Source: Claveliimonas monacensis (GTDB lineage Bacteria > Bacillota > Clostridia > Lachnospirales > Lachnospiraceae). From it: a DNA stretch of 64,000 nt. The position numbers and the translations under genes were made by a program. The notes under the pieces were generated by a model. The model saw nothing but the letters and a program-made list of their open reading frames with translations. It was not told the DNA's origin and ran no database searches. Position 1 is the stretch's first letter, and each line of letters starts with the position of its first letter. The stretch covers positions 1 through 64,000 of the forward strand of contig NZ_JADCKL010000009.1 in the NCBI RefSeq assembly GCF_014982975.1, read 5' to 3'. Positions 1-64,000 of this stretch are shown in pieces.

Positions 1-1
1 G

Positions 2-118
2 TGGTTGGAGCCTTTCCGTAACCATCAAGTGGTAGGAGGAATGAACCAATCCACAGTATCTCCAAACAGTATAGCATACAGACCTTGGAGAGGGTCTATA
101 AACACTACTACTATATAA
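2..118 (+). CDS. 3' end of an unknown gene entering from the left (partial)
   Basis: An open frame enters the window at base 2 and stops at TAA 116-118. The 38 residues visible include GGMNQSTVSPNSIAYRPWRG. It ends four bases before a GAGGAG motif and an ATG at 130, the normal spacing for the next gene of an operon. I do not recognise the family. It may also be a chance open frame, since only a short piece can be seen. Confidence 0.25.
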   Translation, partial: WLEPFRNHQVVGGMNQSTVSPNSIAYRPWRGSINTTTI

Positions 119-229
119 TACGAGGAGAAATGGCAAATCGAAGTAAGAGGAGTTTTTAGACATTGTGATTACAAAACAGAGAACCAATGGAACAAATTAA
201 AAAAGAAAATAAAACCAAATTGTCAAGGT

Positions 230-637
230 GTGGAACTCTGGACAAATGGTTATTGTGTTATGACTTGCTTCTATTATTCGCCCGATCAAGTTGAAGATAT
301 GACTGAGGAAGAATACAACGCTTATAAAGATAAGGTGAGAGAAAAAGCAAGAGAAAATTATAAAAAAAGAGCAATACACAAAAACAATATAATAAAGACT
401 TCATGGCAATGGCTGGCACTCTATAAAAGAAAAGTAAATGATGATGCTGAACCAATAGAACGCACATTTACAATAGATGGAGAAGAAAAAACCTATTTTT
501 ATTATAGACGAAAAGATACACGCCGTTGCTCTGATAAAAAATACAATGAATTAAAAGACGCTTATATTAAAAAATATGGTGGCTGGAAAGAAATTGACTT
601 GAGGCACACAACATATAACGGCAAGAAATGGTATTAA
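230..637 (+). CDS. Unknown basic protein of the accessory segment, start unclear
   Basis: The 135-residue frame opens at a GTG with no good ribosome binding site. The same frame stays open back to 119 without a usable start codon. A better start is ATG 130 behind GAGGAG, which reads MANRSKRSF and then hits TAG at 157; a +1 shift at the UUUUU tract joins it to this frame. The protein is rich in Lys, Tyr and Glu, has no signal peptide or membrane segment, and ends in YNGKKWY. It heads a run of small genes (655, 869, 1014, 1133). The MANRSKR start resembles mobilisation or ribbon-helix-helix proteins, but that is a weak hint and no function is assigned. Codon use is AT-rich like its neighbours. 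Confidence 0.5.
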   Translation: MELWTNGYCVMTCFYYSPDQVEDMTEEEYNAYKDKVREKARENYKKRAIHKNNIIKTSWQWLALYKRKVNDDAEPIERTFTIDGEEKTYFYYRRKDTRRCSDKKYNELKDAYIKKYGGWKEIDLRHTTYNGKKWY

Positions 638-654
638 GAAAGGAGTGAAAAACA

Positions 655-894
655 ATGACAATTTATATTACTGAAACGCCTATTAAGCCTATGCACGGCG
701 ATTATGATATTTTAATTGGTTATGGTATAGATAATAAAAGAAATTGTTATGAATTAGTTTTTACAAATGAAAATGGAAAGGCTGGAAGATTAGAAGGTGC
801 TATGAATGTATTTACTGGAATACATATAGATCCTTCTAGTGTAAACCTAAAAAAATATAAGGGGGCAAATGATTATGGAGAAGAGACGATATAG
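655..894 (+). CDS. Unknown small protein, 79 aa
   Basis: ATG 655 sits behind a strong AAAGGAG site with normal spacing. The product is soluble, with no signal peptide or membrane segment, and alternates short hydrophobic strands (ITETPIKP, YDILIGYGID, CYELVFTNEN), which suggests a small beta-rich fold. Its 3' end overlaps the next gene by 26 bases, so the two are probably translated together. I do not recognise the family. It lies in the AT-rich accessory segment and is probably part of a mobile element. Confidence 0.55.
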   Translation: MTIYITETPIKPMHGDYDILIGYGIDNKRNCYELVFTNENGKAGRLEGAMNVFTGIHIDPSSVNLKKYKGANDYGEETI

Positions 895-1036
895 TTTTAT
901 TTTAATGGCTGATTCAATAGAAAAAATAGATAAATTAGCACAAAATCAAGGGCTGAGTAGAACCGCCCTATTACAACTTATTATAAATAATTTTTTAAAA
1001 ATGAAAGGAGAAAATGAAAATGAAAAACTTGTATAA
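869..1036 (+). CDS. Ribbon-helix-helix (CopG-like) DNA-binding protein, 55 aa
   Basis: A short gene starting MIMEKRRYSFILMADSIEKI. The pattern is typical of ribbon-helix-helix repressors: a basic strand (KRRYSFILM, residues 4-13) that would enter the DNA groove, helix 1 (DSIEKIDKLAQNQ), a GLSRTA turn, and helix 2 (LLQLIINNFLKM). Such proteins act as dimers and often regulate their own operon or form part of relaxosomes. The start at 869 has GGGGG five bases upstream; ATG 875 is an alternative. It overlaps the gene before by 26 bases and the gene after by 23. The DNA target is not known. Confidence 0.6.
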   Translation: MIMEKRRYSFILMADSIEKIDKLAQNQGLSRTALLQLIINNFLKMKGENENEKLV

Positions 1037-1139
1037 AATAACATCATTATTAATGTCTGGGGCTTTATTATTAGGAGTTGTAAGCCCTGTATATGCTGAG
1101 GAAGAATTAAAAGTAATGGCTGAGCCTGTTGTATGGTAG
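1014..1139 (+). CDS. Secreted micropeptide with signal sequence, 41 aa
   Basis: ATG 1014 (or 1020) follows AAAGGAG. The product begins MKMKNLYK, has a hydrophobic core (ITSLLMSGALLLGVV) and a signal peptidase I-like site SPVYA before EEELKVMAEPVVW. Cleavage there would release a 13-residue peptide. The stop overlaps the start of the next ORF as ATGGTAG, so the two are probably coupled. A peptide of this form could be a pheromone-type signal, or the front of a frame-split pilin-like protein; nothing here decides between them. I know of no named family. Confidence 0.5.
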   Translation: MKMKNLYKITSLLMSGALLLGVVSPVYAEEELKVMAEPVVW

Positions 1140-1267
1140 ACAAAACGGTTGACGCTTTAGATAAAGCGAAACACTGGATAAAACAGATTTGTATTAGTTG
1201 GTTATTTATTAATCTGAGCGGAGATATTTTGGTTTTGCTATTAACTTTTGCTGAAATAAAATATTAA
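1133..1267 (+). CDS. Unknown 44-aa hydrophobic peptide, coupled to the secreted peptide
   Basis: ATG 1133 overlaps the stop of the preceding ORF by seven bases. The product starts MVDKTVDALDKAKHWIKQIC, an amphipathic stretch, followed by one hydrophobic segment (ISWLFINLSGDILVLLLTF), so it would bind or span the membrane. It ends directly before a strong terminator. It may be an independent peptide translated by coupling. Alternatively it is the C-terminal half of a roughly 85-residue protein broken by a frameshift near 1135. Confidence 0.4.
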   Translation: MVDKTVDALDKAKHWIKQICISWLFINLSGDILVLLLTFAEIKY

Positions 1268-1272
1268 AAAAA

Positions 1273-1304
1273 AGAAGAGATGACACAATTGTGTTGTCTC
1301 TTCT
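1273..1304. terminator. Bidirectional terminator between the micro-ORF operon and the HTH gene
   Basis: Inverted repeat AGAAGAGATGACACAA / TTGTGTTGTCTCTTCT with no loop to speak of, A-rich on the left and T-rich on the right. It serves the convergent genes at 1267 and 1307. Confidence 0.8.
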
Positions 1305-1306
1305 TT

Positions 1307-1513
1307 TTAATTATCATCTTCTAAAAATTCAACTATATCATTGGGTTTGCAGTCAAGAATTTTGCACAGTTTTTCAAGTGTATTCATTGTTATTGAGTTA
1401 TTACGCTTTAGATTGGTTATAGTATAGGGGCTGAAGTTATGTTTGTAAATAAGCGCATAAGTTGTAATGTTCTTTTCCTGCATTGTTTTCCATAACGGTT
1501 TATAGCTTATCAA
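1307..1513 (-). CDS. XRE-family HTH transcriptional regulator, 68 aa
   Basis: The product is a single Cro/C1-type helix-turn-helix domain: SYKPLWKTMQEKNITTYALI, then SPYTITNLKRNNSITMNTLEKLCKILDC and the end NDIVEFLEDDN. These features match the small HTH_26-type regulators common in mobile elements of Firmicutes. I start it at TTG 1513, seven bases after GGAAGGGGG; the longer frame back to 1567 has no such site. A GTCTATA motif lies about 30 bases upstream, and the same motif overlaps the promoters at 1576, 2313 and 3250. This regulator is the obvious candidate to bind them, by inference only. Confidence 0.8.
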   Translation of the reverse strand: MISYKPLWKTMQEKNITTYALIYKHNFSPYTITNLKRNNSITMNTLEKLCKILDCKPNDIVEFLEDDN

Positions 1514-1575
1514 TACATAGCCCCCTTCCCTTAATAAAAAATTGTCTATACCTATTATGATTGACAATTGAGGGC

Positions 1576-1604
1576 TTGCATATTAACAAAGATTTGTCTA
1601 TAAT
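1576..1604 (+). promoter_or_regulatory. Strong sigma-A promoter with GTCTATA motif
   Basis: TTGCAT, a 17-base spacer, then TATAAT. GTCTATA (1596-1602) overlaps the -10 box. Transcription should start near 1611, only about ten bases before a terminator hairpin. Confidence 0.7.
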
Positions 1605-1620
1605 TGATCTAATAATGGAA

Positions 1621-1646
1621 AAAGAGGCTTGCCCGCCTCTTTTTTC
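1621..1646 (+). terminator. Rho-independent terminator directly after a promoter
   Basis: Stem AAAGAGGC / GCCTCTTT with a short loop and a T-run. Placed just behind the 1576 promoter it would end an RNA of about 36 bases. From 1650 to 1829 I see no gene, only a GCACATATGTGC palindrome at about 1658 and AT-rich sequence. Confidence 0.75.
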
Positions 1647-1829
1647 TTTGTTAAAAGCACATATGTGCCGTATTGATTTTGAATTTTTTAAATGATAAAA
1701 TATAAATATAAGTAAATTAATTTGTATTTTACATACAATATAAGTAAAGTTTTTTAAGTTTTCGCCTTTTTTGTATATTAGGTAATAAAAAATATACGAC
1801 GATATTTAAAGTTGAAAGGAGAACATAAA

Positions 1830-2090
1830 ATGAAACAAATAAAATTAATAACAGGATATATAATTAAATTAGATAAGGTATATGACATCAACGAACTATA
1901 TGATATGTTAAGTGAGGATCTACACGATAAAGTTTTTATTGAGTCTATAAAAGAAGGAAAGGGCTTTGTTGATTTCACAAGTAATAAAAATTATATTGCT
2001 GATATTTCATTTGAAATAGAAGGACAAGACAAAGTTAAAATTACAGAAATAACAAAAAGATCCTATGAAGATGAATTTGGTGTCAATTAA
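1830..2090 (+). CDS. Unknown small protein, 86 aa
   Basis: ATG 1830 follows AAAGGAG with good spacing; the in-frame ATG at 1812 precedes the ribosome binding site and is not used. The protein starts MKQIKLITGYIIKLDKVYDI, is acidic and lysine-rich, lacks signal or membrane segments, and ends in EDEFGVN. It stands alone between terminators and looks like a single-gene unit of the mobile segment. I do not recognise it. Confidence 0.5.
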   Translation: MKQIKLITGYIIKLDKVYDINELYDMLSEDLHDKVFIESIKEGKGFVDFTSNKNYIADISFEIEGQDKVKITEITKRSYEDEFGVN

Positions 2091-2118
2091 AAATTTTTGA
2101 AAAAAGAAAAGAATTTTT

Positions 2119-2148
2119 AGCGGTTTATTTTATAAGCCGCTTTTTTTG
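2119..2148 (+). terminator. Terminator of the 1830 gene
   Basis: Stem AGCGG...CCGCT with an AT loop followed by seven T. Confidence 0.7.
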
Positions 2149-2271
2149 ATCTCTTGCTTTTTAAAAATTGAGGTGGTAAAATAATAATATAGCTTATTGC
2201 TTTGCTTTAATAGAGTGAAAGGTTATAAAGTATTTTGTCTGAATAAACTTTAAATATCACAAAAACCATAC

Positions 2272-2298
2272 GAGCCGTTATTTTGACGGCTCTTTTTT
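2272..2298 (+). terminator. Second terminator, possibly of a small RNA
   Basis: Stem GAGCCGT / ACGGCTC with a six-base loop and a T-run. No credible ORF lies between 2150 and 2270. A short transcript may end here, but no clear promoter for one is visible. Confidence 0.65.
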
Positions 2299-2312
2299 AT
2301 TGCCTTTTCCTC

Positions 2313-2341
2313 TTGAATATAGACGAAAATTTGTCTATAAT
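2313..2341 (+). promoter_or_regulatory. Promoter of the lipoprotein gene with palindromic operator
   Basis: TTGAAT, 17 bases, TATAAT. Between and over the boxes lies the perfect inverted repeat TATAGAC-N8-GTCTATA (2318-2339). A protein bound there would block RNA polymerase, which fits repression by the HTH protein at 1307. Confidence 0.7.
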
Positions 2342-2379
2342 AGAAGCTGTAAAATACCTTAAATGAGGGGGAACATAAA

Positions 2380-3204
2380 ATGAAAAAAAGAAAAATTATA
2401 TCATTTGTTTTACTGGGCGTGATGTGCTTTTCGTGTCTGGCTGGCTGTGGTAAGACTGAAGAAGAAAAGGCTATTGAAGAACTGCAAGAAAATGTAGCAC
2501 AAGATGATAAAAGCCTAGATGATTATTTGAATGATGTTGATGAATTCGTTGCTAACAGAGAGGAAATGGATGATTTAATCAATACTGAATATCTTCCAGA
2601 GATTCAGAGCACTTGGGAAAATTATCTTGCTTCTCAGACTGTAGAAGAAGCAAAAGAAAATGCAGAGGCGTTTAATAACGCTTATGATAAGCTGATGGAA
2701 TTGAAAGATCAGGAATACACTTCTGAATATGAACTTATTAATGCCGTAAGTAAAGCAACTTCAGGTGGTTCTCGTGTTGATGATTGGGAATTTACAGCCC
2801 TTGATGTATTCGGTGAAAAGGTTCTTAATGCAGGATATGATGTTAATGAGTTCTGTTTTGACGATGAAACATTAGATTTTATGTTTTATTGCCACAATGA
2901 AAACGAAATAAACGGAATTGTAGTTAAGAGTGATGGATCTGAATGTACTGTTAATATAGATCCTGCTACAGAATTTCCTGGTAATACTGGTGTTAATTTC
3001 TACGAAATTGATAATGAAGTAATTGTTATTCGTACAACTGATGAAGCCTATAATGAATATTTCTATACTATGGATATAACTGGTGATACCGCTTGTAATC
3101 TAACTCAATTTGAATATAATTATGAAGAATACTATGATCGATCTTATGTCAATAAAACAGTTGACGCACTGATTAGTGTTCTTAACTCTATGATAATAAT
3201 GTAA
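2380..3204 (+). CDS. Unknown lipoprotein, 274 aa
   Basis: The N-terminus MKKRKIISFVLLGVMCFSCL runs into AGCG, a clear lipobox with Cys23 as the lipidated residue, so the protein is anchored on the outer face of the membrane. The mature part is strongly acidic. Residues 30-125 look helical and coiled-coil-like (EEEKAIEELQENVAQDD and onward); the rest looks beta-rich with many Asn, Tyr and Asp. No catalytic motif is visible and I know no family name. It has its own promoter and terminator. Genes like this on mobile elements can be exclusion or surface proteins, but nothing here proves that. Confidence 0.7.
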   Translation: MKKRKIISFVLLGVMCFSCLAGCGKTEEEKAIEELQENVAQDDKSLDDYLNDVDEFVANREEMDDLINTEYLPEIQSTWENYLASQTVEEAKENAEAFNNAYDKLMELKDQEYTSEYELINAVSKATSGGSRVDDWEFTALDVFGEKVLNAGYDVNEFCFDDETLDFMFYCHNENEINGIVVKSDGSECTVNIDPATEFPGNTGVNFYEIDNEVIVIRTTDEAYNEYFYTMDITGDTACNLTQFEYNYEEYYDRSYVNKTVDALISVLNSMIIM

Positions 3205-3212
3205 AAAAAATA

Positions 3213-3240
3213 GAGACTCGAAGTTTTCGGGTCTCTTTTT
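3213..3240 (+). terminator. Terminator of the lipoprotein gene
   Basis: Stem GAGACTCGA / TCGGGTCTC with a short loop and six T. Confidence 0.8.
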
Positions 3241-3249
3241 TATATAAGG

Positions 3250-3278
3250 ACACATATTAATAAATATTTGTCTATACG
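3250..3278 (+). promoter_or_regulatory. Promoter with GTCTATA motif before the 3299-4056 pair
   Basis: GTCTATA at 3270-3276 overlaps a TATACG -10 box. The -35 (ACACAT) is poor, so it is weaker than its sister promoters at 1576 and 2313. The ATATTTGTCTATA core is almost the same in all three. Confidence 0.45.
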
Positions 3279-3298
3279 CTTATTAAAATTGGGGGTGT

Positions 3299-3544
3299 AT
3301 GATAAGAATGAATTATAAAAAGATTGCAGAAGAACTTTTTGAAATAATACTATTGTCAACAGGAATTACGGAAGATATACAGATGTTTAATTATCTGTGT
3401 GATCGCTATCCTGAATTAATGGAAAGTTATGTTTCTAAAATAGAGGAAAAAACAAAGGATATTAAAATTCCAGAATTTACGCCTGAAGAGGAAAAACGGC
3501 AATACGAAAAGTTAATGAAAAGAATTGAGGAATTAAAAAAATGA
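3299..3544 (+). CDS. Unknown small acidic protein, 81 aa
   Basis: ATG 3299 follows GGGGG; ATG 3308 is an alternative. The protein is helical by eye: KIAEELFEIILLSTGITEDI, then MFNYLCDRYPELMESYVSKI, then a charged tail EEEKRQYEKLMKRIEELKK. It has no signal peptide or membrane span. Its stop overlaps the next start as ATGA, so the two genes form one translational unit, and the proteins may act together. The family is not recognised. Confidence 0.5.
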   Translation: MIRMNYKKIAEELFEIILLSTGITEDIQMFNYLCDRYPELMESYVSKIEEKTKDIKIPEFTPEEEKRQYEKLMKRIEELKK

Positions 3545-4056
3545 TTACAATATATGTTTCTTTTAAAAACATTATTGAAAATAGTGATACAGACAAAATT
3601 TTAATAGATGGGACTTTTTCTGTTAAAGCAGAAAACGGAAGATATATTTTGTATTTTGAACATCTTGAGGACGATCAATACATATTAAAAAGAGTAAAAG
3701 ATACCGAAAAAGATATATCCTATAATAACAGATCAAAGAAATACAATCTAAAAGATATAGATTTACAGACAAGTTGTGGAGCTGGAAGTATAATATCTTT
3801 TAAAGTGGAAAATATACCTTGGCGGTTTGGTGATCGGTTGTTCTTTTTCCCTTCAGAGAAAGTTTACCTTGAACCGTCTGAAAAATGTCATTTTAAATCT
3901 AAACAATCTATAGTTTATCTTGTAGAAAATCGTGATAATAAGTATTATGTAAAGAATGTAAGTAGAGATTGGGTACAAGTAAATCCGACAAAGGAAATAA
4001 TGGAAAAAATAGTATTAGTGGAAAAACCAAAAAAAACTGCTAAACGTAAAAAGTGA
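3541..4056 (+). CDS. Unknown beta-rich protein with basic tail, 171 aa
   Basis: Translation is coupled to the preceding gene by an ATGA overlap. The protein has no signal peptide or membrane segment. Alternating strands (ILIDGTFSVKAENGRYILYF, SIISFKVENIPWRFGDRLFFF, SIVYLVENRDNKYYVKNV) suggest a beta-barrel or sandwich. The last residues, EKPKKTAKRKK, are strongly basic and could bind nucleic acid or another acidic partner such as the 3299 product. I cannot name the family. Confidence 0.5.
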   Translation: MITIYVSFKNIIENSDTDKILIDGTFSVKAENGRYILYFEHLEDDQYILKRVKDTEKDISYNNRSKKYNLKDIDLQTSCGAGSIISFKVENIPWRFGDRLFFFPSEKVYLEPSEKCHFKSKQSIVYLVENRDNKYYVKNVSRDWVQVNPTKEIMEKIVLVEKPKKTAKRKK

Positions 4057-4120
4057 AAAAAAACAGATAACTAATTGTTTTTTTGACAATTAAAAAAACA
4101 GATAATTAATTGTTTTTTTT
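4056..4120. repeat. Two tandem AT-rich inverted-repeat units
   Basis: Two near-identical units, each about 28 bases (4056-4084 and 4092-4120), run A6-CAGATAA-C/T-TAATTG-T7. Each unit is itself palindromic (AAAAAACA / TGTTTTTT). They may act as tandem terminators for 4056 or mark the end of the mobile segment. Confidence 0.6.
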
Positions 4121-4200
4121 CCAAAAATGCGGTAGAATTGTTTTTATTTTGTTTTTGCGTGTAATTCATCATTAGAAAATTTAAAAACAATTCTGGCGAA

Positions 4201-4220
4201 AATTCGTATAAATTCGTATA
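4201..4220. repeat. Short direct repeat at the element/host boundary
   Basis: AATTCGTATA occurs twice back to back. It lies about 65 bases before sequence that codes for host MetG, so it may belong to an integration end. Confidence 0.4.
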
Positions 4221-4266
4221 ATAAAGATGCACTTAATCTTGAAAAGCCCTGAAAATAAAGGGTATT

Positions 4267-4740
4267 TTGCCCTTCTTATTATTTCCCACTATGAAGTCAC
4301 AGGGCGCGGCAAAGAACGCTGCAAACAACGAGGCGCAGGCTTCTGCACCGGCAGCTTCCAAGATCGATCTGTCCAAGGTAAAGATCGAGCCGCTGTTTGA
4401 GGATATGGTGGACTTTGAGACATTCAGCAAGTCCGACTTCCGGGCTGTGAAGATCGAGGCGTGTGAGGCTGTTCCGAAGTCCAAGAAGCTCCTGAAGTTC
4501 ACCCTGAACGACGGATCAGACAGAAAACGCACGATCCTGAGCGGTATCCACGAGTACTATGAGCCCGAAGAGCTGGTTGGAAAGACAGCGATCGCCATTA
4601 CAAACCTTCCGCCGAGGAAGATGATGGGCATCGATTCCGAGGGCATGCTGATCAGCGCTGTGTACGAGTATGACGGACACGAAGGCCTGAACCTGCTGAT
4701 GGTAGATGACCAGATTCCGGCAGGAGCAAAGTTGTACTAA
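4267..4740 (+). pseudogene. metG: 3' fragment of methionyl-tRNA synthetase (tRNA-binding domain only)
   Basis: The translation matches the C-terminal EMAP/OB-fold tRNA-binding domain of bacterial MetRS: EPLFEDMVDFETFSKSDFRA, then KLLKFTLNDGS, TILSGIHEYYEPEELVGKTA, LPPRKMMGIDSEGM and the end DDQIPAGAKLY. Preceding it is an Ala-rich linker. The Rossmann catalytic core and anticodon domain (about 500 residues) are absent. The frame closes at TGA 4240 in AT-rich sequence, and neither TTG 4267 nor ATG 4291 has a ribosome binding site. Base composition changes sharply at about 4280-4300. I infer that the rest of metG lies beyond the left end, on the other side of an inserted element. A free-standing tRNA-binding protein is possible but less likely. 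Confidence 0.7.
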
Positions 4741-4759
4741 ATCTTTAAATAGACCAAAC

Positions 4760-4803
4760 AAGGACACTTTTCTAAGAGAAATTTTAGAGGGTGTCCTTTT
4801 TCT
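4760..4803 (+). terminator. Terminator of metG
   Basis: Stem AAGGACAC / GTGTCCTT with five T after it. Confidence 0.75.
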
Positions 4804-4943
4804 ATTTATGTGGCGGGAAAATGGCAGTGGGATCGAACCGGAGTGAACCAGGGAATAAGATGGCATTTTTATCGTACACCTGACCCTCTAATCTGTAGCT
4901 ATAAGAAACAAAAAAGGTTAGATAGCGATAAGAGGAGGAAACA

Positions 4944-5276
4944 ATGGCAAAGATTTATTTTACATTGACAGGAACGAGGCACTATTTTGGAGATGATTTT
5001 TTGAAAAAGGGGATGCGGATTGAATTAGAAAAGGAACCGGATAATAAATATGACCGGGAAGCGATCATGGTAAAGGTGAAAGGCCTTGGAAAGATCGGTT
5101 ATGTGGCAAACAGTATTTATACCGTGCTGGGGGAGGCTGTGAGTGCCGGCCGTCTGTATGATAAGATTGGCGACAGAGCGGTTGCTAAAGTTGTTCTGGT
5201 AACTTCAAACGGTATCCTGTGCAAAGTGTGTAAAAAGAGCCTGGCGCAGAAGATTAAGGATTCAGAAGAAGAGTAA
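4944..5276 (+). CDS. HIRAN-domain protein, 110 aa
   Basis: Nearly the whole protein is a HIRAN domain: TLTGTRHYFGDDFLKKGMRI, EKEPDNKYDREAIMV, GLGKIGYVANS. HIRAN domains bind DNA ends or altered DNA and are found alone in bacteria or at the N-terminus of HLTF/Rad5-type helicases. Here the domain stands alone with a short charged tail (KIKDSEEE). The start follows AGGAGG. It lies directly before the hsd locus, which suits a DNA-handling or defence role, though it has its own terminator and is not in the hsd operon. The function of free HIRAN proteins is not settled. Confidence 0.8.
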   Translation: MAKIYFTLTGTRHYFGDDFLKKGMRIELEKEPDNKYDREAIMVKVKGLGKIGYVANSIYTVLGEAVSAGRLYDKIGDRAVAKVVLVTSNGILCKVCKKSLAQKIKDSEEE

Positions 5277-5280
5277 TAGA

Positions 5281-5315
5281 CAGAGCCTGGAGGAAGTTTG
5301 TCTTTCCGGGCTCTG
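5281..5315. terminator. Hairpin after the HIRAN gene
   Basis: Long stem CAGAGCCTGGAGGAAG / CTTTCCGGGCTCTG; the T-run is weak. Confidence 0.6.
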
Positions 5316-5346
5316 TTACGCATTTGGAGAAGGTATAATCGTTCTA

Positions 5347-5376
5347 TCAATACCTTTGGATGTCAATACCTTTGGA
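5347..5376. repeat. Tandem direct repeat upstream of hsdM
   Basis: TCAATACCTTTGGA occurs at 5347-5360 and 5363-5376, a 16-base period, just before the -35 region of the hsd promoter. It could be a binding site for a regulator. Confidence 0.6.
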
Positions 5377-5405
5377 ATGATAGTAGATGATTTATATGGT
5401 ATAAT
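5377..5405 (+). promoter_or_regulatory. Probable hsd operon promoter
   Basis: ATGATA, 17 bases, TATAAT (5400-5405), ending 35 bases before the hsdM start. Confidence 0.5.
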
Positions 5406-5440
5406 AAGCTAAATGGATTAAAAACTGGAGGAAAAGAAAA

Positions 5441-7039
5441 ATGGCAGAAATGGAAAACAGCAAAGACCTGATAAGTGTGTTATGGAATGGTGCGGATATT
5501 CTCCGATCTAAAATGGATGCGAATGAATATAAAGATTATTTGTTGGGGATCGTTTTCTATAAATACCTGTCAGATTCCTTTTTGATTAGAGTATATGATC
5601 TGCTGAATGATGATAAGCCGGAAAATCTGAAAGATGCTCTGGAAGCGTATAAGGAAGCGCTTGCAGATGAAAGTGCTGAGGAATTAAAGGAGCAGATAAA
5701 ATTAGAGTGTCATTATGTAATTGAGCCGGAACTTACATATACTTTTTTTGCAGAGATGGCAAAAAATAATTCTTTTAATCGTGAGCAGTTACAAAAGGCT
5801 TTTAATAATATAGAACAAAGTGATCCCTTATTTGCAGATCTGTTTACTGATATTGATCTGTATTCTAACCGTCTGGGAGCGGGAGATCAGAAGCAGAGTG
5901 ACACAATTTCAAGTTTGATTAAGGAAATTGACAAAGCGGATTTATTGAACACAGATGCGGATGTGCTGGGAAACGCTTATGAATATCTGATTGGACAATT
6001 TGCTTCTGAAACGGGGAAAAAGGCTGGAGAATTTTATACACCGCAGGCTGTGTCAAAAATCTTGACAAGAATTGCAATCGCCGGGCAGGAGAAAAGGAGA
6101 GGATTGTCTGTATATGATCCCTGTATGGGTTCTGGCTCTCTTCTGCTGAATGCTAAAAAATATGCTTCAGAACCAGAGTATATCAGATACTACGGGCAGG
6201 AACTGATGACATCCACTTATAATCTGGCAAGAATGAATATGTTCCTGCACGGGATTACTCCGGAGAATCAGAAACTCCGCAATGGCGATACGTTGGATGA
6301 AGACTGGCCGACCGGAGAGGAGACAGATTTTAACATGGTGCTTATGAATCCACCGTACTCTGCAAAATGGAGTGCGGCAGCAGGCTTTCTGCAGGATGAA
6401 AGATTCAGCGACTATGGAGTGTTGGCGCCTAAGTCAAAAGCGGATTATGCATTTTTATTGCATGGACTGTATCATTTAAAGAGTAATGGAACTATGGCAA
6501 TTGTATTGCCTCATGGAGTCCTTTTCCGCGGAGCGGCAGAAGGGAAAATACGAGAAAAACTGCTTCGGTCAGGTAATATCTATGCGGTCATAGGACTGCC
6601 GGCGAATTTATTTTATAATACATCGATTCCTACATGTATCATTGTGTTAAAGAAGCATAGAGACGGAAGAGATGTACTGTTTATAGACGCCTCGAAGAAG
6701 TTTGAAAAAGGTAAAAGACAAAATGCGATGACAGATGAGCACATAGATGCCGTTATTGACCTCTATAAGAATAGAGAGACTGTAGACAAAGAATCTTTTC
6801 TTGCCAGTTTTGAAGATATTGAAAAGAATGATTTTAATCTCAATATACCGCGATATGTTGATAATTTCGAGAAGGAAGAAGAAGTTGATCTAAACGCACT
6901 TTTAACGGATATGAGAAAGACGGATGAAGAACTTGAAAATGTACATCAGGATTTTGTGTCACTTCTCAAAGAATTAACTTCATCGGATGAAAACATCATG
7001 GCATCGTTAAATGACTTGATTGGAAGGATCGAGAGGTAA
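5441..7039 (+). CDS. hsdM: Type I restriction-modification methyltransferase subunit HsdM
   Basis: HsdM transfers a methyl group from SAM to N6 of adenine in the site chosen by HsdS, as an M2S enzyme, and is also part of the R2M2S restriction complex. The N-terminal HsdM domain spans about residues 10-150. The SAM site DPCMGSGS is at about 226-233, after GEFYTPQAVS (196-205), and the catalytic NPPY is at about 303-306. The length of 532 residues is normal. The C-terminal helical region (EEEVDLNALLTDMRKTDEEL) would contact HsdS. GGAGG precedes ATG 5441. The stop is six bases before hsdS, so M and S are co-translated from one operon. The gene looks intact. Confidence 0.95.
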   Translation: MAEMENSKDLISVLWNGADILRSKMDANEYKDYLLGIVFYKYLSDSFLIRVYDLLNDDKPENLKDALEAYKEALADESAEELKEQIKLECHYVIEPELTYTFFAEMAKNNSFNREQLQKAFNNIEQSDPLFADLFTDIDLYSNRLGAGDQKQSDTISSLIKEIDKADLLNTDADVLGNAYEYLIGQFASETGKKAGEFYTPQAVSKILTRIAIAGQEKRRGLSVYDPCMGSGSLLLNAKKYASEPEYIRYYGQELMTSTYNLARMNMFLHGITPENQKLRNGDTLDEDWPTGEETDFNMVLMNPPYSAKWSAAAGFLQDERFSDYGVLAPKSKADYAFLLHGLYHLKSNGTMAIVLPHGVLFRGAAEGKIREKLLRSGNIYAVIGLPANLFYNTSIPTCIIVLKKHRDGRDVLFIDASKKFEKGKRQNAMTDEHIDAVIDLYKNRETVDKESFLASFEDIEKNDFNLNIPRYVDNFEKEEEVDLNALLTDMRKTDEELENVHQDFVSLLKELTSSDENIMASLNDLIGRIER

Positions 7040-7045
7040 ACAAAT

Positions 7046-8263
7046 ATGGGAAAACCAGAGATCAGATTTAAAGGGTTTACAGATGATTGGGAACAGCGTA
7101 AGTTGGGAGAGGTGATTGAGGATTATGTAGAAAAAACTACAGTGGAAAATCAGTATCCAGTTCTAACATCTTCTCAGCAGATGGGAATTGTTTTACAAGA
7201 TGACTATTTTTCGGGAGATAGAGTGAGCCAATCTGGAAATATTGGATACTTTGTGATCCCAAGAGGATACTTTGCATATCGTAGCAGAAGTGACAACGAT
7301 GTTTTTGTATTTAATAGGAATGACTGCATAGATAAAGGAAGTATTAGCTATTTTTATCCAGTATTTAAACCAAGTGGAGTTGATTCCGACTTTCTTTTGA
7401 GACGATTAAATTATGGATTAGAAACACAATTGAAAATCGCTTCAGAAGGAACAGGTCAACATGTTTTGTCGTTGAAGAAATTTAAAAATATGACAGCTCT
7501 TTTTCCTAGTATTAATGAGCAGAGGAAAATCGGGGAATATTTTACACGTTTAGACCACCTTATCACCCTTCACCAGCGAAAGTGTGATGAAGTAAAAACA
7601 TTGAAAAAATATATGCTTCAAAAAATGTTTCCTCAAAATGGGATAAATGTTCCAGAAATAAGATTTTCTGGTTTTACTGACGTTTGGGAACAGCGTAAGT
7701 TGGGGGAAATGGGCTCAACTTTTACGGGACTTTCTGGAAAAACAAAGGAAGACTTTGGACATGGGGATGCGAAATTCATAACATATATGAATGTGTTTTC
7801 TAATCCCATAGCTGATTTGCAAATGACAGAAACAGTTGAAATTGACTCAAAACAGAATTGTGTTAAAGCTGGAGACGTGTTCTTTACTACCTCGTCTGAA
7901 ACACCAGAAGAAGTAGGAATGTCGTGTGTAATGCCTGAAAATGCTGATAATACCTACCTTAATAGCTTCTGTTTTGGATACAGACCGACTGAGAAATTTG
8001 ATTTGAATTATCTTGCGTATGTGCTTCGTTCTGAGTCATTCAGAAAAGAAATGACATTCTTAGCACAAGGAATATCGAGGTATAACATTTCTAAAAACAA
8101 GGTAATGGAAGTTGAAATTCCAGTACCATCATTGGAGGAACAAAGCAAGGTTGGACGGTATTTTTCCAACCTCGACAACCTTATCACCCTTCACCAACGG
8201 AAGTGTAATGAATTAAGAAAAATGAAGAAATTTATGCTTCAGAATATGTTCCCTAAAGATTGA
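7046..8263 (+). CDS. hsdS: Type I restriction-modification specificity subunit HsdS
   Basis: HsdS holds two target recognition domains (TRDs) separated by helical spacers and sets the bipartite DNA site. Both halves open with a nearly identical boundary, WEQRKLGE (residues 15-22 and about 214-221), and both close with LITLHQRKC followed by a conserved helix and FMLQ/YMLQ..MFP. TRD1 spans about 22-165 and TRD2 about 222-370. The two halves are circularly alike, as usual for this family (405 residues, full length). The DNA for the boundaries is repeated (7088, 7685 and 7553, 8174) and recurs in the spare cassette at 10336 and 10825. This is the layout of a shuffling hsdS. Confidence 0.93.
   Translation: MGKPEIRFKGFTDDWEQRKLGEVIEDYVEKTTVENQYPVLTSSQQMGIVLQDDYFSGDRVSQSGNIGYFVIPRGYFAYRSRSDNDVFVFNRNDCIDKGSISYFYPVFKPSGVDSDFLLRRLNYGLETQLKIASEGTGQHVLSLKKFKNMTALFPSINEQRKIGEYFTRLDHLITLHQRKCDEVKTLKKYMLQKMFPQNGINVPEIRFSGFTDVWEQRKLGEMGSTFTGLSGKTKEDFGHGDAKFITYMNVFSNPIADLQMTETVEIDSKQNCVKAGDVFFTTSSETPEEVGMSCVMPENADNTYLNSFCFGYRPTEKFDLNYLAYVLRSESFRKEMTFLAQGISRYNISKNKVMEVEIPVPSLEEQSKVGRYFSNLDNLITLHQRKCNELRKMKKFMLQNMFPKD
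7088..7110 (+). repeat. hsdS TRD-boundary repeat R1, copy a
   Basis: Codes for WEQRKLGE; core GAACAGCGTAAGTTGGG. Direct copies at 7685 and 10336. Confidence 0.85.
7553..7590 (+). repeat. hsdS spacer repeat R2, copy a
   Basis: Codes for DHLITLHQRKCDE; the core TTATCACCCTTCACCA recurs at 8174 and, with one change, at 10825. Confidence 0.8.
7685..7707 (+). repeat. hsdS TRD-boundary repeat R1, copy b
   Basis: Opens TRD2; same orientation as copies a and c. Confidence 0.85.
8174..8211 (+). repeat. hsdS spacer repeat R2, copy b
   Basis: Closes TRD2 of hsdS. Confidence 0.8.
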
Positions 8264-8337
8264 AAAGAGGAAAATGTATTTATAGCATTTCAAGATTGAG
8301 AGAGAATGATGATTCACATCAGTAATCGAGTGAAAAG

Positions 8338-8376
8338 GATAAGCCTTAAAACCATTTCAAGTAAATGGGGCTTATC
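8338..8376 (+). promoter_or_regulatory. Bulged hairpin just before the DUF3791 gene
   Basis: Outer arms GATAAGCC / GGCTTATC and inner arms CCATTT / AAATGG, with a 5' bulge TTAAAA and loop CAAGT. It ends three bases before GAGGAGG of the 8392 gene. With no T-run it is not a normal terminator; a 5' leader structure controlling translation is more likely. Confidence 0.5.
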
Positions 8377-8391
8377 AAGAGGAGGTTTTGA

Positions 8392-8610
8392 ATGAGCGAA
8401 CAAAAGAAAAAGATTGGTTTTACGGTTGCTTGTGTAAATGAATTTGCCCGGAAATATAATCTGAGTGTGCAGGAAGCATTCCGATATCTTTTCCACTTTA
8501 AAGGGATTGACTTTATTAAAGAAAACTATGATGTGGAACATACATTGGATTTTGAAACTATATTGGAAGATTTGGGAATGATGTGCCGTAGAAATGGAGG
8601 TATGCTATGA
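8392..8610 (+). CDS. DUF3791-like small protein (putative TA partner A1)
   Basis: A 72-residue helical protein: KIGFTVACVNEFARKYNLSV, QEAFRYLFHFKGIDFIKENY, DVEHTLDFETILEDLGMM. The pattern of a helix, an 'NLS-EAF/Y' turn and a 'GIDFIKENYDVEHT' segment matches my memory of DUF3791 proteins. These small proteins often stand beside DUF3990 genes. AGGAGG precedes ATG 8392. The stop overlaps the next start as ATGA, so it is coupled to the DUF3990 gene. By position and size it could be the antitoxin, but that is inference. It lies inside the hsd locus, between hsdS and the spare TRD. Confidence 0.6.
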   Translation: MSEQKKKIGFTVACVNEFARKYNLSVQEAFRYLFHFKGIDFIKENYDVEHTLDFETILEDLGMMCRRNGGML

Positions 8611-9110
8611 GATTATATCATGGAAGCAATATAGTAATAGATAGTATTAATTTAGCGATGTGCAGGCCATATAAGGATTTTGGACAGGGGTTTTATTTGA
8701 CAGATATCGAAGAACAGGCAGAAAAGATGGCTACAAGAGTATCTAAAATTTACGGCGGATTTCCAGTTGTGAATATTTATGAAATAGATGACGATTTTAG
8801 AGAATTATCGGATTTAAGAATAAAAGATTTTGGTGCACATACAACGGAAGAATGGGCAAAATTTATAATGAATAATCGGAACAGAACATTTACAGATGAA
8901 AAAAGTCTTCTGTGCAATAGAGATAATAAATACGATATCGTAATAGGTCCTGTTGCTGATGATAATATGGCATTATTATTCCGACAATATGAAAATGAAA
9001 TCATTGATTTTTCCACACTGCTGAAAGGAATGATATATAGAAAAACATCTTCGCAATATTCTTTTCATACAGAAAAAAGTATTAAACTTTTACGGAAGGT
9101 GGTCGATTAA
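8607..9110 (+). CDS. DUF3990-like ADP-ribosyltransferase-fold protein (putative toxin A)
   Basis: A 167-residue protein opening MRLYHGSN, then KDFGQGFYLTDIEEQAEKMA, DIVIGPVADDN and QYSFHTEKSIKLL. These four blocks are the hallmark of DUF3990, which I recall as part of the ADP-ribosyltransferase fold clan. By analogy the His of YHGS, the Tyr of GFYLT and the Glu of HTEK would be the NAD-binding and catalytic H-Y-E set. There is no signal peptide, so it acts inside the cell. It lies between two small partner genes (8392, 9112) with four-base overlap and one-base gap. The substrate is unknown. A sister copy is at 9379. Confidence 0.7.
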   Translation: MRLYHGSNIVIDSINLAMCRPYKDFGQGFYLTDIEEQAEKMATRVSKIYGGFPVVNIYEIDDDFRELSDLRIKDFGAHTTEEWAKFIMNNRNRTFTDEKSLLCNRDNKYDIVIGPVADDNMALLFRQYENEIIDFSTLLKGMIYRKTSSQYSFHTEKSIKLLRKVVD

Positions 9111-9111
9111 A

Positions 9112-9342
9112 ATGAATGAGCAGAAACAGTTAATTGAATATATGATACAGGATGTAGTTGATATGCTTGCGACGGATCAGAATATAGAATACGACGAGGC
9201 AATGAATAAATTTTATAATTCGGAAGTTTTTGAAAAGCTTCAGGATGAAGAAACCGGACTATATCTGGAAAGCTCGGGATATGTATATGATCTTTTTAAG
9301 GATGAGCTGAATTTTGGACATATTATTCAAGCAGAGATATAG
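9112..9342 (+). CDS. Small partner of DUF3990 (A2), 76 aa
   Basis: A small acidic helical protein: QLIEYMIQDVVDMLATDQNI, EYDEAMNKFYNSEVFEKLQD, then ETGLYLESSGYVYDLFKDEL. It shares its layout with the 9855 product: a helix ending VVxM, an EAM/EAL helix, a 'S-F/H-E-x-L-x-x-E-E-x-G' stretch, and a C-terminal 'xxYxYDLF/AEAIFEIW' segment. It starts one base after the DUF3990 stop. Each DUF3990 gene here is followed by one such partner, which suggests that this is the real antitoxin or a regulator. I have no family name for it. Confidence 0.55.
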   Translation: MNEQKQLIEYMIQDVVDMLATDQNIEYDEAMNKFYNSEVFEKLQDEETGLYLESSGYVYDLFKDELNFGHIIQAEI

Positions 9343-9378
9343 ATTATAACCGTTCAGAGCGATATATGGAGGAAATTT

Positions 9379-9858
9379 ATGATTTTATATCATGGTAGCA
9401 ATGTGGAAGTAAAAAACCCGAAAATTATCCAGTCAAAAAGATTGTTGGATTTTGGGACAGGTTTTTACCTTACAAGTGATTATGAGCAGGCGAAGAAATG
9501 GGCGATTCGCACTACTGCCAGGCGGGAAAAAGGAGTTCCTATTATATCCGTATTCAGTTTTGATGAAAGTGAATTTGAAAAACTTGATGTACTAATTTTT
9601 GATGCAGCAAATAAAGAGTGGCTTAGATATGTAGCTGCACATAGAACTGATAAATCCATAAAAGATACATACGATATAGTTGCCGGGCCAGTGGCAAATG
9701 ACCAGGCAATCCGTACTGTAAATAATTATCTGAAAGGTTATTTTACAGAAGACATTGCGATACAATTATTACTTCCACAAAAATTAAAAGATCAGTATGT
9801 TTTTAAAACAGAAAAAGCACTTTCGATCCTGAAATTTAATGAGGTGAAATTCATATGA
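9379..9858 (+). CDS. DUF3990-like ADP-ribosyltransferase-fold protein (putative toxin B)
   Basis: A second DUF3990 protein, 159 residues, with the same blocks: MILYHGSN, LLDFGTGFYLTSDYEQAKKW, DIVAGPVANDQ and QYVFKTEKALSIL. Outside the blocks it differs much from copy A, so the pair is not a recent duplication. It keeps the presumed H-Y-E residues. GGAGG precedes ATG 9379. The stop overlaps the start of 9855 as ATGA. The gene order here (toxin-like, small partner, DUF3791-like) differs from cassette A, where the DUF3791-like gene comes first. Confidence 0.7.
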   Translation: MILYHGSNVEVKNPKIIQSKRLLDFGTGFYLTSDYEQAKKWAIRTTARREKGVPIISVFSFDESEFEKLDVLIFDAANKEWLRYVAAHRTDKSIKDTYDIVAGPVANDQAIRTVNNYLKGYFTEDIAIQLLLPQKLKDQYVFKTEKALSILKFNEVKFI

Positions 9859-10100
9859 GAAGATTGGAACCTGAAATTATAGATTATTATAACAATGAAG
9901 TGGTTATGATGATAGCTGACAAATATGGATTGAGTCAAATGGAAGCTTTGAAAGCATTTGTATGCTCAAAAACACACGAAATGCTTGAAAATGAGGAGTG
10001 TGGAATGACTGAATTTGGTGCGGAAGCGATCTTTGAAATATGGGAGTGTGAAAAGGTTACAGGCGATCCTAGAAATTCTGTGTATATAAGGGAGGAATAG
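9855..10100 (+). CDS. Small partner of DUF3990 (B1), 81 aa
   Basis: It is coupled to the DUF3990 gene by ATGA. The protein is helical and acidic: EIIDYYNNEVVMMIADKYGL, SQMEALKAFVCSKTHEMLEN, EECGMTEFGAEAIFEIWECE. The 'YGLSQMEALKAF' segment resembles the 'YNLSVQEAFRYL' segment of the DUF3791-like protein at 8392, so the two partner types may be distant relatives. It lacks any enzyme motif. An antitoxin role is the simplest guess. Confidence 0.55.
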   Translation: MRRLEPEIIDYYNNEVVMMIADKYGLSQMEALKAFVCSKTHEMLENEECGMTEFGAEAIFEIWECEKVTGDPRNSVYIREE

Positions 10101-10101
10101 T

Positions 10102-10311
10102 ATGACAGAGGAAATGAAATTCTTTATGTACTTATTGGAATATTATTCCGCATACAAAAACAAAAAAACAGGAGATGTGCTTAAGGAGTGGGAAAAAGGC
10201 GGAATTATTAAAAAAATATATGATAATTATTGGGTCTATCATACTGAACGAATTGAAAACGCCTATATGGACATTGATAGTTTAATGAAAACAGGGAAAA
10301 GTGCATGGTAA
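10102..10311 (+). CDS. DUF3791-like small protein (putative TA partner B2)
   Basis: A 69-residue protein: MTEEMKFFMYLLEYYSAYKN, KKTGDVLKEWEKGGIIKKIY, DNYWVYHTERIENAYMDIDS. The 'YHTE...A-x-x-DID' end fits DUF3791. It starts one base after the preceding stop and ends just before the R1 repeat (10336) of the spare hsdS half. The whole run 8392-10311 is therefore packed between recombination repeats. Confidence 0.55.
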   Translation: MTEEMKFFMYLLEYYSAYKNKKTGDVLKEWEKGGIIKKIYDNYWVYHTERIENAYMDIDSLMKTGKSAW

Positions 10312-10335
10312 TATCGACATAAAAAAACGGTTGCT

Positions 10336-10358
10336 TGGGAACAGCGTAAGTTGGGAGA
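10336..10358 (+). repeat. hsdS TRD-boundary repeat R1, copy c
   Basis: Homology to copies a and b begins sharply at TTGGGAACAGCG, right where the spare TRD begins. Direct orientation. Confidence 0.85.
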
Positions 10359-10932
10359 TATGTACGGGGCAATCGGAAATGCGTTCGTAGGAACTGCTAC
10401 GCCATACTATGTAGAGCATGGACATTTTTATCTGGAATCTAATAATGTAAAAGATGGGCAGATAAATCATAACTCGGAGATTTTCATAAATGATGAGTTT
10501 TACGAGAAACAAAAAGACAAGTGGTTGCATACTGGAGATATTGTAATGGTTCAATCTGGACATGTTGGACATGCTGCTGTAATCCCAGAAGAATTGGACA
10601 ATATAGCGGCTCATGCTTTAATTATGTTCAGAAATCCAAAAGAGAAATTTGAACCATATTTTTTGAATTATGAATATCAGACTGATACTTCAAAAAAGAA
10701 AATAGAGAACATTGCAACGGGTAATACAATAAGACATATTCTTGCATCTGATATGCAGGAATTTATTGTTGATGTTCCGACGTATACAGAGCAAAAAAGA
10801 ATTGCAAATTATTTTCAGAGACTTGACCACCTCATCACCCTTCACCAGTGTAAGTGTTTTCATATCCAAAATGTCTTAAAGTTCATAAGAGTTAAAATCA
10901 TAACAGTAGAAAAGGAGAAAAGCGATGCCTGA
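10351..10932 (+). pseudogene. Spare (headless) HsdS half carrying one TRD
   Basis: The frame begins inside the R1 repeat: reading back it gives AWEQRKLGDM, then a TRD (YGAIGNAFVGTATPYYVEHG, GDIVMVQSGHVGHAAVIPEE) and the closing R2 motif RLDHLITLHQCKC. It lacks the N-terminal HsdS leader (EIRFKGFTDDW), and the TTG at 10351 has no ribosome binding site. It is therefore probably silent until recombined onto hsdS at 7088 or 7685. It differs from both TRDs of hsdS. After R2 the sequence degenerates (HIQNVLKFIRVKIIT instead of the usual MLQxMFP), and the stop overlaps hsdR by eight bases. I read it as a donor cassette for specificity switching. Confidence 0.75.
10825..10855 (+). repeat. hsdS spacer repeat R2, copy c
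   Basis: GACCACCTCATCACCCTTCA, close to copies a and b, closes the spare TRD. Confidence 0.75.
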
Positions 10933-13903
10933 ATTAGAGTCAATGATAGAAAAGAAACTGATTGAGCAGTTGAAATATGGTGAATCTCAGTGGACTTACC
11001 GGCCAGATCTGAAAACAGAAGCGGATTTGTGGGCGAATTTCAGGTATATCCTTGAGCAGAATAATAAGGAGCGTCTGAATGGACAGGCGCTATCCGATGC
11101 AGAGTTTGAGCAGGTAAAAAACCAGCTTCAGTTTTCTTCATTCTATAAGGCGGGAGAATGGCTGGTGGGTGAAAATGGGAAAGTGCAGGTTCATGTACAG
11201 CGGGATACAGATCGCCTGCATCTTGCAGTGATAAATCATGAGCATATCGCAGGCGGCAGCAGCGTCTATGAGGTGATCAATCAGTACAGTGCATTGAGAA
11301 CGGAAGAAGATGATAAAATTCCAACCCGGGACAGAAGATTTGATGTAACTTTGATGATTAACGGACTACCATTGATCCATATTGAGTTGAAAAATAAACA
11401 GCACTCATATATGGAAGGATTCCGGCAGATAAAGAAATATATCGGGGAAGGAAAATTTACCGGAATTTTTTCCGCGGTGCAGATGTTTGTAGTGAGCAAT
11501 GGTGTAAATACAAAATATTTCTCGGCAGCAGGTGATACGGAGCTCAATGAAAAGTTTATCAGTGGCTGGGTAGATAAGGATAATAATCCTGTGACCGATT
11601 ATATTGATTTTGCCAAAAGTGTACTTCGCATACCGGAGGCACATGAGATGATTGCCAGATATACAGTATTAGACAAGGAAGCCAGGAGGTTAATCCTGCT
11701 TCGTCCATATCAGATCCATGCCATTGAGGCAATACGGGAAGCGTCTAAGACAGGCAGGTCGGGATTTGTGTGGCACACAACGGGATCGGGAAAAACACTG
11801 ACATCCTATAAGGCGACAAGAAATCTATTGATGGATATTCCATCAATAGATAAAACAGTGTTTCTCATTGACCGGAAGGATCTGGATGCGCAGACAACGA
11901 TGGCATTTCAGGCCTATGCCAATAATGATCTGATTGATGTTGAGGAGACTGATAATGTAGATGACTTAAAGAGAAAACTGAAAGCGGACGACAGGCGGGT
12001 TATTGTCACAACAATCCAGAAGATGCAGAGACTGATCTCCAGAAGGCTGCGGGAAGGGACTTCGGAATATACTAAAATTAAGAATTTAAAGCTTGCTTTC
12101 GTAGTAGACGAGTGCCACAGGGCAGTTTCCCCCGGGACTAAGAGAGAATTGGAAAGATTTTTTGGAAATTCTTTATGGTATGGTTTTACAGGAACGCCGA
12201 GATTTTCAGAGAATCCGTATCCGCAGATGGGCGATCTGCCCCGGACAACTGAAGAATTATATGGAAAGTGTTTGCATAAATACACGATTCAAAATGCCAT
12301 TCATGATAACGCTGTACTGGGGTTCCAGGTGGAGCATAACGGACCTAAACACATTTCTGACGAGACGGATCGCAGCGTATATGAGACAGAGTCGCATATG
12401 CTGCAGGTTTTGGATGTTATTTTGAACAAGTCATATCACAAGCTGGGATTTCAGAATGGAAAAGGACAGACCTATGAAGGACTGCTTACTACAAGTTCCA
12501 TCCCAATGGCCCAGAAATATTATGAGCTTCTGGAAAAGGTGAAGAATGGGGAAACTTCCTTGAAAATTGACGAGAAGATCAGACAGGTACTTCCGGATTT
12601 CCCGAAGTTTGCCATTACATATTCGGTCACGGAGAATGAGGACGGCTCTCAGGTAAATCAGCAGAAAATGCAGCATGCATTAGATATGTACAATAAGATG
12701 TTTGATACAAAATATGACCTGGGTCAGATACAGGCTTATAATGGCAACCTTAATAAAAGACTTGCAAGAAAAGACGACAAGTTTAAGAGGAGAAAAGAGC
12801 AGTTGGACCTTGTGATCGTTGTAGACCGTCTGCTGACAGGTTTTGATGCTCCCTGTATGTCTGTTATATTTATCGACAGGCAGCCTATGGGCCCCCACGA
12901 TCTGATTCAGGCATTTTCACGAACGAACCGGATCTATGATAAGAATAAAATGTACGGACAGATTGTTACATTCCAGGCTCCGAAGATGTTTAAAAAATGT
13001 GTGGATGATGCAGTGAAACTCTACTCTGCAGGAGGTACAAATAGCGCTATCCTGGCAGAATGGGATGAAATCGAGTCCGCATTTAAAAAAGCACTGGCAG
13101 CTCTCCGGGTATCTGCAGAGACTCCATCTGAAGTACCGAGAATGTCTATGAAAGAGAAAAAGGTGTTTGCGAAAATTTTTCAGAGCTTTGACAGACTGTT
13201 TGCGCAGCTTAGATCCTTTTCGCAGTATGAGGACAGTATGCTGGAGGAATATGGGATTACGGAGAAAGAATATGAGGATTATGCCGGACATTATCAGAAT
13301 GTAATGGAGGAAATCAAAATAGAGAAGGAAGGATCTGAAGACGAAGGAGGTGAGACGTCAGAGGCTGATCCAGAGTATGAGCTGATGGCATACAGTAATA
13401 CCAAAATCGATTATGAGTATATTATTAATCTGATACAGAATATTGTGACGCCAGATGAGGATGCTGATGCTCTTACTCCGGAAGAGCGTCAGAAGCAGAT
13501 TGATGAGGTTAGGCAGTACGTTGAGGAACTCAGAAAGGAGAATCCAAAGATTGCGGATATTATGTCCGGTTTAATAAGTGAGATTGAGGCGGACGAGGAG
13601 AAATACAGAGGACAGTCTATTCTGAATATTGTAGAAAATATGAAGAATGAATGTATTGATAAGGTGATTTCTGATTTTTGTATTACATGGTATGCTTCTA
13701 AAGATGATGTAATGTATGCGGCGATGCATTACAGAAATGGGGAGATACCGAATGCGAGTGTGATAAAATCTACGATTGATTATACAACCTACAAAACGAT
13801 AAGCGAAAAACCGCTGCCCAAGTTTAAATATTATGCCCAATGTATGGCAGATTTAAAGAAAACATTGGATGAAGAAGTCAAGCCATTGATCAGCCATTCG
13901 TAA
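10925..13903 (+). CDS. hsdR: Type I restriction endonuclease subunit HsdR
   Basis: HsdR is the ATP-driven DNA translocase and nuclease of the R2M2S complex. The N-terminal PD-(D/E)xK nuclease shows Asp140 (FDVTLM) and Glu154-x-Lys156 (IHIELKNK). Superfamily 2 helicase motifs follow: LRPYQIHAI, Walker A HTTGSGKT (about 284-291), DECH (about 395-398), GFTGTP, LLTGFDAP and QAFSRTNR. The C-terminal part (about 700-992) is helical and charged and should bind the methyltransferase core. The length of 992 residues is normal for the type IC-like group. ATG 10925 follows AAAGGAG. It lies downstream of the spare TRD, so TRD exchange would not disrupt it. Confidence 0.95.
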   Translation: MPELESMIEKKLIEQLKYGESQWTYRPDLKTEADLWANFRYILEQNNKERLNGQALSDAEFEQVKNQLQFSSFYKAGEWLVGENGKVQVHVQRDTDRLHLAVINHEHIAGGSSVYEVINQYSALRTEEDDKIPTRDRRFDVTLMINGLPLIHIELKNKQHSYMEGFRQIKKYIGEGKFTGIFSAVQMFVVSNGVNTKYFSAAGDTELNEKFISGWVDKDNNPVTDYIDFAKSVLRIPEAHEMIARYTVLDKEARRLILLRPYQIHAIEAIREASKTGRSGFVWHTTGSGKTLTSYKATRNLLMDIPSIDKTVFLIDRKDLDAQTTMAFQAYANNDLIDVEETDNVDDLKRKLKADDRRVIVTTIQKMQRLISRRLREGTSEYTKIKNLKLAFVVDECHRAVSPGTKRELERFFGNSLWYGFTGTPRFSENPYPQMGDLPRTTEELYGKCLHKYTIQNAIHDNAVLGFQVEHNGPKHISDETDRSVYETESHMLQVLDVILNKSYHKLGFQNGKGQTYEGLLTTSSIPMAQKYYELLEKVKNGETSLKIDEKIRQVLPDFPKFAITYSVTENEDGSQVNQQKMQHALDMYNKMFDTKYDLGQIQAYNGNLNKRLARKDDKFKRRKEQLDLVIVVDRLLTGFDAPCMSVIFIDRQPMGPHDLIQAFSRTNRIYDKNKMYGQIVTFQAPKMFKKCVDDAVKLYSAGGTNSAILAEWDEIESAFKKALAALRVSAETPSEVPRMSMKEKKVFAKIFQSFDRLFAQLRSFSQYEDSMLEEYGITEKEYEDYAGHYQNVMEEIKIEKEGSEDEGGETSEADPEYELMAYSNTKIDYEYIINLIQNIVTPDEDADALTPEERQKQIDEVRQYVEELRKENPKIADIMSGLISEIEADEEKYRGQSILNIVENMKNECIDKVISDFCITWYASKDDVMYAAMHYRNGEIPNASVIKSTIDYTTYKTISEKPLPKFKYYAQCMADLKKTLDEEVKPLISHS

Positions 13904-13943
13904 TACGGATATTAAAAGAGCATCAGAGTCTGAAGCATTATAT

Positions 13944-13954
13944 CAGCGTAAGTT
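13944..13954 (+). repeat. Partial R1 core upstream of the recombinase
   Basis: CAGCGTAAGTT, identical to the core of R1, followed by ATTTCGGGA in place of GGGA. It lies 30 bases before the recombinase start and could be a fourth crossover site or a scar. Confidence 0.5.
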
Positions 13955-13983
13955 ATTTCGGGAAAGGAAGGTAGCGGGAGCTT

Positions 13984-14910
13984 ATGCAAAGTGATATGAA
14001 TAAGACACAGCTCTTTTATGAGTATTATAAACAATGGGTAGACGTATATAAAAAAGGTGCGATCAGAGAGGCTACGATGGCAAAATATCTAATGACTCAG
14101 AAGTGGGTAGAAACACTTGCACCAGATCTGTTAATATCAGATCTTACGAGAACAGCATATCAGCAGCTTCTCAATGACTATGCCCTAAATCATGAAAGGC
14201 AGACTACGCTGGACTTTCATCACCAGCTTAAGGGGGCTATACTCGATGCTGTTGATGAAGGATTGATTGAAAGAGATCCTACACGTAAGGCGATCATAAA
14301 AGGGAAACCTCCGGGAGTTAAGAAAATAAAGTATCTGAATCAGTTTGAATTACATACCTTGATAGCCAGTCTGAATCTTAAAGAGAAACCGAACTGGGAC
14401 TGGTTTATTCTACTGGTGGCAAAGACCGGTATGCGATTTTCGGAGGCGTTGGCAATTACTCCGGGAGATTTTGATTTTGCGAGGCAGACTTTATCTATTA
14501 GTAAGACATGGGACTATAAAGGTGAGGGGGGATTTCTGCCTACCAAGAATAAATCTTCAGTCCGAAAAATTCAGATTGACTGGCAGATCGTTGTTAAATT
14601 TGCGGAGCTGACCAAAGGAATGCCGGAAGACAGACCGATTTTTGCCGGGAAAGCGAAGATTTATAATTCTACAGCTAATGATGTGCTTACAAGACGCTGC
14701 AGGGAATGTGGAATATCAGAAATTTCCATCCATGGACTCCGGCATACGCATGCATCACTTTTGCTGTTTGCAGGAGTATCTATTGCGAGTGTTGCCCGAA
14801 GATTAGGACATGCAAGCATGACGACAACACAGAAAACATACCTGCATATTATACGAGAACTCGAAAATAAAGATGTTGATCTGGTAATGAGAACGCTGTC
14901 AGGCTTATAA
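13984..14910 (+). CDS. Tyrosine recombinase associated with the hsd locus
   Basis: A 308-residue phage-integrase-type protein with an N-terminal SAM-like core-binding domain (about 15-95) and a C-terminal catalytic domain. The catalytic set is visible: Arg in KTGMRFSEAL, His-x-x-Arg in IHGLRHTHAS, His/Trp-box RRLGHAS, and Tyr in TQKTYLHI near residue 289. The protein resembles XerC/D-like enzymes and the recombinases found at shuffling hsdS loci. It follows hsdR in the same direction without a terminator between. By context it probably acts on the R1 repeats. It could instead be a remnant integrase of an island. Confidence 0.85.
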   Translation: MQSDMNKTQLFYEYYKQWVDVYKKGAIREATMAKYLMTQKWVETLAPDLLISDLTRTAYQQLLNDYALNHERQTTLDFHHQLKGAILDAVDEGLIERDPTRKAIIKGKPPGVKKIKYLNQFELHTLIASLNLKEKPNWDWFILLVAKTGMRFSEALAITPGDFDFARQTLSISKTWDYKGEGGFLPTKNKSSVRKIQIDWQIVVKFAELTKGMPEDRPIFAGKAKIYNSTANDVLTRRCRECGISEISIHGLRHTHASLLLFAGVSIASVARRLGHASMTTTQKTYLHIIRELENKDVDLVMRTLSGL

Positions 14911-14949
14911 AAGGATAGTGGTAGGAAAATTTACGCTGATATGGATGAG

Positions 14950-14976
14950 CGGTGCACCCGTTACATGGGTGCACCG
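14950..14976. repeat. Perfect hairpin after the recombinase gene
   Basis: CGGTGCACCC / GGGTGCACCG, ten-base arms and a seven-base loop, without a T-run. It may be a terminator of reduced strength or a recombination or binding site. The rest of 14911-15158 holds no gene that I can support. Confidence 0.6.
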
Positions 14977-15158
14977 TAAGTATATATGCAGGTTGTCTGG
15001 AAAACACACAGGTTTAATTTTTTGCATGCCAGGTATAGTTTTTGTTACAGGTTTTTCTCCCGGAGGACTTAAAATAGTACGTGATGATATGATAAGATAG
15101 ACTCAGTGTACCGGCTGGCGGAAGGGCTGGCCGGGCGCTCCTGGGAGAAGAGGTTTTT

Positions 15159-16760
15159 ATGAAATTATTGAAACTTGTGATCGTGGACGATGAACCCATC
15201 CTGCTGCAGGGACTGCTTGACACCTATGACTGGGCGGACATGGGCTTTAAGGTAGTGGGCTCGGCCCAGAGCGGGGAGCAGGCCATAGAGGTGATCAAAG
15301 AGACAAAGCCCCATGTGGTGCTGACGGACATACGGATGAAGCAGATCACGGGGCTTATGGTGATGGAGGAGATCCAGAAAACGGACATGGACTGCATGTT
15401 TATCGTCCTCAGCGCCTACCGGGATTTTGACTATGCCCAGCAGGCCTGCGATCTGGGGGCCTTCGCTTATCTGCTGAAGCCTATTGAGGATGAGAAGCTG
15501 CGGGAGACCATGGAGGCAGCCTACCGGACATGCATGGAGCAGATGGAGCAGGAGGCCAGGTATGAGAGCTGGGAGAAGCTGCTGGTAAAGGACGGAACCA
15601 GCTTTCAGCAGGTGGTTGTGCAGAATTATGTCCGGGACAGGCTCCCGGAGGAAAAAGTGGAAGAAGTCTTCCGGACGCTGGGAGACATGCCTGGAAATGA
15701 GGAGCGCTTTATCACTGTGTACGCGGATATAGATGTGGTCTACAAGATCACGGATTACCTGGATTATGAAGCAGCCAGATTTGCGCTTCTTAAAAGGCTG
15801 GAAGAGGAGCTGGAGAGCCGCTATTTCTGCTGGCGGGCTGACGGCGAGGAGACGGGCAGCGCGTTTATCGTCCGCACCACGGACAAAGAGGCGGTGGGAA
15901 AGCTGAAGCACTTCCTGGAATACATCAAAAAGGAGGAGCAGAGCAGGGTTATAGCCGCCATATCCAAGCCCTACAAAGGAATTGCCGGGATCAAAAGAAG
16001 TTATGTGGAAGCCCGGAAGCTGTTTGAGATTGCCAGTGTGTCCGGAGCGGGTGCCTTTACTTCCCCGGAGGGGGTGGAGCTGCCGGACCAGGCGGCGACG
16101 GCCGGAGAAAGCGGGGACGTGGACAACCTGATCGTGAACGCTGTGCGCAGGAACAGTGAGAAAGAGCTGAAGGAGGCATTTGTCCAGTTTGTCTACGGGC
16201 TGCCCCACGAGGAGGAACAGCAGCGGCAGCATCTCCATCGGATGATGCTGAAAGTGGAACTCATGCTCCAGGCATCTTACGGGCTGTCGGAGGATATCCG
16301 GGAAAAGTTCCGGGGCTACTACGACAATCTGGGGACCATCGGCGCGGCAAAGATGGTGGATGTCTGTTACCGGATCCTGTGCGCGGCCATTGAAGTGAGA
16401 AAAAGCGACGCAAAGCAGGATGAGACAAGATATTTCAAAGAGTACATGTCAGAGGCAGTGGCTTATATAGAGGAACATCTCAGGGACGAGGAGCTGTCCA
16501 TTGTATCTGTGGCCTCCCACATTTATCTGAACCCGGTCTATTTCGGAAGGGTGTTTAAAAATACGTTCCACATGACGTTCAAGCAGTATCTTCTCCAGCA
16601 GAGGATGGAGAAGGCCAAAAAGCTGCTGGAGGAAGGAAAAGGCAGTATCGGAGATATCTGTGAGGCGGTGGGGATCCACAACCCGTCCTATTTTTCCCAT
16701 GTGTTCAAGCAGTACACGGGGAAGCTCCCAAGCGAATACAAGAAAGAGTACGAGGGATAG
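15159..16760 (+). CDS. YesN-type response regulator (REC + AraC DNA-binding)
   Basis: The receiver domain (residues 1-120) has the acidic pair VIVDDEP, phospho-acceptor Asp55 in VVLTDIRMKQITG, Ser/Thr in FIVLSAYRDF and Lys in AYLLKPIEDEK. The C-terminal AraC-type double HTH starts at about 430 (EYMSEAVAYIEEHLRDEELS, then VSVASHIYLNPVYFGRVFK, SIGDICEAVGIHNPSYFSHV). A weak middle region of about 300 residues is typical for YesN. Length (533) is normal. It is followed after 12 bases by its kinase. The pair should switch on the downstream sugar ABC genes in response to an extracellular carbohydrate signal; the inducer is unknown. Confidence 0.92.
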   Translation: MKLLKLVIVDDEPILLQGLLDTYDWADMGFKVVGSAQSGEQAIEVIKETKPHVVLTDIRMKQITGLMVMEEIQKTDMDCMFIVLSAYRDFDYAQQACDLGAFAYLLKPIEDEKLRETMEAAYRTCMEQMEQEARYESWEKLLVKDGTSFQQVVVQNYVRDRLPEEKVEEVFRTLGDMPGNEERFITVYADIDVVYKITDYLDYEAARFALLKRLEEELESRYFCWRADGEETGSAFIVRTTDKEAVGKLKHFLEYIKKEEQSRVIAAISKPYKGIAGIKRSYVEARKLFEIASVSGAGAFTSPEGVELPDQAATAGESGDVDNLIVNAVRRNSEKELKEAFVQFVYGLPHEEEQQRQHLHRMMLKVELMLQASYGLSEDIREKFRGYYDNLGTIGAAKMVDVCYRILCAAIEVRKSDAKQDETRYFKEYMSEAVAYIEEHLRDEELSIVSVASHIYLNPVYFGRVFKNTFHMTFKQYLLQQRMEKAKKLLEEGKGSIGDICEAVGIHNPSYFSHVFKQYTGKLPSEYKKEYEG

Positions 16761-16772
16761 ACAGAAATCGAT

Positions 16773-18575
16773 ATGAAAAGAAACGAGAAGGTATCCGGTA
16801 TACAGAAAAAATATCTGAAGTATACGGCGGCGCTCCTGGGGCTTGCGCTTCTTCTCTCCAGCCTGGGGGCCGGCCTGTATGTGAAGAACAGGCTGACCCG
16901 GGCGGTGATCGCAAAATACGAGTTTATGACGGAGAGAATGGGCATCAGCCTGGAAAATCTGTTTCGCCAGAGCGACGAGGCGACGGCAGAGTGCGTCCTC
17001 TATGACGATGTGCAGCAGAGCCTGCGCAGTAAGGGGGTGGAGGAAGTCAGCCGCATTGGTCTGAGTAAATATTTCGCCTATGTGGGGCTGGAGCACATCG
17101 CGGATTACTGCTATGTGGATAATAAAGGGAACGTATACAGTAAATCCTATTCAGATGTAACCTTTGAGGATGTGACGGACAGCGGTTTCCAGGAGTATCT
17201 GGGAGCGGACTACGCCCGGACGAAATGGTTCTGGGCGAAAGATACGCTTTTTGGAACAGAGGAGGAGGCGCTTTTTATCGGAAGGTATGTCCGGAGCATG
17301 GAGTACGCCCACGACCCCGGGATGCTGTTCTTCAGGATGGATGATGCGTTTCTGGAGGGGATCACAGGGACAAGTGGAGAGCTGACAAGCGAGGCGGCGG
17401 TTGGAATTATCGACGCCAAAGGGCAGCTCTGTTTTTCCTCGGTTCCGGAGGAATTCAGCGTGGGTAAGAAGCGCCAGGCGGATATAGCGGAGCGTATCGC
17501 CGGGAGCGGGTCTGCCGGCATGATCCTGGAGGGGGAGCGCATTCCGGGCGGCGTTCTGTCGGCGTACCGGGATGAGGCCAGCGGGCTGGCGGTCTTTTCC
17601 TTTGTGCCGAACAGGGTGCTGAACCAGGGGATCTTCCCTGTTTTCCTGGTGCTGGCCGGGATCTACCTTGTGGTGCTGGCTGCGGCCGCGGTGCTGAGTA
17701 TTTATTTCTCCAGAAGATTTACAAAGCCCATTCAGGAGATCCGGACGGCCATGGCGGAATTTGACGGCAGTAATTTTGACCGGACCATAGAGCTCCATAC
17801 CAACACAGAGCTGGACGAGATCGGTCACTCCTACAATGAACTTCTCGGGAATATCCAGAGGCTGCTGGAGGAGATCAAGGAGCAGGAGAGAGAGCTGCGC
17901 ACATCGGAGCTGAACATGCTGATCAGCCAGATCAATCCCCATTTTCTGTACAACACGCTGGATACCATCTATATGCTGGCCCGGATCAACAAGGAAGAGA
18001 CGACTATGCGGATGATCCAGGCCCTGTCCAGATATCTGCGGCTGTCGCTGAGCAAAGGAAACGATATAGTGACGGTGGAAGACGAGCTGGAGAATGTGAA
18101 GAGTTACATGGAGATCCAGCAGATACGAAACAAAGATCTTTTCTCCTACCAGGTAGACTGCCGGGTGGATGCCGCCCACACAACTGTTCTGAAGCTGGTC
18201 CTGCAGCCGCTTGTGGAAAATGCAGTAAAGTATGGATTCCGGGATATATTTGAGGGAGGACAGATCCGGATCACCGTGTGGAAGGAAGAAGAGGAGCTGT
18301 ACCTGGAGGTGTACAACAACGGCACCCCCATGGAGGCGGACATGGTGCAGAAGATCAACGGAATGAACAAGCTGCCCTTAGGGGAGATGAAAAACTGCTT
18401 TCCGGATAAGAGGCACGGCTACGGCGTGGTAAATATTCTGACCCGGCTCAGACTGAAGTACGGGGACGGGGCAGCCTTTTACTGCAGAGCACAGGAAGAT
18501 GGAACAACATGTACGATCAAAATTCCCCGGGGAGACGGGCAGGAGGCATATGAGCAGGAACAGATACAGATTTAG
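16773..18575 (+). CDS. YesM-type sensor histidine kinase
   Basis: An N-terminal membrane helix (YTAALLGLALLLSSLGAGLY, about 14-33), an extracellular sensor region to about residue 285, a second helix (GIFPVFLVLAGIYLVVLAAA), a HAMP domain and a His_kinase domain with the phospho-acceptor motif INPHFLYNTLD. The ATPase domain has VLQPLVENAVKYGF (N box) and GYGVVNILTRL (G box). This is the standard layout of YesM/LytS-like kinases that sense sugars through the outer domain. The gene overlaps the start of the next (18550) by 26 bases, so kinase and binding protein are co-translated. Confidence 0.92.
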   Translation: MKRNEKVSGIQKKYLKYTAALLGLALLLSSLGAGLYVKNRLTRAVIAKYEFMTERMGISLENLFRQSDEATAECVLYDDVQQSLRSKGVEEVSRIGLSKYFAYVGLEHIADYCYVDNKGNVYSKSYSDVTFEDVTDSGFQEYLGADYARTKWFWAKDTLFGTEEEALFIGRYVRSMEYAHDPGMLFFRMDDAFLEGITGTSGELTSEAAVGIIDAKGQLCFSSVPEEFSVGKKRQADIAERIAGSGSAGMILEGERIPGGVLSAYRDEASGLAVFSFVPNRVLNQGIFPVFLVLAGIYLVVLAAAAVLSIYFSRRFTKPIQEIRTAMAEFDGSNFDRTIELHTNTELDEIGHSYNELLGNIQRLLEEIKEQERELRTSELNMLISQINPHFLYNTLDTIYMLARINKEETTMRMIQALSRYLRLSLSKGNDIVTVEDELENVKSYMEIQQIRNKDLFSYQVDCRVDAAHTTVLKLVLQPLVENAVKYGFRDIFEGGQIRITVWKEEEELYLEVYNNGTPMEADMVQKINGMNKLPLGEMKNCFPDKRHGYGVVNILTRLRLKYGDGAAFYCRAQEDGTTCTIKIPRGDGQEAYEQEQIQI

Positions 18576-19848
18576 AGGAAGAGTGATACAGGCGGCAGCG
18601 GTTTCCCTGCTTTTCGCCGTGGCAGCCGCAGGCTGCACGGGAAGGCAGACAGAGGAAAACGCAGGCGGGGAGGAGGTGTCCATCCCGGTCATCCTGATCG
18701 TGGACTCCTCTACAGGCAACAAAAATGAGGAGGATGTGATCCAGGCATTCAATGAACTGTATGATGGGAAGTGGCAGGCGGATGTGGAGTGGGTCATGGA
18801 GACGGAGGAAGAGTACCGGCAGAACCTGAAACGGCAGAATGTGACGGATACCCTCCCGGCAGTTATTACAGATCTCCGGATGCTTCCCGCTTTCTATTAT
18901 ACGATGATCCAGGATGGCAGGATCGAGGAACTGTCCGGGTATATCAAGGAAGATGAAGAGTGGATGGAGATGATCGAGCCGTCGGTGCTGGAGTCCTGCA
19001 GCGAGGAGGACGGCAGTATCTATCTGGGCCCTGTCAGTACGGCGGCATTTTCCTGTTCCGGGATCTTCTGGAACGAGGAGCTGTTTGCACAGGCAGGTAT
19101 TGAAAAATTCCCCGAAACATGGGAGGAATTCTGGGAGTGCTGCGAGAAGCTGGAGAGCTGCGGCATCACTCCGCTGGCCCTTCATACCGAGGGGACGGCC
19201 TGGGCGCCCATGCTTTTTGCCACGGCGGAGGCGGCCTCCACGGAGGAAGGGGCGCAGTTCATGCAGCAGTTTTACCCGGACACCTACCAGAATGAAAGCG
19301 GGCTGCGCATTGCCCGGACGCTGGAGCGGCTGTTTCAGTACACCACAGGTGATGCGCTGTATGTTGATTTTGATGTGTCCTATGAGAATTTTTTCTCCGG
19401 GAAGGCAGCCATGATCCCCAACGGATACTGGATGATGGATCAGATTCCCGAAGAGTGGCAGGACAAAGTAAGGTTCTCGGCATTTCCGGAAAACAGGCTG
19501 ATCTCATCCCCGGAGACATTTGGCTGGGCCATTGTGTCCAGCTACAGCCAGGAAGTCAAAGAGGGGGCGGCGGCGCTTCTGAAGCTGCGCACGCAGATGA
19601 ACATGGAGCAGAGGGAGGAGCTGTTTGAACAGAGTCCGGATTCCCTGACCCAGGCAGAGCGGGACTATATAGAGACCTACAAAAGCGGCCCGGTCCTTGT
19701 CCCCAACTACCAGGTGAAATGGAACTCCATCCTGCAGGAGGAGACGCTGGGAACCATCCTTCCGGATCTGGCCCAGGGGAAGATCAGCCCGGAGGAATTT
19801 ACAAAAAAAGAAGATGAGAGCATCCAGGAATTTCTGGAGGAGCAGTGA
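18550..19848 (+). CDS. Extracellular solute-binding lipoprotein co-translated with the kinase
   Basis: ATG 18550 follows AGGAGG; the longer frame from 18499 lies within the kinase gene and lacks a site. The N-terminus has a signal core (IQAAAVSLLFAV) and lipobox AAAGC, so the protein is lipid-anchored. The body matches family 1 carbohydrate-binding proteins (VIQAFNELYDG, GTAWAPMLFATAEAA, MIPNGYWMMDQIPEEW). Its tight link to the kinase, and a terminator before the second binding protein, suggest that it may present ligand to the sensor rather than to the permeases. That is inference. A terminator follows at 19856. Confidence 0.85.
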   Translation: MSRNRYRFRGRVIQAAAVSLLFAVAAAGCTGRQTEENAGGEEVSIPVILIVDSSTGNKNEEDVIQAFNELYDGKWQADVEWVMETEEEYRQNLKRQNVTDTLPAVITDLRMLPAFYYTMIQDGRIEELSGYIKEDEEWMEMIEPSVLESCSEEDGSIYLGPVSTAAFSCSGIFWNEELFAQAGIEKFPETWEEFWECCEKLESCGITPLALHTEGTAWAPMLFATAEAASTEEGAQFMQQFYPDTYQNESGLRIARTLERLFQYTTGDALYVDFDVSYENFFSGKAAMIPNGYWMMDQIPEEWQDKVRFSAFPENRLISSPETFGWAIVSSYSQEVKEGAAALLKLRTQMNMEQREELFEQSPDSLTQAERDYIETYKSGPVLVPNYQVKWNSILQEETLGTILPDLAQGKISPEEFTKKEDESIQEFLEEQ

Positions 19849-19855
19849 TACTTTG

Positions 19856-19892
19856 GCGCCGGAGAGCAAACCGGCGCTGAAGTATTTTTTTT
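19856..19892 (+). terminator. Terminator after the first binding protein
   Basis: Stem GCGCCGG / CCGGCGC with a T8 run. It splits the two-component unit from the ABC unit. Confidence 0.8.
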
Positions 19893-19939
19893 GGCATTCC
19901 TGGTTTTTTATTTGATAACGGGGAGGAAGAGCGGCCGGT

Positions 19940-19945
19940 TATAAT
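19940..19945 (+). promoter_or_regulatory. -10 box of the ABC transporter promoter
   Basis: TATAAT with no acceptable -35 box at 16-18 bases (the sequence there is GC-rich). This is expected for a promoter that needs an activator such as the YesN protein at 15159. Confidence 0.5.
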
Positions 19946-19993
19946 AGTCCCAGAACAAAGAAAACAGAGGTTTTCAGAAAGGTGAGGAAGGAT

Positions 19994-21298
19994 ATGAAAA
20001 AGAAAAAAGTAATATCATTATTATTAGTTGCAGCCATGACAGCAGGCCTGGTGGCAGGATGTGGAAGCTCCTCTGACTCCGGGGACAGCGGCAGCAGTGA
20101 GGCAGAAGGAAAGGTATATTACCTCAACTTTAAGCCTGAGGCGGACGAGTACTGGCAGGAACTGGCGGAAGTCTACACAGAGGAGACCGGCGTGGAGGTG
20201 ACAGTTCTGACAGCGGCTTCCGGAGAGTATGAGAAGACACTGAAATCAGAGATGGCAAAGACAGATGCGCCTACCCTGTTCCAGGTAAACGGACCTGTGG
20301 GACTGGCAAGCTGGAAAGACTACTGCTATGATCTGTCTGACTCCGATATCGCAGGGGAGCTGACAGACGACAGCTTTGCGCTGATGGACGGCGATAAGAT
20401 GGCAGGTATTGCCTACGTTATCGAGAACTACGGCATTATCTACAACAAGGACCTTCTTGAGAAAGCAGGCTACACAGCAGACGATATCACAGACTTTGAC
20501 AGCTTCAAAAAGGTAGTGGAAGACATTACGGCAAGAAAGGATGAACTTGGATTTTCCGCTTTTACATCAGCAGGCATGGACAGCTCATCTGACTGGAGAT
20601 TCAAGACACATCTGGCAAATCTTCCGATCTACTATGAGTATAAGGATGAGGGCATTGACAATACAGACGCCATCAAGGGCACATACCTTGACAATTACCG
20701 CCAGATCTGGGATCTGTACATCAATAATGCAACCTGCGAACCGACAGAGATTTCCACAAAGACAGCCGATGACTCTACAGCAGAGTTTGTGACAGAGGAA
20801 GCAGTCTTCTACCAGAACGGTACATGGGAGTACAACAATATCGCGGATATCGGGGATGAGAACCTTGGCATTCTGCCGATCTACATCGGAGTTGAGGGCG
20901 AGGAGAACCAGGGCGTCTGCACAGGAACAGAGAACTACTGGTGTGTAAACTCCAAGGCATCTGAGGAAGATATCCAGGCAACACTGGATTTCATGAACTG
21001 GTGTGTAACTTCCGATGAAGGTGTGGAGTCTATGTGCAAGGATATGGGATTTGTCATTCCGTTCGAGTCCAACCTTGAGTCTGAAAATACACTGGTAAAC
21101 GAAGCCAATGCATATATGGAAGACGGGAAAACACCTGTGACATGGGTATTCTCAACCATGCCTTCTGAAGAGTGGAAAAACGGCGTAGGATCTGCGCTGA
21201 CTGCATATGCGGCAGATCAGACAGATGCCAACTGGGATAAAGTTGTAAGCGCATTTGTGGACGGATGGGCTACAGAGGCAGCGGCATCAGCAGAGTAA
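19994..21298 (+). CDS. Sugar ABC transporter substrate-binding lipoprotein
   Basis: ATG 19994 follows GAGGAAGG; the GTG at 19982 lies in the ribosome binding site. Signal peptide MKKKKVISLLLVAAMTAGLV ends in lipobox VAGC. The mature protein is a family 1 periplasmic-type binding protein: EYWQELAEVYTEETGVEVTV near the start, YVIENYGIIYNKDLLEKAGY, and VFYQNGTWEYNNI. Length 434 fits carbohydrate binders. It precedes two permease genes, with an attenuator-like hairpin in between that would keep binding protein levels above permease levels. The sugar cannot be told from the sequence. Confidence 0.92.
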   Translation: MKKKKVISLLLVAAMTAGLVAGCGSSSDSGDSGSSEAEGKVYYLNFKPEADEYWQELAEVYTEETGVEVTVLTAASGEYEKTLKSEMAKTDAPTLFQVNGPVGLASWKDYCYDLSDSDIAGELTDDSFALMDGDKMAGIAYVIENYGIIYNKDLLEKAGYTADDITDFDSFKKVVEDITARKDELGFSAFTSAGMDSSSDWRFKTHLANLPIYYEYKDEGIDNTDAIKGTYLDNYRQIWDLYINNATCEPTEISTKTADDSTAEFVTEEAVFYQNGTWEYNNIADIGDENLGILPIYIGVEGEENQGVCTGTENYWCVNSKASEEDIQATLDFMNWCVTSDEGVESMCKDMGFVIPFESNLESENTLVNEANAYMEDGKTPVTWVFSTMPSEEWKNGVGSALTAYAADQTDANWDKVVSAFVDGWATEAAASAE

Positions 21299-21338
21299 TC
21301 TTTCCGGAAGATCTGAAAGACATATTGAATTGAACAGG

Positions 21339-21375
21339 AAAGCGGCGGGCAGAAAAAGTCTGAACGCCGCTTTTT
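21339..21375 (+). terminator. Intra-operon attenuator between binding protein and permeases
   Basis: Stem AAAGCGGCG / CGCCGCTTT with T5. No promoter is evident behind it, so partial read-through probably supplies the permease genes. Confidence 0.7.
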
Positions 21376-21394
21376 CAGAAGGAGGAGGATTTAT

Positions 21395-22237
21395 ATGGAA
21401 AAAGCGATCAAGCGGTATATGCCCATCTTTGTGCTTCCCACATTCTGCGCATTTATCCTTGGATTTATTATTCCGTTCGTAATGGGGATCTGGCTTTCGT
21501 TCTGCAAATTTACCACAGTCACGGATGCGAAGTTTGTCGGATTATCCAATTACATCGAGGCGTTTAAGGACACGGTGTTCAGACATTCTTTCTGGTATAC
21601 CGCTCTTTTCGCCGTGGTCTCGCTGGTGGTGATCAATGTGATCGCCTTTGCCCTTGCCATGGCGCTGACCCAGAAAATGCGGGGAACCAATATTTTTCGC
21701 ACGATCTTTTTTATGCCTAACCTGATCGGAGGCATCGTGCTCGGCTACATCTGGCAGCTCATCTTCAACGGCGTGCTGGCGCACTACAGCACAGCGCTGG
21801 GGCTGAATGAGTGGTACGGTTTCTGGGGACTGATCATTCTGGTGAGCTGGCAGCAGATCGGTTATATGATGATCATTTACATTGCAGGGCTTCAGTCCAT
21901 CCCCGGAGACGTGATGGAGGCGGCCCAGATTGACGGTGCATCGCGGATCCAGAGACTTTTCAAAGTGACCATCCCCATGATGATGCCATCCATCACCATC
22001 TGTATGTTCCTGTCTATTACCAACGGATTCAAGCTCTTTGACCAGAACCTGTCGCTGACGGCAGGAGAACCGTCCAAGATGTCCGAGATGATGGCCCTGA
22101 ACATATTCAACACATTCTATGGACGTACCGGATGGGAGGGAGTCGGCCAGGCCAAAGCAGTGATCTTCTTCGTCATCGTTGTGGCCATCGGCATGCTCCA
22201 GCTTAGGGCTACCCGTTCAAAGGAGGTGCAGCAGTAA
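21395..22237 (+). CDS. Sugar ABC transporter permease (MalF/UgpA type)
   Basis: A 280-residue inner-membrane protein with about six hydrophobic helices (FVLPTFCAFILGFIIPFVMG near the start; AVIFFVIVVAIGMLQ at the end). The EAA loop that docks the ATPase is seen as AAQIDGASRIQRLFKVTIPM. GGAGGAGG precedes ATG 21395. The next gene starts directly after its stop (TAAATG). No ATPase gene is present in the window operon; a shared MsmX-type ATPase elsewhere is the usual solution in Firmicutes. Confidence 0.93.
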   Translation: MEKAIKRYMPIFVLPTFCAFILGFIIPFVMGIWLSFCKFTTVTDAKFVGLSNYIEAFKDTVFRHSFWYTALFAVVSLVVINVIAFALAMALTQKMRGTNIFRTIFFMPNLIGGIVLGYIWQLIFNGVLAHYSTALGLNEWYGFWGLIILVSWQQIGYMMIIYIAGLQSIPGDVMEAAQIDGASRIQRLFKVTIPMMMPSITICMFLSITNGFKLFDQNLSLTAGEPSKMSEMMALNIFNTFYGRTGWEGVGQAKAVIFFVIVVAIGMLQLRATRSKEVQQ

Positions 22238-23074
22238 ATGAAAAAGAGAAGCAGGATAAGCACGCTGGGGACCGGCGCTTTCACCATACTGGGGCTGGTC
22301 TACATCGCCCCGATACTGATCGTGCTTATGAATTCCTTTAAGAAAAAAGTATATATCAACAAAGAACCTTTTACGCTGCCGACGGAAAAGACATGGAACG
22401 GCCTTGAGAATTATCTGACAGCCATCGACAAGTACGAACTGCTCAGCGCCGTGGGCTGGACGGTATTTATTACCGTTGGCTCCGTGCTGGTGATCCTTGT
22501 GTGCACATCCATGTGCGCCTGGTATATCACAAGGGTAAAGACAAAATTTACTAAGGCCCTGTACCTGCTCTGCGTGTTCTCCATGGTAGTTCCCTTCCAG
22601 ATGGTGATGTTCACCCTGTCTCTGGTGGCGGACCGGACCAGGCTCAACACACCCTGGGGAATTATCATCATTTACCTGGGATTCGGAGCGGGACTGGCAG
22701 TCTTTATGTTCTGCGGTTTTGTAAAATCCATCCCGCTGGAGATCGAGGAAGCGGCTCTTATCGATGGCTGCACGCCTCTTAGAACTTTCTTTTCTGTGGT
22801 GCTTCCCATTATGAAGCCGACATACATCTCCGTGGGGATACTGGAAACCATGTGGATCTGGAATGACTTCCTCCTGCCTTACCTTGTACTGGACCTGAAT
22901 AAATACAAGACCATATCTATTGCAATCCAGTATATGAAGGGAAGCTACGGCCGGGTGGACATGGGCGCCATCATGGCGGCGCTGATCCTGGCGGTCATCC
23001 CGGTGATCATCTTCTACCTGTCCTGCCAGAAGCACATTATCAAAGGTGTGGCAGCAGGCGCGGTGAAAGGATAA
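22238..23074 (+). CDS. Sugar ABC transporter permease (MalG/UgpE type)
   Basis: A 278-residue partner permease with about six helices, beginning LGTGAFTILGLVYIAPILIV. The EAA loop reads AALIDGCTPLRTFFSVVLPI. Its AAAGGAGG site lies within the end of the preceding gene, and its ATG follows the stop without a gap. It ends the operon before a terminator at 23091. Together with 21395 it forms the membrane channel for the substrate bound by 19994. Confidence 0.93.
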   Translation: MKKRSRISTLGTGAFTILGLVYIAPILIVLMNSFKKKVYINKEPFTLPTEKTWNGLENYLTAIDKYELLSAVGWTVFITVGSVLVILVCTSMCAWYITRVKTKFTKALYLLCVFSMVVPFQMVMFTLSLVADRTRLNTPWGIIIIYLGFGAGLAVFMFCGFVKSIPLEIEEAALIDGCTPLRTFFSVVLPIMKPTYISVGILETMWIWNDFLLPYLVLDLNKYKTISIAIQYMKGSYGRVDMGAIMAALILAVIPVIIFYLSCQKHIIKGVAAGAVKG

Positions 23075-23090
23075 AACAATGGAAAAACAT

Positions 23091-23121
23091 AAGGGGGCTG
23101 CCCGCGGTGCAGCCCTCCTTT
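23091..23121 (+). terminator. Terminator of the sugar ABC operon
   Basis: Stem AGGGGGCTGC / GCAGCCCTCCTT; short T-run. Confidence 0.65.
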
Positions 23122-23207
23122 ATCCGCATGCCCAAAATGAGCAGCCATATTTTTATAAAGTATATATGCGGATATAAAGAAAAAAGAAGAAAAAATAAAA
23201 AAACAGC

Positions 23208-23236
23208 TTGCATTCTTCTGGAAACTGTTATATAAT
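23208..23236 (+). promoter_or_regulatory. Promoter of tRNA-Lys
   Basis: TTGCAT, 17 bases, TATAAT, ending 42 bases before the tRNA. Confidence 0.8.
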
Positions 23237-23278
23237 ATCACTTGCGTTAGGGAATGGCCTGATGGAAATACAAAAGAT

Positions 23279-23351
23279 GCGCGATTAGCTCAGCTGGCAG
23301 AGCACCTGACTCTTAATCAGGGTGTCCAGGGTTCGAACCCCTGATCGCGCA
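23279..23351 (+). tRNA. tRNA-Lys (anticodon CTT)
   Basis: Cloverleaf of 73 bases: acceptor GCGCGAT / ATCGCGC, D arm TAGCTCAGCTGGCAGAGCA, anticodon arm CCTGA-CTCTTAA-TCAGG with CTT at positions 34-36, T arm CAGGG-TTCGAAC-CCCTG. The discriminator is A. CCA is not encoded. Confidence 0.95.
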
Positions 23352-23383
23352 CTTAGAAATCGCTGTTTTTGCGGACATTGCGA

Positions 23384-23407
23384 GCCGCGGGGACGGCGGT
23401 TTTTTTC
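23384..23407 (+). terminator. Probable tRNA-Lys terminator
   Basis: Short GC stem (GCCGC / GGCGGT) followed by T8. Weak stem, good T-run. Between here and 23580 I see no gene; GTCGCGAG is repeated as GTCGCGAGTTCGTCGCGAG near 23520. Confidence 0.45.
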
Positions 23408-23582
23408 TGCCCAAAATGGCGGATTTGCGCGGTTTCCATGCTTGCGACAGAAAAAGAACAAGGCAGAGCAAGGCGAAAAGAAAAATTGGACGGGAAACAA
23501 AAATGTGGCGCGAAATCCGTCGCGAGTTCGTCGCGAGCAAAATAAATAGTCCAAGTTGATAGTGAAAATTAATTGCAGAATT

Positions 23583-23623
23583 GACAGCAGATGTATCTGG
23601 AAAGATACCTGCTGTCATTTTTT
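23583..23623. terminator. Hairpin beyond the tetR 3' end
   Basis: GACAGCAG...GTATCT / AGATAC...CTGCTGTC, followed by ATTTTTT on the plus strand. It ends eight bases from the stop of tetR on the other strand. Confidence 0.65.
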
Positions 23624-23630
23624 GTAAATT

Positions 23631-24224
23631 TCAGGAACGTCTTACGGAAAAGTCCGGATAGAAACCTCTCAGTGCATTCATGATAAGCTTAAATGTAAGT
23701 TCGGCCATATGCTGGGGACTTACGGAAGATCCTTCTGACAGCCAGGCCTTGACCAGGCCGATACAGCCGGAGAGGCAGAAGGCGTAGTAGTATGTCAGGT
23801 CATCCATTTTCTCCGGGAATGTTTCCTTCAGGGCGTTCAGGCTGTGTTCGGAGAGGATGTTTTCAATACGGTGCAGAAAAGAGATGTCACCGTTAGGGCC
23901 CAGGAGAGCGGCGCAGATATCCCGGTTTTCCGCGAGGATGGAAAAAATATCCTCGATGAACGGAAAGCTGTCTTCGTTGAACGGACTTACCGGATGGGTA
24001 TGGATCAGATCTTCGATGTCTTCAGTCAGTTCGTTTTCAATCTTTTCCATCATGTCATAGATGTCCGCATAGTGCAGATAGAAAGTGGAGCGGTTGATGT
24101 CCACTTTTTCTACGAGTTCTTTGACCGTGATCTCTTTTAAACTCTTTTCTTTCAGAAGTTCGGCAAGTCCCTGGCGGAGCTGGGCTCTGGTCTTGCGAAC
24201 CCGCCGGTCCATATTTTTTGACAT
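23631..24224 (-). CDS. TetR/AcrR-family transcriptional regulator
   Basis: A 197-residue repressor. The N-terminal HTH reads RKTRAQLRQGLAELLKEKSL, KEITVKELVEKVDINRSTFY, LHYADIYDMMEKIENEL, the standard TetR signature. The C-terminal ligand domain has no recognisable specificity and includes the TetR_C-like end AELTFKLIMNALRGFYPDFS. AAAGGAGG precedes its ATG. It is divergent from the yhgE gene, and the two promoters overlap at their -10 boxes, so it very likely represses both. A TCTATTAATAGA palindrome at 24363 is a candidate operator. Confidence 0.9.
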   Translation of the reverse strand: MSKNMDRRVRKTRAQLRQGLAELLKEKSLKEITVKELVEKVDINRSTFYLHYADIYDMMEKIENELTEDIEDLIHTHPVSPFNEDSFPFIEDIFSILAENRDICAALLGPNGDISFLHRIENILSEHSLNALKETFPEKMDDLTYYYAFCLSGCIGLVKAWLSEGSSVSPQHMAELTFKLIMNALRGFYPDFSVRRS

Positions 24225-24305
24225 GAAACATTTCCTCCTTTAAAAATAATAGACACCGCATCGTTTGCTTATCCATTAACAGACAGAGTAGTGTTACATT
24301 AATGG

Positions 24306-24334
24306 TTGTATCTTTTTTATGATTTTACTATAAT
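24306..24334 (+). promoter_or_regulatory. yhgE promoter
   Basis: TTGTAT, 17 bases, TATAAT. The -10 box overlaps that of the tetR promoter on the other strand. Confidence 0.7.
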
Positions 24335-24355
24335 TCATAATGTTAAAAAAATCAA
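24327..24355 (-). promoter_or_regulatory. tetR promoter
   Basis: On the minus strand TTGATT, 17 bases, TATAGT (plus-strand 24350-24355 and 24327-24332). Confidence 0.65.
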
Positions 24356-24362
24356 CACAATA

Positions 24363-24374
24363 TCTATTAATAGA
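24363..24374. promoter_or_regulatory. Candidate TetR operator
   Basis: Perfect palindrome TCTATTAATAGA, downstream of the yhgE start point and upstream of the tetR -35. Confidence 0.4.
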
Positions 24375-24408
24375 ACTAATGTTGTAAAAAGAAAGGAGAC
24401 AGGGGACA

Positions 24409-26802
24409 ATGCTGAGACAGGAATGGCACAGGCTGTTCAAAAATAAGAGTTTACTGATTGTTACAGTCGCGGTCATCGCGATCCCGACAATCTATACCAC
24501 ACTTTTTCTTGGATCCATGTGGGACCCATACGGGAATATCGATAAACTTCCGGTGGCGGTCATCAACCATGACGTGCCGGTCACCTATGAAGATCAGAAA
24601 CTGGACATCGGTGGAACATTGATGGAGGAACTGAAAAACAACGATTCTCTGGACTTTCAGTTTCCGTCAGAGACGGAGGCGCAGAAGGGCCTTGAGAACG
24701 GCACGTATTATATGGTCATCACCATACCGAAGGAATTTTCGGCCCATGCCTCATCGTTGACAGACGCGCATCCGAAGAAGATGACGCTGGCTTATGAAAC
24801 GAATCCAGGAACGAACTACATCGCGTCCAAGATGAGCGAGACGGCGATGAAGGAACTGGAGAGCTCAGTACGGGAAGAGGTTACAAAAACGTATACAGAA
24901 GTTCTGTTCGACAAGCTTGCGGAAGTGGGTGGCGGAATGCAGGAAGCGGCGGATGGTTCGAGTGAACTGAAAACAGGAACGGATCAGCTGACAGACGGAA
25001 ATCAGACGATTACCGACAATCTGCAGGTCCTTTCAGACAGTGCCTTAGTATTTGTGGAGGGAAGCCGGGAACTGGAAGTGGGGATTAGCCAGTATACAGA
25101 CGGGGTCAGTGCAGCTGCAGCAGGGGCAGAAGAGCTGCAAAGTGGTGTAAATGCACTGGACAGTGGTGTAAATGGTGCGCAGAAAGGAAGTTCTGACCTG
25201 GCAGCTGGCGCGGTGGATGTAGATGATAACATGACTGCGCTCAATGCCGGACTGTCCGAACTGAATGCGGCGGCGTCGGCCCTTCCCAATGCGGCGGATG
25301 TGCTGAATGACGGCGCGGATTCATTAAGTAACGGTGCGCAACAGCTCTCAGACGGGATTGCATCTCTGTCTGACGGGGCGGCCGGCCTGAAGAATGGTGC
25401 AGATCTGCTTAGCTCCGGCCTGCAGTCTGCTGCTTCCAGTTCCCAGTCGTTGCGCGACGGGGCGGCCGGGATCAGTCAGGCGCTGTCAACACTCGCCGGA
25501 GAGGAAGGTGTGCCGGAGGAAGTGAGGGCACAGATCGCAGCAGTTCAGCAGCAGGCGGACATATTTTCCACAAGCATTTCCGCCTACACATACGGTGTCG
25601 ATGAAGCGGCGGCCGGGAGCGCGCAGATCGCATCGGAGATCCCGGATCTTCAGAACGGCATTTCCGCAGTACAGGGTGGTGCAGATTCCCTTAAGAACGG
25701 GATTGGGCAGCTTCAGGCTGGCACTTCCGCATTGGCAGAACAGGCGCCGGCGTTTGTGGATGGAATTTCCGCTGCTGCATCAGGGGCAGATCAGCTTCAG
25801 AAGGGAACATCGATGCTCCGGAAAGGATCTGCGGATCTGGACAGCGGTCTGGGAGAGCTGGCACAAGGAAGCGCGAAGCTGAAAGATGGAACGGATACGC
25901 TTGTCTCCGGAACCGGACAGCTTACCTCGAACAGCAAAGCGTTGACGGAGGGCGCGGCAACACTAACAGATGGAGCCTGCCAGATCAGCAGCGGCGCGGG
26001 ACAACTCTCTGACGGCAGCGGCGAACTGGGCGATGGGATCAGGCAGGTTTCGGAAGGCGCGGAGACGCTGTCAAAGGAACTGGGAAGCGGCGCGGAGCAG
26101 ATCCTGGAGACGAATACATCGGATCAGGCGGCAGATATGTTTGCCGCACCGATAGATACGGAAGAGACAAAGATTACGGAGGTGGCCAACAACGGACATG
26201 CCATGGCGCCGTATATGATGTCCGTAGGCTTGTGGGTTGGCTGTATCGCGTTCAGTCTGATGTATCCGCTGACCAGTTATGCCGGGCAGATGAAATGCGG
26301 TTTCCGCTGGTGGATCAGCAAGGCATCCGTACTCTATCTGACGGCAGTGCTCCAGGCAGTAGTTATGATCGGTGCACTGCATATATTCGATGGTTTTACA
26401 CCTGTGGAAATGGGGAAGACGGTCCTGGTAGCGTGTGCGGCTTCCCTTGCGTTCATGTCGGTGATGTACTTCTTCACCAGCCTGCTGGGGCGCGTTGGAA
26501 GCTTCCTGATGCTGATCTTCATGGTGATCCAGCTGGCAGGTTCCGTGGGGACATATCCCTATGAACTGTCCGGATCATTTGTGCCGTATCTTCATGACTG
26601 GGTACCGTTTACGTATACGGTGGAAGCATTCCGAAGCACCATAAGCGGCGGGGAGAGTATCCGGGGCTGCCTCGTTTTCCTGTTGCTCCTGTTCCTCGTA
26701 TTTACAGGACTTACGATCCTGGAGTTCACTGTGCGGGCACGGAAAATCCGGGAAGGAAGGAACACATGGATGGTATGGCTGGAAGAGCAAGGACTGGCAT
26801 AA
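24409..26802 (+). CDS. YhgE/Pip-family membrane protein
   Basis: A 797-residue protein with one N-terminal membrane helix (LLIVTVAVIAIPTIYTTLFL), a long outer region and about five C-terminal helices of the ABC-2 permease type (about 600-775). The outer region (about 180-580) is built of degenerate short repeats with Gly-hydrophobic spacing (LSDGAAGLKNGADLL, LQSGVNALDSGVNGAQKGSS, GAGQLSDGSGELGDGIRQVS). This is the mark of YhgE/Pip proteins, which include the phage receptor Pip of lactococci. Physiological substrates are poorly known; many are TetR-controlled, as here. AAAGGAG precedes ATG 24409. Confidence 0.9.
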   Translation: MLRQEWHRLFKNKSLLIVTVAVIAIPTIYTTLFLGSMWDPYGNIDKLPVAVINHDVPVTYEDQKLDIGGTLMEELKNNDSLDFQFPSETEAQKGLENGTYYMVITIPKEFSAHASSLTDAHPKKMTLAYETNPGTNYIASKMSETAMKELESSVREEVTKTYTEVLFDKLAEVGGGMQEAADGSSELKTGTDQLTDGNQTITDNLQVLSDSALVFVEGSRELEVGISQYTDGVSAAAAGAEELQSGVNALDSGVNGAQKGSSDLAAGAVDVDDNMTALNAGLSELNAAASALPNAADVLNDGADSLSNGAQQLSDGIASLSDGAAGLKNGADLLSSGLQSAASSSQSLRDGAAGISQALSTLAGEEGVPEEVRAQIAAVQQQADIFSTSISAYTYGVDEAAAGSAQIASEIPDLQNGISAVQGGADSLKNGIGQLQAGTSALAEQAPAFVDGISAAASGADQLQKGTSMLRKGSADLDSGLGELAQGSAKLKDGTDTLVSGTGQLTSNSKALTEGAATLTDGACQISSGAGQLSDGSGELGDGIRQVSEGAETLSKELGSGAEQILETNTSDQAADMFAAPIDTEETKITEVANNGHAMAPYMMSVGLWVGCIAFSLMYPLTSYAGQMKCGFRWWISKASVLYLTAVLQAVVMIGALHIFDGFTPVEMGKTVLVACAASLAFMSVMYFFTSLLGRVGSFLMLIFMVIQLAGSVGTYPYELSGSFVPYLHDWVPFTYTVEAFRSTISGGESIRGCLVFLLLLFLVFTGLTILEFTVRARKIREGRNTWMVWLEEQGLA

Positions 26803-26860
26803 TGGATGAAGTTTCGTTAAGGGACCAACTGTTCCGGGTATCAAATGAATAATAAACTTT

Positions 26861-26908
26861 CAGGGGCTATTGCAGGGCAGAAGAGATTGTCGGAGCAGTA
26901 GCCCTGTT
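26861..26908. terminator. Weak hairpin after yhgE
   Basis: CAGGGGCTATTGC / GCAGTAGCCCTG with a long loop and little T-run. Between 26909 and 27052 only an isolated TATAAT near 27021 is worth noting. Confidence 0.4.
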
Positions 26909-27052
26909 AAGGTCGGATAGACGGAGTAAATCTATTATAATGAGAATAATTGAGCAGAGGGGCGGCGTTTTTTTCTGCCTTTTTATTGGATTGTGGAGAA
27001 AAGTCTGTGCAGAATGAGGTATAATAATTGCAGGAAGAAAGGCAGATGTACC

Positions 27053-28171
27053 ATGAAGGGAAAAGGGAGAAAACGAAAAAAGACCAGATGGAAAAGAAGA
27101 GTGCTGGCAGTCTGCCTTGTGCTCGTACTGATCCCGGCAGGCTATATAGGGCTGATCCTTGGCTATATGGGGAAGGTGGAACCGGAGACAGACGCAGTTA
27201 CCACAAATACAGAGAGCTCCATGTATACGCTGGAAGAATTTTCTGAGCGTCTGAAGCCCTACAGCGGGCTTTACGAGGAGGCGGTGCTTGCTCATGCAGA
27301 TGAGCCTGACAGCGGGACGTACGTGATACCCGGTCTTGAGTCGGCCAGGACGCTCACCTCGAACGGAGACGGAAAATATTCTATATGTACAAGCATGACG
27401 CCTCAGGGGATCACTGTGTCAGAGCAGTATCTGTTTATCAGCGCTTACTGTCAGTCTAAGACACATAACTCTGTTGTCTTTATGATAGATAAGGAGACCC
27501 ATGAGTTTGTTAAGGAGATCGTCCTGCCCAACAAGGCCCACGTGGGGAGTCTTGCGTATGATGGCGAGAACAATAATCTGTGGGTGTGTGGGAGCAGGAA
27601 TGGCGTGGCCCAGGTGAATGCGCTGGATATGGAAAGCGTGGAGGCGTATGATTTTTCTGAGAGCTGGGAGCCGGTCAGCTTTCTGCATGTCAACAATATA
27701 CTGGACATACCGAGAAGCTCTTTCATGACCTATCACGCTTCGTATCTCTACGTGGGATATTATTCTACAAAGGAGAACAGCATGATCAAAAAATATGAGG
27801 TGCAGGATGACGGAAATATACAGAGTGTTCCCATCAAGCACCGCACGTCAAAAGTCCGGCAGGGCGTGGCGGATGACGAGGACCTGAAAATATCCCGGTA
27901 TGCCCAGGGGATGACCTTCCTGAGCGATATACTTTTCCTGTCTTATTCCATGGGGATTGTTCCTTCAAGGCTGGCGGCATACCAGGTCTCTGACGGTATC
28001 AGGGATTACACAGATGAGATGGCACTGGAGGATATCCGTCTCCCGTATATGCTGGAACAGATCTGCATGGACGGAGGGACGATGTACCTTCTCTTTGAGT
28101 CGGGAGCCTACCCGTACCGATATCTCCCCGGGCTCTCTGTGGACAGAGTCCTGAAAATAGATATCCTGTAG
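27053..28171 (+). CDS. Membrane-anchored extracytoplasmic protein, propeller-like
   Basis: The start at 27053 (MKGKGRKRKKTRWKRR) follows AGGAAGAAAGG; the longer frame from 26993 has no such site. After the basic start there is one membrane helix (VLAVCLVLVLIPAGYIGLIL, about 17-36). The outer domain carries repeats of beta blades such as GITVSEQYLFISAYCQ, HVGSLAYDGENNNLWVCG and ASYLYVGYYSTKENSMIKKY, which point to a six- or seven-blade propeller of the YncE/SMP-30 kind. No catalytic residues can be assigned. It stands alone with its own terminator. I cannot give a function. Confidence 0.7.
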   Translation: MKGKGRKRKKTRWKRRVLAVCLVLVLIPAGYIGLILGYMGKVEPETDAVTTNTESSMYTLEEFSERLKPYSGLYEEAVLAHADEPDSGTYVIPGLESARTLTSNGDGKYSICTSMTPQGITVSEQYLFISAYCQSKTHNSVVFMIDKETHEFVKEIVLPNKAHVGSLAYDGENNNLWVCGSRNGVAQVNALDMESVEAYDFSESWEPVSFLHVNNILDIPRSSFMTYHASYLYVGYYSTKENSMIKKYEVQDDGNIQSVPIKHRTSKVRQGVADDEDLKISRYAQGMTFLSDILFLSYSMGIVPSRLAAYQVSDGIRDYTDEMALEDIRLPYMLEQICMDGGTMYLLFESGAYPYRYLPGLSVDRVLKIDIL

Positions 28172-28175
28172 ACAG

Positions 28176-28211
28176 CGAAAACCCGCTGGCCATGAGGCCC
28201 GCGGGTTTTCG
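28176..28211. terminator. Terminator of the propeller gene
   Basis: Perfect stem CGAAAACCCGC / GCGGGTTTTCG. Confidence 0.8.
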
Positions 28212-28529
28212 TCGTTGTTATAGTTATCTAAAGGAATGAGAGTAAAGTGCAACACCAAAGAATTCTGCCGTGGTGTCTTACTTTATGAGGGGGGAGATAG
28301 TTGACTGTTCATCAACTATCTGACTGTTATTATAATGAACAGATATGTCCAAAATATGAGCAGTCTCTAAAAAAATCAGAAAGTTTCTTAATAGAACCTT
28401 AAGTTTTTATAATCGCTGTGTTTAGAATTAAAAACAAGACAAATATCGAAAGTTTTCGCTCTATTCATTATCCTTTATTATAGCAGAAAATGGCGTAAAA
28501 TCAAGAAATATATAGGATAACAGAGCAAC
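28212..28529. other. Gene-free intergenic region with a perfect hairpin
   Basis: No ORF or RNA family is recognised. A ten-base inverted repeat AGATAGTTGA / TCAACTATCT (28295-28321) is followed by TATAAT boxes at 28331 and about 28417. A small transcript is possible but unsupported. Confidence 0.4.
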
Positions 28530-28571
28530 AAAAAATGACCAGACATCCGAAGGAATGTCTGATCATTTTTT
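28530..28571 (-). terminator. Terminator of the tRNA-Gly operon
   Basis: AAAAAATGACCAGACAT / ATGTCTGATCATTTTTT; T-runs on both strands, so it can also act from the left. Confidence 0.8.
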
Positions 28572-28589
28572 GTCTTCCTGATCACTGAG

Positions 28590-28660
28590 AGCAGATAACG
28601 GGAGTCGAACCCGCCTTTCCAGCTTGGGAAGCTAGCGTCATACCGATAGACTATATCTGC
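28590..28660 (-). tRNA. tRNA-Gly (anticodon CCC)
   Basis: Read on the minus strand: acceptor GCAGATA / TATCTGC, anticodon loop TTCCCAA, T arm with GTTCGACTC. Size 71 bases; CCA not encoded. Confidence 0.9.
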
Positions 28661-28695
28661 ATGGTTCCAGTATAACACCTTTTAGAAAAAAATCA

Positions 28696-28766
28696 AGCGG
28701 GTGATGGGAATCGAACCCACGTATCCAGCTTGGAAGGCTGGTGTTCTACCATTGAACTACACCCGC
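28696..28766 (-). tRNA. tRNA-Gly (anticodon TCC)
   Basis: Minus strand: acceptor GCGGGTG / CACCCGC, D arm TAGTTCAATGGTAGAACA, anticodon loop CTTCCAA, T arm GGTTCGATTCC. It forms a two-gene unit with the CCC isoacceptor. Confidence 0.95.
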
Positions 28767-28777
28767 GAACGAATGTT

Positions 28778-28806
28778 ATATTATCATATAAATTTAAAAA
28801 ATGCAA
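28778..28806 (-). promoter_or_regulatory. Promoter of the tRNA-Gly pair
   Basis: Minus strand TTGCAT, 17 bases, TAATAT. Confidence 0.7.
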
Positions 28807-28896
28807 GGGGAAGTTAAAAAATCAATGTAAAAATATCAGGGGTATGCCGGGATGGGAAAGAAAAGCAGGAAGGGAGGAGGGACCTTATTGCTGCGA

Positions 28897-29214
28897 TTAC
28901 CTTAAATGCCCTGTGAGAATATCGACGAATTCACCAGTCGTGGGTTTGCTGAACAGAGGGCAGGGAGAAATAGCCTGCAGAAGATTTTTGTTTCCTCTTT
29001 CCCAGCAAACAGTGATGACGGTGCGCAGATCACGCTCCACACTCCCGGCGCTTGTGTGGCAGATCTCTGCAATTTTAGGATATAGTAATTTGCTGATGCC
29101 GAGCAGGTAGTCTTCGTCTTCAAGGCAAAGCGAAACAGCAACAATTAAGTATCTATATCCGCGATATGTCGCACCAATTCCAAGAGAACGCACCAAATAT
29201 TGAATATCATTCAT
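28897..29214 (-). CDS. Receiver-less Spo0A C-terminal domain protein
   Basis: The 105-residue product corresponds to the DNA-binding effector domain of Spo0A alone: GYRYLIVAVSLCLEDEDYLL, LLYPKIAEICHTSAGSVERD, LRTVITVCWERGN, and the end KPTTGEFVDILTGHL. Spo0A proper has 'SVERAIRHAIEVAWSRG' and a receiver domain in front; here there is no receiver. I start at ATG 29214, because the promoter -10 (29291) lies downstream of the other ATG at 29304. Two TGTCG boxes overlap the promoter. It may bind 0A boxes without phosphorylation control and so compete with or mimic Spo0A. It is divergent from a GH25-like gene. Confidence 0.75.
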   Translation of the reverse strand: MNDIQYLVRSLGIGATYRGYRYLIVAVSLCLEDEDYLLGISKLLYPKIAEICHTSAGSVERDLRTVITVCWERGNKNLLQAISPCPLFSKPTTGEFVDILTGHLR

Positions 29215-29290
29215 TTCAGCGATAACTATAACTCCCTTCCTGCCTGGCAGAACTCCACATGTTATATTATCGGAAAGCGGCCCGCTTATA

Positions 29291-29317
29291 ATTATAAACG
29301 ACATTATTCGACATTCT
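29291..29317 (-). promoter_or_regulatory. Promoter with two tandem 0A-type boxes
   Basis: On the minus strand AATGTCGAAT-AATGTCGTTT places two TGTCG boxes ten bases apart, the first a perfect TGTCGAA, followed at once by TATAAT (plus 29291-29296). Spo0A boxes (TGTCGAA) in tandem over a promoter are typical of direct control. Confidence 0.6.
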
Positions 29318-29335
29318 ACGATAAAACAAGACGGA

Positions 29336-29905
29336 ATGGAGAACTCTTTGGGGAGAATGACATATATTGATCATAAGAAGGTAAAAGACGGTGATCTTGT
29401 GCAGGTTTTTGGAATAGATGTGAGTGGATCGCAGGGAAATATTGACTGGGAGGAAGTCAAGAGAGCAGGGGTGCGCTCGGCCATGATCCGGGCAGGCTTC
29501 GGAAGCGGGAGCATTGACGTCCAGTTCCGAAGGAACGCGGAGGGCTGCACCCGGCAGGGCATACCCTTCGGTGTGTACTGGCTGTCCTACGCCTGGTCGC
29601 CTGGGATGGCCCGGGAGGAGGCCCGGCAGTGTCTGGAGACCATTGAAGATTATAAGGTGGACTACCCGGTGTGCATATACTTTGGGAGAGACACGGTCCG
29701 CTATGCGGCGTCAAGGGGCGTAGCGGTGACAAAGGAGCTGGCCACCCGGATCGTGGAAGCTTTCTGCGAGAGCGTGGAGGAGCGGGGATATGCTGCCATG
29801 TACGGCACCGAGCCGGACTTTCTGGAGAACCTGTTTGACGGCAGGCTCAGGGAAAAGTATCCCCTCTGGATACAGGGGGACGGGCCGCCTTGCGTGATTT
29901 CATAA
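29336..29905 (+). CDS. Degenerate, truncated GH25 (lysozyme-like) protein
   Basis: The fold of glycosyl hydrolase family 25 is evident: VFGIDVSGSQGNIDWEEVKR, AGVRSAMIRAGFGSG, IPFGVYWLSYAWSPGMAREE. In active enzymes the strand after YPV carries the catalytic D-x-E (as in FDFE); here it reads YPVCIYFGRD, with both acids lost. The protein ends after PLWIQGDGPPCVIS, so the last strands, usually some 35 residues (with a typical W-Q-Y-S), are missing. There is no signal peptide. It is therefore unlikely to cut peptidoglycan and may be a decaying gene or a cytoplasmic sugar-binding relic. The start is uncertain (29336 or 29357). Confidence 0.7.
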   Translation: MENSLGRMTYIDHKKVKDGDLVQVFGIDVSGSQGNIDWEEVKRAGVRSAMIRAGFGSGSIDVQFRRNAEGCTRQGIPFGVYWLSYAWSPGMAREEARQCLETIEDYKVDYPVCIYFGRDTVRYAASRGVAVTKELATRIVEAFCESVEERGYAAMYGTEPDFLENLFDGRLREKYPLWIQGDGPPCVIS

Positions 29906-29919
29906 TTTCTTAAGAAATT
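29904..29919. repeat. Perfect palindrome before the response regulator gene
   Basis: AATTTCTTAAGAAATT, 16 bases, at the 3' end of the GH25 gene and 60 bases before the regulator start. A binding site is possible. Confidence 0.4.
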
Positions 29920-29979
29920 CCGCATCTGCCTCTTAAAAAATCCCTGCTATTCTTGTAATATGTAAGGGAGGTGATAAAG

Positions 29980-30675
29980 ATGGCAAAAATATTAGTATGT
30001 GACGACGACAAAGAAATTGTGGAGGCAATTGACATATATCTGACACAGGAGGGGTATGAAGTGCTGAAAGCCTACGACGGGCAGGAGGCGCTTAAGGTGT
30101 TGAATGCAAACGATGTGGACCTTCTGGTGATCGATGTCATGATGCCGCGCCTGGACGGGATCCGGGCGACGCTGAAGATCCGGGAAGAGAACAATATTCC
30201 CATTATCATCCTTTCTGCAAAGTCGGAGGATGCGGATAAGATCCTCGGACTCAATGTGGGGGCGGACGACTATGTGACAAAGCCGTTTAATCCGCTGGAG
30301 CTGGTGGCCAGGGTAAAATCCCAGCTGCGCAGATTTACCCAGCTTGGAAGCACGGCAAAGGAAAACAATGCGGCAGTATACACGACAGGGGGACTCTCCA
30401 TCAATGATGATCTCAAGGAAGTGACTGTGGACGGCGAGCCGGTGAAGCTGACTCCTATCGAGTACAATATCCTGCTGCTTCTCGTGAGAAATCAGGGCAA
30501 AGTTTTCTCTATCGAGCAGATCTATGAGAATATCTGGAACGAAGATGCCATCGGAGCGGACAACACAGTGGCGGTACATATCCGGCACATCCGGGAGAAG
30601 ATCGAGATCAATCCGAAGGATCCCAGATATCTCAAAGTAGTCTGGGGAGTAGGCTACAAGGTAGAGAAGATATAA
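29980..30675 (+). CDS. OmpR-family response regulator
   Basis: Start ATG 29980 lies nine bases after GGGAGGTG; the GTG at 29971 is part of that site. The receiver domain shows acidic pair CDDDKE, phospho-acceptor Asp in LLVIDVMMPRLDG (about residue 51), Ser in IIILSAKSE and Lys in YVTKPFNP. The C-terminal winged helix (about 130-231) ends in DNTVAVHIRHIREKIEINPK and LKVVWGVGYKVEK. The kinase follows after 16 bases. Targets are unknown; its kinase has a large outer sensor. Confidence 0.94.
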   Translation: MAKILVCDDDKEIVEAIDIYLTQEGYEVLKAYDGQEALKVLNANDVDLLVIDVMMPRLDGIRATLKIREENNIPIIILSAKSEDADKILGLNVGADDYVTKPFNPLELVARVKSQLRRFTQLGSTAKENNAAVYTTGGLSINDDLKEVTVDGEPVKLTPIEYNILLLLVRNQGKVFSIEQIYENIWNEDAIGADNTVAVHIRHIREKIEINPKDPRYLKVVWGVGYKVEKI

Positions 30676-30691
30676 ACAGGAGGGAGAACGT

Positions 30692-33313
30692 ATGAATAAA
30701 TGGTATAGATCGGCTCCTGTCAAAGGAGCGCTGCTTCTGATCCAGCAGGTCCTGGTGGTGCTGGCGGTGGTGGGACTGGTGTGGCTGTCCGCCTACCCCG
30801 GCCTTGCCCAGGACATTGTCTCCGGGTCAGAAGGAGGATACAGCCAGTCAGAGGGATTTGGCCAGCGGGTGTACTGGGATTCCCAGAACATTATAAGTGC
30901 AGTGGCTGACAAGGATGGGCTGGAGACAGACGGAAAACTGGATGAGACAAAGCTCGTGGACATCAAGGAAATGTGTGAGACGGGAACCATTACCGGGGAA
31001 AACATAAACGGTCTGGCCTACACCATCGGAGAGCTGAGCGACTGGGGAAAAAGGATCGAGAGCGGTAATGTTTCTGTGACGGACAATGCGGCCTACAATA
31101 ATGCGTACAACGGGACACAAAATGTCATTGTATGCCAGAAGCCGGACGGAACCTATGACTACTATTACTATGATGATTTCAAAAGCCGGATCGAAGCCGG
31201 AGAGCTGTCTTTTATGACAAAGTCAGATGATACGACTACATCAGAGGACATCCTGTCCTACCTGGAGAGCGGCTCCCTGTACCAGGAAGACGGCATGGGG
31301 ACTGTGGTAGATGGAAACAACCAGGTGATCTACAGGAACATCTGGAATTATGACGGGTACTGGCTGGAGGAAGCCTATGCGCCGGACGGTGCAGAGACGA
31401 TCCTGGATATCGCGAACAGCGATCCCCGGTGGAACGGAAAGCTCAGCGAGGCATTTTCGGAGATTGATACAGCAGTGAATATGATCAGCTCAAAGATGGG
31501 AAATTATACATCCATCACCGACACCTGGGAGGAGGGAAACACCAACCTTACCTACCTGTATGCGGACACGAACGCGAAAAAGGTGTATACCAACCGGGCG
31601 GAGTTTGCTGACTATAATAAGCTGGAACAGAGCATAGACACCTTGAAGAAAGAGGGAAGCTACACAGTCGTGCGGCCCACCCTGGCAGAATTTGAGAGCA
31701 ATATGAACGGGATCGGGGGCGACGAGTGGCGGCATACCGTCCAGGAGATGGGACCCGGCGGAGAGGACTTCGTCTACGCGGTGGGGATCGACACCGCCTA
31801 CCCGGTGCAGGATGCCTACTACAATCAAAATCAGATGTACGAGACATATGCGCCTTCCATACAGGGCGTCATCGTGATGGGTGTCCTGGCAGTGATCGGC
31901 ATTCTGGCCATCCTTGTGTGGCTGACTCTTGTGGCAGGCCGGTCCACCAGGGATGAAGAAATCCACCTGAACGTCTTTGACCGGATCAAGACAGAGCTGG
32001 CGGCAGCGCTGACGCTGGGGGCATGGCTGCTTCTGTGCTACCTTGCCACCAATATGTACGGACCTTTCAGGGGAGCGATCTATGAGGGAGATTACTATTA
32101 CACGGATATGTTCCAGATCAGTATTGGAGACGTGGTCCTTGTGTCCGGCATAGCTGTGGTCACCTGTGTCATGTTCATGGTGGGCTATCTGAGCCTGGTG
32201 AGAAGGATCAAGGCAAAGACCCTGTGGAAAAACAGCATCCTCAAGTGGCTGTGCGGGTTTGTGCGCAAAGTGGCAGAGCATATCAGTGAAGTGTGGCGAA
32301 TCGTGCTGGCGCTTCTGGGTGTCCTGTTCCTCCATTTCCTGGTGCTGGAGTCCGGTGGAAGTGTCTTCCTGTTTGTCCTGCTGATGCTGGCAGTGGATGT
32401 GCTGGTGGCGGTCTACATGATCCGCCAGGTTATAGGACGGAACCGGCTGGGAGAAGGGATCTCCCGGATCGCGGCGGGGGAAGTGGACTACAAGATCCCG
32501 CTGGAAGGCCTGCGGGGCGGCCAGAGGGATGTGGCAGAAAAGATCAACACCATAGGAGAAGGGCTGGATGCGGCTGTTGAGGCCAGCATGAAAAATGAAA
32601 GGCTCAAGACAGATCTGATCACAAACGTGTCTCACGACATCAAGACGCCCCTGACTTCCATCATCAACTACGTGGACCTGTTAAAGAGGGAGAACCTTAC
32701 AGACCCGAAGATACAGGGGTATCTGGATGTGCTGGAGGCCAAGGCCCAGAGACTGAAAACGCTGACAGAGGACGTGGTGGAGGCATCTAAGGTGAGTTCC
32801 GGCAACATCTCGCTGGAGTACATGAACATCAATCTGGTGGAGATGATCCAGCAGACCAGCGGAGAATTTGAAGAGAAATTCAGCGCCCGCAGCCTGAAGG
32901 AAGTGCTGACCCTGCCGGAGCAGGAAGCCATCATCCATGTGGACGGGCGGCGCATGTGGAGAGTGCTGGAAAATATCTACAACAACGCTGCCAAATATGC
33001 TATGGAGGGGACCAGGATCTACGCGGACCTGACCGTGAGCGAAAAGACGGTAACCTTTAACCTGAAAAATGTGTCTGAGCAGCCGCTGAACATTGACGCA
33101 GACGAGCTGACAGAGCGTTTTATCCGGGGAGATGTATCCCGGAGTACGGAAGGGAGCGGGCTGGGGCTTTCCATTGCGAAATCTCTGACGGAAATGCAGG
33201 GAGGCACATTTGACCTGTACCTGGACGGAGACCTGTTCAAGGTGACCATCACCTTCCCGCGGGTGACAAAAGAGGAGCATGCGGCCGAGAGCAGGGCCGG
33301 GCAGACGGAATAA
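30692..33313 (+). CDS. Sensor histidine kinase with large extracellular domain
   Basis: An 873-residue kinase. The first membrane helix (LLIQQVLVVLAVVGLVWLSA) is followed by an outer domain to about residue 385 rich in Asp, Tyr and Asn. Several helices follow (GVIVMGVLAVIGILAILVWL, then four more between about 430 and 590), then HAMP-like sequence. The H box is NVSHDIKTPLTSIINYVDLL, the N box ENIYNNAAKYAM, and the G box GSGLGLSIAKSL. The multi-helix middle section is longer than in VanS-type kinases. It forms an operon with 29980 and ends at a strong terminator. The signal is unknown. Confidence 0.92.
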   Translation: MNKWYRSAPVKGALLLIQQVLVVLAVVGLVWLSAYPGLAQDIVSGSEGGYSQSEGFGQRVYWDSQNIISAVADKDGLETDGKLDETKLVDIKEMCETGTITGENINGLAYTIGELSDWGKRIESGNVSVTDNAAYNNAYNGTQNVIVCQKPDGTYDYYYYDDFKSRIEAGELSFMTKSDDTTTSEDILSYLESGSLYQEDGMGTVVDGNNQVIYRNIWNYDGYWLEEAYAPDGAETILDIANSDPRWNGKLSEAFSEIDTAVNMISSKMGNYTSITDTWEEGNTNLTYLYADTNAKKVYTNRAEFADYNKLEQSIDTLKKEGSYTVVRPTLAEFESNMNGIGGDEWRHTVQEMGPGGEDFVYAVGIDTAYPVQDAYYNQNQMYETYAPSIQGVIVMGVLAVIGILAILVWLTLVAGRSTRDEEIHLNVFDRIKTELAAALTLGAWLLLCYLATNMYGPFRGAIYEGDYYYTDMFQISIGDVVLVSGIAVVTCVMFMVGYLSLVRRIKAKTLWKNSILKWLCGFVRKVAEHISEVWRIVLALLGVLFLHFLVLESGGSVFLFVLLMLAVDVLVAVYMIRQVIGRNRLGEGISRIAAGEVDYKIPLEGLRGGQRDVAEKINTIGEGLDAAVEASMKNERLKTDLITNVSHDIKTPLTSIINYVDLLKRENLTDPKIQGYLDVLEAKAQRLKTLTEDVVEASKVSSGNISLEYMNINLVEMIQQTSGEFEEKFSARSLKEVLTLPEQEAIIHVDGRRMWRVLENIYNNAAKYAMEGTRIYADLTVSEKTVTFNLKNVSEQPLNIDADELTERFIRGDVSRSTEGSGLGLSIAKSLTEMQGGTFDLYLDGDLFKVTITFPRVTKEEHAAESRAGQTE

Positions 33314-33333
33314 AGCATAAGACAAGAAAGCGC

Positions 33334-33374
33334 AATGGGGACTGGTATTTTCTGAAAAAAACCAGTCCCCATTT
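33334..33374 (+). terminator. Terminator of the two-component operon
   Basis: AATGGGGACTGGT / ACCAGTCCCCATT with T-rich tail, directly before the next promoter. Confidence 0.85.
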
Positions 33375-33400
33375 ACTCATTTCCCATCTTGCGCTATAAT
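33372..33400 (+). promoter_or_regulatory. Promoter giving a probably leaderless mRNA
   Basis: TTTACT, 17 bases, TATAAT (33395-33400). The predicted start point, seven bases downstream, is the A of ATG 33407. There is no ribosome binding site. Confidence 0.6.
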
Positions 33401-33406
33401 ATGGCT

Positions 33407-34576
33407 ATGGAAAATTTAAGAACATTGTTTGAAGAAAATTTAAATACAGATTTTATCTCCGCCACCCTGAGCAGTCCCAGGACTAAGGGGGGCGTGGTCA
33501 AAGTGAAAGTGCGTCCCTTAATGAAGAAGGGCACACTTTTCTTTCAGTTGGAGGAGTTTAAGGGGAACCAGGCGTTCCATCGGAACCTGCCGGCCCATGA
33601 GGCCTGCGAAGCGCTCCTTGTGTATATGGAAGAGATGAAGCAGCTCCAGATGGAGACGAGACAGTCCTCTGTCACGGCGCTGGTCAGCAAAAAGGGAAAG
33701 GTCACCGTGAAAAAGAAGGCCAGGAAGGAGCCGGCAAAAGAGGCGGACCTGTCCCACAACAGACAGAAGAGATACATCCTCAGGGAGGGGACGCCTGTGC
33801 CTTTCCTGGTGGATTTGGGAGTCATGACCAGGGAGGGAAAGGTGGTCCACGCGAAATTCGACAAGTTCCGCCAGATCAACCGCTTTCTGGAATTTATCGA
33901 GGACATCCTGCCGCGCCTGGAGGACAGGGCGCAGGAAGGCAGGGAGCTGACCATCCTTGACTTCGGATGCGGGAAATCTTACCTGACTTTTGCCATGTAC
34001 TACTATCTCCATGAGCTGAAGGATTATGATATCCGGATCATCGGTCTGGATCTGAAGCGGGATGTGATCCGCCATTGCAATGAGCTGAGTGAGAAATACG
34101 GCTACAGCAAACTGAAGTTCCTGGAGGGGGACATTGCCAACTACACGGGTGTGGACCGGGTGGACATGGTGGTCACGCTCCACGCCTGCGACACAGCCAC
34201 GGACTACGCCCTGGCCAAAGCCGTCGGGTGGGATGCCAAAGTGATCCTGTCCGTGCCCTGCTGTCAGCACGAGCTGAACAGTCAGATCCAAAGCGACGTC
34301 CTGGAACCGGTGCTCAAATACGGCCTGATCAAAGAGCGCATAGCTGCCCTTGTGACAGACGCCCTGCGGGCAGAGTACCTGGAGCGGGAGGGCTATGAGA
34401 CACAGGTGCTGGAATTTATTGATATGGAACACACGCCGAAAAATATCCTGATCCGGGCAGTGAAGACCGGGAGAAAGGGAAGAAATGAAGAAAAGCTGCA
34501 GGCGTGCCAGGAGGCGCTGCACGTGCATCCCACGCTTGGAAGGCTGTTAGATACAGAGCGAGGAGCAGACAGATGA
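33407..34576 (+). CDS. Class I SAM-dependent methyltransferase (METTL25/GSTCD-like)
   Basis: The 389-residue product has an N-terminal region of about 180 residues with a basic linker (KKGKVTVKKKARKEP), then a Rossmann methyltransferase domain. Motif I is ILDFGCGKSYLTFAMYYYLH, the acidic strand is RIIGLDLKRDVI, and motif IV region VDMVVTLHACDTATDYAL is followed by SVPCCQHELN. The 'LHACDTATD' and 'PCCQHE' signatures match the Methyltransf_32-type proteins related to METTL25 and GSTCD. The substrate is unknown, likely RNA or protein. ATG 33407 is the likely start; 33401 would lie upstream of the transcript. It overlaps the next gene by ATGA. Confidence 0.8.
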   Translation: MENLRTLFEENLNTDFISATLSSPRTKGGVVKVKVRPLMKKGTLFFQLEEFKGNQAFHRNLPAHEACEALLVYMEEMKQLQMETRQSSVTALVSKKGKVTVKKKARKEPAKEADLSHNRQKRYILREGTPVPFLVDLGVMTREGKVVHAKFDKFRQINRFLEFIEDILPRLEDRAQEGRELTILDFGCGKSYLTFAMYYYLHELKDYDIRIIGLDLKRDVIRHCNELSEKYGYSKLKFLEGDIANYTGVDRVDMVVTLHACDTATDYALAKAVGWDAKVILSVPCCQHELNSQIQSDVLEPVLKYGLIKERIAALVTDALRAEYLEREGYETQVLEFIDMEHTPKNILIRAVKTGRKGRNEEKLQACQEALHVHPTLGRLLDTERGADR

Positions 34577-37002
34577 AGAGACGCCTGATACATGCGGGCA
34601 TACTGACCGCCGTTTTTGTCGTGGCGGTCATAGTGTTCAGCTATGTGACAAACAGAGGAAACAACAATATGACAGCGGACTTAGGGAGCGCCACGCTGCC
34701 CTCTGTGTCCTTTTCCTGCCAGGGATATGAGGTGAATTATCTGACCGGGTACACCCAGGCGATGGATGCGTCCACCATGCGGGACAGTATCATCCCGGTG
34801 ACCGGGCAGACTTTGGAGATGCATATCCAGAGCTACGATGCCCGGGTGCAGTCCCTGGACTATGAAGTGTACTCTCTGGATGGGACCGAGCAGCTCTCAA
34901 AGGAGAGCGTGGATGAGCCCCAGGAGACTGTGAGCCTGCAGTTTGATGCCAGCCTCCTGACAGAGGAGAGGCTTCTTCTCCTGACCCTCCATGTGGACGG
35001 CGAGGAGATCTACTACTACACAAGGATCGTGGATGGGACAGACCACTCTACTTCAGAGTGCTTGAAATACATTTCCGACTACCATGTAAATGCCATGGGA
35101 AAGGTGGAGAATGTGGGAGTCGGAGCAGCCCTTGAGCCCACCGGCGAAGAGGGAACGAATTATTATCATGTGACGATTCATTCAGATTATGACCACGTCT
35201 CATGGGGAGGTCTTCAGCCCCAGGTGACAGGGACAGAGAGATGGAAGATCACAGAGTCCAACTCTACATACACCTCTGTGATCCTGGAATACCAGGTGCA
35301 GTGTGCAGGGGAGGAAAATGAGCAGGACATCCACAGCGTAAAAGAATTTTTCAGGGTGAGAAATGTGTCCGGCACCATGTATCTTTTGAATTATGACCGG
35401 ACCATGGAGCAGGTGTTTGACCCTGCCGGGACAGTGATGAGTGAGAAGGGGATCCTCCTTGGGATCACGGATCCGGATGTGCCCTATCTTGTCAGCAATG
35501 ACGGGACCCGGGTGGCCTTTATCCAGGCAAATGAGCTGTGGTACTACAACCAGGAAACGGACGAGATCTCTCTTCTGTTCAGTTTTATGGACTCGGAGAA
35601 CAAGGATATCCGGAATTTTACAGACGAGCATGAGATCCGGCTCCTTCGGATGGACGGGGACGGGAATGTCACGTTTGCCGTCTATGGCTACATGAACCGG
35701 GGAGCCCACGAGGGCGAGGTGGGAGCGGCCATCTATTATTACCAGGCTGAGCAGAACAACATTGACGAGAAGGCGTTTATCCCCAGCAATAAGTCAGCCG
35801 CCGTGGCTTCGGAAGAGCTGGGAAAGCTGGTCTACTACAGTGTGGACCGGGAGATGCTCTATGTGCTGGCCGGGGGAACGCTCTATGAGATCGATATGGA
35901 AAAGGAAGAGCAGACCGTCCTGGCAGAGGGGCTGGAGGAAGGACAGTATGTGACCTCAGATGACGGACAGCTGGCAGCTTACCAGACCAACGGGACGCTG
36001 TACGAAGCCCCGGAAGTGACGGTTATGGATCTGGAGACGGGAGAGAGCTATACGGTACAGGCAGATGAGGGCGCAGCCGTAAGACCGCTGGGCTTTGTGA
36101 ACGGGGACTTTGTGTGCGGCATGTCCAGACAGTCCGACGTGGGCCGTACAGTCTCCGGGGAGGAGATCTACCCCATGTATAAGGTGGAGATCCGCAGCAG
36201 CGCCGACAAGGTGCAGAGGACCTACCAGTCCGACAGCGACTTTGTGCTGAGCGTGGAAGTATCCGGGGGCATGATCAACCTGGAGCGGGTCGTGAAGAGC
36301 GGGGAGACCTACACGCAGATCGCGGCCAGCCAGATCACCAGCAATGAGGAGAAAAAGGAGAGCAATATTTCTCTTGAGTCCTATGTGACAGATCTGAAAG
36401 AGACACAGATGAGGCTCACCTTTGCGGACGGCCTCGCAGACAGGAATCCCAAAGTGCTAAGGCCCAAGCAGGTATTGTACGAGCAGCCGGCCCAGGTGGC
36501 CTTTGAGGAGAAGGCCCAGGGCGATGTCTACTACGTATACGGGACCGGACGGTTTCAGGGTTCGTATGACAATGCCGGCGACGCGGTCGTGAAGGCCGAC
36601 GAAGTCAGCGGCGTGGTCGTGTCGGAAGAACAGAAATACGTCTGGGAGAGAGGAAACCGATATCTGGAGTATGTCATCACAGACCGGGACGATGCGATCA
36701 ATACCCTCCGCGAAAGGCTTGCGGGAGGAGCCATGGCAATGGACGCCGTGCAGGAAGTGCTGGGGGGACAGACCCTGGATCTGACAGGGTGCACCACGGA
36801 GGAGATGCTGTACATCGTCAATAAAAATATGCCGGTGGTGGGCATAGCGGGAGACGGAAGCTGTGTGATCCTGATCGGCTATGACCAGTCCTATGTGACT
36901 TACATAGAGGCAGCCACCGGGAATCGGACGGCCATTTCCTATGAACAGATGGATACGCTTCTGTCGGGAAGCGGGCGCACATTTATCAGTGCATTAGAAT
37001 AA
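34573..37002 (+). CDS. Large membrane-anchored protein, propeller plus C39-like end
   Basis: ATG 34573 overlaps the preceding stop (ATGA) behind GAGGAG. One membrane helix near the start (GILTAVFVVAVIVFSYVTN) anchors an outer part of some 780 residues. Most of it has blade-like repeats (DGTRVAFIQANELWYYNQET, LGKLVYYSVDREMLYVLAGG, TSDDGQLAAYQTNGTLYEAP). The last 100 residues (LDLTGCTTEEMLYIVNKNMP, VVGIAGDGSCVILIGYD) resemble the C39-like peptidase fold, but I see no N-terminal catalytic Cys for it and the usual His before VTGYD is not there. It may therefore be a non-enzymatic C39-like domain. The family is unnamed to me. Confidence 0.75.
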   Translation: MKRRLIHAGILTAVFVVAVIVFSYVTNRGNNNMTADLGSATLPSVSFSCQGYEVNYLTGYTQAMDASTMRDSIIPVTGQTLEMHIQSYDARVQSLDYEVYSLDGTEQLSKESVDEPQETVSLQFDASLLTEERLLLLTLHVDGEEIYYYTRIVDGTDHSTSECLKYISDYHVNAMGKVENVGVGAALEPTGEEGTNYYHVTIHSDYDHVSWGGLQPQVTGTERWKITESNSTYTSVILEYQVQCAGEENEQDIHSVKEFFRVRNVSGTMYLLNYDRTMEQVFDPAGTVMSEKGILLGITDPDVPYLVSNDGTRVAFIQANELWYYNQETDEISLLFSFMDSENKDIRNFTDEHEIRLLRMDGDGNVTFAVYGYMNRGAHEGEVGAAIYYYQAEQNNIDEKAFIPSNKSAAVASEELGKLVYYSVDREMLYVLAGGTLYEIDMEKEEQTVLAEGLEEGQYVTSDDGQLAAYQTNGTLYEAPEVTVMDLETGESYTVQADEGAAVRPLGFVNGDFVCGMSRQSDVGRTVSGEEIYPMYKVEIRSSADKVQRTYQSDSDFVLSVEVSGGMINLERVVKSGETYTQIAASQITSNEEKKESNISLESYVTDLKETQMRLTFADGLADRNPKVLRPKQVLYEQPAQVAFEEKAQGDVYYVYGTGRFQGSYDNAGDAVVKADEVSGVVVSEEQKYVWERGNRYLEYVITDRDDAINTLRERLAGGAMAMDAVQEVLGGQTLDLTGCTTEEMLYIVNKNMPVVGIAGDGSCVILIGYDQSYVTYIEAATGNRTAISYEQMDTLLSGSGRTFISALE

Positions 37003-37016
37003 GAACAGAACAAAAC

Positions 37017-37073
37017 AAAGAGGCGCAGGACGTCTGTGTGTATCACATCACAGAACCGTCCTGCGCCTCTTTC
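37017..37073. terminator. Bidirectional terminator
   Basis: AAAGAGGCGCAGGACG / CGTCCTGCGCCTCTTT between the convergent 34573 gene and queT. Confidence 0.85.
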
Positions 37074-37113
37074 TATTATCCGGGCAAAACAGTAGATTTA
37101 TACCGGGCCGGGC

Positions 37114-37611
37114 CTACATGGCGGCTGCTTTTGGGAATAACGTATTCCGGTAGCGGTTCAGCGCATAGTAGACAATGAGCCCCAGGATGGTGCAGGAGAT
37201 CACCTCTCCGATGCCCACCGTCAGCATAAGGAACGGGATGGGCAGATTTACACCGTAAGCGATCCGCAGTACCAGCGGCACGATGACTACGTTGGAGATG
37301 ATCGGCGGCAGTGTCCCGATGATGGGCTTGCGGCTGCGCAGAAGCCAGGTGAAGACAGCCCCGATCAGTGTGGCAAGACTTCCGAAGATGATGTCCGGAA
37401 GGAGTGCTCCACCCACAATATTCCCCAGCAGGCACCCGATGAAAAGTCCCGGGATGGCAGCCGGCGTAAACAGGGGAAGGATGGTCAGCGCCTCGGCGAT
37501 CCGCACCTGTATCTCCCCGAAGGAAATGGGTGCGAAGATGTAGGTCAGCACCACGTAGATGGCAGCGATCATGGCTGCCTGCGTCATAAATGCTACATTT
37601 TTGTTCTTCAT
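37114..37611 (-). CDS. queT: QueT-family ECF transporter S component for a queuosine precursor
   Basis: A 165-residue membrane protein with about five hydrophobic segments: FMTQAAMIAAIYVVLTYIFA, ALTILPLFTPAAIPGLFIGC, ISNVVIVPLVLRIAYG and VGIGEVISCTILGLIVYYAL. 'FGEIQVRIAEALTILP' is the QueT hallmark. It should bind preQ1, preQ0 or queuine and work with a shared ECF energising module encoded elsewhere. The preQ1-I riboswitch in its leader overlaps the ribosome binding site and supports the substrate. A promoter lies at 37737-37765. Confidence 0.9.
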   Translation of the reverse strand: MKNKNVAFMTQAAMIAAIYVVLTYIFAPISFGEIQVRIAEALTILPLFTPAAIPGLFIGCLLGNIVGGALLPDIIFGSLATLIGAVFTWLLRSRKPIIGTLPPIISNVVIVPLVLRIAYGVNLPIPFLMLTVGIGEVISCTILGLIVYYALNRYRNTLFPKAAAM

Positions 37612-37621
37612 ATTCAGTTCT

Positions 37622-37664
37622 CTCCTTTAGTTTTGTTTTACGAGTGGAAGGTCTCGAACACTCG
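37622..37664 (-). promoter_or_regulatory. preQ1-I riboswitch of queT
   Basis: On the minus strand: stem CGAGTG / CACTCG, loop TTCGAGACCTTC, and A-rich tail TAAAACAAAACTAAAGGAG. CCTT of the loop can pair with AAGG of the tail, closing the H-type pseudoknot over the ribosome binding site. The tail matches the preQ1-I pattern. Ligand binding should block translation. Confidence 0.75.
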
Positions 37665-37736
37665 GCACATTTTACGGCGGTGACCGCCGGCAGACCTTGA
37701 AAGACCTTGGTTTTATGCGGGTCTGCAACGTGGGAT

Positions 37737-37765
37737 AGTATAGCATGACAGGATGGAAAAATCAA
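37737..37765 (-). promoter_or_regulatory. queT promoter
   Basis: Minus strand TTGATT, 17 bases, TATACT. A GC hairpin (CGGCGGTCACCGCCG) lies between promoter and riboswitch. Confidence 0.65.
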
Positions 37766-37880
37766 GGAATGTCCGGGATTTGTCCGATGTTGGAAAGTGA
37801 AGGCTGTTTTTTAATGACTTAAGTTATGTAATTTTATACAAAAATCGATAAGTCAGAAACAAAGAATAGGGGTGGTGCTG

Positions 37881-37973
37881 ATGGACAAGAAACCGTTTGA
37901 CTTTAAAGATCTCATGGCTTTTGGAATGTTCATTCTGGCATTGCTGACATTCGTTTTTACGTTTATCAGATAG
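37881..37973 (+). CDS. Holin-like type I toxin, 30 aa
   Basis: MDKKPFDFKDLMAFGMFILA continues into LLTFVFTFIR: a charged start, one membrane helix and a basic end. This is the form of the 'putative holin-like toxin' peptides (Hol_Tox; TxpA is the studied relative), which depolarise the membrane and are silenced by a convergent antisense RNA. GGGGTGG precedes the ATG. The expected antisense promoter is found on the minus strand at 39752-39780, but an IS element lies in between. The toxin may therefore be unguarded, poorly expressed, or controlled by something else. Confidence 0.7.
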   Translation: MDKKPFDFKDLMAFGMFILALLTFVFTFIR

Positions 37974-38063
37974 TGCTTTAAGGCATAGAAAAACCACCAT
38001 TGTGGTGATATGATACCCCCAAGTAGGACACTAAAATATAAAAACCTACTTTGGGGGTGTTTT

Positions 38064-38750
38064 ATGTCCAGAAAAAGTAAAATTGATGCAGTAAAAAAGA
38101 TAAAAATTGTAGAACAGTATCTAAATGGAGAACTCAGTCAAAAAGGCGCTGCAAAAATATGCGGTGTAAATAAACGAAGTGTTCAGGATTGGATTAGGAT
38201 TTATAAAACAGAAGGACCAGAAGGTTTACTGTCACCCAAGACAAATAAACGATACTCAAAAGAATTGAAATTGCAGGCAGTTCATGCTTATCTTTCCGGA
38301 GAGGGATCGTTAGATGAAATATGTGCAAGGTTCGGAATCCGACAGCATCCTCAACTATTAAGTTGGATCAAGGTGTATAATGAAGGTAAGGAATTAAAAG
38401 AACTTACCGGAGGTAGCACCATGAAGAAAGCAAGAAAAACAACACTGGAGGAGCGGATCAGTATTGTAAAAGATTGTCTTGATCATGATCGGAATTATGG
38501 AGCAATGGCCTTGAAGTATCATTGTTCTTATCAGCAGGTTCGAAATTGGGTAGACCGGTATGAAAAAATGGGAAGTGCAGGTTTGGAAGACAGGAGAGGC
38601 AGGCGCATCGGCTCCCAGCCAAGCCGCATTTCAGAAGAAGAGCTACGAGACCGCATCGCAGAACTGGAACGTAAAAACAGAGATTTACAGATGGAGAATG
38701 ATCTGTTAAAAAAAGTAAGGGAATTGGAAAGGGGGCGTCGCTTTCTTTAA
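38064..38750 (+). CDS. IS150-type transposase subunit OrfA
   Basis: A 228-residue protein starting MSRKSKIDAVKKIKIVEQYL behind GGGGGTG. It has two or three helix-turn-helix segments (QKGAAKICGVNKRSVQDWIR, SLDEICARFGI, YGAMALKYHCSYQQVRNWVD) and a leucine-zipper-like end (ELERKNRDLQMENDLLKK). It binds the IS ends. At A7 38708-38714 a -1 shift would join it to the OrfB frame (SKGIGKGASLSLIHKLCEYQ), giving OrfAB. Confidence 0.9.
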   Translation: MSRKSKIDAVKKIKIVEQYLNGELSQKGAAKICGVNKRSVQDWIRIYKTEGPEGLLSPKTNKRYSKELKLQAVHAYLSGEGSLDEICARFGIRQHPQLLSWIKVYNEGKELKELTGGSTMKKARKTTLEERISIVKDCLDHDRNYGAMALKYHCSYQQVRNWVDRYEKMGSAGLEDRRGRRIGSQPSRISEEELRDRIAELERKNRDLQMENDLLKKVRELERGRRFL

Positions 38751-38818
38751 TACATAAATTATGCGAATATCAGGCAATCAGGGAACTATCCGTATCAAAA
38801 GGGTATCCAGTCAAACAA

Positions 38819-39643
38819 ATGTGCAGATACCTTGGAATTACCCGCTCATCCTATTATCGCTGGCTGAAACAGCCAAAAAGCGATAGTGAAATCAGGAATG
38901 AACAGATTGCCGATATCATCAGGGAAATATACCGATTGCATCCAGATATGGGCTATCGGCGTATCCGTGATGAACTGGCAGTAAATTATGGAATTCCTGT
39001 CAATGATAAGAGAATCCTGAGAATCTGCCGTAAAATCGGAGTACAATCTTCTATCAAATGGAGTCCGAAAAGCTGTACAAAAGCAGACAGGAATCCTGCC
39101 CATATTGCAAAAAACTTACTTCATCGGGAGTTCCACGCAGGCAAGCCTAATGAGAAATGGCTGACAGATGTAACGGAGTTCAAATATTATGTGGGGATAG
39201 AAGTGCACAAAGTTTATTTAAGTGCGATCCTGAATTTGTGTGACCGCAGGATTGTTTCATATAAGATCAGTAATCATAATGATAATGCACTTGTTATGGA
39301 TACCTTTGATCAGGCGGTAAAGATAGAGCCAGATGCGCATCCGCTTTTTCATTCGGACCGAGGATTCCAATATACCAGCCAGGCTTTCTATCTTCGTCTG
39401 AAGAAGCACCATATGAAACAAAGTATGTCCAGAGTCGCACACTGTATAGACAATGGTCCAATGGAAGGATTCTGGGGAATCTTAAAACGCGAGATGTATT
39501 ATGGGAAATGCTTTACATCAAGAGAAGAATTAATCCAAAGCATCCAGAACTATATTGAATACTATAACAATCGATGTTTGCAACGTAAATTACATATAAT
39601 GACACCAATGGCATTTCATGAACTTACACTACAGGTAGCATAA
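38819..39643 (+). CDS. IS150-type transposase catalytic part OrfB
   Basis: An rve-type integrase core. The D-D-E residues are Asp117 (WLTDVTEF), Asp180 (FHSDRGFQY) and Glu216 (NGPMEGFWG), followed by the family ending YIEYYNNRCLQ and MTPMAFHE. The frame is open upstream to the A7 tract of orfA, so the active protein is most likely the frameshift fusion; the ATG at 38819 only marks the first start codon. No disabling mutation is seen. Confidence 0.9.
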   Translation: MCRYLGITRSSYYRWLKQPKSDSEIRNEQIADIIREIYRLHPDMGYRRIRDELAVNYGIPVNDKRILRICRKIGVQSSIKWSPKSCTKADRNPAHIAKNLLHREFHAGKPNEKWLTDVTEFKYYVGIEVHKVYLSAILNLCDRRIVSYKISNHNDNALVMDTFDQAVKIEPDAHPLFHSDRGFQYTSQAFYLRLKKHHMKQSMSRVAHCIDNGPMEGFWGILKREMYYGKCFTSREELIQSIQNYIEYYNNRCLQRKLHIMTPMAFHELTLQVA

Positions 39644-39751
39644 AAATACCGCCGGCCGGTTATCGGCTGACAGAGAAAAATTTATCATTTTTCATTGTCC
39701 TCTTGACGGGTAGCACACCAAACTTGTGGCGGTTGTTCTTTTCATGTCTTT

Positions 39752-39780
39752 AATATAGCATACCAAGCCGGGGCGTGCAA
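39752..39780 (-). promoter_or_regulatory. Convergent promoter, probably of the antitoxin RNA
   Basis: Minus strand TTGCAC, 17 bases, TATATT. The RNA would run into the right end of the IS after about 30 bases (ACAACCGCCACAAGTTTGGT). Confidence 0.6.
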
Positions 39781-39820
39781 AGGTTACTCGGATTTAATCT
39801 CGTTGACCAAAAATGAAATT

Positions 39821-40708
39821 TTAAATTTCGCCGCTCCCAGGTATGGTTATCTCTCTTTCTGAACGAAACGCGCAGGGGAGAAGCCTCCCGGCCGCCTCGC
39901 CCACTTTCCTGCCTGCCAGCAGATGTTTCTTCAGATTTCGCTGTAGGGAAGTGTCCTCCGGCAGGTCGGCCAGGGGAATATCCGGTCGCTTGTACACCCA
40001 GGTGAGGAACTGGTCGTGATCCGGAAATACCTCTGTCACCTCGTATTCACTCTGAAATGAGAGAATGCGGGAGCTCTCCGGCAGACACTCTTTCAGGGCA
40101 GGGCTGAGAAGCCAGGACGTACAGAGGAAGGGGGCATCGGCGTAGGCGGGGAAAAAGCGGCTGATAAATGTCCGGGCCGCTGTGTAGGAGCTGCGGCGGG
40201 CGCGGCAGGACAGATCCGCGTCTGAGGGGATGTGGATATGTACAGCCTTCGCTCCGTCTTCCACGGTCAGCTCAAACTCCAGTGCGCCCAGGCGGAAGAG
40301 ATGGCCGGAGATCTCCCGCATCGTCCAGAAGTCCCGGTCAAACCCGTAAGTGCCGTAGCTTTCAAAGTGCTCCTCTATAAAGCGGGGGAAACATTTCAGT
40401 GTCGCTATATAGATCTCATTGCTGATGCCAAGAGAATCGTAGAGTTTCCAGGTCTCCCCGCAGCAGATCAGCATCAAAGTCAGAATTTTCATGCCCTGCG
40501 GGTCATCGCCAAGCAGAGCCTTGAGATTCGCAAGAGCCCTGTCCCAGGTGGCGGGATTGAAAAGCTCTTCAAGCAGAGGGGAGGCCTTGGGGAGGAGCGT
40601 GTCAAATGCGGGGGAGCGCCGGAAGCGGCAGACCTCGATGCGGCATTCCCTGGGCAGCCCGATTGCGTGGCACAGTAGATCCAATTGAAAATCTGTCAGA
40701 AAACCCAT
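39821..40708 (-). CDS. Acyltransferase-domain protein (NAT_N/GNAT_C-like)
   Basis: A 295-residue cytoplasmic protein. The C-terminal part has FDRDFWTMREISGHLFRLGA, AVHIHIPSDADLSCRA and FLCTSWLLSPALKECLPESS, the signature of the GNAT-like C-terminal domain proteins that carry an N-terminal helical NAT_N domain. Members are annotated as acyltransferase-domain proteins, but their reaction is not known to me. AAGGAAGG precedes the ATG. It stands alone, separated from asnS by 467 bases. Confidence 0.7.
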   Translation of the reverse strand: MGFLTDFQLDLLCHAIGLPRECRIEVCRFRRSPAFDTLLPKASPLLEELFNPATWDRALANLKALLGDDPQGMKILTLMLICCGETWKLYDSLGISNEIYIATLKCFPRFIEEHFESYGTYGFDRDFWTMREISGHLFRLGALEFELTVEDGAKAVHIHIPSDADLSCRARRSSYTAARTFISRFFPAYADAPFLCTSWLLSPALKECLPESSRILSFQSEYEVTEVFPDHDQFLTWVYKRPDIPLADLPEDTSLQRNLKKHLLAGRKVGEAAGRLLPCAFRSEREITIPGSGEI

Positions 40709-40814
40709 GATCAGATACCTTCCTTTTTCTAAACTGCCTTCATTTTAACATAGAAAAAAGAGGGAGAAAAGAAGAGAGGATGTTTGTGTATGGCAGATGC
40801 TGGATATAATACTT

Positions 40815-40857
40815 AAATCCGGACGTAATATTTTTCAAAAATGTTACGTCCGGATTT
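40815..40857. repeat. Long near-perfect hairpin, copy 1
   Basis: Arms of 21 bases around a single C: AAATCCGGACGTAATATTTT on the left and its complement on the right with one G-U. It shares GGACGTAA and the AT core with copy 2 at 41060. Confidence 0.75.
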
Positions 40858-40870
40858 GAACTAACTGGTG

Positions 40871-40976
40871 TATAATTGTGCTAAATGTATCTGGCAGCTT
40901 TTCTGCTTGTTGAAGCTGCTACCATAAAAAAGTAAGGGTTTCTCCTGGGTTGTGCGGAAGAAGCCCTTCGTTTTTT
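40871..40976 (+). ncRNA. Candidate small RNA
   Basis: TATAAT at 40871-40876, a hairpin GCAGCTT / GAAGCTGC (40894-40919), a linker ACCATAAAAAAGTAAGG, and a terminator AAGGGTTTCT...GAAGCCCTT with T6 (40934-40976). The RNA would be about 95 bases and has no ORF. The -35 box is poor, which lowers confidence. Confidence 0.4.
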
Positions 40977-41059
40977 GACAGATTAATCAGGGCATGAGAG
41001 GGAATAGTGTGTGAACAATGGGGTAGCTTGACACAATTACGCACCAGTTGAATTGGTTT

Positions 41060-41092
41060 GGGACGTAACATTTTTGAAAAGTATTACGTCCC
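41060..41092. repeat. Long hairpin, copy 2, upstream of asnS
   Basis: Arms of 16 bases: GGGACGTAACATTTTT / AAAAGTATTACGTCCC with one wobble and one mismatch. Related to copy 1. Confidence 0.7.
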
Positions 41093-41124
41093 CATTCTGC
41101 CTTTTAAAACTGCTACCGGTATGC

Positions 41125-41130
41125 TATAAT
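41125..41130 (+). promoter_or_regulatory. asnS promoter -10 box
   Basis: TATAAT; the -35 region (TTTTAA) is weak. The leader would be about 40 bases, too short for a T-box. Confidence 0.5.
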
Positions 41131-41175
41131 GTTTGCAAGTGCTGAAAAAAGATAGTATCAGAAGGAGTAATGATT

Positions 41176-42567
41176 ATGGAACTGACAACGATCAAGGAAT
41201 TATATAGGAACACAGAAAGTTACCTGGACAAAGAGGTGACTGTGGGCGGCTGGGTGCGCAGCATCCGCGACTCCAAGACATTCGGATTTATCGTGGTAAA
41301 TGACGGCTCTTTCTTTGAGACCCTGCAGGTGGTGTACCATGACACAATGGACAACTTTGCAGAGATCTCCAAGCTGAACGTGGGAGCTGCCATCATCGTG
41401 AAGGGAACACTGGTGGCCACGCCCCAGGCAAAGCAGCCTTTTGAGATCCAGGCTGAGACCGTGGAGGTGGAGGGGGCTTCCGCTCCGGACTACCCGCTGC
41501 AGAAGAAGCGCCACAGCTTTGAGTACCTGCGGACCATCGCTCATCTGCGTCCCAGGACCAACACGTTCCAGGCTGTGTTCCGGGTAAGATCTCTTACAGC
41601 CTACGCCATCCACAAATTCTTCCAGGAGAGGGGATTTGTCTATGTGCATACCCCGCTGATCACAGGAAGCGACTGTGAGGGGGCAGGGGAGATGTTCCAG
41701 GTGACCACCCTGGATCTGAATAATGTGCCTAAGAAGGAAGACGGCACAGTGGACTACTCCCAGGATTTCTTTGGAAAAGAGACCAACCTGACAGTTAGCG
41801 GACAGCTCAACGGCGAGACGTTTGCCCAGGCTTTCCGCAATATCTATACATTCGGACCTACCTTCCGGGCAGAGAACTCCAACACAACAAGACACGCGGC
41901 GGAGTTCTGGATGATCGAGCCGGAGATGGCATTTGCAGATCTGAACGACAACATGGATCTGGCGGAGGCCATGCTGAAGTATGTTATAGGCTATGTGCTG
42001 GAGAACGCGCCGGAGGAGATGAATTTCTTCAACTCCTTTGTGGACAAGGGGCTTCTGGACAGGCTTCACAATGTTGTGTCCTCTGAGTTTGCCAAAGTGA
42101 CCTACACGGAGGCTGTGGAGATCCTGGAGAAGAATAACGACAAGTTTGAATACAAAGTTTCCTGGGGCACAGACCTGCAGACAGAGCATGAGCGCTATCT
42201 GACAGAGGAAGTGTTCAAGAGACCTGTGTTTGTCACAGACTATCCAAAGGAGATCAAGGCCTTCTACATGAAGCTGAATGAGGATGGAAAGACCGTGGCA
42301 GCTGTAGACTGCCTTGTGCCCGGCATCGGCGAGATCATCGGCGGAAGCCAGAGGGAGGACGACTACGAGAAGCTGTCCGCCCGCATGAAGGAGCTGGGAC
42401 TCAAGGAGGAGGACTATGGCTTTTACATGGACCTGAGAAAATACGGCTCCACACGCCACTCCGGGTTCGGCCTTGGATTTGAGAGATGTATCATGTACCT
42501 GACAGGAATGGGCAACATCCGCGACGTGATCCCGTTCCCAAGGACAGTGAACAACTGCGAGCTGTAA
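41176..42567 (+). CDS. asnS: Asparaginyl-tRNA synthetase
   Basis: It charges tRNA-Asn with asparagine in the cytoplasm. The N-terminal OB-fold anticodon-binding domain ([20 protein letters not shown]) is followed by the class II core: motif 2 with [20 protein letters not shown], and motif 3 [18 protein letters not shown] 41176 lies eight bases after AGAAGGAG; 41170 is also possible. Length (463) is typical. No T-box was found, unlike proS at 56774. Confidence 0.96.
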
Positions 42568-42685
42568 AAGGCAGTTAAAAGAGAACGCAAAAAAGGAATG
42601 AAGAGGGGACATCACGGATTCCCCCGCCGGAGGGAGGGCTAAAGCCTTCTCTTCGCCGGGGCAGAATAAGGAGGTTCACGAGAGT

Positions 42686-43375
42686 ATGAATATCGTAGTA
42701 GTGGATGACGAGCGGGAGATCGCGGACGTCATCGAACTGTATCTGCAGAACGACCAGTATACGGTCTACAAATTCTACACCGGCCAGGAAGCTCTGGACT
42801 GCATCTTTGAGAAGAAGATCGACCTGGCGATCCTGGATGTGATGCTGCCGGATATCGACGGCTTCCAGATACTGAAGAAGATCCGGGAGAAATACACCTT
42901 CCCCGTGATCATGCTGACAGCCAAGACCGAGTACATGGACAAGATCACAGGGCTCACCATGGGGGCAGATGACTACATACCCAAGCCCTTCAATCCTCTG
43001 GAGCTGGTGGCCAGGGTGAAGGCCCAGCTCCGCCGCTACACCCAGTACAATGACGGAGGAAAGGAGCCGGGAGAGGTCATCGATTTCGGCGGCCTCCTTT
43101 TGAACCGGACTTCCCATGAGTGTATTTACAATGAGGTCCCGCTGACACTCACCCCCATAGAGTTTGACATTCTCTGGCTCCTCTGTGAGAACAGGGGCAA
43201 AGTCATCAGCTCCGAGGAGCTGTTCGAGAAAGTGTGGCACGAGAAATACTATAAAAACAGCAACAACACGGTCATGGTGCACATCCGGCATCTGCGGGAA
43301 AAAATGAGCGCACCCACGGGAACTTCAGACTTTATCAAGACAGTATGGGGAGTGGGTTATAAAGTTGAAGAGTAA
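42686..43375 (+). CDS. VanR-like OmpR-family response regulator
   Basis: The 229-residue protein has the receiver marks VVVDDEREIADV, phospho-acceptor Asp in LAILDVMLPDIDG, VIMLTAKTEYMDK and DDYIPKPFNPLELVARVK, and a winged-helix end with NNTVMVHIRHLREKM and VWGVGYKVEE. It is close in style to VanR, but no van resistance genes lie nearby. The kinase start overlaps its stop. AAGGAGG precedes the ATG. Confidence 0.93.
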   Translation: MNIVVVDDEREIADVIELYLQNDQYTVYKFYTGQEALDCIFEKKIDLAILDVMLPDIDGFQILKKIREKYTFPVIMLTAKTEYMDKITGLTMGADDYIPKPFNPLELVARVKAQLRRYTQYNDGGKEPGEVIDFGGLLLNRTSHECIYNEVPLTLTPIEFDILWLLCENRGKVISSEELFEKVWHEKYYKNSNNTVMVHIRHLREKMSAPTGTSDFIKTVWGVGYKVEE

Positions 43376-44636
43376 TTACAGAAAATTAAAATTCAGTATC
43401 CTGCTGCAGACAGTGCTGGTGACAGCACTGACTGTACTTGTTGGCGGCTTTCTTCTGAATTATGTGATTGACGGGGTATACAATGACAGCTTTGCGACGA
43501 CATTTGTAAAGATACTCACAGCCTTTCACGTGGAAGAACAGACCGCCATTGATTTATATTGGCAGCTTATAGGGGACAATAAGGAGTTCTTTATGATCGT
43601 AGGCTTCCTGCTCCTGTTTGCCCTGTTTTTCTACGTGGCCCTGTCCAAGATGACCAAGTATCTGGACCAGGTGGGGGACGGCATCGAGAACATCATCTCC
43701 GAGTCCACAGAGCCCATCCATCTGATCACAGAGCTGAAGCCTATCGAGATCCGGCTCAACGAGATCAAGGCCACGCTGAAGCGGCAGGATCTGGAGGCCA
43801 TAGAGAGTGAGAAGAAGAAAAACGACCTGGTGCTTTTCCTGGCCCATGACCTGAAGACGCCCCTCACCTCTGTGGTGGCCTACCTGGCTATGCTGGACGC
43901 CCACCCGGACATGCCGGAGGAGGAGCGGGCCAAGTACATCCATATTTCCCTGGAGAAGGCTACGAGGCTGGGCGAGCTGATCAACGAGTTCTTTGACATC
44001 ACCAAGTTCAATCTCCAGGATATCGAGCTGGAGCCGGTGGAGCTGAACCTGTCCATGATGCTGGAGCAGATTGCGGACGAGCTGTACGGCGTCCTCCAGG
44101 AGAAGCAGCTCACCTGCGAGGTGGAGACAGAGGACGACCTGGTGGTCTACTGTGACCCGGACAAGCTGGCCAGAGTCTTTGACAATATTCTCAGGAATGC
44201 GGTGGCATACTGCTATGCCGGCACAACGATACAGATCAGTGCCCGCCGGAAAAATAAAGAGGTGGAGATCACGTTCTCCAACCGGGGCAAGAAGATTCCG
44301 GGGACAAAGCTGCAGACTATATTTGAGAAATTTTACCGCCTGGATGACTCCAGATCCAGCGAGACCGGAGGGGCCGGGTTGGGGCTTGCCATAGCCAAGG
44401 AGATCGTGGAGCTCCACGGGGGCAGGATCATGGCCAGGAGCGACGACGAGAAGACGCAGTTTATCGTGACGCTGCCATCTGGAAAAGAGCAGGAGGAGAA
44501 AGAAGAAAATGAAGTTCATACACATCGCGGACGTGCATTTAGGGGTGCGTCCCGAGGCAGGAAAGGCATACAGCGGGGAGCGAAGCGCAGAAATCTGGGA
44601 AAGCTTCCGAAGACTGATCAGAGTCTGCAGAAGTGA
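43365..44636 (+). CDS. VanS-like sensor histidine kinase with overlapping tail
   Basis: Two membrane helices (LLQTVLVTALTVLVGGFLL and FFMIVGFLLLFALFFYVAL) flank a short outer loop of about 40 residues. HAMP, H box LFLAHDLKTPLTSVVAYLAM, N box DNILRNAVAYCY and G box GAGLGLAIAKEI follow. The kinase core ends with QFIVTLPSGKEQ. The frame then runs on for about 50 residues of Arg/Lys-rich sequence that overlaps the sbcD gene by 128 bases. That tail is odd and may be the result of a lost stop codon. The start (TTG 43365) overlaps the regulator gene. Confidence 0.9.
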   Translation: MKSNYRKLKFSILLQTVLVTALTVLVGGFLLNYVIDGVYNDSFATTFVKILTAFHVEEQTAIDLYWQLIGDNKEFFMIVGFLLLFALFFYVALSKMTKYLDQVGDGIENIISESTEPIHLITELKPIEIRLNEIKATLKRQDLEAIESEKKKNDLVLFLAHDLKTPLTSVVAYLAMLDAHPDMPEEERAKYIHISLEKATRLGELINEFFDITKFNLQDIELEPVELNLSMMLEQIADELYGVLQEKQLTCEVETEDDLVVYCDPDKLARVFDNILRNAVAYCYAGTTIQISARRKNKEVEITFSNRGKKIPGTKLQTIFEKFYRLDDSRSSETGGAGLGLAIAKEIVELHGGRIMARSDDEKTQFIVTLPSGKEQEEKEENEVHTHRGRAFRGASRGRKGIQRGAKRRNLGKLPKTDQSLQK

Positions 44637-45570
44637 GGCCCCGGATCTTCTTCTGGTGGCCGGGGACCTTTTTCACCGGCAGCCCCTTCTGCGGGAGCTG
44701 AAGGAAGTGGACAGCCTGTTCGCTTCCCTGGAGAGGACGCAGGTGGTCCTGATCGCCGGAAACCATGACCATATACGCCGGGAGTCCTATTACCGCACCT
44801 TCCGGTGGAGCGGCAACGTACATTTCCTGGGTTCTGAGAAGATAGAGGCGGTAGAGTTTCCCGCTTTTGAGACAGCAGTGTACGGGTGCAGCTACCACGA
44901 AAAGCAGATCCCCACGCCGCTCTACGACAGCGCGGCGGCGGCCGGAAGGCAGAAGACAGAGATCCTGCTGGCCCACGGCGGGGATGCTGCCCATATTCCA
45001 ATTAGCCGGGAGAAGCTGTCCGGCCTTGGCTATGCCTATGTGGCGCTGGGGCACATCCACATGCCCCAGGTGGTGGTTCCCGGCCTTGCGGCCTATGCAG
45101 GAGCGCTGGAGCCCACAGACAAGAACGACACCGGGCATCACGGCTACATCCGGGGAGAGATAACGGAGAAGGGGTGCAGCTTCTCCTTTGTTCCCTTTGC
45201 CCTTAGAGAGTACATCCACTGCCAGGTGGAGGTGGACCCGCGGACAACGGGCGCCAGGCTGCGCGAGATGGTGCAGGCGAAGATAGAGGAAAAGGGAGAA
45301 CAGAATATGTATAAGTTTCTTCTGAAAGGATATCATGACCCGGATGTTCTGTTTGACCTAGATGCACTGGACGGGAGAGGAAATATCATCGACATCCTGG
45401 ACGAGACAAAGCCTGCATGGGATCTGGAGAAACTGTACCGGAACAATAAAAACAATCTGATCGGCAGGTACATAGAAAGTTTTTCAGGCGCGGAAAAAGA
45501 CAGCGTGGAGTATACGGCGCTGTGTGAGGGGATCAGCGCTCTGATGGAGACAAGAAGGGGAACAGAATGA
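44509..45570 (+). CDS. SbcD/YhaO-like DNA repair exonuclease (metallophosphoesterase)
   Basis: A 353-residue calcineurin-like phosphoesterase with the metal motifs FIHIADVHLG, LLLVAGDLFHR, VLIAGNHDHI, ILLAHGG and VALGHIHMPQ. It would form the Mre11-like nuclease of an SbcCD or YhaON complex that trims DNA ends and hairpins. GGAGAAAGAAGAAA precedes ATG 44509. The stop overlaps the ATPase start by four bases, as expected for the pair. The C-terminal part differs from that of Escherichia SbcD and is closer to YhaO. Confidence 0.9.
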   Translation: MKFIHIADVHLGVRPEAGKAYSGERSAEIWESFRRLIRVCRSEAPDLLLVAGDLFHRQPLLRELKEVDSLFASLERTQVVLIAGNHDHIRRESYYRTFRWSGNVHFLGSEKIEAVEFPAFETAVYGCSYHEKQIPTPLYDSAAAAGRQKTEILLAHGGDAAHIPISREKLSGLGYAYVALGHIHMPQVVVPGLAAYAGALEPTDKNDTGHHGYIRGEITEKGCSFSFVPFALREYIHCQVEVDPRTTGARLREMVQAKIEEKGEQNMYKFLLKGYHDPDVLFDLDALDGRGNIIDILDETKPAWDLEKLYRNNKNNLIGRYIESFSGAEKDSVEYTALCEGISALMETRRGTE

Positions 45571-47126
45571 AAATTCAGAAGCTGGAACTGAGACATTTTG
45601 GAAAATTCAGAGACAGGATCATCCTGCTGGGCGACGGGATCCAGCTCCTGTACGGGGAGAATGAGGCCGGCAAGACGACCATCCACACCTTCATAAAGAG
45701 CATGCTCTTTGGCATGGAGAGGGGGCGGGGCCGGGCGGCTGCAAACGATACTTTCAGCCGGTACGAGCCCTGGGAGCAGTCCGGCGTCTACGGCGGAGCC
45801 ATAGAGTTTACCTGCGGGGGGAAGACCTTCCGGCTGGAGAGAAGCTTTGGCAGACAGGTGAAGAAGGCTGATCTGATCTGCCTGGACGACGGGGAACAGC
45901 TGTCGCTGGCAGACGGGGATCTGGAGATGATCCTGCCGGGTCTGGAGGCGGACGGCTATGAAGATACACTCTACATCCGCCAGTCCGGCGCGCAGACGGG
46001 ACAGAAGCTGGCTGGTGAACTGAAAAATTTCGCTGCAAACTATTCCGTTTCCGGGGATGCCAGGATCGACCTGGCGGCTGCCCAGGATGTGCTCCGCAGC
46101 CAGGAGAAACAGCTGGACCGCCAGGCCAAGGTTTACATGGAGGAGCGGCAGCGCCGCCGTGAGAAGATCGAGCAGGAGGCCTCCTATGTATGGCGGGATA
46201 TCCACCGCCTGGACGAGGAGCTGGACCGGGTGAGGGAAGCCCTGGAGCTGAAGCGGATTAAAGAGGAGAGAGAGAGCAGGGAGCAGGAGAAAGAGAGGCG
46301 GATGATCGATGAACTCAGGCCCGGTGGATGGCGGATCCATCCGCTGGAGGTGCTGGGGATCATCCTGGCAGTGATCGTCCTCTTTGTGCTGATCCCACGT
46401 CCATGGAACTATATCACCTCTGTGGTGGCGGCGCTTGCGGGGGGCATCTATATCTGGAACCGGATGAAGGTGGAGAAGAAGCGGCAGAAGACAGCGCCGG
46501 AGCTGATGCTGGAGGAGATCACCCCGGAGGAGGAGCTGGCCTCAGCGGAGAAACTTCGGTGGGAACAGCAGCATCTGGAGGAAGAGAAGAAAGAGAAGCA
46601 GATCCAGTACGAAAATCTGCAGGAGGAACTGACAGAGCTGGGAGAACTGGATGACATCTATAAAGAGCAGAAGAACAGAAGGGCCGCCCTGTCTCTGGCC
46701 GGGGAACGTCTCGCCCAGGTGGCGCGGGATATGCAGACCCAGGTACGGAGCGATCTGAACGGGGCAGTTTCAGACATCATGCGGGGGATCACCGGAGGAA
46801 AATACACAAGACTGCTTGTGGAGGAGGGGGCCCAGCCGGTCTTCTTCCAGGAGAACCGCAGGATCCCTCTTTCCCAGGTGAGCAGGGGGACCATGGAGCA
46901 GGCTTACCTGGCCCTCAGGCTGGCGGCCGCAGATCTTCTCTACGAGGAGGAGTACCCGCTGGTCTTGGACGATGCATTTGCCTGCTACGATGACCGACGG
47001 CTTGCCAACACGCTGGCCTGGCTTGCCGGGAACAGGGAGCAGGTGCTGCTCTTTACCTGCCACCGGCGGGAGGAGGAGATCCTTCGCAGGGAGTCTATTC
47101 CCTTTGATCTGGTATCCCTTCCGTGA
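45567..47126 (+). CDS. YhaN-like Rad50/SbcC-type ATPase with membrane hairpin
   Basis: The ends form an ABC-type ATPase head: Walker A YGENEAGKTT (29-38), signature LSQVSRGTMEQAYLALRL (436-453), Walker B YPLVLDDAFACYDD (463-476). Two coiled-coil stretches (about 170-248 and 300-365) flank two hydrophobic segments (LGIILAVIVLFVLIP and ITSVVAALAGGIYIW, about 262-297). There is no CxxC zinc hook. At 519 residues it is half the length of SbcC. This layout matches YhaN-type proteins, in which the coil tip may be anchored in the membrane. It works with the 44509 nuclease. Confidence 0.85.
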   Translation: MKIQKLELRHFGKFRDRIILLGDGIQLLYGENEAGKTTIHTFIKSMLFGMERGRGRAAANDTFSRYEPWEQSGVYGGAIEFTCGGKTFRLERSFGRQVKKADLICLDDGEQLSLADGDLEMILPGLEADGYEDTLYIRQSGAQTGQKLAGELKNFAANYSVSGDARIDLAAAQDVLRSQEKQLDRQAKVYMEERQRRREKIEQEASYVWRDIHRLDEELDRVREALELKRIKEERESREQEKERRMIDELRPGGWRIHPLEVLGIILAVIVLFVLIPRPWNYITSVVAALAGGIYIWNRMKVEKKRQKTAPELMLEEITPEEELASAEKLRWEQQHLEEEKKEKQIQYENLQEELTELGELDDIYKEQKNRRAALSLAGERLAQVARDMQTQVRSDLNGAVSDIMRGITGGKYTRLLVEEGAQPVFFQENRRIPLSQVSRGTMEQAYLALRLAAADLLYEEEYPLVLDDAFACYDDRRLANTLAWLAGNREQVLLFTCHRREEEILRRESIPFDLVSLP

Positions 47127-47173
47127 GATGTTTCTGCGAAAGGCGAATAAGAAAAGAGCATAAGAAAGAGAAA

Positions 47174-47219
47174 AAGAGAGAAAACAGGGGACAGGCGGGT
47201 CCCCTGCTTTCTCTCTTTT
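47174..47219. terminator. Bidirectional terminator between the nuclease pair and prs
   Basis: AAGAGAGAAAACAGGGGAC / GTCCCCTGCTTTCTCTCTT. Confidence 0.85.
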
Positions 47220-47245
47220 ATTTTTTCACAGCGGAGGGAGGAGAT

Positions 47246-48430
47246 TTAGATCTCTTCGCCTCTGCGGTATTTCTCCACTACATGCTGGATCCTCTCGCTT
47301 GGGTTCAGGATGCTGCTGATAGAACCGTCATGGTTCAGGGTGTCGATCATAAGGGCAATGTACTTGCTCATGTCGCAGTTGATGTAGTAGGGTCGTGACA
47401 GCAGCTCCGGTGTCTGGTAGATCAGGTTTGTAGTCAGGATGCCGTTGATGATGCCCTCCTCGTATGCCTTGTCAAATTTTTCCATGCCGTTTGTGAAAAG
47501 ACCGAAGGTGGCAGCGGCATAGATCCTGTTTGCCTTTCTCTGCTTTAGCTGGCGGGCCACGTCAAGGATGCTGTCGCCGGAGGAGATCATGTCATCCAGG
47601 ATGATCACGTCTTTTCCTTCCACAGAGGAGCCCAGGAACTCGTGGGCCACAATGGGGTTGCGTCCGTTCACGATCCTTGTGTAGTCGCGGCGTTTGTAGA
47701 ACATGCCCATATCCAGGTTCAGCACGTTGGCCAGGTAGACAGCGCGCTCGGTGGCGCCCTCGTCAGGGCTGATGGCCATCATGTGGTCGCTGTCGATCTT
47801 CAGGTCCTTGACTGTGCGCAGAAGTCCCTTCACAAACTGGTAGGTGGGGCGCACAGTCTCAAAACCGCTGAGCGGAATGGCGTTCTGCACTCGCGGGTCA
47901 TGGGCGTCAAAGGTGATGATGTTGTCCACACCCAGGCGCACAAGCTCCTGCAGAGCCAGCGCGCAGTCCAGAGACTCACGGCTGCTTCTCTTGTGCTGGC
48001 GGCTCTCGTAGAGGAAGGGCATGATCACGTTGAGGCGTCGTCCCTTTCCACCGATCGCGGCGATGATACGTTTCAGGTTCTGGAAATGGTCATCAGGGGA
48101 CATGTGATTTGTGTGGCCTGACAGAGAGTAGGTCAGGCTGTAATTGCACACGTCAACCATGAGATACAGGTCTTTCCCGCGGACAGACTCTCCGATGATG
48201 CCCTTTGCCTCACCGGATCCGAATCGGGGCACTCTCGCATCGATCAGGTAATTGTCTCTCTCGTATCCGCTGAACACTACGTCGTCCTTGTGAACATGTC
48301 CGTCTTCCTTTCTCCATTTTACGAGATAGTCGTTGACACGGTTTCCCATTTCCTGGCATCCGTCCAGGGCGATGATCCCCAGGGCTCCAACGGGAATATT
48401 GTCTAAAATACGTTCATTTCGGCGCAGCAT
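47246..48430 (-). CDS. prs: Ribose-phosphate pyrophosphokinase
   Basis: It makes PRPP from ribose-5-phosphate and ATP for purine, pyrimidine, His and Trp synthesis. The PRPP-binding loop is VIILDDMISSGDSILDVARQ, and the family signatures include YESRQHKRSSRESL and ITFDAHDPRVQN. At 394 residues it is longer than the classical 310-320 and belongs to the long form common in Clostridia. AGGAGG lies 11 bases before the ATG. It follows dnaI on the same strand after 34 bases, so it is probably the last gene of the dnaD-dnaI-prs unit. Confidence 0.95.
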   Translation of the reverse strand: MLRRNERILDNIPVGALGIIALDGCQEMGNRVNDYLVKWRKEDGHVHKDDVVFSGYERDNYLIDARVPRFGSGEAKGIIGESVRGKDLYLMVDVCNYSLTYSLSGHTNHMSPDDHFQNLKRIIAAIGGKGRRLNVIMPFLYESRQHKRSSRESLDCALALQELVRLGVDNIITFDAHDPRVQNAIPLSGFETVRPTYQFVKGLLRTVKDLKIDSDHMMAISPDEGATERAVYLANVLNLDMGMFYKRRDYTRIVNGRNPIVAHEFLGSSVEGKDVIILDDMISSGDSILDVARQLKQRKANRIYAAATFGLFTNGMEKFDKAYEEGIINGILTTNLIYQTPELLSRPYYINCDMSKYIALMIDTLNHDGSISSILNPSERIQHVVEKYRRGEEI

Positions 48431-48464
48431 CTTATAAGGTACCTCCTGTTATTTGAAATATTTT

Positions 48465-49454
48465 TTATACTCTGTTCATCAGTTTCTTTTGTATCCGGAT
48501 ATCATCGCCTGTCAGGCGCAGCACAGTGTAGGAGCTGGTGATCCTGGAAAAGATCCTCTCTGAGTAGATGTTTTTCAAGTCCTCCAGAGAGAGATTAGTG
48601 GAGATCAGGGTGGGCTTTTTCCGCAGGATCCGCTCATTCAGGCAGATGAAGAGCTGGGAGTTGGTGAAGGAGTTGCTCATCTCCGTTCCCAGGTCATCAA
48701 TGATGAGAAGATCGCAGCTGTAGATGTGCTCGCAGTCTGCCCCTGCTTCCTCCTCCCGCCGGAATGTGCTCCTTGCAAAGATGTCAAAAAGCTGGGCGGC
48801 TGTGAAATAGATCACGGAGAAAGAATGCTCCAGCAGCTCCTTGGCAATACAGTGGGAGAGGAAGGTCTTTCCCACGCCTGTGTCGCCGTAGAGGAGAAGA
48901 TTGTGGAATTCCTCCCCGAATGTATCAACAAATTCATGGCAGCTCTTCAGAGCGATCTCCATGGCCTCCCTGGACGAGCGCCCGGTGAGGCGGTCTATAT
49001 GGCTGCCGGAATAGTATTCCATGGAAAATGTGTCGAAATTCTCCCTGTCCAGCACTTCCTGCAGGTTGGACTGGGTATAGAGAAGATCGATGATAGCCTT
49101 CTTAAAGCAGTGGCATTTTCTGTCCCCGATATACCCGGTATCCTGACAGTCGGGACACGTGTAGTGAAGATCCAGATAATCCGAAGGATAACCGTTTTCC
49201 CGCAGAAGTGCAAGCTTTTTTTGGGAAAGTGCATGAATTTTCTCTTTTAAGGTGTCCAGAGCGGACGCGTCCCCCTCCAGAAGGCGGCGGGCCTGCTGCA
49301 GGGACAGGCTGGAAATCTCATCATCCAGCTCCCGGATCCGGGGGATCTTTTTCTCTATATCTGCATAGCGCCTGCGCCGCCTGTGCTCGTTGTCCAGGCG
49401 GTGCTGTTCATAGGTGCGCATGATCTGTTCGTATTGGGAATTTGTAAGAGCCAC
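48465..49454 (-). CDS. DnaC/DnaI-like helicase loader ATPase
   Basis: An AAA+ protein of 329 residues. Walker A is YGDTGVGKTFLSHCIAKELL, Walker B is LLIIDDLGTEM, and sensor 1 is STNLSLEDLKNIY. The N-terminal part has a zinc site CPDCQDTGYIGDRKCHCFK, as in the Firmicutes helicase loaders. It loads the replicative helicase at the origin or at stalled forks, together with the DnaD-like protein encoded directly upstream (49496). Its start has GAAGGGAGA upstream. Confidence 0.93.
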   Translation of the reverse strand: MALTNSQYEQIMRTYEQHRLDNEHRRRRRYADIEKKIPRIRELDDEISSLSLQQARRLLEGDASALDTLKEKIHALSQKKLALLRENGYPSDYLDLHYTCPDCQDTGYIGDRKCHCFKKAIIDLLYTQSNLQEVLDRENFDTFSMEYYSGSHIDRLTGRSSREAMEIALKSCHEFVDTFGEEFHNLLLYGDTGVGKTFLSHCIAKELLEHSFSVIYFTAAQLFDIFARSTFRREEEAGADCEHIYSCDLLIIDDLGTEMSNSFTNSQLFICLNERILRKKPTLISTNLSLEDLKNIYSERIFSRITSSYTVLRLTGDDIRIQKKLMNRV

Positions 49455-49495
49455 AAATGTTCTCCCTTCTCAAATGATAGAAGACAGGTCCGTCC

Positions 49496-50521
49496 TCACT
49501 GGTTCTGTATGAGCCTGCGGGTCAGATCTTCCATGTCTTCGTAAGTCCTGCCCTCGAAGTTGTTAAACCGATTCCGTGCAGGTTTTGGTGTCTCGGCGGA
49601 AGAGGAGGCGGAACGCCCCTGGCGCTTCTCCTTGCGCTCCAGCTTCTCTTTCTGGTAAGCCAGATCCAGAGCCTCCACATCTTTCCTGTTCTTTGCGCCT
49701 CCCTCGAGCCAGCTCTTCAGGATGGATTCTGCATAGTCGAAGCTGGGCTGGTGGATGCTGTTCATGGTCCGGTTGCAGGCCTCTAAGATCAGCTCGTCTG
49801 AAAAGCCGTATTCCCCGCTCCACCGCTGGATGTAAGCCAGCTCGGAGGCGGCGGGGGAGCGGCCGGTGATGCCGAAGGCCTTCAGCACACCGTAGCAGCT
49901 TTTGCTGTAGAAGGCTGCGCTCTGCTTGGCCTCCTCCGGTGTCTGGATCTTCCGGTCTGCCCAGGAGAGGGCCACTTTCTGTATGTAATGCATGCTCTTG
50001 TGCCCGTTTTCCACACAGTACTCGATCAGGTATTCTATGAGATCGGTGGACATGCCCAGCTCATCGTAGAAATAAGTGATGGTCTTCATGTCTGTGGTGG
50101 ACAGAGTTTTCCCCAGATACTGTTCTGCCACAAAGAGAAGCTCCTTGAGTTCCTTGCGGTTGCGGAAGCGGGTGACATTTTCCGGGGATGGAGCTGCCTG
50201 TTCCTGAACATTTGCTGCCTCCGGCGCCTGGGTGTCTGCCCGGGGGGCGGAAGAGGCGGCCTCCTCCGTGATCTCGTAGTCCAGAAGACCCTGCTTCTTC
50301 CAGTATTTCAGGGCGCGGATCACATCTTTCTCCGTATCGTCCAGGATATCCGCAATGCCGGAGATGGTCAGCTCCCTGTCCGGGCTGGACTGGCAGCGGA
50401 GCAGCAGGAGATATACCTTCACGTACTCTCCATTTGCCTCCGGCATATAGTGGTCAATGAACTCGTAATCCAGCAGAAGGGCATTCTCCTGCCGGCAGTT
50501 TTTCAGTGTCAGTTTCTTCAT
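49496..50521 (-). CDS. DnaD-domain replication initiation protein
   Basis: ATG 50521 (MKKLTLKNCRQENALLLDYE) is preferred over the longer frame to 50602, which lies upstream of the predicted start point at about 50569. The N-terminal winged-helix part (residues 15-100) has VYLLLLRCQSSPDRELTISG. The DnaD C-terminal domain follows twice: EQYLGKTLSTTDMKTITYFY, DELGMSTDLIEYLIEYCVEN, and WSGEYGFSDELILEACNRTM with SFDYAESILKSWLEGGAKNR. The tail is basic. It is coupled to dnaI. Three DnaA boxes lie upstream. Confidence 0.92.
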   Translation of the reverse strand: MKKLTLKNCRQENALLLDYEFIDHYMPEANGEYVKVYLLLLRCQSSPDRELTISGIADILDDTEKDVIRALKYWKKQGLLDYEITEEAASSAPRADTQAPEAANVQEQAAPSPENVTRFRNRKELKELLFVAEQYLGKTLSTTDMKTITYFYDELGMSTDLIEYLIEYCVENGHKSMHYIQKVALSWADRKIQTPEEAKQSAAFYSKSCYGVLKAFGITGRSPAASELAYIQRWSGEYGFSDELILEACNRTMNSIHQPSFDYAESILKSWLEGGAKNRKDVEALDLAYQKEKLERKEKRQGRSASSSAETPKPARNRFNNFEGRTYEDMEDLTRRLIQNQ

Positions 50522-50575
50522 GCTTTTCCCATCCTCGTTCGTCGTAATCTGTCGTATATGTTTGATTGCAGACCT

Positions 50576-50581
50576 ATTATA
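50576..50581 (-). promoter_or_regulatory. -10 box of the dnaD-dnaI-prs unit
   Basis: Minus strand TATAAT; upstream TTTTTG at 17 bases is a weak -35. Confidence 0.5.
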
Positions 50582-50634
50582 GCACCGGAGAGGGAGGGGC
50601 AAAAAGAACTTTTTGAGTCAAAATCCATCTTTTT

Positions 50635-50666
50635 TGTGGATAAAATCCTGTGGAAAATGTGGATAA
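50635..50666. promoter_or_regulatory. Cluster of three DnaA boxes
   Basis: TGTGGATAA (50635-50643), TGTGGAAAA (50649-50657) and TGTGGATAA (50658-50666): two perfect and one near match to the DnaA box TTATCCACA on the minus strand. They lie 54-90 bases upstream of the dnaD -10 box and touch the murC stop codon. Confidence 0.7.
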
Positions 50667-52046
50667 CTAGTCTTTCAGCAGATCCTCTCCAATATTTACA
50701 ACATTTCCGGCCCCCATAGTTATCAACATGTCCCCCTTCTGGCAGCGGCCGGCGAGAAACTCCTCGATGGCCTGGAAAGAGGGGAGATAGTAGGCGTCGC
50801 ACCCTTTTTCTTTCAGGGCATTTGCCAGCAGCTCTGAGGACACACCCAGGGTGTCCGTCTCCCGGGCGGCGTAAATATCTGCCAGCACAATGTGATCCGC
50901 CAGGGTGAGGGCGTCGGCGAAATCGTCAAACAGAGCTTTTGTGCGGGTGTAGGTGTGGGGCTGGAACACGCACCAGACCTCCCGGTGGGGGTAGGACGCA
51001 GCCGCCTTTAGCGTGGCCCGGATCTCCGTGGGGTGGTGGGCGTAGTCGTCGATGACAGTGACTCCGTTCCAGTCTCCCTTGTGCTCAAAGCGCCGGTTTG
51101 TCCCCTTAAAGGAAGAGAGCCCCTTCTGCGCGTCCTCCAGGGACACGCCCAGAAGGTCGGCGGCCGCGATCACAGAGAGGGCATTGCAGATATTGTGATC
51201 CCCTGTCACGGACAGGCGGATCCGCCCTGCATTCTGGCCCTGCCTGATGAGGTCAAAGGAGGCGTCGCCGAAGGCATCGTGGGAGATGGAAGCGGCAGAG
51301 TAGTCGGCATCCGGCTCCAGGCCGAAGGTGATGACCCTGCATGTCAGTCCCTCTGTGATCTCCTCCAGCCGCTCGATGCTCTTGTTGATGATGAGAACGC
51401 CGTCCTCTGGCAGGAGTTGGGCGAATTTGCGGAAAGAGCGGCGGATGTCCTCCAGATCCTTGAAGAAGTCCAGATGGTCCGCGTCGATGTTGAGGATCAC
51501 GGAGATCTTCGGGAAGAAATGGAGGAAGCTGTTGGTGTACTCGCAGGCTTCCGTCACAAAGATGTCGGAGTCTCCCACCCGGATGTTCCCGCCGATGGCT
51601 TTCAGGATCCCGCCCACGGAGATGGTGGGATCTTTCTCCCCCGCAAGGAGGATATGGGAGAGCATGGAGGTGGTGGTCGTCTTGCCGTGGGTGCCGGAGA
51701 TGGCCACCGGCACTTTATAGTTGCGCATGAGCTGGCCTAAGAGCTCCGCCCGGCTGAGCATGGGAAGCTCCTGCCGGACTGCCTCGGCGTACTCCTCGTT
51801 GTCTTCGTGGATGGCGGCTGTGTAGACCACGACATCGATCCCGGGGATGATGTTGGAGGCCTTCTGCCCGTAGAAGATCTCAGCTCCCAGGGAGGAGAGG
51901 TGGTCTGTCAGGGCGGACTCTTTGGCATCGGAGCCGGAGATGGTGAAGCCCTCTTTCAGGAGGATCTCAGCCAGACCGCTCATGCTGATACCGCCGATGC
52001 CGATAAAGTGCACATGCACAGGTTCGTGAAAATTAATTTTATACAT
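50667..52046 (-). CDS. murC: UDP-N-acetylmuramate--L-alanine ligase
   Basis: It adds L-Ala to UDP-MurNAc, the first stem-peptide step of peptidoglycan synthesis, in the cytoplasm. HFIGIGGISMSGLAEILLKE binds the nucleotide, SGTHGKTTTTSMLSHILLAG is the ATP loop, and the C-terminal domain has DDYAHHPTEIRATLKAAA. ATG 52046 fits AAAGG at ten bases; ATG 52055 is too close to it. Length (459) is normal. A promoter lies at 52172-52200, leaving a leader of about 120 bases with no known element. Confidence 0.96.
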   Translation of the reverse strand: MYKINFHEPVHVHFIGIGGISMSGLAEILLKEGFTISGSDAKESALTDHLSSLGAEIFYGQKASNIIPGIDVVVYTAAIHEDNEEYAEAVRQELPMLSRAELLGQLMRNYKVPVAISGTHGKTTTTSMLSHILLAGEKDPTISVGGILKAIGGNIRVGDSDIFVTEACEYTNSFLHFFPKISVILNIDADHLDFFKDLEDIRRSFRKFAQLLPEDGVLIINKSIERLEEITEGLTCRVITFGLEPDADYSAASISHDAFGDASFDLIRQGQNAGRIRLSVTGDHNICNALSVIAAADLLGVSLEDAQKGLSSFKGTNRRFEHKGDWNGVTVIDDYAHHPTEIRATLKAAASYPHREVWCVFQPHTYTRTKALFDDFADALTLADHIVLADIYAARETDTLGVSSELLANALKEKGCDAYYLPSFQAIEEFLAGRCQKGDMLITMGAGNVVNIGEDLLKD

Positions 52047-52171
52047 GATCAACATACCTTTCTATAAAAAATGCTGTCCGTGATTGACGATACAATGCTT
52101 CCCAAGGCCTGGTGCTGTCTGTGAGCAGACTCATGCGGCCCGGACTTTTGGGTTTTGGCATCATTTATATT

Positions 52172-52200
52172 ATTATAAACATATATAATAGAAAAGCCAA
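52172..52200 (-). promoter_or_regulatory. murC promoter
   Basis: Minus strand TTGGCT, 17 bases, TATAAT. Confidence 0.7.
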
Positions 52201-52264
52201 GAAACTTTTTTTGTGATATATCGATAAAAAAAAGGTAGAAAAATCACTTTTTTTGTAAAATATG

Positions 52265-52293
52265 TTCACTTAAATACGGAAGTATGGTATAAT
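52265..52293 (+). promoter_or_regulatory. glgCD promoter
   Basis: TTCACT, 17 bases, TATAAT, 36 bases before glgC. Confidence 0.6.
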
Positions 52294-52328
52294 AAAAGTC
52301 ATTAAAATTGCTGAGAAGGGGTGATGGC

Positions 52329-53603
52329 ATGATTAAAAAAGAAATGATAGCAATGCTGCTGGCAGGAGGACAGGGCAGCAGACTTGGAGTCCTCACGGCA
52401 AAAGTTGCCAAGCCGGCCGTTGCTTTTGGGGGGAAATACAGAATTATAGATTTTCCGCTCAGTAACTGTATCAACTCGGGGATCGACACTGTGGGCGTTC
52501 TGACTCAGTACCAGCCGCTGCGGCTTAACACACATATCGGGATCGGGATCCCGTGGGATCTGGACCGCAACATCGGAGGTGTATCGATCCTTCCGCCATA
52601 TGAAAAAAGTTCAAACAGTGAGTGGTACACAGGTACAGCCAACGCGATCTATCAGAACCTGGATTATATGAGCACCTTTAATCCGGATTACGTGCTGATC
52701 CTGTCGGGGGACCACATTTACAAGATGGATTATGAGGTTATGCTGGACTACCATAAGGAGCATGACGCGGATGTGACCATCGCCGCCATGCCTGTGCCTA
52801 TGGAGGAGGCCAGCCGCTTCGGTATCGTGGTGGCCGACTCGGACGGACGCATCACGGAATTTCAGGAGAAGCCGCCGGAGCCCAAGAGCAATCTGGCATC
52901 CATGGGCATCTACATATTCAGCTGGCCGGTGCTGAAAAAGGCGCTGATGGATCTGAAGGACGTGCCGGGCTGTGATTTTGGAAAGCATATCATCCCTTAC
53001 TGCCACGAGAATGGAAAGAGACTGTTTGCATATGAGTACAATGGCTACTGGAAGGATGTGGGAACCCTCGGTTCCTACTGGGAGGCCAATATGGAGCTCA
53101 TTGATATCATCCCGGAATTCAACCTGTATGAGGAGTTCTGGAAGATCTACACCAACAGCGACATCATCCCGCCCCAGTACATTGCCGATACAGCCATTAT
53201 CGACAGGAGCATTATCGGAGACGGGGCCGAGATATACGGCGAGGTACACAACTGCGTCATCGGATCCGGCGTGACCATCGGGGCAGGCAGCGTGGTGCGC
53301 GACTCCATCATTATGAAGGACGTGCAGATCGGTGCGGGCTGCATCATAGACAAGGCCATCATAGCGGAAAGCGTACACATCAGTGACAACGCTACGCTTG
53401 GCACAGGCGCTGATGTGCCGAACAAGTTAAAACCGAATATTTATTCTTTCGGTCTTGTGACCATTGGAGAGAATTCTGTCATACCGGAAGGCGTACAGAT
53501 CGGAAAGAATACCGCCATCAGCGGTGTCACCGTCAGGGAGGACTACCCGGGAGGCGTGCTTGAAAGCGGAGAGACATTGATAAAGGCGGGTGAGAGATTA
53601 TGA
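52329..53603 (+). CDS. glgC: Glucose-1-phosphate adenylyltransferase, catalytic subunit
   Basis: It makes ADP-glucose for glycogen synthesis. The nucleotidyltransferase domain opens with [20 protein letters not shown] and continues [20 protein letters not shown]; the substrate loop is [20 protein letters not shown]. The C-terminal part is a left-handed beta-helix with hexapeptide repeats ([20 protein letters not shown]). ATG 52329 follows GAAGGGGTGA; the frame from 52308 has no site. Its stop overlaps glgD as ATGA. Confidence 0.95.
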
Positions 53604-54718
53604 GAGCAGTAGGAATTATCTTAGCAGGCGGAAACAGCAACAAGATGCGGGAACTGACCCAGAAGAGGGCAGTGGCGGCCATGCCCATCGCGGGAAGCTA
53701 CCGGGCGATCGACTTTGCCCTGAGCAATATGACCAACTCTCATATCCAGAAGGTGGCTGTGCTGACACAGTACAATGCCCGCTCGTTAAACGAACATCTG
53801 AACTCCTCCAAATGGTGGGATTTTGGAAGAAAACAGGGAGGACTTTACGTATTCACTCCCACCATCACGGCGGACAACGGCTACTGGTACAGGGGGACGG
53901 CGGACGCCATCTACCAGAACCTGGACTTCCTGAAAAAGTGCCATGAACCCTACGTGATCATCACCTCCGGCGACGCGGTGTACAAGATGGACTACAATAA
54001 AGTCCTGGAATATCATATCGCGAAGAAGGCAGATATCACCATCGTGTGCAGGGATCTGCAGCCCGGCGAGGATGCGACCCGGTTCGGTACACTGAAGATG
54101 GACGAGACTATGCGGGTGGAGGAGTTTGAGGAGAAGCCTATGATGGCGGCCTACAACACCATCTCCACAGGCATTTACATCATAAGGAGACGCCAGCTCA
54201 TCGACCTGATTGAGCACTGCGCGGAGGAGGAAAGGCATGACTTTGTCACGGATATCCTCATCAGATACAAGAATCTGAAGAAGATATACGGCTATAAGAT
54301 CAAAGACTACTGGAGCAATATTGCTACAGTTGACGCGTATTATAAGACCAACATGGATTTCCTGAAGCCGGAAGTGAGAAATTACTTCTTCAAGGAATAT
54401 CCGGGCATTTATTCCAAGGTCAGCGACCTGCCGCCGGCAAAATACAATCCGGGGGCTGTGGTGAAGAACAGCCTTGTGGCCAGCGGGTCCATTATCAACG
54501 GCACGGTGGAGAACTCTGTGCTGTTCAAGAAGACCTTTGTGGGGAATAACTGCGTGATCAAGAACTCGATCATTCTCAATGATGTGTATCTGGGCGACAA
54601 CACTTACATTGAGAACTGCATCGTGGAGAGCCGGGACACGATCCGGGCAAATACGCGCCATGTAGGCGAGAACGGCGTAAAGATAGTAGTCGAAAAAAAT
54701 GAGAGATATGCACTGTAA
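53600..54718 (+). CDS. glgD: Glucose-1-phosphate adenylyltransferase, GlgD subunit
   Basis: The paralogue of GlgC that forms the hetero-oligomer in Firmicutes. It keeps [20 protein letters not shown] but replaces the GSRL motif of the active subunit with NSNK, which fits a modulatory role. [20 protein letters not shown] and the C-terminal beta-helix ([20 protein letters not shown]) are present. It is coupled to glgC by a four-base overlap. Length 372 is typical. Confidence 0.94.
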
Positions 54719-54766
54719 GAGAAAAAAGGAAAGATGCAGTGACTGACAAGAAAGGGGCTAGAAGAC

Positions 54767-55054
54767 ATGCAGATCACAGATGTACGCGTGCGGAAAGTTG
54801 CGAAAGAAGGGAAATTAAAGGCAGTAGTGTCCATCACAATGGACGAGGAGTTTGTTGTGCATGACATTAAGGTCATTGAAGGAGAGAAAGGACTTTTCAT
54901 CGCAATGCCGAGCAAGAAAGCGCTGGATGGAGAGTACAGAGATATCGCCCATCCCATCAACTCCGCTACAAGAGAGAGGATTCAGAGCATTATCCTGGAG
55001 AAGTACGAGGAGGCGCTGAGCCAGGAAGCGGAAGCTGAGCCTGAGATGGCCTGA
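54767..55054 (+). CDS. spoVG: SpoVG septation regulator
   Basis: A 95-residue protein with the SpoVG pattern: [71 protein letters not shown]. SpoVG binds DNA and RNA and acts in division-site choice and early sporulation. GAAAGGGG lies about nine bases before the ATG. It has its own terminator. The short acidic tail EAEAEPEMA is normal. Confidence 0.96.
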
Positions 55055-55106
55055 TCGATAGATTGGCAGTAAAGAAATGCATTGGCATAAATGACCATTG
55101 AACAGC

Positions 55107-55156
55107 AAAGGCGCTGTGGAACCCCCTTTTTTGGGGGATCTTGCGGCGCCTTTTTT
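55107..55156 (+). terminator. spoVG terminator
   Basis: AAAGGCGC / GCGCCTTTTTT enclosing a second small hairpin (ACCCCC / GGGGGAT). Confidence 0.85.
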
Positions 55157-55193
55157 CTGTAGATTTTTGCGGAGGAGAAAAGGAGAGATCAGT

Positions 55194-55496
55194 ATGGCAT
55201 CGACTATGGAAATGTTGGAGAAATTGCAGCACAGGGCCCACCAGGACCCGGAGCTCAGGGAGGAGCTGCTGGCTACAAGAAAAGAAGAGGACCCGCTGGG
55301 GGCCTTCTGCCGGAAGTGCAGGGAGCTGGGGTATGAGATCTATGAGATGGAACTGGTGAGCGCGGGAGAAGAATTTTATGCCAAGATCAAGCGGAGCACC
55401 AACGGCGGAGGAGAAAATTCTCCCCTTCTGGACGGACAGGATGACGCCTACGAGCTCTTCTTTGCGGCGCTGGAACAGGGGCCCGCTGGGGACTAG
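55194..55496 (+). CDS. Small protein with a Nif11-like N-terminus, 100 aa
   Basis: ATG 55194 follows AAAGGAGAG; the longer frame from 55098 crosses the spoVG terminator. The start MASTMEMLEKLQHRAHQDPE, LREELLATRKEEDPL, AFCRKCRELGYEIYEMELVS resembles the Nif11 leader helix pair (K-x-x-x-D-P-E-L-R-E-x-L-L). It lacks a Gly-Gly cleavage site and no modifying enzymes are nearby, so a RiPP precursor role is unlikely. The end is acidic. It overlaps the rluA gene on the other strand by four bases. Function unknown. Confidence 0.6.
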   Translation: MASTMEMLEKLQHRAHQDPELREELLATRKEEDPLGAFCRKCRELGYEIYEMELVSAGEEFYAKIKRSTNGGGENSPLLDGQDDAYELFFAALEQGPAGD

Positions 55497-56170
55497 ACAT
55501 CTTGTTCCAGACAGAACTGCATCCGCTTTCCGGTGGAGGGGTGAAGGAACTCCAGACAGTAAGCGCACAGCTTCAGTACCTGCCATGTGCCTGCTTCCCG
55601 GGCGGCAGGATTATACTTTGTGTCTCCCAAGAGGGGGCATCCCATGTGTGCCATCTGCACCCGGATCTGGTGGTGACGGCCCGTAAGAAGGTGGATTTCC
55701 AGCTCCGCCTGGCTGTCAGACCTGTCCGAGAAAAATGGCGCTTCTTCCGTGATGGTGCGGTATGTAAGCTCCGCTTTTTTGGCCCCAGGCGTATCCGGGG
55801 AGCAGATGCGGGAGGTGTTGGTACGCCCGTCCCGGACGATATAGTCCCGGAGTGTGCCGGAGGGGGCAGAAGGAATTTCTTCTGTCAGGGCCCGGTAGTA
55901 TTTTCCGAAGGAGCTGCCTGTGAGCTGCGCGTTCAGAGAGGCAGCGCTTTTTTTTGTTTTTGCAAAAACGAGAAGGCCGGACACCGGCTGGTCCAGGCGG
56001 TGGATAACCGCCAGATAAGGTTCCTGTCCCTGGCGGGCCAGATGGTTTTTCAGCATGCTCTCCATGTCCGGCGTGCCGATGCGGCGGCTCTGCACGGGGA
56101 TGCCGTGAGGCTTGCTGCAGACGAGGATCTCCCTGTCTTCATACAGGATGTTAAACGAATTTTTCTGCAT
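55493..56170 (-). CDS. RluA-family pseudouridine synthase
   Basis: A 225-residue protein with the catalytic motif VIHRLDQPVSGLLVFAKTKK (Asp in HRLD) and the family blocks ILVCSKPHGIPVQ, SFGKYYRALTE and LTGRHHQIRVQMAHMGCPLL. It converts uridine to pseudouridine in rRNA or tRNA. There is no S4 domain, so it belongs to the short RluA-like class whose target cannot be told from sequence. AGGAG lies 12 bases before the ATG. Confidence 0.92.
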   Translation of the reverse strand: MQKNSFNILYEDREILVCSKPHGIPVQSRRIGTPDMESMLKNHLARQGQEPYLAVIHRLDQPVSGLLVFAKTKKSAASLNAQLTGSSFGKYYRALTEEIPSAPSGTLRDYIVRDGRTNTSRICSPDTPGAKKAELTYRTITEEAPFFSDRSDSQAELEIHLLTGRHHQIRVQMAHMGCPLLGDTKYNPAAREAGTWQVLKLCAYCLEFLHPSTGKRMQFCLEQDV

Positions 56171-56296
56171 AGGTAGTCTGCTCCTGATTCTACTGAATTT
56201 ATTGTCTGGTAAGCATTATAGCATTTCCCGGTATCCGTGTCAGTTTTTTGTTTATGAAAAATTCTTCAAAGAATACTGCTGATAGAAATTGCCCCC

Positions 56297-56325
56297 TTGA
56301 CAAATAAATGGGTATTCGCTAAAAT
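56297..56325 (+). promoter_or_regulatory. proS promoter
   Basis: TTGACA, 17 bases, TAAAAT. Confidence 0.8.
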
Positions 56326-56331
56326 TACGGT

Positions 56332-56640
56332 TAACTGATATATTATATTCAGACAAAAGCATACCTGCTGGCAGTGATGGCTGCAGAAGGCAGGACTGGC
56401 AGTGAAGAGGAATAGTAATGATAAGGCCGATGCGCGCAGAGAAGGGATCCTGTGGCTGAAAGTTCCCTGCATCCGGGTATCACGAACCCACCTTGGAGCC
56501 TCTGTGTGAAAATGCAGCGTTTTGTCAGCGTTAATGGCAGACAGAGAGAACTGCAGGAGGACTGCAGTTAATTAGGGTGGTACCGCCGAACTTTTCGGTC
56601 CCTTTTTCGGGGAGACGAGAGGTCCGGCGATTTTTTTATT
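56332..56640 (+). promoter_or_regulatory. T-box riboswitch (proline) of proS
   Basis: Stem I contains the GAGGAATAGTAA region and the specifier loop GAACCCACCTTGGAG, with CCC (56487-56489) as the likely specifier codon. The T-box sequence AGGGTGGTACCGCC (56574-56587) forms the antiterminator, and the terminator CGCCGAAC.../...GGTCCGGCG ends in T7 near 56638. Uncharged tRNA-Pro would allow read-through into proS. Confidence 0.92.
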
Positions 56641-56773
56641 TCTGCGGGCTTAAAAGCCCTCTGGCAGGAGGCGCCTGTGGAGAGAAAAGATCGGCGGGCA
56701 TATCATTTCCCAAAATCAGACACACGGGGCAGGGGGCTCCGGAGAAAAATCAAGAAAAAAGGAGAAAAAAGTC

Positions 56774-58216
56774 ATGGCTAATGAAAAGAAATTAGTAAAA
56801 AATATCACTTCCCGCGATGAAAACTTCGCACAGTGGTATACAGACGTAGTACGCGAGGCTGAACTCTGCGACTACTCCAGCGTAAAGGGATGTCTGAACT
56901 ACCTTCCCAACGGATATGCTATCTGGGAGCTGATCCAGGCAGATCTGGACAGACGTTTTAAAGAGACAGGCGTAGAGAATGTATGTCTGCCTATGCTGAT
57001 CCCGGAAAGTCTTCTTGAGAAAGAGGCAGAGCATATTGAAGGATTTGCACCTGAGGTTGCCTGGGTAACACACGGAGGTATGGAGAGACTCCAGGAGCGT
57101 CTCTGCATCCGTCCTACATCTGAGACGCTGTTCTGCGACCTCTGGTCTAAGACAGTCAAGTCCTACAGAGACCTTCCGAAGGTATGGAACCAGTGGAATT
57201 CCGTTCTTCGCTGGGAGAAGACCACAAGGCCGTTCCTTCGCTCCAGAGAGTTCCTGTGGCAGGAGGGACACACCATCCACGCCACATACGAGGAAGCAGA
57301 AGCACGTACCATCCAGATGTTCCACGTATATGAGGACTGCTACAGAGAGACAATGGCTATTCCTTTCGTGTCCGGAAGAAAGGCTGAGCATGAGAAATTC
57401 GCCGGAGCACAGGATACCTACACCATCGAGGCTCTGATGCACGACGGAAAGGCACTCCAGTCAGCTACCAGCCACTTCTTCGGAAGCGGTTTCCCGGATG
57501 CTTTCGGCATCAAGTATCTGGATAAGAACAACCAGCTCCAGAGCGTGTACGAGACATCCTGGGGATGGTCCACAAGAAGTATCGGCGCCCTGATCATGGT
57601 TCACGGTGATGACAGCGGACTTGTGCTGCCGCCTCACGTAGCACCTGTAGAGTGCCGCATCATTCCTATCGCACAGCACAAAGAGGGCGTGCTGGATCGG
57701 GCAGATGCGCTGCTGGATGAGCTGAAGAAAGCCGGATACAGAGTGAAGATCGACGACTCCGACAAGAGCACAGGATGGAAGTTCTCCGAGCAGGAGATGC
57801 TTGGTATTCCTACACGTATCGAGATCGGACCGAAGGATATCGAGAAGAACCAGGTAGTTGTTGTGCGTCGTGATAACCGTGAGAAGATCATTGTTTCCAT
57901 GGATGAGATCGCAGTAAAGCTGCGTGAGATCCTTGAGACGATCCAGCAGGATATGTACAACAGAGCTGAGAAGTTCCTGAATGACCACATCGACACAGCC
58001 ACAAACATGGATGAGATGGTGGAGAAATTCAAGGCCAACAGAGGCTTTGTAAAAGCATGCTGGTGCGGAGATCCGGAGTGCGAGGGCGAAGTGAAATACG
58101 CTACAGGCGGAGCTGCCACAAGATGTCTGATCGAGGATGAGGAGTTCGTCTCCGACAAGTGTATCTGGTGCGGAAAGCCTGCGAAGCACATGGCATACTG
58201 GGGCAAATCTTACTAA
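56774..58216 (+). CDS. proS: Prolyl-tRNA synthetase, archaeal/eukaryotic-like (type 3)
   Basis: At 480 residues it has no internal editing (INS) domain, as usual for type 3 ProRS. The class II core shows CLPMLIPESLLEKEAEHIEG, LCIRPTSETLFCDLW, RWEKTTRPFLRSREFLWQEG and the anticodon domain VECRIIPIAQHKEGVLDRAD. The C-terminal zinc-like domain has CWCGDPECEG and CIWCGKP. The start ATG follows AAGGAGAAAAAAGTC. A T-box governs it. It ends at a terminator at 58291. Confidence 0.96.
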   Translation: MANEKKLVKNITSRDENFAQWYTDVVREAELCDYSSVKGCLNYLPNGYAIWELIQADLDRRFKETGVENVCLPMLIPESLLEKEAEHIEGFAPEVAWVTHGGMERLQERLCIRPTSETLFCDLWSKTVKSYRDLPKVWNQWNSVLRWEKTTRPFLRSREFLWQEGHTIHATYEEAEARTIQMFHVYEDCYRETMAIPFVSGRKAEHEKFAGAQDTYTIEALMHDGKALQSATSHFFGSGFPDAFGIKYLDKNNQLQSVYETSWGWSTRSIGALIMVHGDDSGLVLPPHVAPVECRIIPIAQHKEGVLDRADALLDELKKAGYRVKIDDSDKSTGWKFSEQEMLGIPTRIEIGPKDIEKNQVVVVRRDNREKIIVSMDEIAVKLREILETIQQDMYNRAEKFLNDHIDTATNMDEMVEKFKANRGFVKACWCGDPECEGEVKYATGGAATRCLIEDEEFVSDKCIWCGKPAKHMAYWGKSY

Positions 58217-58290
58217 TCCCTGCCGGTTTCTGGAGGCTGCCTCCGGGGCGGAGGCGCAGCGGGATCACCGTATGCGAAGAGAGAATATAC

Positions 58291-58324
58291 AAGGGCGGAA
58301 GGACAAAAACTTCCGCCCTTATCT
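58291..58324 (+). terminator. proS terminator
   Basis: Perfect stem AAGGGCGGAAG / CTTCCGCCCTT; weak T-run. Confidence 0.75.
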
Positions 58325-58389
58325 TGCGCCTGAAACAGGAAATGGGATATGATATATACACGAAAATAGATTTTAAAGGACTGATAGAT

Positions 58390-59739
58390 ATGAATGGCGT
58401 CAGACAGACACATATATCCATGCCGGAGAAAGTGAAAGAGATCATTGGCACGCTGAGAGCCGCCGGCTTTGAGGCCTGGGCGGTGGGCGGCTGCGTCCGG
58501 GACAGTCTCCTGGGCAGGGAGCCGGAGGACTGGGACATCACCACCTCCGCCACGCCGGAGCAGACAAAGGAGCTGTTTTCCCGGACTTTTGACACAGGGA
58601 TCCAGCACGGGACAGTGACCGTGCTCCTGGACGGGGAGGGGTTCGAGGTGACCACCTACCGGATCGACGGGGCCTACGAGGACAGCAGGCATCCCAAAGA
58701 GGTGACTTTTACGAGGAACCTGAAAGATGACCTGCTGCGCCGGGACTTTACCATCAATGCCATGGCCTACAGCGATGAGGAGGGGCTGGTGGACATCTTC
58801 GGCGGCATGGAGGATCTGGAGCGGGGAGTGATCCGCTGTGTGGGTAATGCCAGGGAGCGGTTCAGTGAGGATGCCCTGCGCATCCTTCGGGGCGTGCGCT
58901 TTGCGGCCCAGCTGGGCTTCCGGCTGGAGGAGGAGACCCGGGAAGGAATGGAGGCGCTGGCCCCCACCCTGCAGAAGATCAGCGCCGAGCGGATCCAGAC
59001 GGAGCTTCTGAAGATCCTTCTGTCCGGACGGCCGGATATGCTGCGGACCGCCTGGGAGCTGGGGATCACCGCCTGGTTCCTGCCGGAGTTTGACCGGATC
59101 ATGGACACGTCCCAGGAGACGCCCCACCACATGTATACGGTGGGGGAGCACACTCTCCACGCCCTTTTAAACGTGCGGCCGGACAGGGTGCTGCGGCTTG
59201 CCATGCTGTTCCACGATATGGGAAAGCCGGACCTGAAGACCGTGGATGAGGAGGGAGTCGCGCATTTTAAGAAGCACGCCCTGCGCAGCGAGGAGATCGC
59301 CAGGGACGTGATGCGCAGGCTGAAGTTTGACAATGAGACCCAGAGGAAAGTGGCGGTCCTGGTGCGCTACCACGATTACCGGATGCCGGTCCAGGGAAAA
59401 TATGTCAGGAGAGCCATGAACCGGATCGGTCTGGATCTGTTCCCTCTGTACCTGGAGGTGCGCCGGGCGGATGTGCTGGCCCAGAGTACCTATCTCAGGG
59501 AGGAGAAGCTGGCAGATATAGACGGAGTGGAAGCACTCTACAGGCAGAGCCTGGCCAGGCAGGAGTGCGTCACGCTCAAGGACCTGGCCGTCAACGGCCG
59601 GGACCTGATCGAGGCGGGCTTTCGGCCGGGGAAAGAGCTGGGCGTGGTGCTGGAGAGTCTGCTGGAGGCGGTGATCGAAGATCCGCAGCTCAACGAGAAG
59701 AGCAGGCTTTTGGAACTGGCAGAAGAGAAAAAGAAGTAA
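58390..59739 (+). CDS. cca: CCA tRNA nucleotidyltransferase with HD domain
   Basis: It adds or repairs the CCA end of tRNAs, needed here since the tRNA genes seen do not encode CCA. The nucleotidyltransferase motif is WAVGGCVRDSLLGREPEDWD (DxD metal pair), then RRDFTINAMAYSDEE and EDALRILRGVRFAAQLGF. The HD phosphohydrolase domain has HDMGKPDLKTVDEEGVAHFK. The start at 58390 follows AAAGGA; the longer frame begins inside proS. Length 449. Confidence 0.93.
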   Translation: MNGVRQTHISMPEKVKEIIGTLRAAGFEAWAVGGCVRDSLLGREPEDWDITTSATPEQTKELFSRTFDTGIQHGTVTVLLDGEGFEVTTYRIDGAYEDSRHPKEVTFTRNLKDDLLRRDFTINAMAYSDEEGLVDIFGGMEDLERGVIRCVGNARERFSEDALRILRGVRFAAQLGFRLEEETREGMEALAPTLQKISAERIQTELLKILLSGRPDMLRTAWELGITAWFLPEFDRIMDTSQETPHHMYTVGEHTLHALLNVRPDRVLRLAMLFHDMGKPDLKTVDEEGVAHFKKHALRSEEIARDVMRRLKFDNETQRKVAVLVRYHDYRMPVQGKYVRRAMNRIGLDLFPLYLEVRRADVLAQSTYLREEKLADIDGVEALYRQSLARQECVTLKDLAVNGRDLIEAGFRPGKELGVVLESLLEAVIEDPQLNEKSRLLELAEEKKK

Positions 59740-59752
59740 AAAGAGAACAGGC

Positions 59753-59780
59753 ATATTACCGTTTTCGCTGTCATACATTA
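59753..59780 (+). promoter_or_regulatory. Candidate sigma-E/K-type promoter of the CotS-like gene
   Basis: ATATTA, 13 bases, CATACATTA. Both boxes agree with mother-cell sigma factor patterns (ATA and CATAnnnT). Confidence 0.4.
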
Positions 59781-59819
59781 AACAGAACATGATATTGGAA
59801 ATGTGCAGGGGACGGTAAT

Positions 59820-60875
59820 ATGCAGGATTACGAATTGAGTATATTGGAGCAATATCCAATCAATGTAAAGTGCACCCGCAAAACAAGGGGTGCGTTTTTT
59901 TGTGATACAGACCAGGGACTTTTTCTGCTCCGGGAGGCGGGGGTGTCCAGGCGCCAGGTCCTCCTGATGCGGCATGTGGGAGTCCATCTGTACCGGGAGG
60001 GGAATATGCGGACGGACCTGCCTGTGGCCAACTGCGACGGGGAGTATGTCAGCACGTCCCCGGAAGGGCGGAACTATATATTGAAGCAGTGGTTCAGGGG
60101 AAGGGAGTGCGATATCCGCAAGAGCCGGGAACTTCTGGAAGGGACTGCAAATCTCGCCCACCTGCACCGGTTTATGCAGCAGGTGCCGCCTTGCCCCGAT
60201 CCAGAGCCTGAGAGCGGACCGGAGGAGGACAGCGGCGAAAGAGCGCAAAGTCCTGCCGCCGATGCGGCTTTTGAGCCGGAGAGCCTGAAAAAAGAGTATG
60301 AGAGGCACAACCGGGAGCTGAAAAAGATCCGCAGGTTCATGCGGGGACAGTCGCCCAAAGGGGAGTTTGAGATGGAATTCCTCCGGTGCTTTGACGGCAT
60401 GTACGAGTGGGCCCGGCAGGCGGCAGAGGAGCTGGAGCGCACAGACTTTGGAGAACTCTGGGACGGAGCCAGGGAAAATGGCGCGATGATCCACGGGGAT
60501 TACAATTATCACAATATCCTTGTCACGGCGGGCGGGTACGCCATCACCAATTTCGACAGATGCAGGGTGGGTATCCAGATGGAAGACCTATATTATTTTC
60601 TGCGGAAGGCCATGGAGAAGCATGGGTGGAATGTGCGGAGCGGGGATCACATGCTGGATGCTTACAGCGCCATCCGGCCTCTGTCCGGGACAGAGATAGA
60701 GTACCTGAAGATCCGGCTGATCTACCCGGAGAAATTCTGGAAGCTGGCTGATTCCTACTATTGCTCCAACAAGGCATGGATCCCGGCCAAGAATGTGGAG
60801 AAACTAAAGACCGTGGTCATGCAGACAGAGGAGAAGAGCCGGTTCCTGGAACAGTTGTTTTCATTTTCTCTGTAA
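59820..60875 (+). CDS. CotS-family spore coat protein (kinase-like fold)
   Basis: A 351-residue protein of the aminoglycoside-phosphotransferase/choline-kinase-like fold. MIHGDYNYHNILVTAGGYAI contains the catalytic-loop pattern HGDxNxxN, followed by NFDRCRVGIQMEDLYYFLRK, where the usual Asp of the D-x-D metal motif is in NFD. These features and the end typify CotS/CotI-like coat proteins. A mother-cell-type promoter upstream supports a sporulation role. The region 185-215 is an acidic insert. A weak hairpin follows the stop. Confidence 0.85.
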   Translation: MQDYELSILEQYPINVKCTRKTRGAFFCDTDQGLFLLREAGVSRRQVLLMRHVGVHLYREGNMRTDLPVANCDGEYVSTSPEGRNYILKQWFRGRECDIRKSRELLEGTANLAHLHRFMQQVPPCPDPEPESGPEEDSGERAQSPAADAAFEPESLKKEYERHNRELKKIRRFMRGQSPKGEFEMEFLRCFDGMYEWARQAAEELERTDFGELWDGARENGAMIHGDYNYHNILVTAGGYAITNFDRCRVGIQMEDLYYFLRKAMEKHGWNVRSGDHMLDAYSAIRPLSGTEIEYLKIRLIYPEKFWKLADSYYCSNKAWIPAKNVEKLKTVVMQTEEKSRFLEQLFSFSL

Positions 60876-60921
60876 AAAGCCCAGAAACCTTGAAAATACC
60901 GGGTTTTTCGGGGATTTTCCC

Positions 60922-60950
60922 TTGACAAACAGGGGGAAAACCTGTATAAC
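60922..60950 (+). promoter_or_regulatory. hup promoter
   Basis: TTGACA, 17 bases, TATAAC; the leader is about 100 bases. Confidence 0.8.
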
Positions 60951-61056
60951 TTTATTGAAAGACGTCCGGCGGCTCTGCAAGATGCAGCGCAGGATGTACA
61001 ATAAGCTGAATAGAATATGATAAGGGTTCTATCATAAGTCGAAGGAGGAGTTATCC

Positions 61057-61332
61057 ATGAACAAAACAGAATTAGTAGCAGCTATTGCTGAGAACGCAGA
61101 AATATCCAAAAAGGATGCTGAGAAGGCCTTAAAAGCTTTTGTTGATGTAGTGACAGAAGAGTTAAAGAAAGAGGAGAAAGTACAGCTTGTAGGCTTTGGT
61201 ACATTCGAAGTGAGCAAGAGATCTGCAAGAGAGGGCAGAAATCCTCAGACAGGCCAGACAATGAAGATCGAGGCATGCAAGGCTCCGAAGTTCAAAGCTG
61301 GCAAAGCTTTAAAGGATGCTGTGAACGCATAG
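61057..61332 (+). CDS. hup: HU family DNA-binding protein
   Basis: A 91-residue histone-like protein: MNKTELVAAIAENAEISKKD, AEKALKAFVDVVTEELKKEE, VQLVGFGTFEVSKRSAREGR, NPQTGQTMKIEACKAPKFKA. It bends DNA and compacts the nucleoid as a dimer. GGAGGAG precedes the ATG. The strong promoter fits high expression. Length and arms are normal. Confidence 0.97.
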   Translation: MNKTELVAAIAENAEISKKDAEKALKAFVDVVTEELKKEEKVQLVGFGTFEVSKRSAREGRNPQTGQTMKIEACKAPKFKAGKALKDAVNA

Positions 61333-61408
61333 ATTTTGTTGCGGTTTATGTGAAAAGTTCGACAGGATGTGCCCCTGGCGCATTCTGCTGGGTACTTCGT
61401 AATATAAG

Positions 61409-61444
61409 ACGGCACTGCGGCGGAGAAGGCTGCAGTGCCGTTTT
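61409..61444 (+). terminator. hup terminator
   Basis: ACGGCACTGC / GCAGTGCCG with TTTT. Confidence 0.75.
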
Positions 61445-61471
61445 GTCCATAAAACGCAGGGAGGTGACAGT

Positions 61472-61711
61472 ATGAGACTTGATAAATTCCTGAAGGTTTC
61501 CCGCCTGATCAAGAGGCGCACCGTGGCGAATGAGGCCTGTGACGCGGGGAGAGTACTGGTGAACGGCGCGGTGGCAAAGGCCTCAGTCAAGGTAAAGCCG
61601 GGCGACATCATAGAGATCCAGTTCGGGACAAAAACTGTAAAAGTCGAAGTCCTCGACATAAAAGACACGTCTAAAAAAGAAGAGGCGAAAGATCTGTTCA
61701 AATATCTGTAA
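61472..61711 (+). CDS. rqcP: RqcP-like S4-domain RNA-binding protein
   Basis: A 79-residue protein made of one S4 domain: MRLDKFLKVSRLIKRRTVAN, EACDAGRVLVNGAVAKASVK, VKPGDIIEIQFG. In Firmicutes the small S4 protein of the hup-yabP interval (YabO, RqcP) works with RqcH in ribosome quality control, adding Ala tails to stalled peptides. GGGAGGTG precedes the ATG. Synteny hup-rqcP-yabP-yabQ-divIC is conserved. Confidence 0.9.
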   Translation: MRLDKFLKVSRLIKRRTVANEACDAGRVLVNGAVAKASVKVKPGDIIEIQFGTKTVKVEVLDIKDTSKKEEAKDLFKYL

Positions 61712-61738
61712 TAATCTCAGACAGCCTTTCATATGATT
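61711..61738 (+). promoter_or_regulatory. Candidate sigma-E-type promoter of yabP
   Basis: ATAATC, 13 bases, CATATGATT, the same spacing as at 59753. yabP is a sigma-E gene in Bacillus. Confidence 0.45.
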
Positions 61739-61754
61739 ATCAAGAAAGGTTGTG

Positions 61755-62045
61755 ATGGCAATGGAAGAAAAACAGGTGCGGGGAGCGCACAAGCTCGTTG
61801 TGAATAACCGGAAGACCAGCCTGGTGACAGGCGTCCTGGATGTTTTGTCCTTTGACCTGAACGAGATCCTCCTGGAGACAGAGCAGGGGATGCTGATGGT
61901 CAAAGGATCTGACCTTCACGTGAACAGGCTGAGCCTGGAAAAAGGGGAAGTGGATCTGTCCGGGACCATAGACAGTGTGGCCTACTCGGAGGTGCATCCG
62001 GCGGCCAAGACGGGTGAAAATATACTGAGCAGACTGTTCAGGTGA
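61755..62045 (+). CDS. yabP: Sporulation protein YabP
   Basis: A 96-residue protein: HKLVVNNRKTSLVTGVLDVL, SFDLNEILLETEQGMLMVKG, SDLHVNRLSLEKGEVDLSGT. This is the YabP family, small beta-rich proteins needed in sporulation of Bacillus. Start: ATG 61755 or 61761; both lie behind AAAGG. The yabQ gene follows three bases after the stop. Confidence 0.93.
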   Translation: MAMEEKQVRGAHKLVVNNRKTSLVTGVLDVLSFDLNEILLETEQGMLMVKGSDLHVNRLSLEKGEVDLSGTIDSVAYSEVHPAAKTGENILSRLFR

Positions 62046-62048
62046 CGC

Positions 62049-62381
62049 ATGCACGGGATAGAGGTGGAGGGCCTTTCTTTCCTTGAGGCAGTGCTGACGG
62101 GAATGACGGTCTGCAGTGTCTACACATGCCTGCGCGTGCTGCGGCGGATCGTCCGCCACGCCCCGGCGGCCATTGCTGCGGAGGACCTTTTTTTCTGGCT
62201 GGCGACAGCGTTTTATATGTTTGTGCAAATTCACCATACTACCAGTGGTAGCATCAGGTGGTATTTTATACTAGGTGTTGTGCTGGGGAGTATTTTTTTC
62301 TCCTGTCTGTCGAAAATTCCGGGAAAACTGCGAAAAAAATTGTACGCAAAGAGGAGGGGGAAATTCGGCGAAAACGGTTGA
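62049..62381 (+). CDS. yabQ: Sporulation membrane protein YabQ
   Basis: A 110-residue membrane protein with three or four hydrophobic segments: FLEAVLTGMTVCSVYTCLRV, AAEDLFFWLATAFYMFVQIH and WYFILGVVLGSIFFSCL. The tail is basic (KLRKKLYAKRRGKFG). Position directly after yabP identifies it as YabQ, needed for cortex formation in Bacillus. AGGTGA precedes the ATG. Confidence 0.88.
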   Translation: MHGIEVEGLSFLEAVLTGMTVCSVYTCLRVLRRIVRHAPAAIAAEDLFFWLATAFYMFVQIHHTTSGSIRWYFILGVVLGSIFFSCLSKIPGKLRKKLYAKRRGKFGENG

Positions 62382-62453
62382 ATAAGCAGGAGAAAAAAGA
62401 TAAGATAAGAGATAATAACCAGTGAAAGCTGGCGAAATGGGTGAGTAATTAAT

Positions 62454-62777
62454 ATGGGAAGCATTAAACAAAAGAACAGGGCGAGACGCCGGAAAAAACA
62501 GGTGCAGCAGCACAGGAGGAGTATGCTGGGCATCAGTGCGGTGATCCTGCTTTTGGCAGTCATTGTCTCGGTGAGCAGTATTGAGCTGCGTGCCAAGAAC
62601 AGTGCATACATAGAGCAGGAGCAGGAGCTGGAGGAAGAGATCCAGGCCGAGAAGGACCGCGCGGAGGAGATCGAAGATCTGGAAGAGTACGTAGGTACAG
62701 ATGAGTACGTGGAGCAGACAGCCAAAGATAAGCTGGGACTGGTTCACGAAAATGAGATTATTTTTAAGGCAAAATAA
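62454..62777 (+). CDS. divIC: Septum formation initiator DivIC/FtsL-like
   Basis: A 107-residue bitopic protein: basic N-terminus (KQKNRARRRKKQVQQHRRSM), one membrane helix (LGISAVILLLAVIVSVSSIE), a coiled coil (YIEQEQELEEEIQAEKDRAE) and the ending DEYVEQTAKDKLGLVHENEI typical of DivIC. It acts in the divisome with FtsL and DivIB. The divIC-spoIIE order is that of Bacillus. Confidence 0.93.
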   Translation: MGSIKQKNRARRRKKQVQQHRRSMLGISAVILLLAVIVSVSSIELRAKNSAYIEQEQELEEEIQAEKDRAEEIEDLEEYVGTDEYVEQTAKDKLGLVHENEIIFKAK

Positions 62778-62802
62778 GAATTTTTATAAGTATGCAAAAG
62801 AG

Positions 62803-62833
62803 AAGCTTTGGGAGAGAGTCCCAAAGCTTTTTT
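62803..62833 (+). terminator. Terminator between divIC and spoIIE
   Basis: AAGCTTTGGGA / TCCCAAAGCTT with T6. Confidence 0.9.
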
Positions 62834-62884
62834 GTTCCACAGACAGAAGTTTTGGCCTGCCTGTGGGTGCAGGGGAGTATAGCG

Positions 62885-64000
62885 ATGGGTGAGGTTAAGG
62901 AAAAGGAACTTTTTGTCAATCCCTACGTGATCCAGATGGACAAATTTGCGGGCTCTCTGAAGCATCTCTCTGAGACCTTTCTGGGCCTGGAAAAGAGCCG
63001 CCGGACGCTGACAGGGGAGGAGATCGACGAGATGTTCGCCGCTGTCTCGGAGAAGGTGTGCGGGGGATGTGAGAGGAAGAGCCTGTGTCTGGGAGAAGGC
63101 AGAGACAGGACAAGACAGATGGTCTACGAGATCATGGCTGCCGCCGAGGAGTACGGGGCAGAATTGAATGTGGAACTGAAGAGGAAACTGCAGAAAAAGT
63201 GTATCCTGGCGCCCCGTTTCCTGCGGGAGACGCTGGAAGTCTTTCAGGCGGAGAAGCAGAAGATCGTGTGGAGCCGGAAGATGGTCATGAACCGTGAGGG
63301 GTGCGCGGCGTCCATGAACGCCTTTGCAGATCTCGTCCAGCATGCAGCCCGTGAGCTGGACGCGGGGATCTGCATGGATGAGCACTTGCAGAAAAAAGTG
63401 AAGAATCAGCTGAAAAGGAGAGGGCTGAAACTTCTGTCCAGTGTGTTCTTTATGACCAAGCAAGGCAGGTACGAGGTTCATCTCACGGTGCGGGCTCCCA
63501 AGGGGCAGTGTGTGGCCTCTAAGGAGGCGGCGGAGGCGCTGTCCGTCTGCCTGGGGCGGAAGATGCTGCTTGTGAAGGGAGAGTGCCCGGTGGTGACCGA
63601 GAACTACGGTACGCTGGTGTTCATGGAAGGCCCGGGCTTTCAGACCATCCAGGGGGTGGCGAAGATCGGAAAGGGATGTCAGAAGATATCGGGGGATACA
63701 TTTGCCATGACTCAGCTTCCCGGCGGGAAGGAGGGGGTGGTCCTCTCGGACGGCATGGGCTCCGGCGAGCACGCCTTCCAGGAGAGCGCCATGGTGGTGG
63801 AGATGCTGGAGGAACTGCTGGAGGCCGGATTCCCGCCCCAGACGGCTGTTCAGATGATGAACACGGCTCTGGTGGCGGGCAGGGAGGAGCTTTGTTTTTC
63901 CACCGTGGATATGTGCATTTTCGATCTCTACCAGGGATCCTGCGAGCTGATGAAGGCAGGGGCATCCACCACCTTTATCCGGAGCAGTGCGGGGGTGGAG
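62885..64000 (+). CDS. spoIIE: SpoIIE-like serine phosphatase, 3' end beyond the window (partial)
   Basis: ATG 62885 follows AGGGGAG. The 372 codons seen contain a regulatory region with a Cys cluster (KVCGGCERKSLCLGEGRDRT) and the PP2C phosphatase start: SGDTFAMTQLPGGKEGVVLS, DGMGSGEHAFQESAMVVEML, EELCFSTVDMCIFDLYQGSC. The two Asp of 'LSDGMGSG' and 'STVDM' are the metal ligands. SpoIIE dephosphorylates SpoIIAA and so activates sigma-F in the forespore. The ten-helix membrane domain of Bacillus SpoIIE is missing: a terminator lies 52 bases upstream, so there is no room for it. Confidence 0.88.
   Translation, partial: MGEVKEKELFVNPYVIQMDKFAGSLKHLSETFLGLEKSRRTLTGEEIDEMFAAVSEKVCGGCERKSLCLGEGRDRTRQMVYEIMAAAEEYGAELNVELKRKLQKKCILAPRFLRETLEVFQAEKQKIVWSRKMVMNREGCAASMNAFADLVQHAARELDAGICMDEHLQKKVKNQLKRRGLKLLSSVFFMTKQGRYEVHLTVRAPKGQCVASKEAAEALSVCLGRKMLLVKGECPVVTENYGTLVFMEGPGFQTIQGVAKIGKGCQKISGDTFAMTQLPGGKEGVVLSDGMGSGEHAFQESAMVVEMLEELLEAGFPPQTAVQMMNTALVAGREELCFSTVDMCIFDLYQGSCELMKAGASTTFIRSSAGVE

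Follow-up and report, generated by a model that had tools for sequence, protein, structure and literature searches.

The closest described kind of locus is PDC-M13, a phage-defence candidate of PADLOC-DB 2.0 that reportedly stems from a 2024 preprint by Payne et al. Its entry gives no mechanism, and none was found for it in a literature search. In the excerpts available, a single rumen survey records 3324 occurrences of PDC-M13 (PMC13356809) and most PDCs are described as lacking experimental validation (PMC12988326). The accessible text of the literature naming these protein families contains no assay of growth, NAD use, binding or phage resistance. Two further PADLOC candidates, PDC-M10 and PDC-M42, resemble the genes described here in that M10A and M42A are DUF3990 proteins. 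The partner in PDC-M10, M10B, is a fusion of DUF3791 with a small protein referred to below as P. M42A is longer than the present DUF3990 proteins and is paired with M42B and, in some loci, also with NADAR; the single long M42B that was scanned contains an HTH.

The DarT-DarG island of a type I locus carries an ADP-ribosyltransferase (ART) toxin and its antitoxin at the position occupied here by the cassettes, and it defends against phages. However, DarT and DUF3990 are not of one ART family, DarG contains a macrodomain and the island encodes its own repressor, RptR. In DarT1-NADAR and YarT-YbiA an ART toxin has a NADAR neighbour, similar to some relatives of the present modules, and NADAR is described as removing ADP-ribose from guanine (PMC11543638; PMC11125620). 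In contrast, the genome studied here gave 0 NADAR matches, and no enzyme domain was found in the partner proteins of the window. CmdTAC likewise consists of three genes, an ART toxin with two partners, but CmdA and CmdC are reported as antitoxin and chaperone whereas the partners here are mutual paralogues (PMC11618068). The gene of PrrC is linked to a type I locus, as here. The protein is described as a tRNase silenced by the restriction-modification enzyme (PMC2610378), whereas DUF3990 modules mostly have no hsd genes nearby. DUF3990 is also reported as the C-terminal domain of Rhs5, a Serratia T6SS protein (PMC4524185).

The window, which is the whole 64-kb stretch of DNA analysed, contains the following features.

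5441..7039, + strand: hsdM, type I methylase subunit (TIGR00497 hsdM 1.8e-108, above cut-off; N6_Mtase 1.7e-107)
7046..8263, + strand: hsdS, specificity subunit with two TRDs (Methylase_S 3.9e-25; PADLOC Specificity_I 7e-114)
8372..9349, + strand: exchangeable DNA unit formed by cassette 1 (blastn against L163, L165, L166, L168 and L172: starts 8372-8431, ends 9341-9349)
8392..8610, + strand: cassette 1 gene 1, DUF3791 small protein, putative antitoxin subunit (PF12668 4.8e-25; PDC-M13A PDLC04435 4.2e-42)
8607..9110, + strand: cassette 1 gene 2, DUF3990, putative ART-type toxin (PF13151 2.1e-48; PDC-M13B PDLC04438 1.2e-57)
9112..9342, + strand: cassette 1 gene 3, partner P, DUF3791 paralogue, putative antitoxin subunit (PDC-M13C PDLC04444 1.1e-43; paralogy)
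9369..10312, + strand: exchangeable DNA unit formed by cassette 2 (blastn against L035-L038: starts 9369-9379, ends 10310-10312)
9379..9858, + strand: cassette 2 gene 1, DUF3990, putative ART-type toxin (PF13151 3.4e-52; PDC-M13A PDLC04436 2.2e-69)
9855..10100, + strand: cassette 2 gene 2, partner P, putative antitoxin subunit (PDC-M13B PDLC04440 7e-35)
10102..10311, + strand: cassette 2 gene 3, DUF3791 small protein, putative antitoxin subunit (PF12668 8.1e-10; PDC-M13C PDLC04446 8.9e-35)
10324..10932, + strand: half hsdS, one TRD, without an ATG start, TTG at 10351 possible (Methylase_S 2.6e-11; direct repeat 7079/7676/10327)
10925..13903, + strand: hsdR, type I endonuclease subunit (PADLOC REase_I 2.7e-164)
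13984..14910, + strand: tyrosine recombinase, a frequent companion of such hsd loci (PF00589 1.9e-19)

The six small genes at 8392-10311, grouped into two cassettes by the sequence-only reading, were all recovered there as intact reading frames. They are tightly spaced, with two 4-nt overlaps, two 1-nt gaps and 36 nt separating the cassettes, and RBS-like sequences were seen by eye. The block has hsdS on one side and the half hsdS and hsdR on the other. The Pfam searches bear out the DUF3990 and DUF3791 identities given earlier (E-values as listed). A promoter and terminator scan gave no signal above shuffles, and a hairpin 5′ of cassette 1 (8338-8376) was set aside as unremarkable, with a whole-stretch z of -1.08.

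All six proteins find their best PADLOC matches in PDC-M13 (E 9e-35 to 2e-69). Its A, B and C models fall on adjacent genes, 04435/04438/04444 in cassette 1 and 04436/04440/04446 in cassette 2, so that both gene orders are represented among them. Since all six genes match this unvalidated candidate, the kind is already catalogued. The earlier statement that the cassettes have no known function therefore needs qualifying: no mechanism was found, but the kind has a name. A difference from the PDC-M13 entry is that two modules from different clades stand here in tandem. Neither PDC-M10 nor PDC-M42 is present in the window, and PHROGs gave matches only to families of unknown function.

Each cassette is best explained as a toxin-antitoxin module in which a DUF3990 toxin is held by two paralogous small proteins, a reading given a probability of roughly 0.7. 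In the proposed scheme, two complete modules of the PDC-M13 kind, acquired separately, would occupy the slot behind hsdS. DUF3990 would act in the cytoplasm as an ADP-ribosyltransferase toxin, carrying an H-Y-Q site and having a predicted NAD chemistry. DUF3791 and P would jointly keep it inactive, most simply as a toxin-bound heterodimer. Should the supply or stability of the antitoxin fail, for example at phage take-over, the freed toxin may halt growth by modifying a target in the cell, of which a nucleic-acid base is the likeliest. The outcome would be abortive protection against phages behind restriction.

The putative active site differs in one residue from that first read. In 86 distinct proteins chosen by Pfam profile (from L130-L219), H5 and Y30 are conserved in 86 each and Q139 in 84, which gives DUF3990 the residues of the H-Y-[EDQ] clade, with H at motif 1, Y at motif 2 and one of E, D or Q at motif 3. 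The H-Y-E site of the sequence-only reading holds for H and Y, but the E of TEKAL is kept in just 33 of the 86, so the conserved triad is H-Y-Q. The motif xFxTEKAL, attributed to both window proteins, is exact in the second while the first reads TEKSI. By motif analogy to PARP, and not by structure, Q139 is presumably the third catalytic residue. A second set of loci was chosen by motifs that contain Y30, D24 and the YDIVxG segment, so these columns are not independent there.

With the limit set at E 1, ART-PolyVal is matched by 34 of 63 DUF3990 members (best 3.3e-5), with the window proteins below its cut-off, and the PARP profile by 4 of 63 (best 0.061). DUF3990 is placed in the ART clan by Pfam, according to the text available (PMC7955679). 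A search for a PDB relative found none, and the predicted ART fold therefore rests on weak profile hits together with the Pfam clan.

The two small partners, read earlier as a family apart, gave no Pfam match up to E 1, but profile comparison identifies P as a remote paralogue of DUF3791. The P profile scores 26.7 against that of DUF3791, where 100 column shuffles reach at most 15.7, and with the limit at E 1 Pfam DUF3791 finds 10 of the 58 P proteins (best 2.3e-7). Relatives include P-DUF3791, DUF3791-P and DUF3791-DUF3990 fusions, a natural example of the last measuring 235 aa. Neutralisation by antitoxin binding would be consistent with these fusions and the paralogy, the two observations that bear on it. 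Type II antitoxins usually have a DNA-binding autorepressor domain; a profile scan of 58 P and 52 DUF3791 proteins found none with support, so that neither family follows type II antitoxins in this respect. A likeness of DUF3791 to IF2_N was dropped, as it appeared in only 2 of 52 members, and a viral search with the DUF3791-DUF3990 fusion found nothing.

The association of toxin and partner is nearly constant, as in type II systems, where the toxin adjoins its partner in a tight operon. Among 183 distinct DUF3990 genes, 170 adjoin a recognised partner: DUF3791 and P for 139, one of the two for 8 and M42B for 23. Another 4 are situated where a contig or locus ends, and for 9 no partner was found. 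Four of these nine (L201, L210, L213 and L216) form one clade; L190 and L192, which keep H, Y and Q, fall in a clade with partners. These clades come from a quickly built tree, in which 72 of the 180 inner branches have values below 80 and L163 still counted as not hsd-linked. M42B, the partner in the sister clade, has a C-terminal extension in 14 of 22 aligned proteins, and the one extended form scanned, from L199, has a Cro/C1 HTH within it (HTH_26 9.4e-7). L219 was left out of alignment A6 because its downstream gene is unrelated. Decay of the toxin beside a kept partner is documented in L231, L233 and L234, where a broken DUF3990 adjoins a whole M42B. Beside the broken toxin M42B is nearly whole in L226 and partial in L229, while in L271 a DUF3990 with stops lies beside an intact P and a DUF3791 with a damaged start region.

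NADAR genes lie within ~650 bp of DUF3990 in 10 of 43 cases, against ~0.03 expected, and the adjoined DUF3990 genes fall in two lineages. In two of the ten (L231 and L234) the DUF3990 itself is broken, and in L233 both DUF3990 and the NADAR gene are interrupted. None of the six window proteins is a macrodomain or NADAR protein, NADAR being found only beside relatives. Macrodomains were rejected as a candidate eraser, with 2 near listed DUF3990 genes (~1.2 and 2.1 kb) among ~150 matches listed, by eye.

The link to restriction is recurrent but not obligatory; the lack of a recurrent hsd association, named in the sequence-only reading as a refuting result, was not observed. Among 88 distinct loci of the family sample 10 are hsd-linked, where ~1 is expected, and 78 have no hsd gene within the stretch fetched; many stretches end at the contig end on one side, so that more distant hsd genes are missed. 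These loci correspond to 90 of the best 130 DUF3990 matches outside the own genome, with starts at least 9 kb from the contig start and about 20 lower-scoring matches left out. L163 joined the ten after tblastn for remnants. For L194 the link is weak: the hsdR-like piece there measures 158 aa and lies on the opposite strand.

The half hsdS, whose similarity starts at the repeated WEQRKLG segment, is probably a silent specificity store. The hsdS repeats (7079, 7676 and 10327) are direct, and an invertible locus was rejected on this ground and because only 4 short imperfect inverted pairs were found (20-26 nt, 72-80%). Relatives of the recombinase lie past hsdR in L040, L132 (other strand), L133, L200, L206 and L214, and one is present in L035, which has no hsdR; none was called in L036.

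This arrangement bears on whether the cassettes mainly act as an addiction element, stabilising their own genes along with the hsd genes and the half hsdS, rather than fight phages. The cassettes lie between the copies at 7676 and 10327, where recombination would delete them. In the congener L270, where hsdR is absent, the gap starts one nucleotide past the last stop codon of cassette 2. Plasmid-borne modules, in 77 records of which 29 are conjugative, also fit addiction, as does pBF9343, where a single small gene separates module and zeta toxin gene. Nevertheless, most loci seen do not adjoin hsd genes, and a place in a defence operon and on phages, where modules also occur, fits defence equally. 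Stabilisation as the main role is possible but rather unlikely, and it is compatible with the preferred toxin-antitoxin reading.

The position between hsdS and hsdR also recalls PrrC, whose linked type I enzyme is described as holding it silent and which a phage anti-restriction factor activates (PMC2610378). A guard of this type, released when a phage protein disables restriction, is improbable here. L270 retains hsdM, hsdS and both cassettes without hsdR, which argues against such dependence, as do the 78 loci above, the cassettes kept beside hsd remnants only in L205 and L163, and the two partners that each cassette has of its own. The earlier proposal of a toxin-antitoxin module tied to restriction is supported in its ART-type module and recurrent hsd placement but not in the tie itself.

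Functionless passengers of an insertion hot spot would account for the AT-rich composition (GC 0.33-0.34 against 0.485 for the window) and for toxins broken in some relatives. This is very unlikely given six intact frames, triad residues kept in 84 to 86 of 86 proteins and DNA identities to the cassettes of L270 of 98.7 and 99.3%. That DUF3990 ADP-ribosylates one of the Hsd subunits and so adjusts restriction or specificity is highly improbable: co-location and coupled frames favour it, as on a Moraxella plasmid where 4-nt overlaps run without a break from hsdM to hsdS, but the majority of loci seen lie elsewhere, the same domain is reported to tip Rhs proteins (PMC4524185) and NADAR neighbours point to nucleic acid.

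For the preferred reading of two toxin-antitoxin modules, L270 provides a natural control for whether the cassettes need restriction at all. More broadly, and as a tentative view held at less than even odds, DUF3990 may be a large family of base-modifying (guanine-type) ART toxins under three interchangeable control layers: the split antitoxin of DUF3791 paralogues, the HTH antitoxin and the NADAR eraser. On this view, type I loci would gather cassettes step by step as an exchangeable reserve of immunity next to a silent store of specificity, and the cassettes would outlive the restriction genes. The split paralogous antitoxin, the H-Y-Q triad, the nearby NADAR genes and the sister clade's HTH partner turn an anonymous candidate into one that is specifically and cheaply testable.

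The window is the beginning of contig C36 of a 3.0 Mb genome. Two cassettes, each with a DUF3791 gene, a DUF3990 gene and a gene for a small partner protein (P), occupy its type I restriction locus as follows:

5441-7039, + strand, hsdM
7046-8263, + strand, hsdS
8392-8610, + strand, cassette 1 DUF3791
8607-9110, + strand, cassette 1 DUF3990
9112-9342, + strand, cassette 1 P
9379-9858, + strand, cassette 2 DUF3990
9855-10100, + strand, cassette 2 P
10102-10311, + strand, cassette 2 DUF3791
10324/10351-10932, + strand, half hsdS with one target-recognition domain
10925-13903, + strand, hsdR
13984-14910, + strand, tyrosine recombinase

The cassettes are AT-rich: their GC content is 0.33-0.34, that of the whole window 0.485. 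The half hsdS lacks an ATG start codon and may begin with the TTG at 10351; its similarity begins at a repeated WEQRKLG segment present in both hsdS halves. Direct repeats lie at 7079 and 7676 in hsdS and at 10327 in the half gene, which is probably a silent store. The second recognition domain of hsdS (7684-8204) shares 94.6% DNA identity with a domain preceding hsdR in another genus (relative locus L206:7172-7692), a sign of recent exchange. A hairpin at 8338-8376, seen in the centroid fold, directly precedes the ribosome-binding site of cassette 1; as a whole, the stretch containing it folds no better than shuffles.

The sequence-only reading knew of no function for either cassette. PADLOC-DB has profiles of its candidate PDC-M13 for all six cassette proteins, the best-scoring ones in A-B-C order in both cassettes despite the differing gene orders. 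The cassettes are an already-catalogued kind. The PDC candidates originate from a 2024 preprint by Payne et al., which PMC13356809 and PMC12988326 cite. The passages naming DUF3990, DUF3791 or PDC-M13 returned by full-text search give no mechanism, and the same type of search found no mention of PDC-M42 or PDC-M10.

DUF3990 is placed by Pfam in the ADP-ribosyltransferase (ART) clan (PMC7955679). At E values up to 1, ART-PolyVal is touched by 34 of 63 aligned DUF3990 proteins (best 3.3e-5) and PARP by 4 (best 0.061); the two proteins of the window lie under the ART-PolyVal cut-off. A search for a relative of solved structure found none. The H-Y-E site proposed earlier stands for its first two residues: among the 86 distinct proteins of a family sample picked by the Pfam profile (L130-L219), H5 and Y30 are present in all 86, Q139 in 84 and E145 in 33. 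The E of TEKAL was accordingly rejected as the third residue. Across all 183 distinct proteins the counts are 177, 182, 181 and 90, respectively. Since Q139 is conserved and E145 mostly is not, the third residue is, judged from the alignment, the Q ahead of the last strand, which the H-Y-[EDQ] ART clade permits (PMC7955679). DUF3990 also forms the C-terminal domain of the Serratia T6SS protein Rhs5 (PMC4524185) and of Enterobacter RhsA (PMC10763514). A single protein at L157:9936-10838 unites DUF3990 with a Fic domain (Pfam Fic 5.3e-13), both of toxin type; its match to DUF3990 reaches only position 118 of 152.

There is no Pfam family for P itself. Comparison of its profile with that of DUF3791 aligned 57 columns and scored 26.7; the highest score from 100 column shuffles was 15.7, and a reversed profile gave 9.9. 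Pfam DUF3791 is matched by 10 of 58 P proteins (best 2.3e-7, E up to 1), and any other family by at most three. P-DUF3791 fusions occur in L066, L075 and L107, and 15 loci encode a fused partner of 147-159 aa that matches DUF3791 in its N half and P in its C half; this fused form is PADLOC M10B in L002 and L025. DUF3791 is fused to DUF3990 in L167 (confirmed with Pfam), L170, L171 and L177. The 183 distinct DUF3990 genes are arranged mainly as DUF3990>P>DUF3791 (71), DUF3791>DUF3990>P (31) and DUF3990>DUF3791-P (25), with P-DUF3791>DUF3990 (3), DUF3791-DUF3990>P (3) and others being rarer. With the DUF3791 and P models only, 36 stand alone. Once the PADLOC partner model M42B is added, 139 have both small partners, 8 have one and 23 have M42B; 4 lie at contig or locus ends and 9 have no partner found. 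The conjugative Bacteroides plasmid pBF9343 (L221:4555-6615) carries in series genes for a 149-aa DUF3791 protein, matching the fused form in size, and for DUF3990, then a small gene and one for a zeta toxin.

In a sister clade, M42B (scanned in L199 and L205) comes after long DUF3990 proteins, which are PDC-M42A in the two scanned, L137 and L206. Fourteen of the 22 M42B proteins aligned are extended at the C terminus; the extension of L199, the sole one scanned, is a Cro/C1 HTH (HTH_26, 9.4e-7). The 8 short forms include all five that abut hsd genes (L040, L137, L205, L206, L214), and L194 has a long form with an hsdR-like piece 1.3 kb away. NADAR, which strips ADP-ribose off guanine and acts as an antitoxin (PMC11543638, PMC11125620, PMC11833690), lies behind M42B in L040, L137, L205 (Pfam 8e-48) and L206. 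It also follows the DUF3990 part of the fusions in L167, L170 and L171 by ~310 bp, space for P. Among 43 NADAR matches in 200 genomes of the family, 10 have DUF3990 within ~650 bp, against ~0.03 expected from a rough density. Eight pairs came from comparing the two match lists and two (L231 and L234, with DUF3990 broken) from fetching the remaining 35 neighbourhoods; three of the ten are near-copies (genomes G028, G035, G104). No NADAR was found in the window's genome. Both the HTH and the NADAR neighbours help the toxin-antitoxin reading. SIR2-like ORFs, recognised by eye and with macrodomain matches, lie ~1.2 and 2.1 kb from DUF3990 (L165:7577-8449, L204:5347-6231), which could be chance.

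Loss of the toxin while the antitoxin is kept is the usual mark of toxin-antitoxin modules, and kept partners beside decayed DUF3990 genes fit it. Whole DUF3990 is missing from five NADAR neighbourhoods: it is gone in L229 and L233, split in L234, reduced to its first residues in frame with M42B in L226, and has its first half (YHG, DFGxGFY) replaced in L231. The accompanying M42B is complete in L231, L233 and L234, almost so in L226 and partial in L229; the NADAR of L233 is interrupted. A congener (G203, L271) has a lone cassette 1 in the same slot, with stop codons interrupting DUF3990, P intact and a shift in the start region of DUF3791. In the window's genome, the third DUF3990 (L002:1480-1932, on contig C1) has C for Y30 beside a full-length fused partner of 156 aa (PDC-M10B); no hsd genes were seen by eye in the 3.4 kb inspected. 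Counting against the pattern, all three site residues (H, Y, Q) are retained in L190 and L192, for which no partner was found.

A recurrent link to hsd loci was borne out. Within up to 9 kb on each side, hsd genes or an hsdS remnant occur in 10 of 88 distinct family-sample loci (90 fetched, two pairs overlapping): L132, L133, L137, L144, L148, L163, L194, L205, L206 and L214. About 0.9 would be expected, counting 344 Methylase_S matches as separate loci. In seven of the ten, at most 54 bp separate the cassette from hsdS or the hsd remnant. A motif-picked set has hsd genes in 7 of 80 loci, four directly abutting (L035, L036, L040, L110). The order hsdM-hsdS-cassette-half hsdS-hsdR-recombinase recurs in L133 and L200, and with one extra hsdS piece in another family (L273). 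A Moraxella plasmid carries hsdM-DUF3990-P-DUF3791-hsdS with 4-nt overlaps, P being assigned by position to a middle gene annotated as hypothetical.

In a quickly built tree, linkage to hsd changes no fewer than 11 times, and gene order tracks clades far better than shuffles. The window's cassettes fall in different clades (31% identity), cassette 2 closest to L035 and L036, both hsd loci, and cassette 1 to L163, which retains only an hsdS tail, and L165. Because the clades differ and DNA homology stops sharply at the cassette borders, the cassettes probably represent two separate insertions. In L163:9568-12000 the cassette 1 relative adjoins the hsdS tail remnant and an apparent CRISPR array (by eye, from repeated peptides).

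The locus of another congener (G204, L270) is syntenic, with DNA identities of 98.1% for hsdM, 98.7% for cassette 1 and 99.3% for cassette 2, and differs in its hsdS recognition domains. It lacks window positions 10313-14927 (half hsdS, hsdR and recombinase), the junction falling one nucleotide past the final stop codon of cassette 2 with ~3 nt shared. As L036, L133 and L271 have this segment, it was probably lost rather than gained. No window-like hsdR was found elsewhere in G204 at E 1e-60; the cassettes can therefore persist without HsdR. In its cassette 1 DUF3990 (L270:9948-10451), G replaces the F preceding the catalytic Y, which is F in 63 of 63 aligned proteins, and this copy may be weakened.

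Of the earlier proposal of a toxin-antitoxin module tied to restriction, the first part is the better supported, and the congener that keeps both cassettes without hsdR speaks against the tie. There is a precedent in DarTG2 of EPEC, an ART module in the same type I slot whose island protects against phages (PMC12255303). The chemistry, target, binding and defence of the present modules are what we infer. The best-supported reading, with a probability of about 0.72, is that each is an independent toxin-antitoxin module pairing an ART-type toxin with a split antitoxin, and that these modules are opportunistic residents of type I loci.
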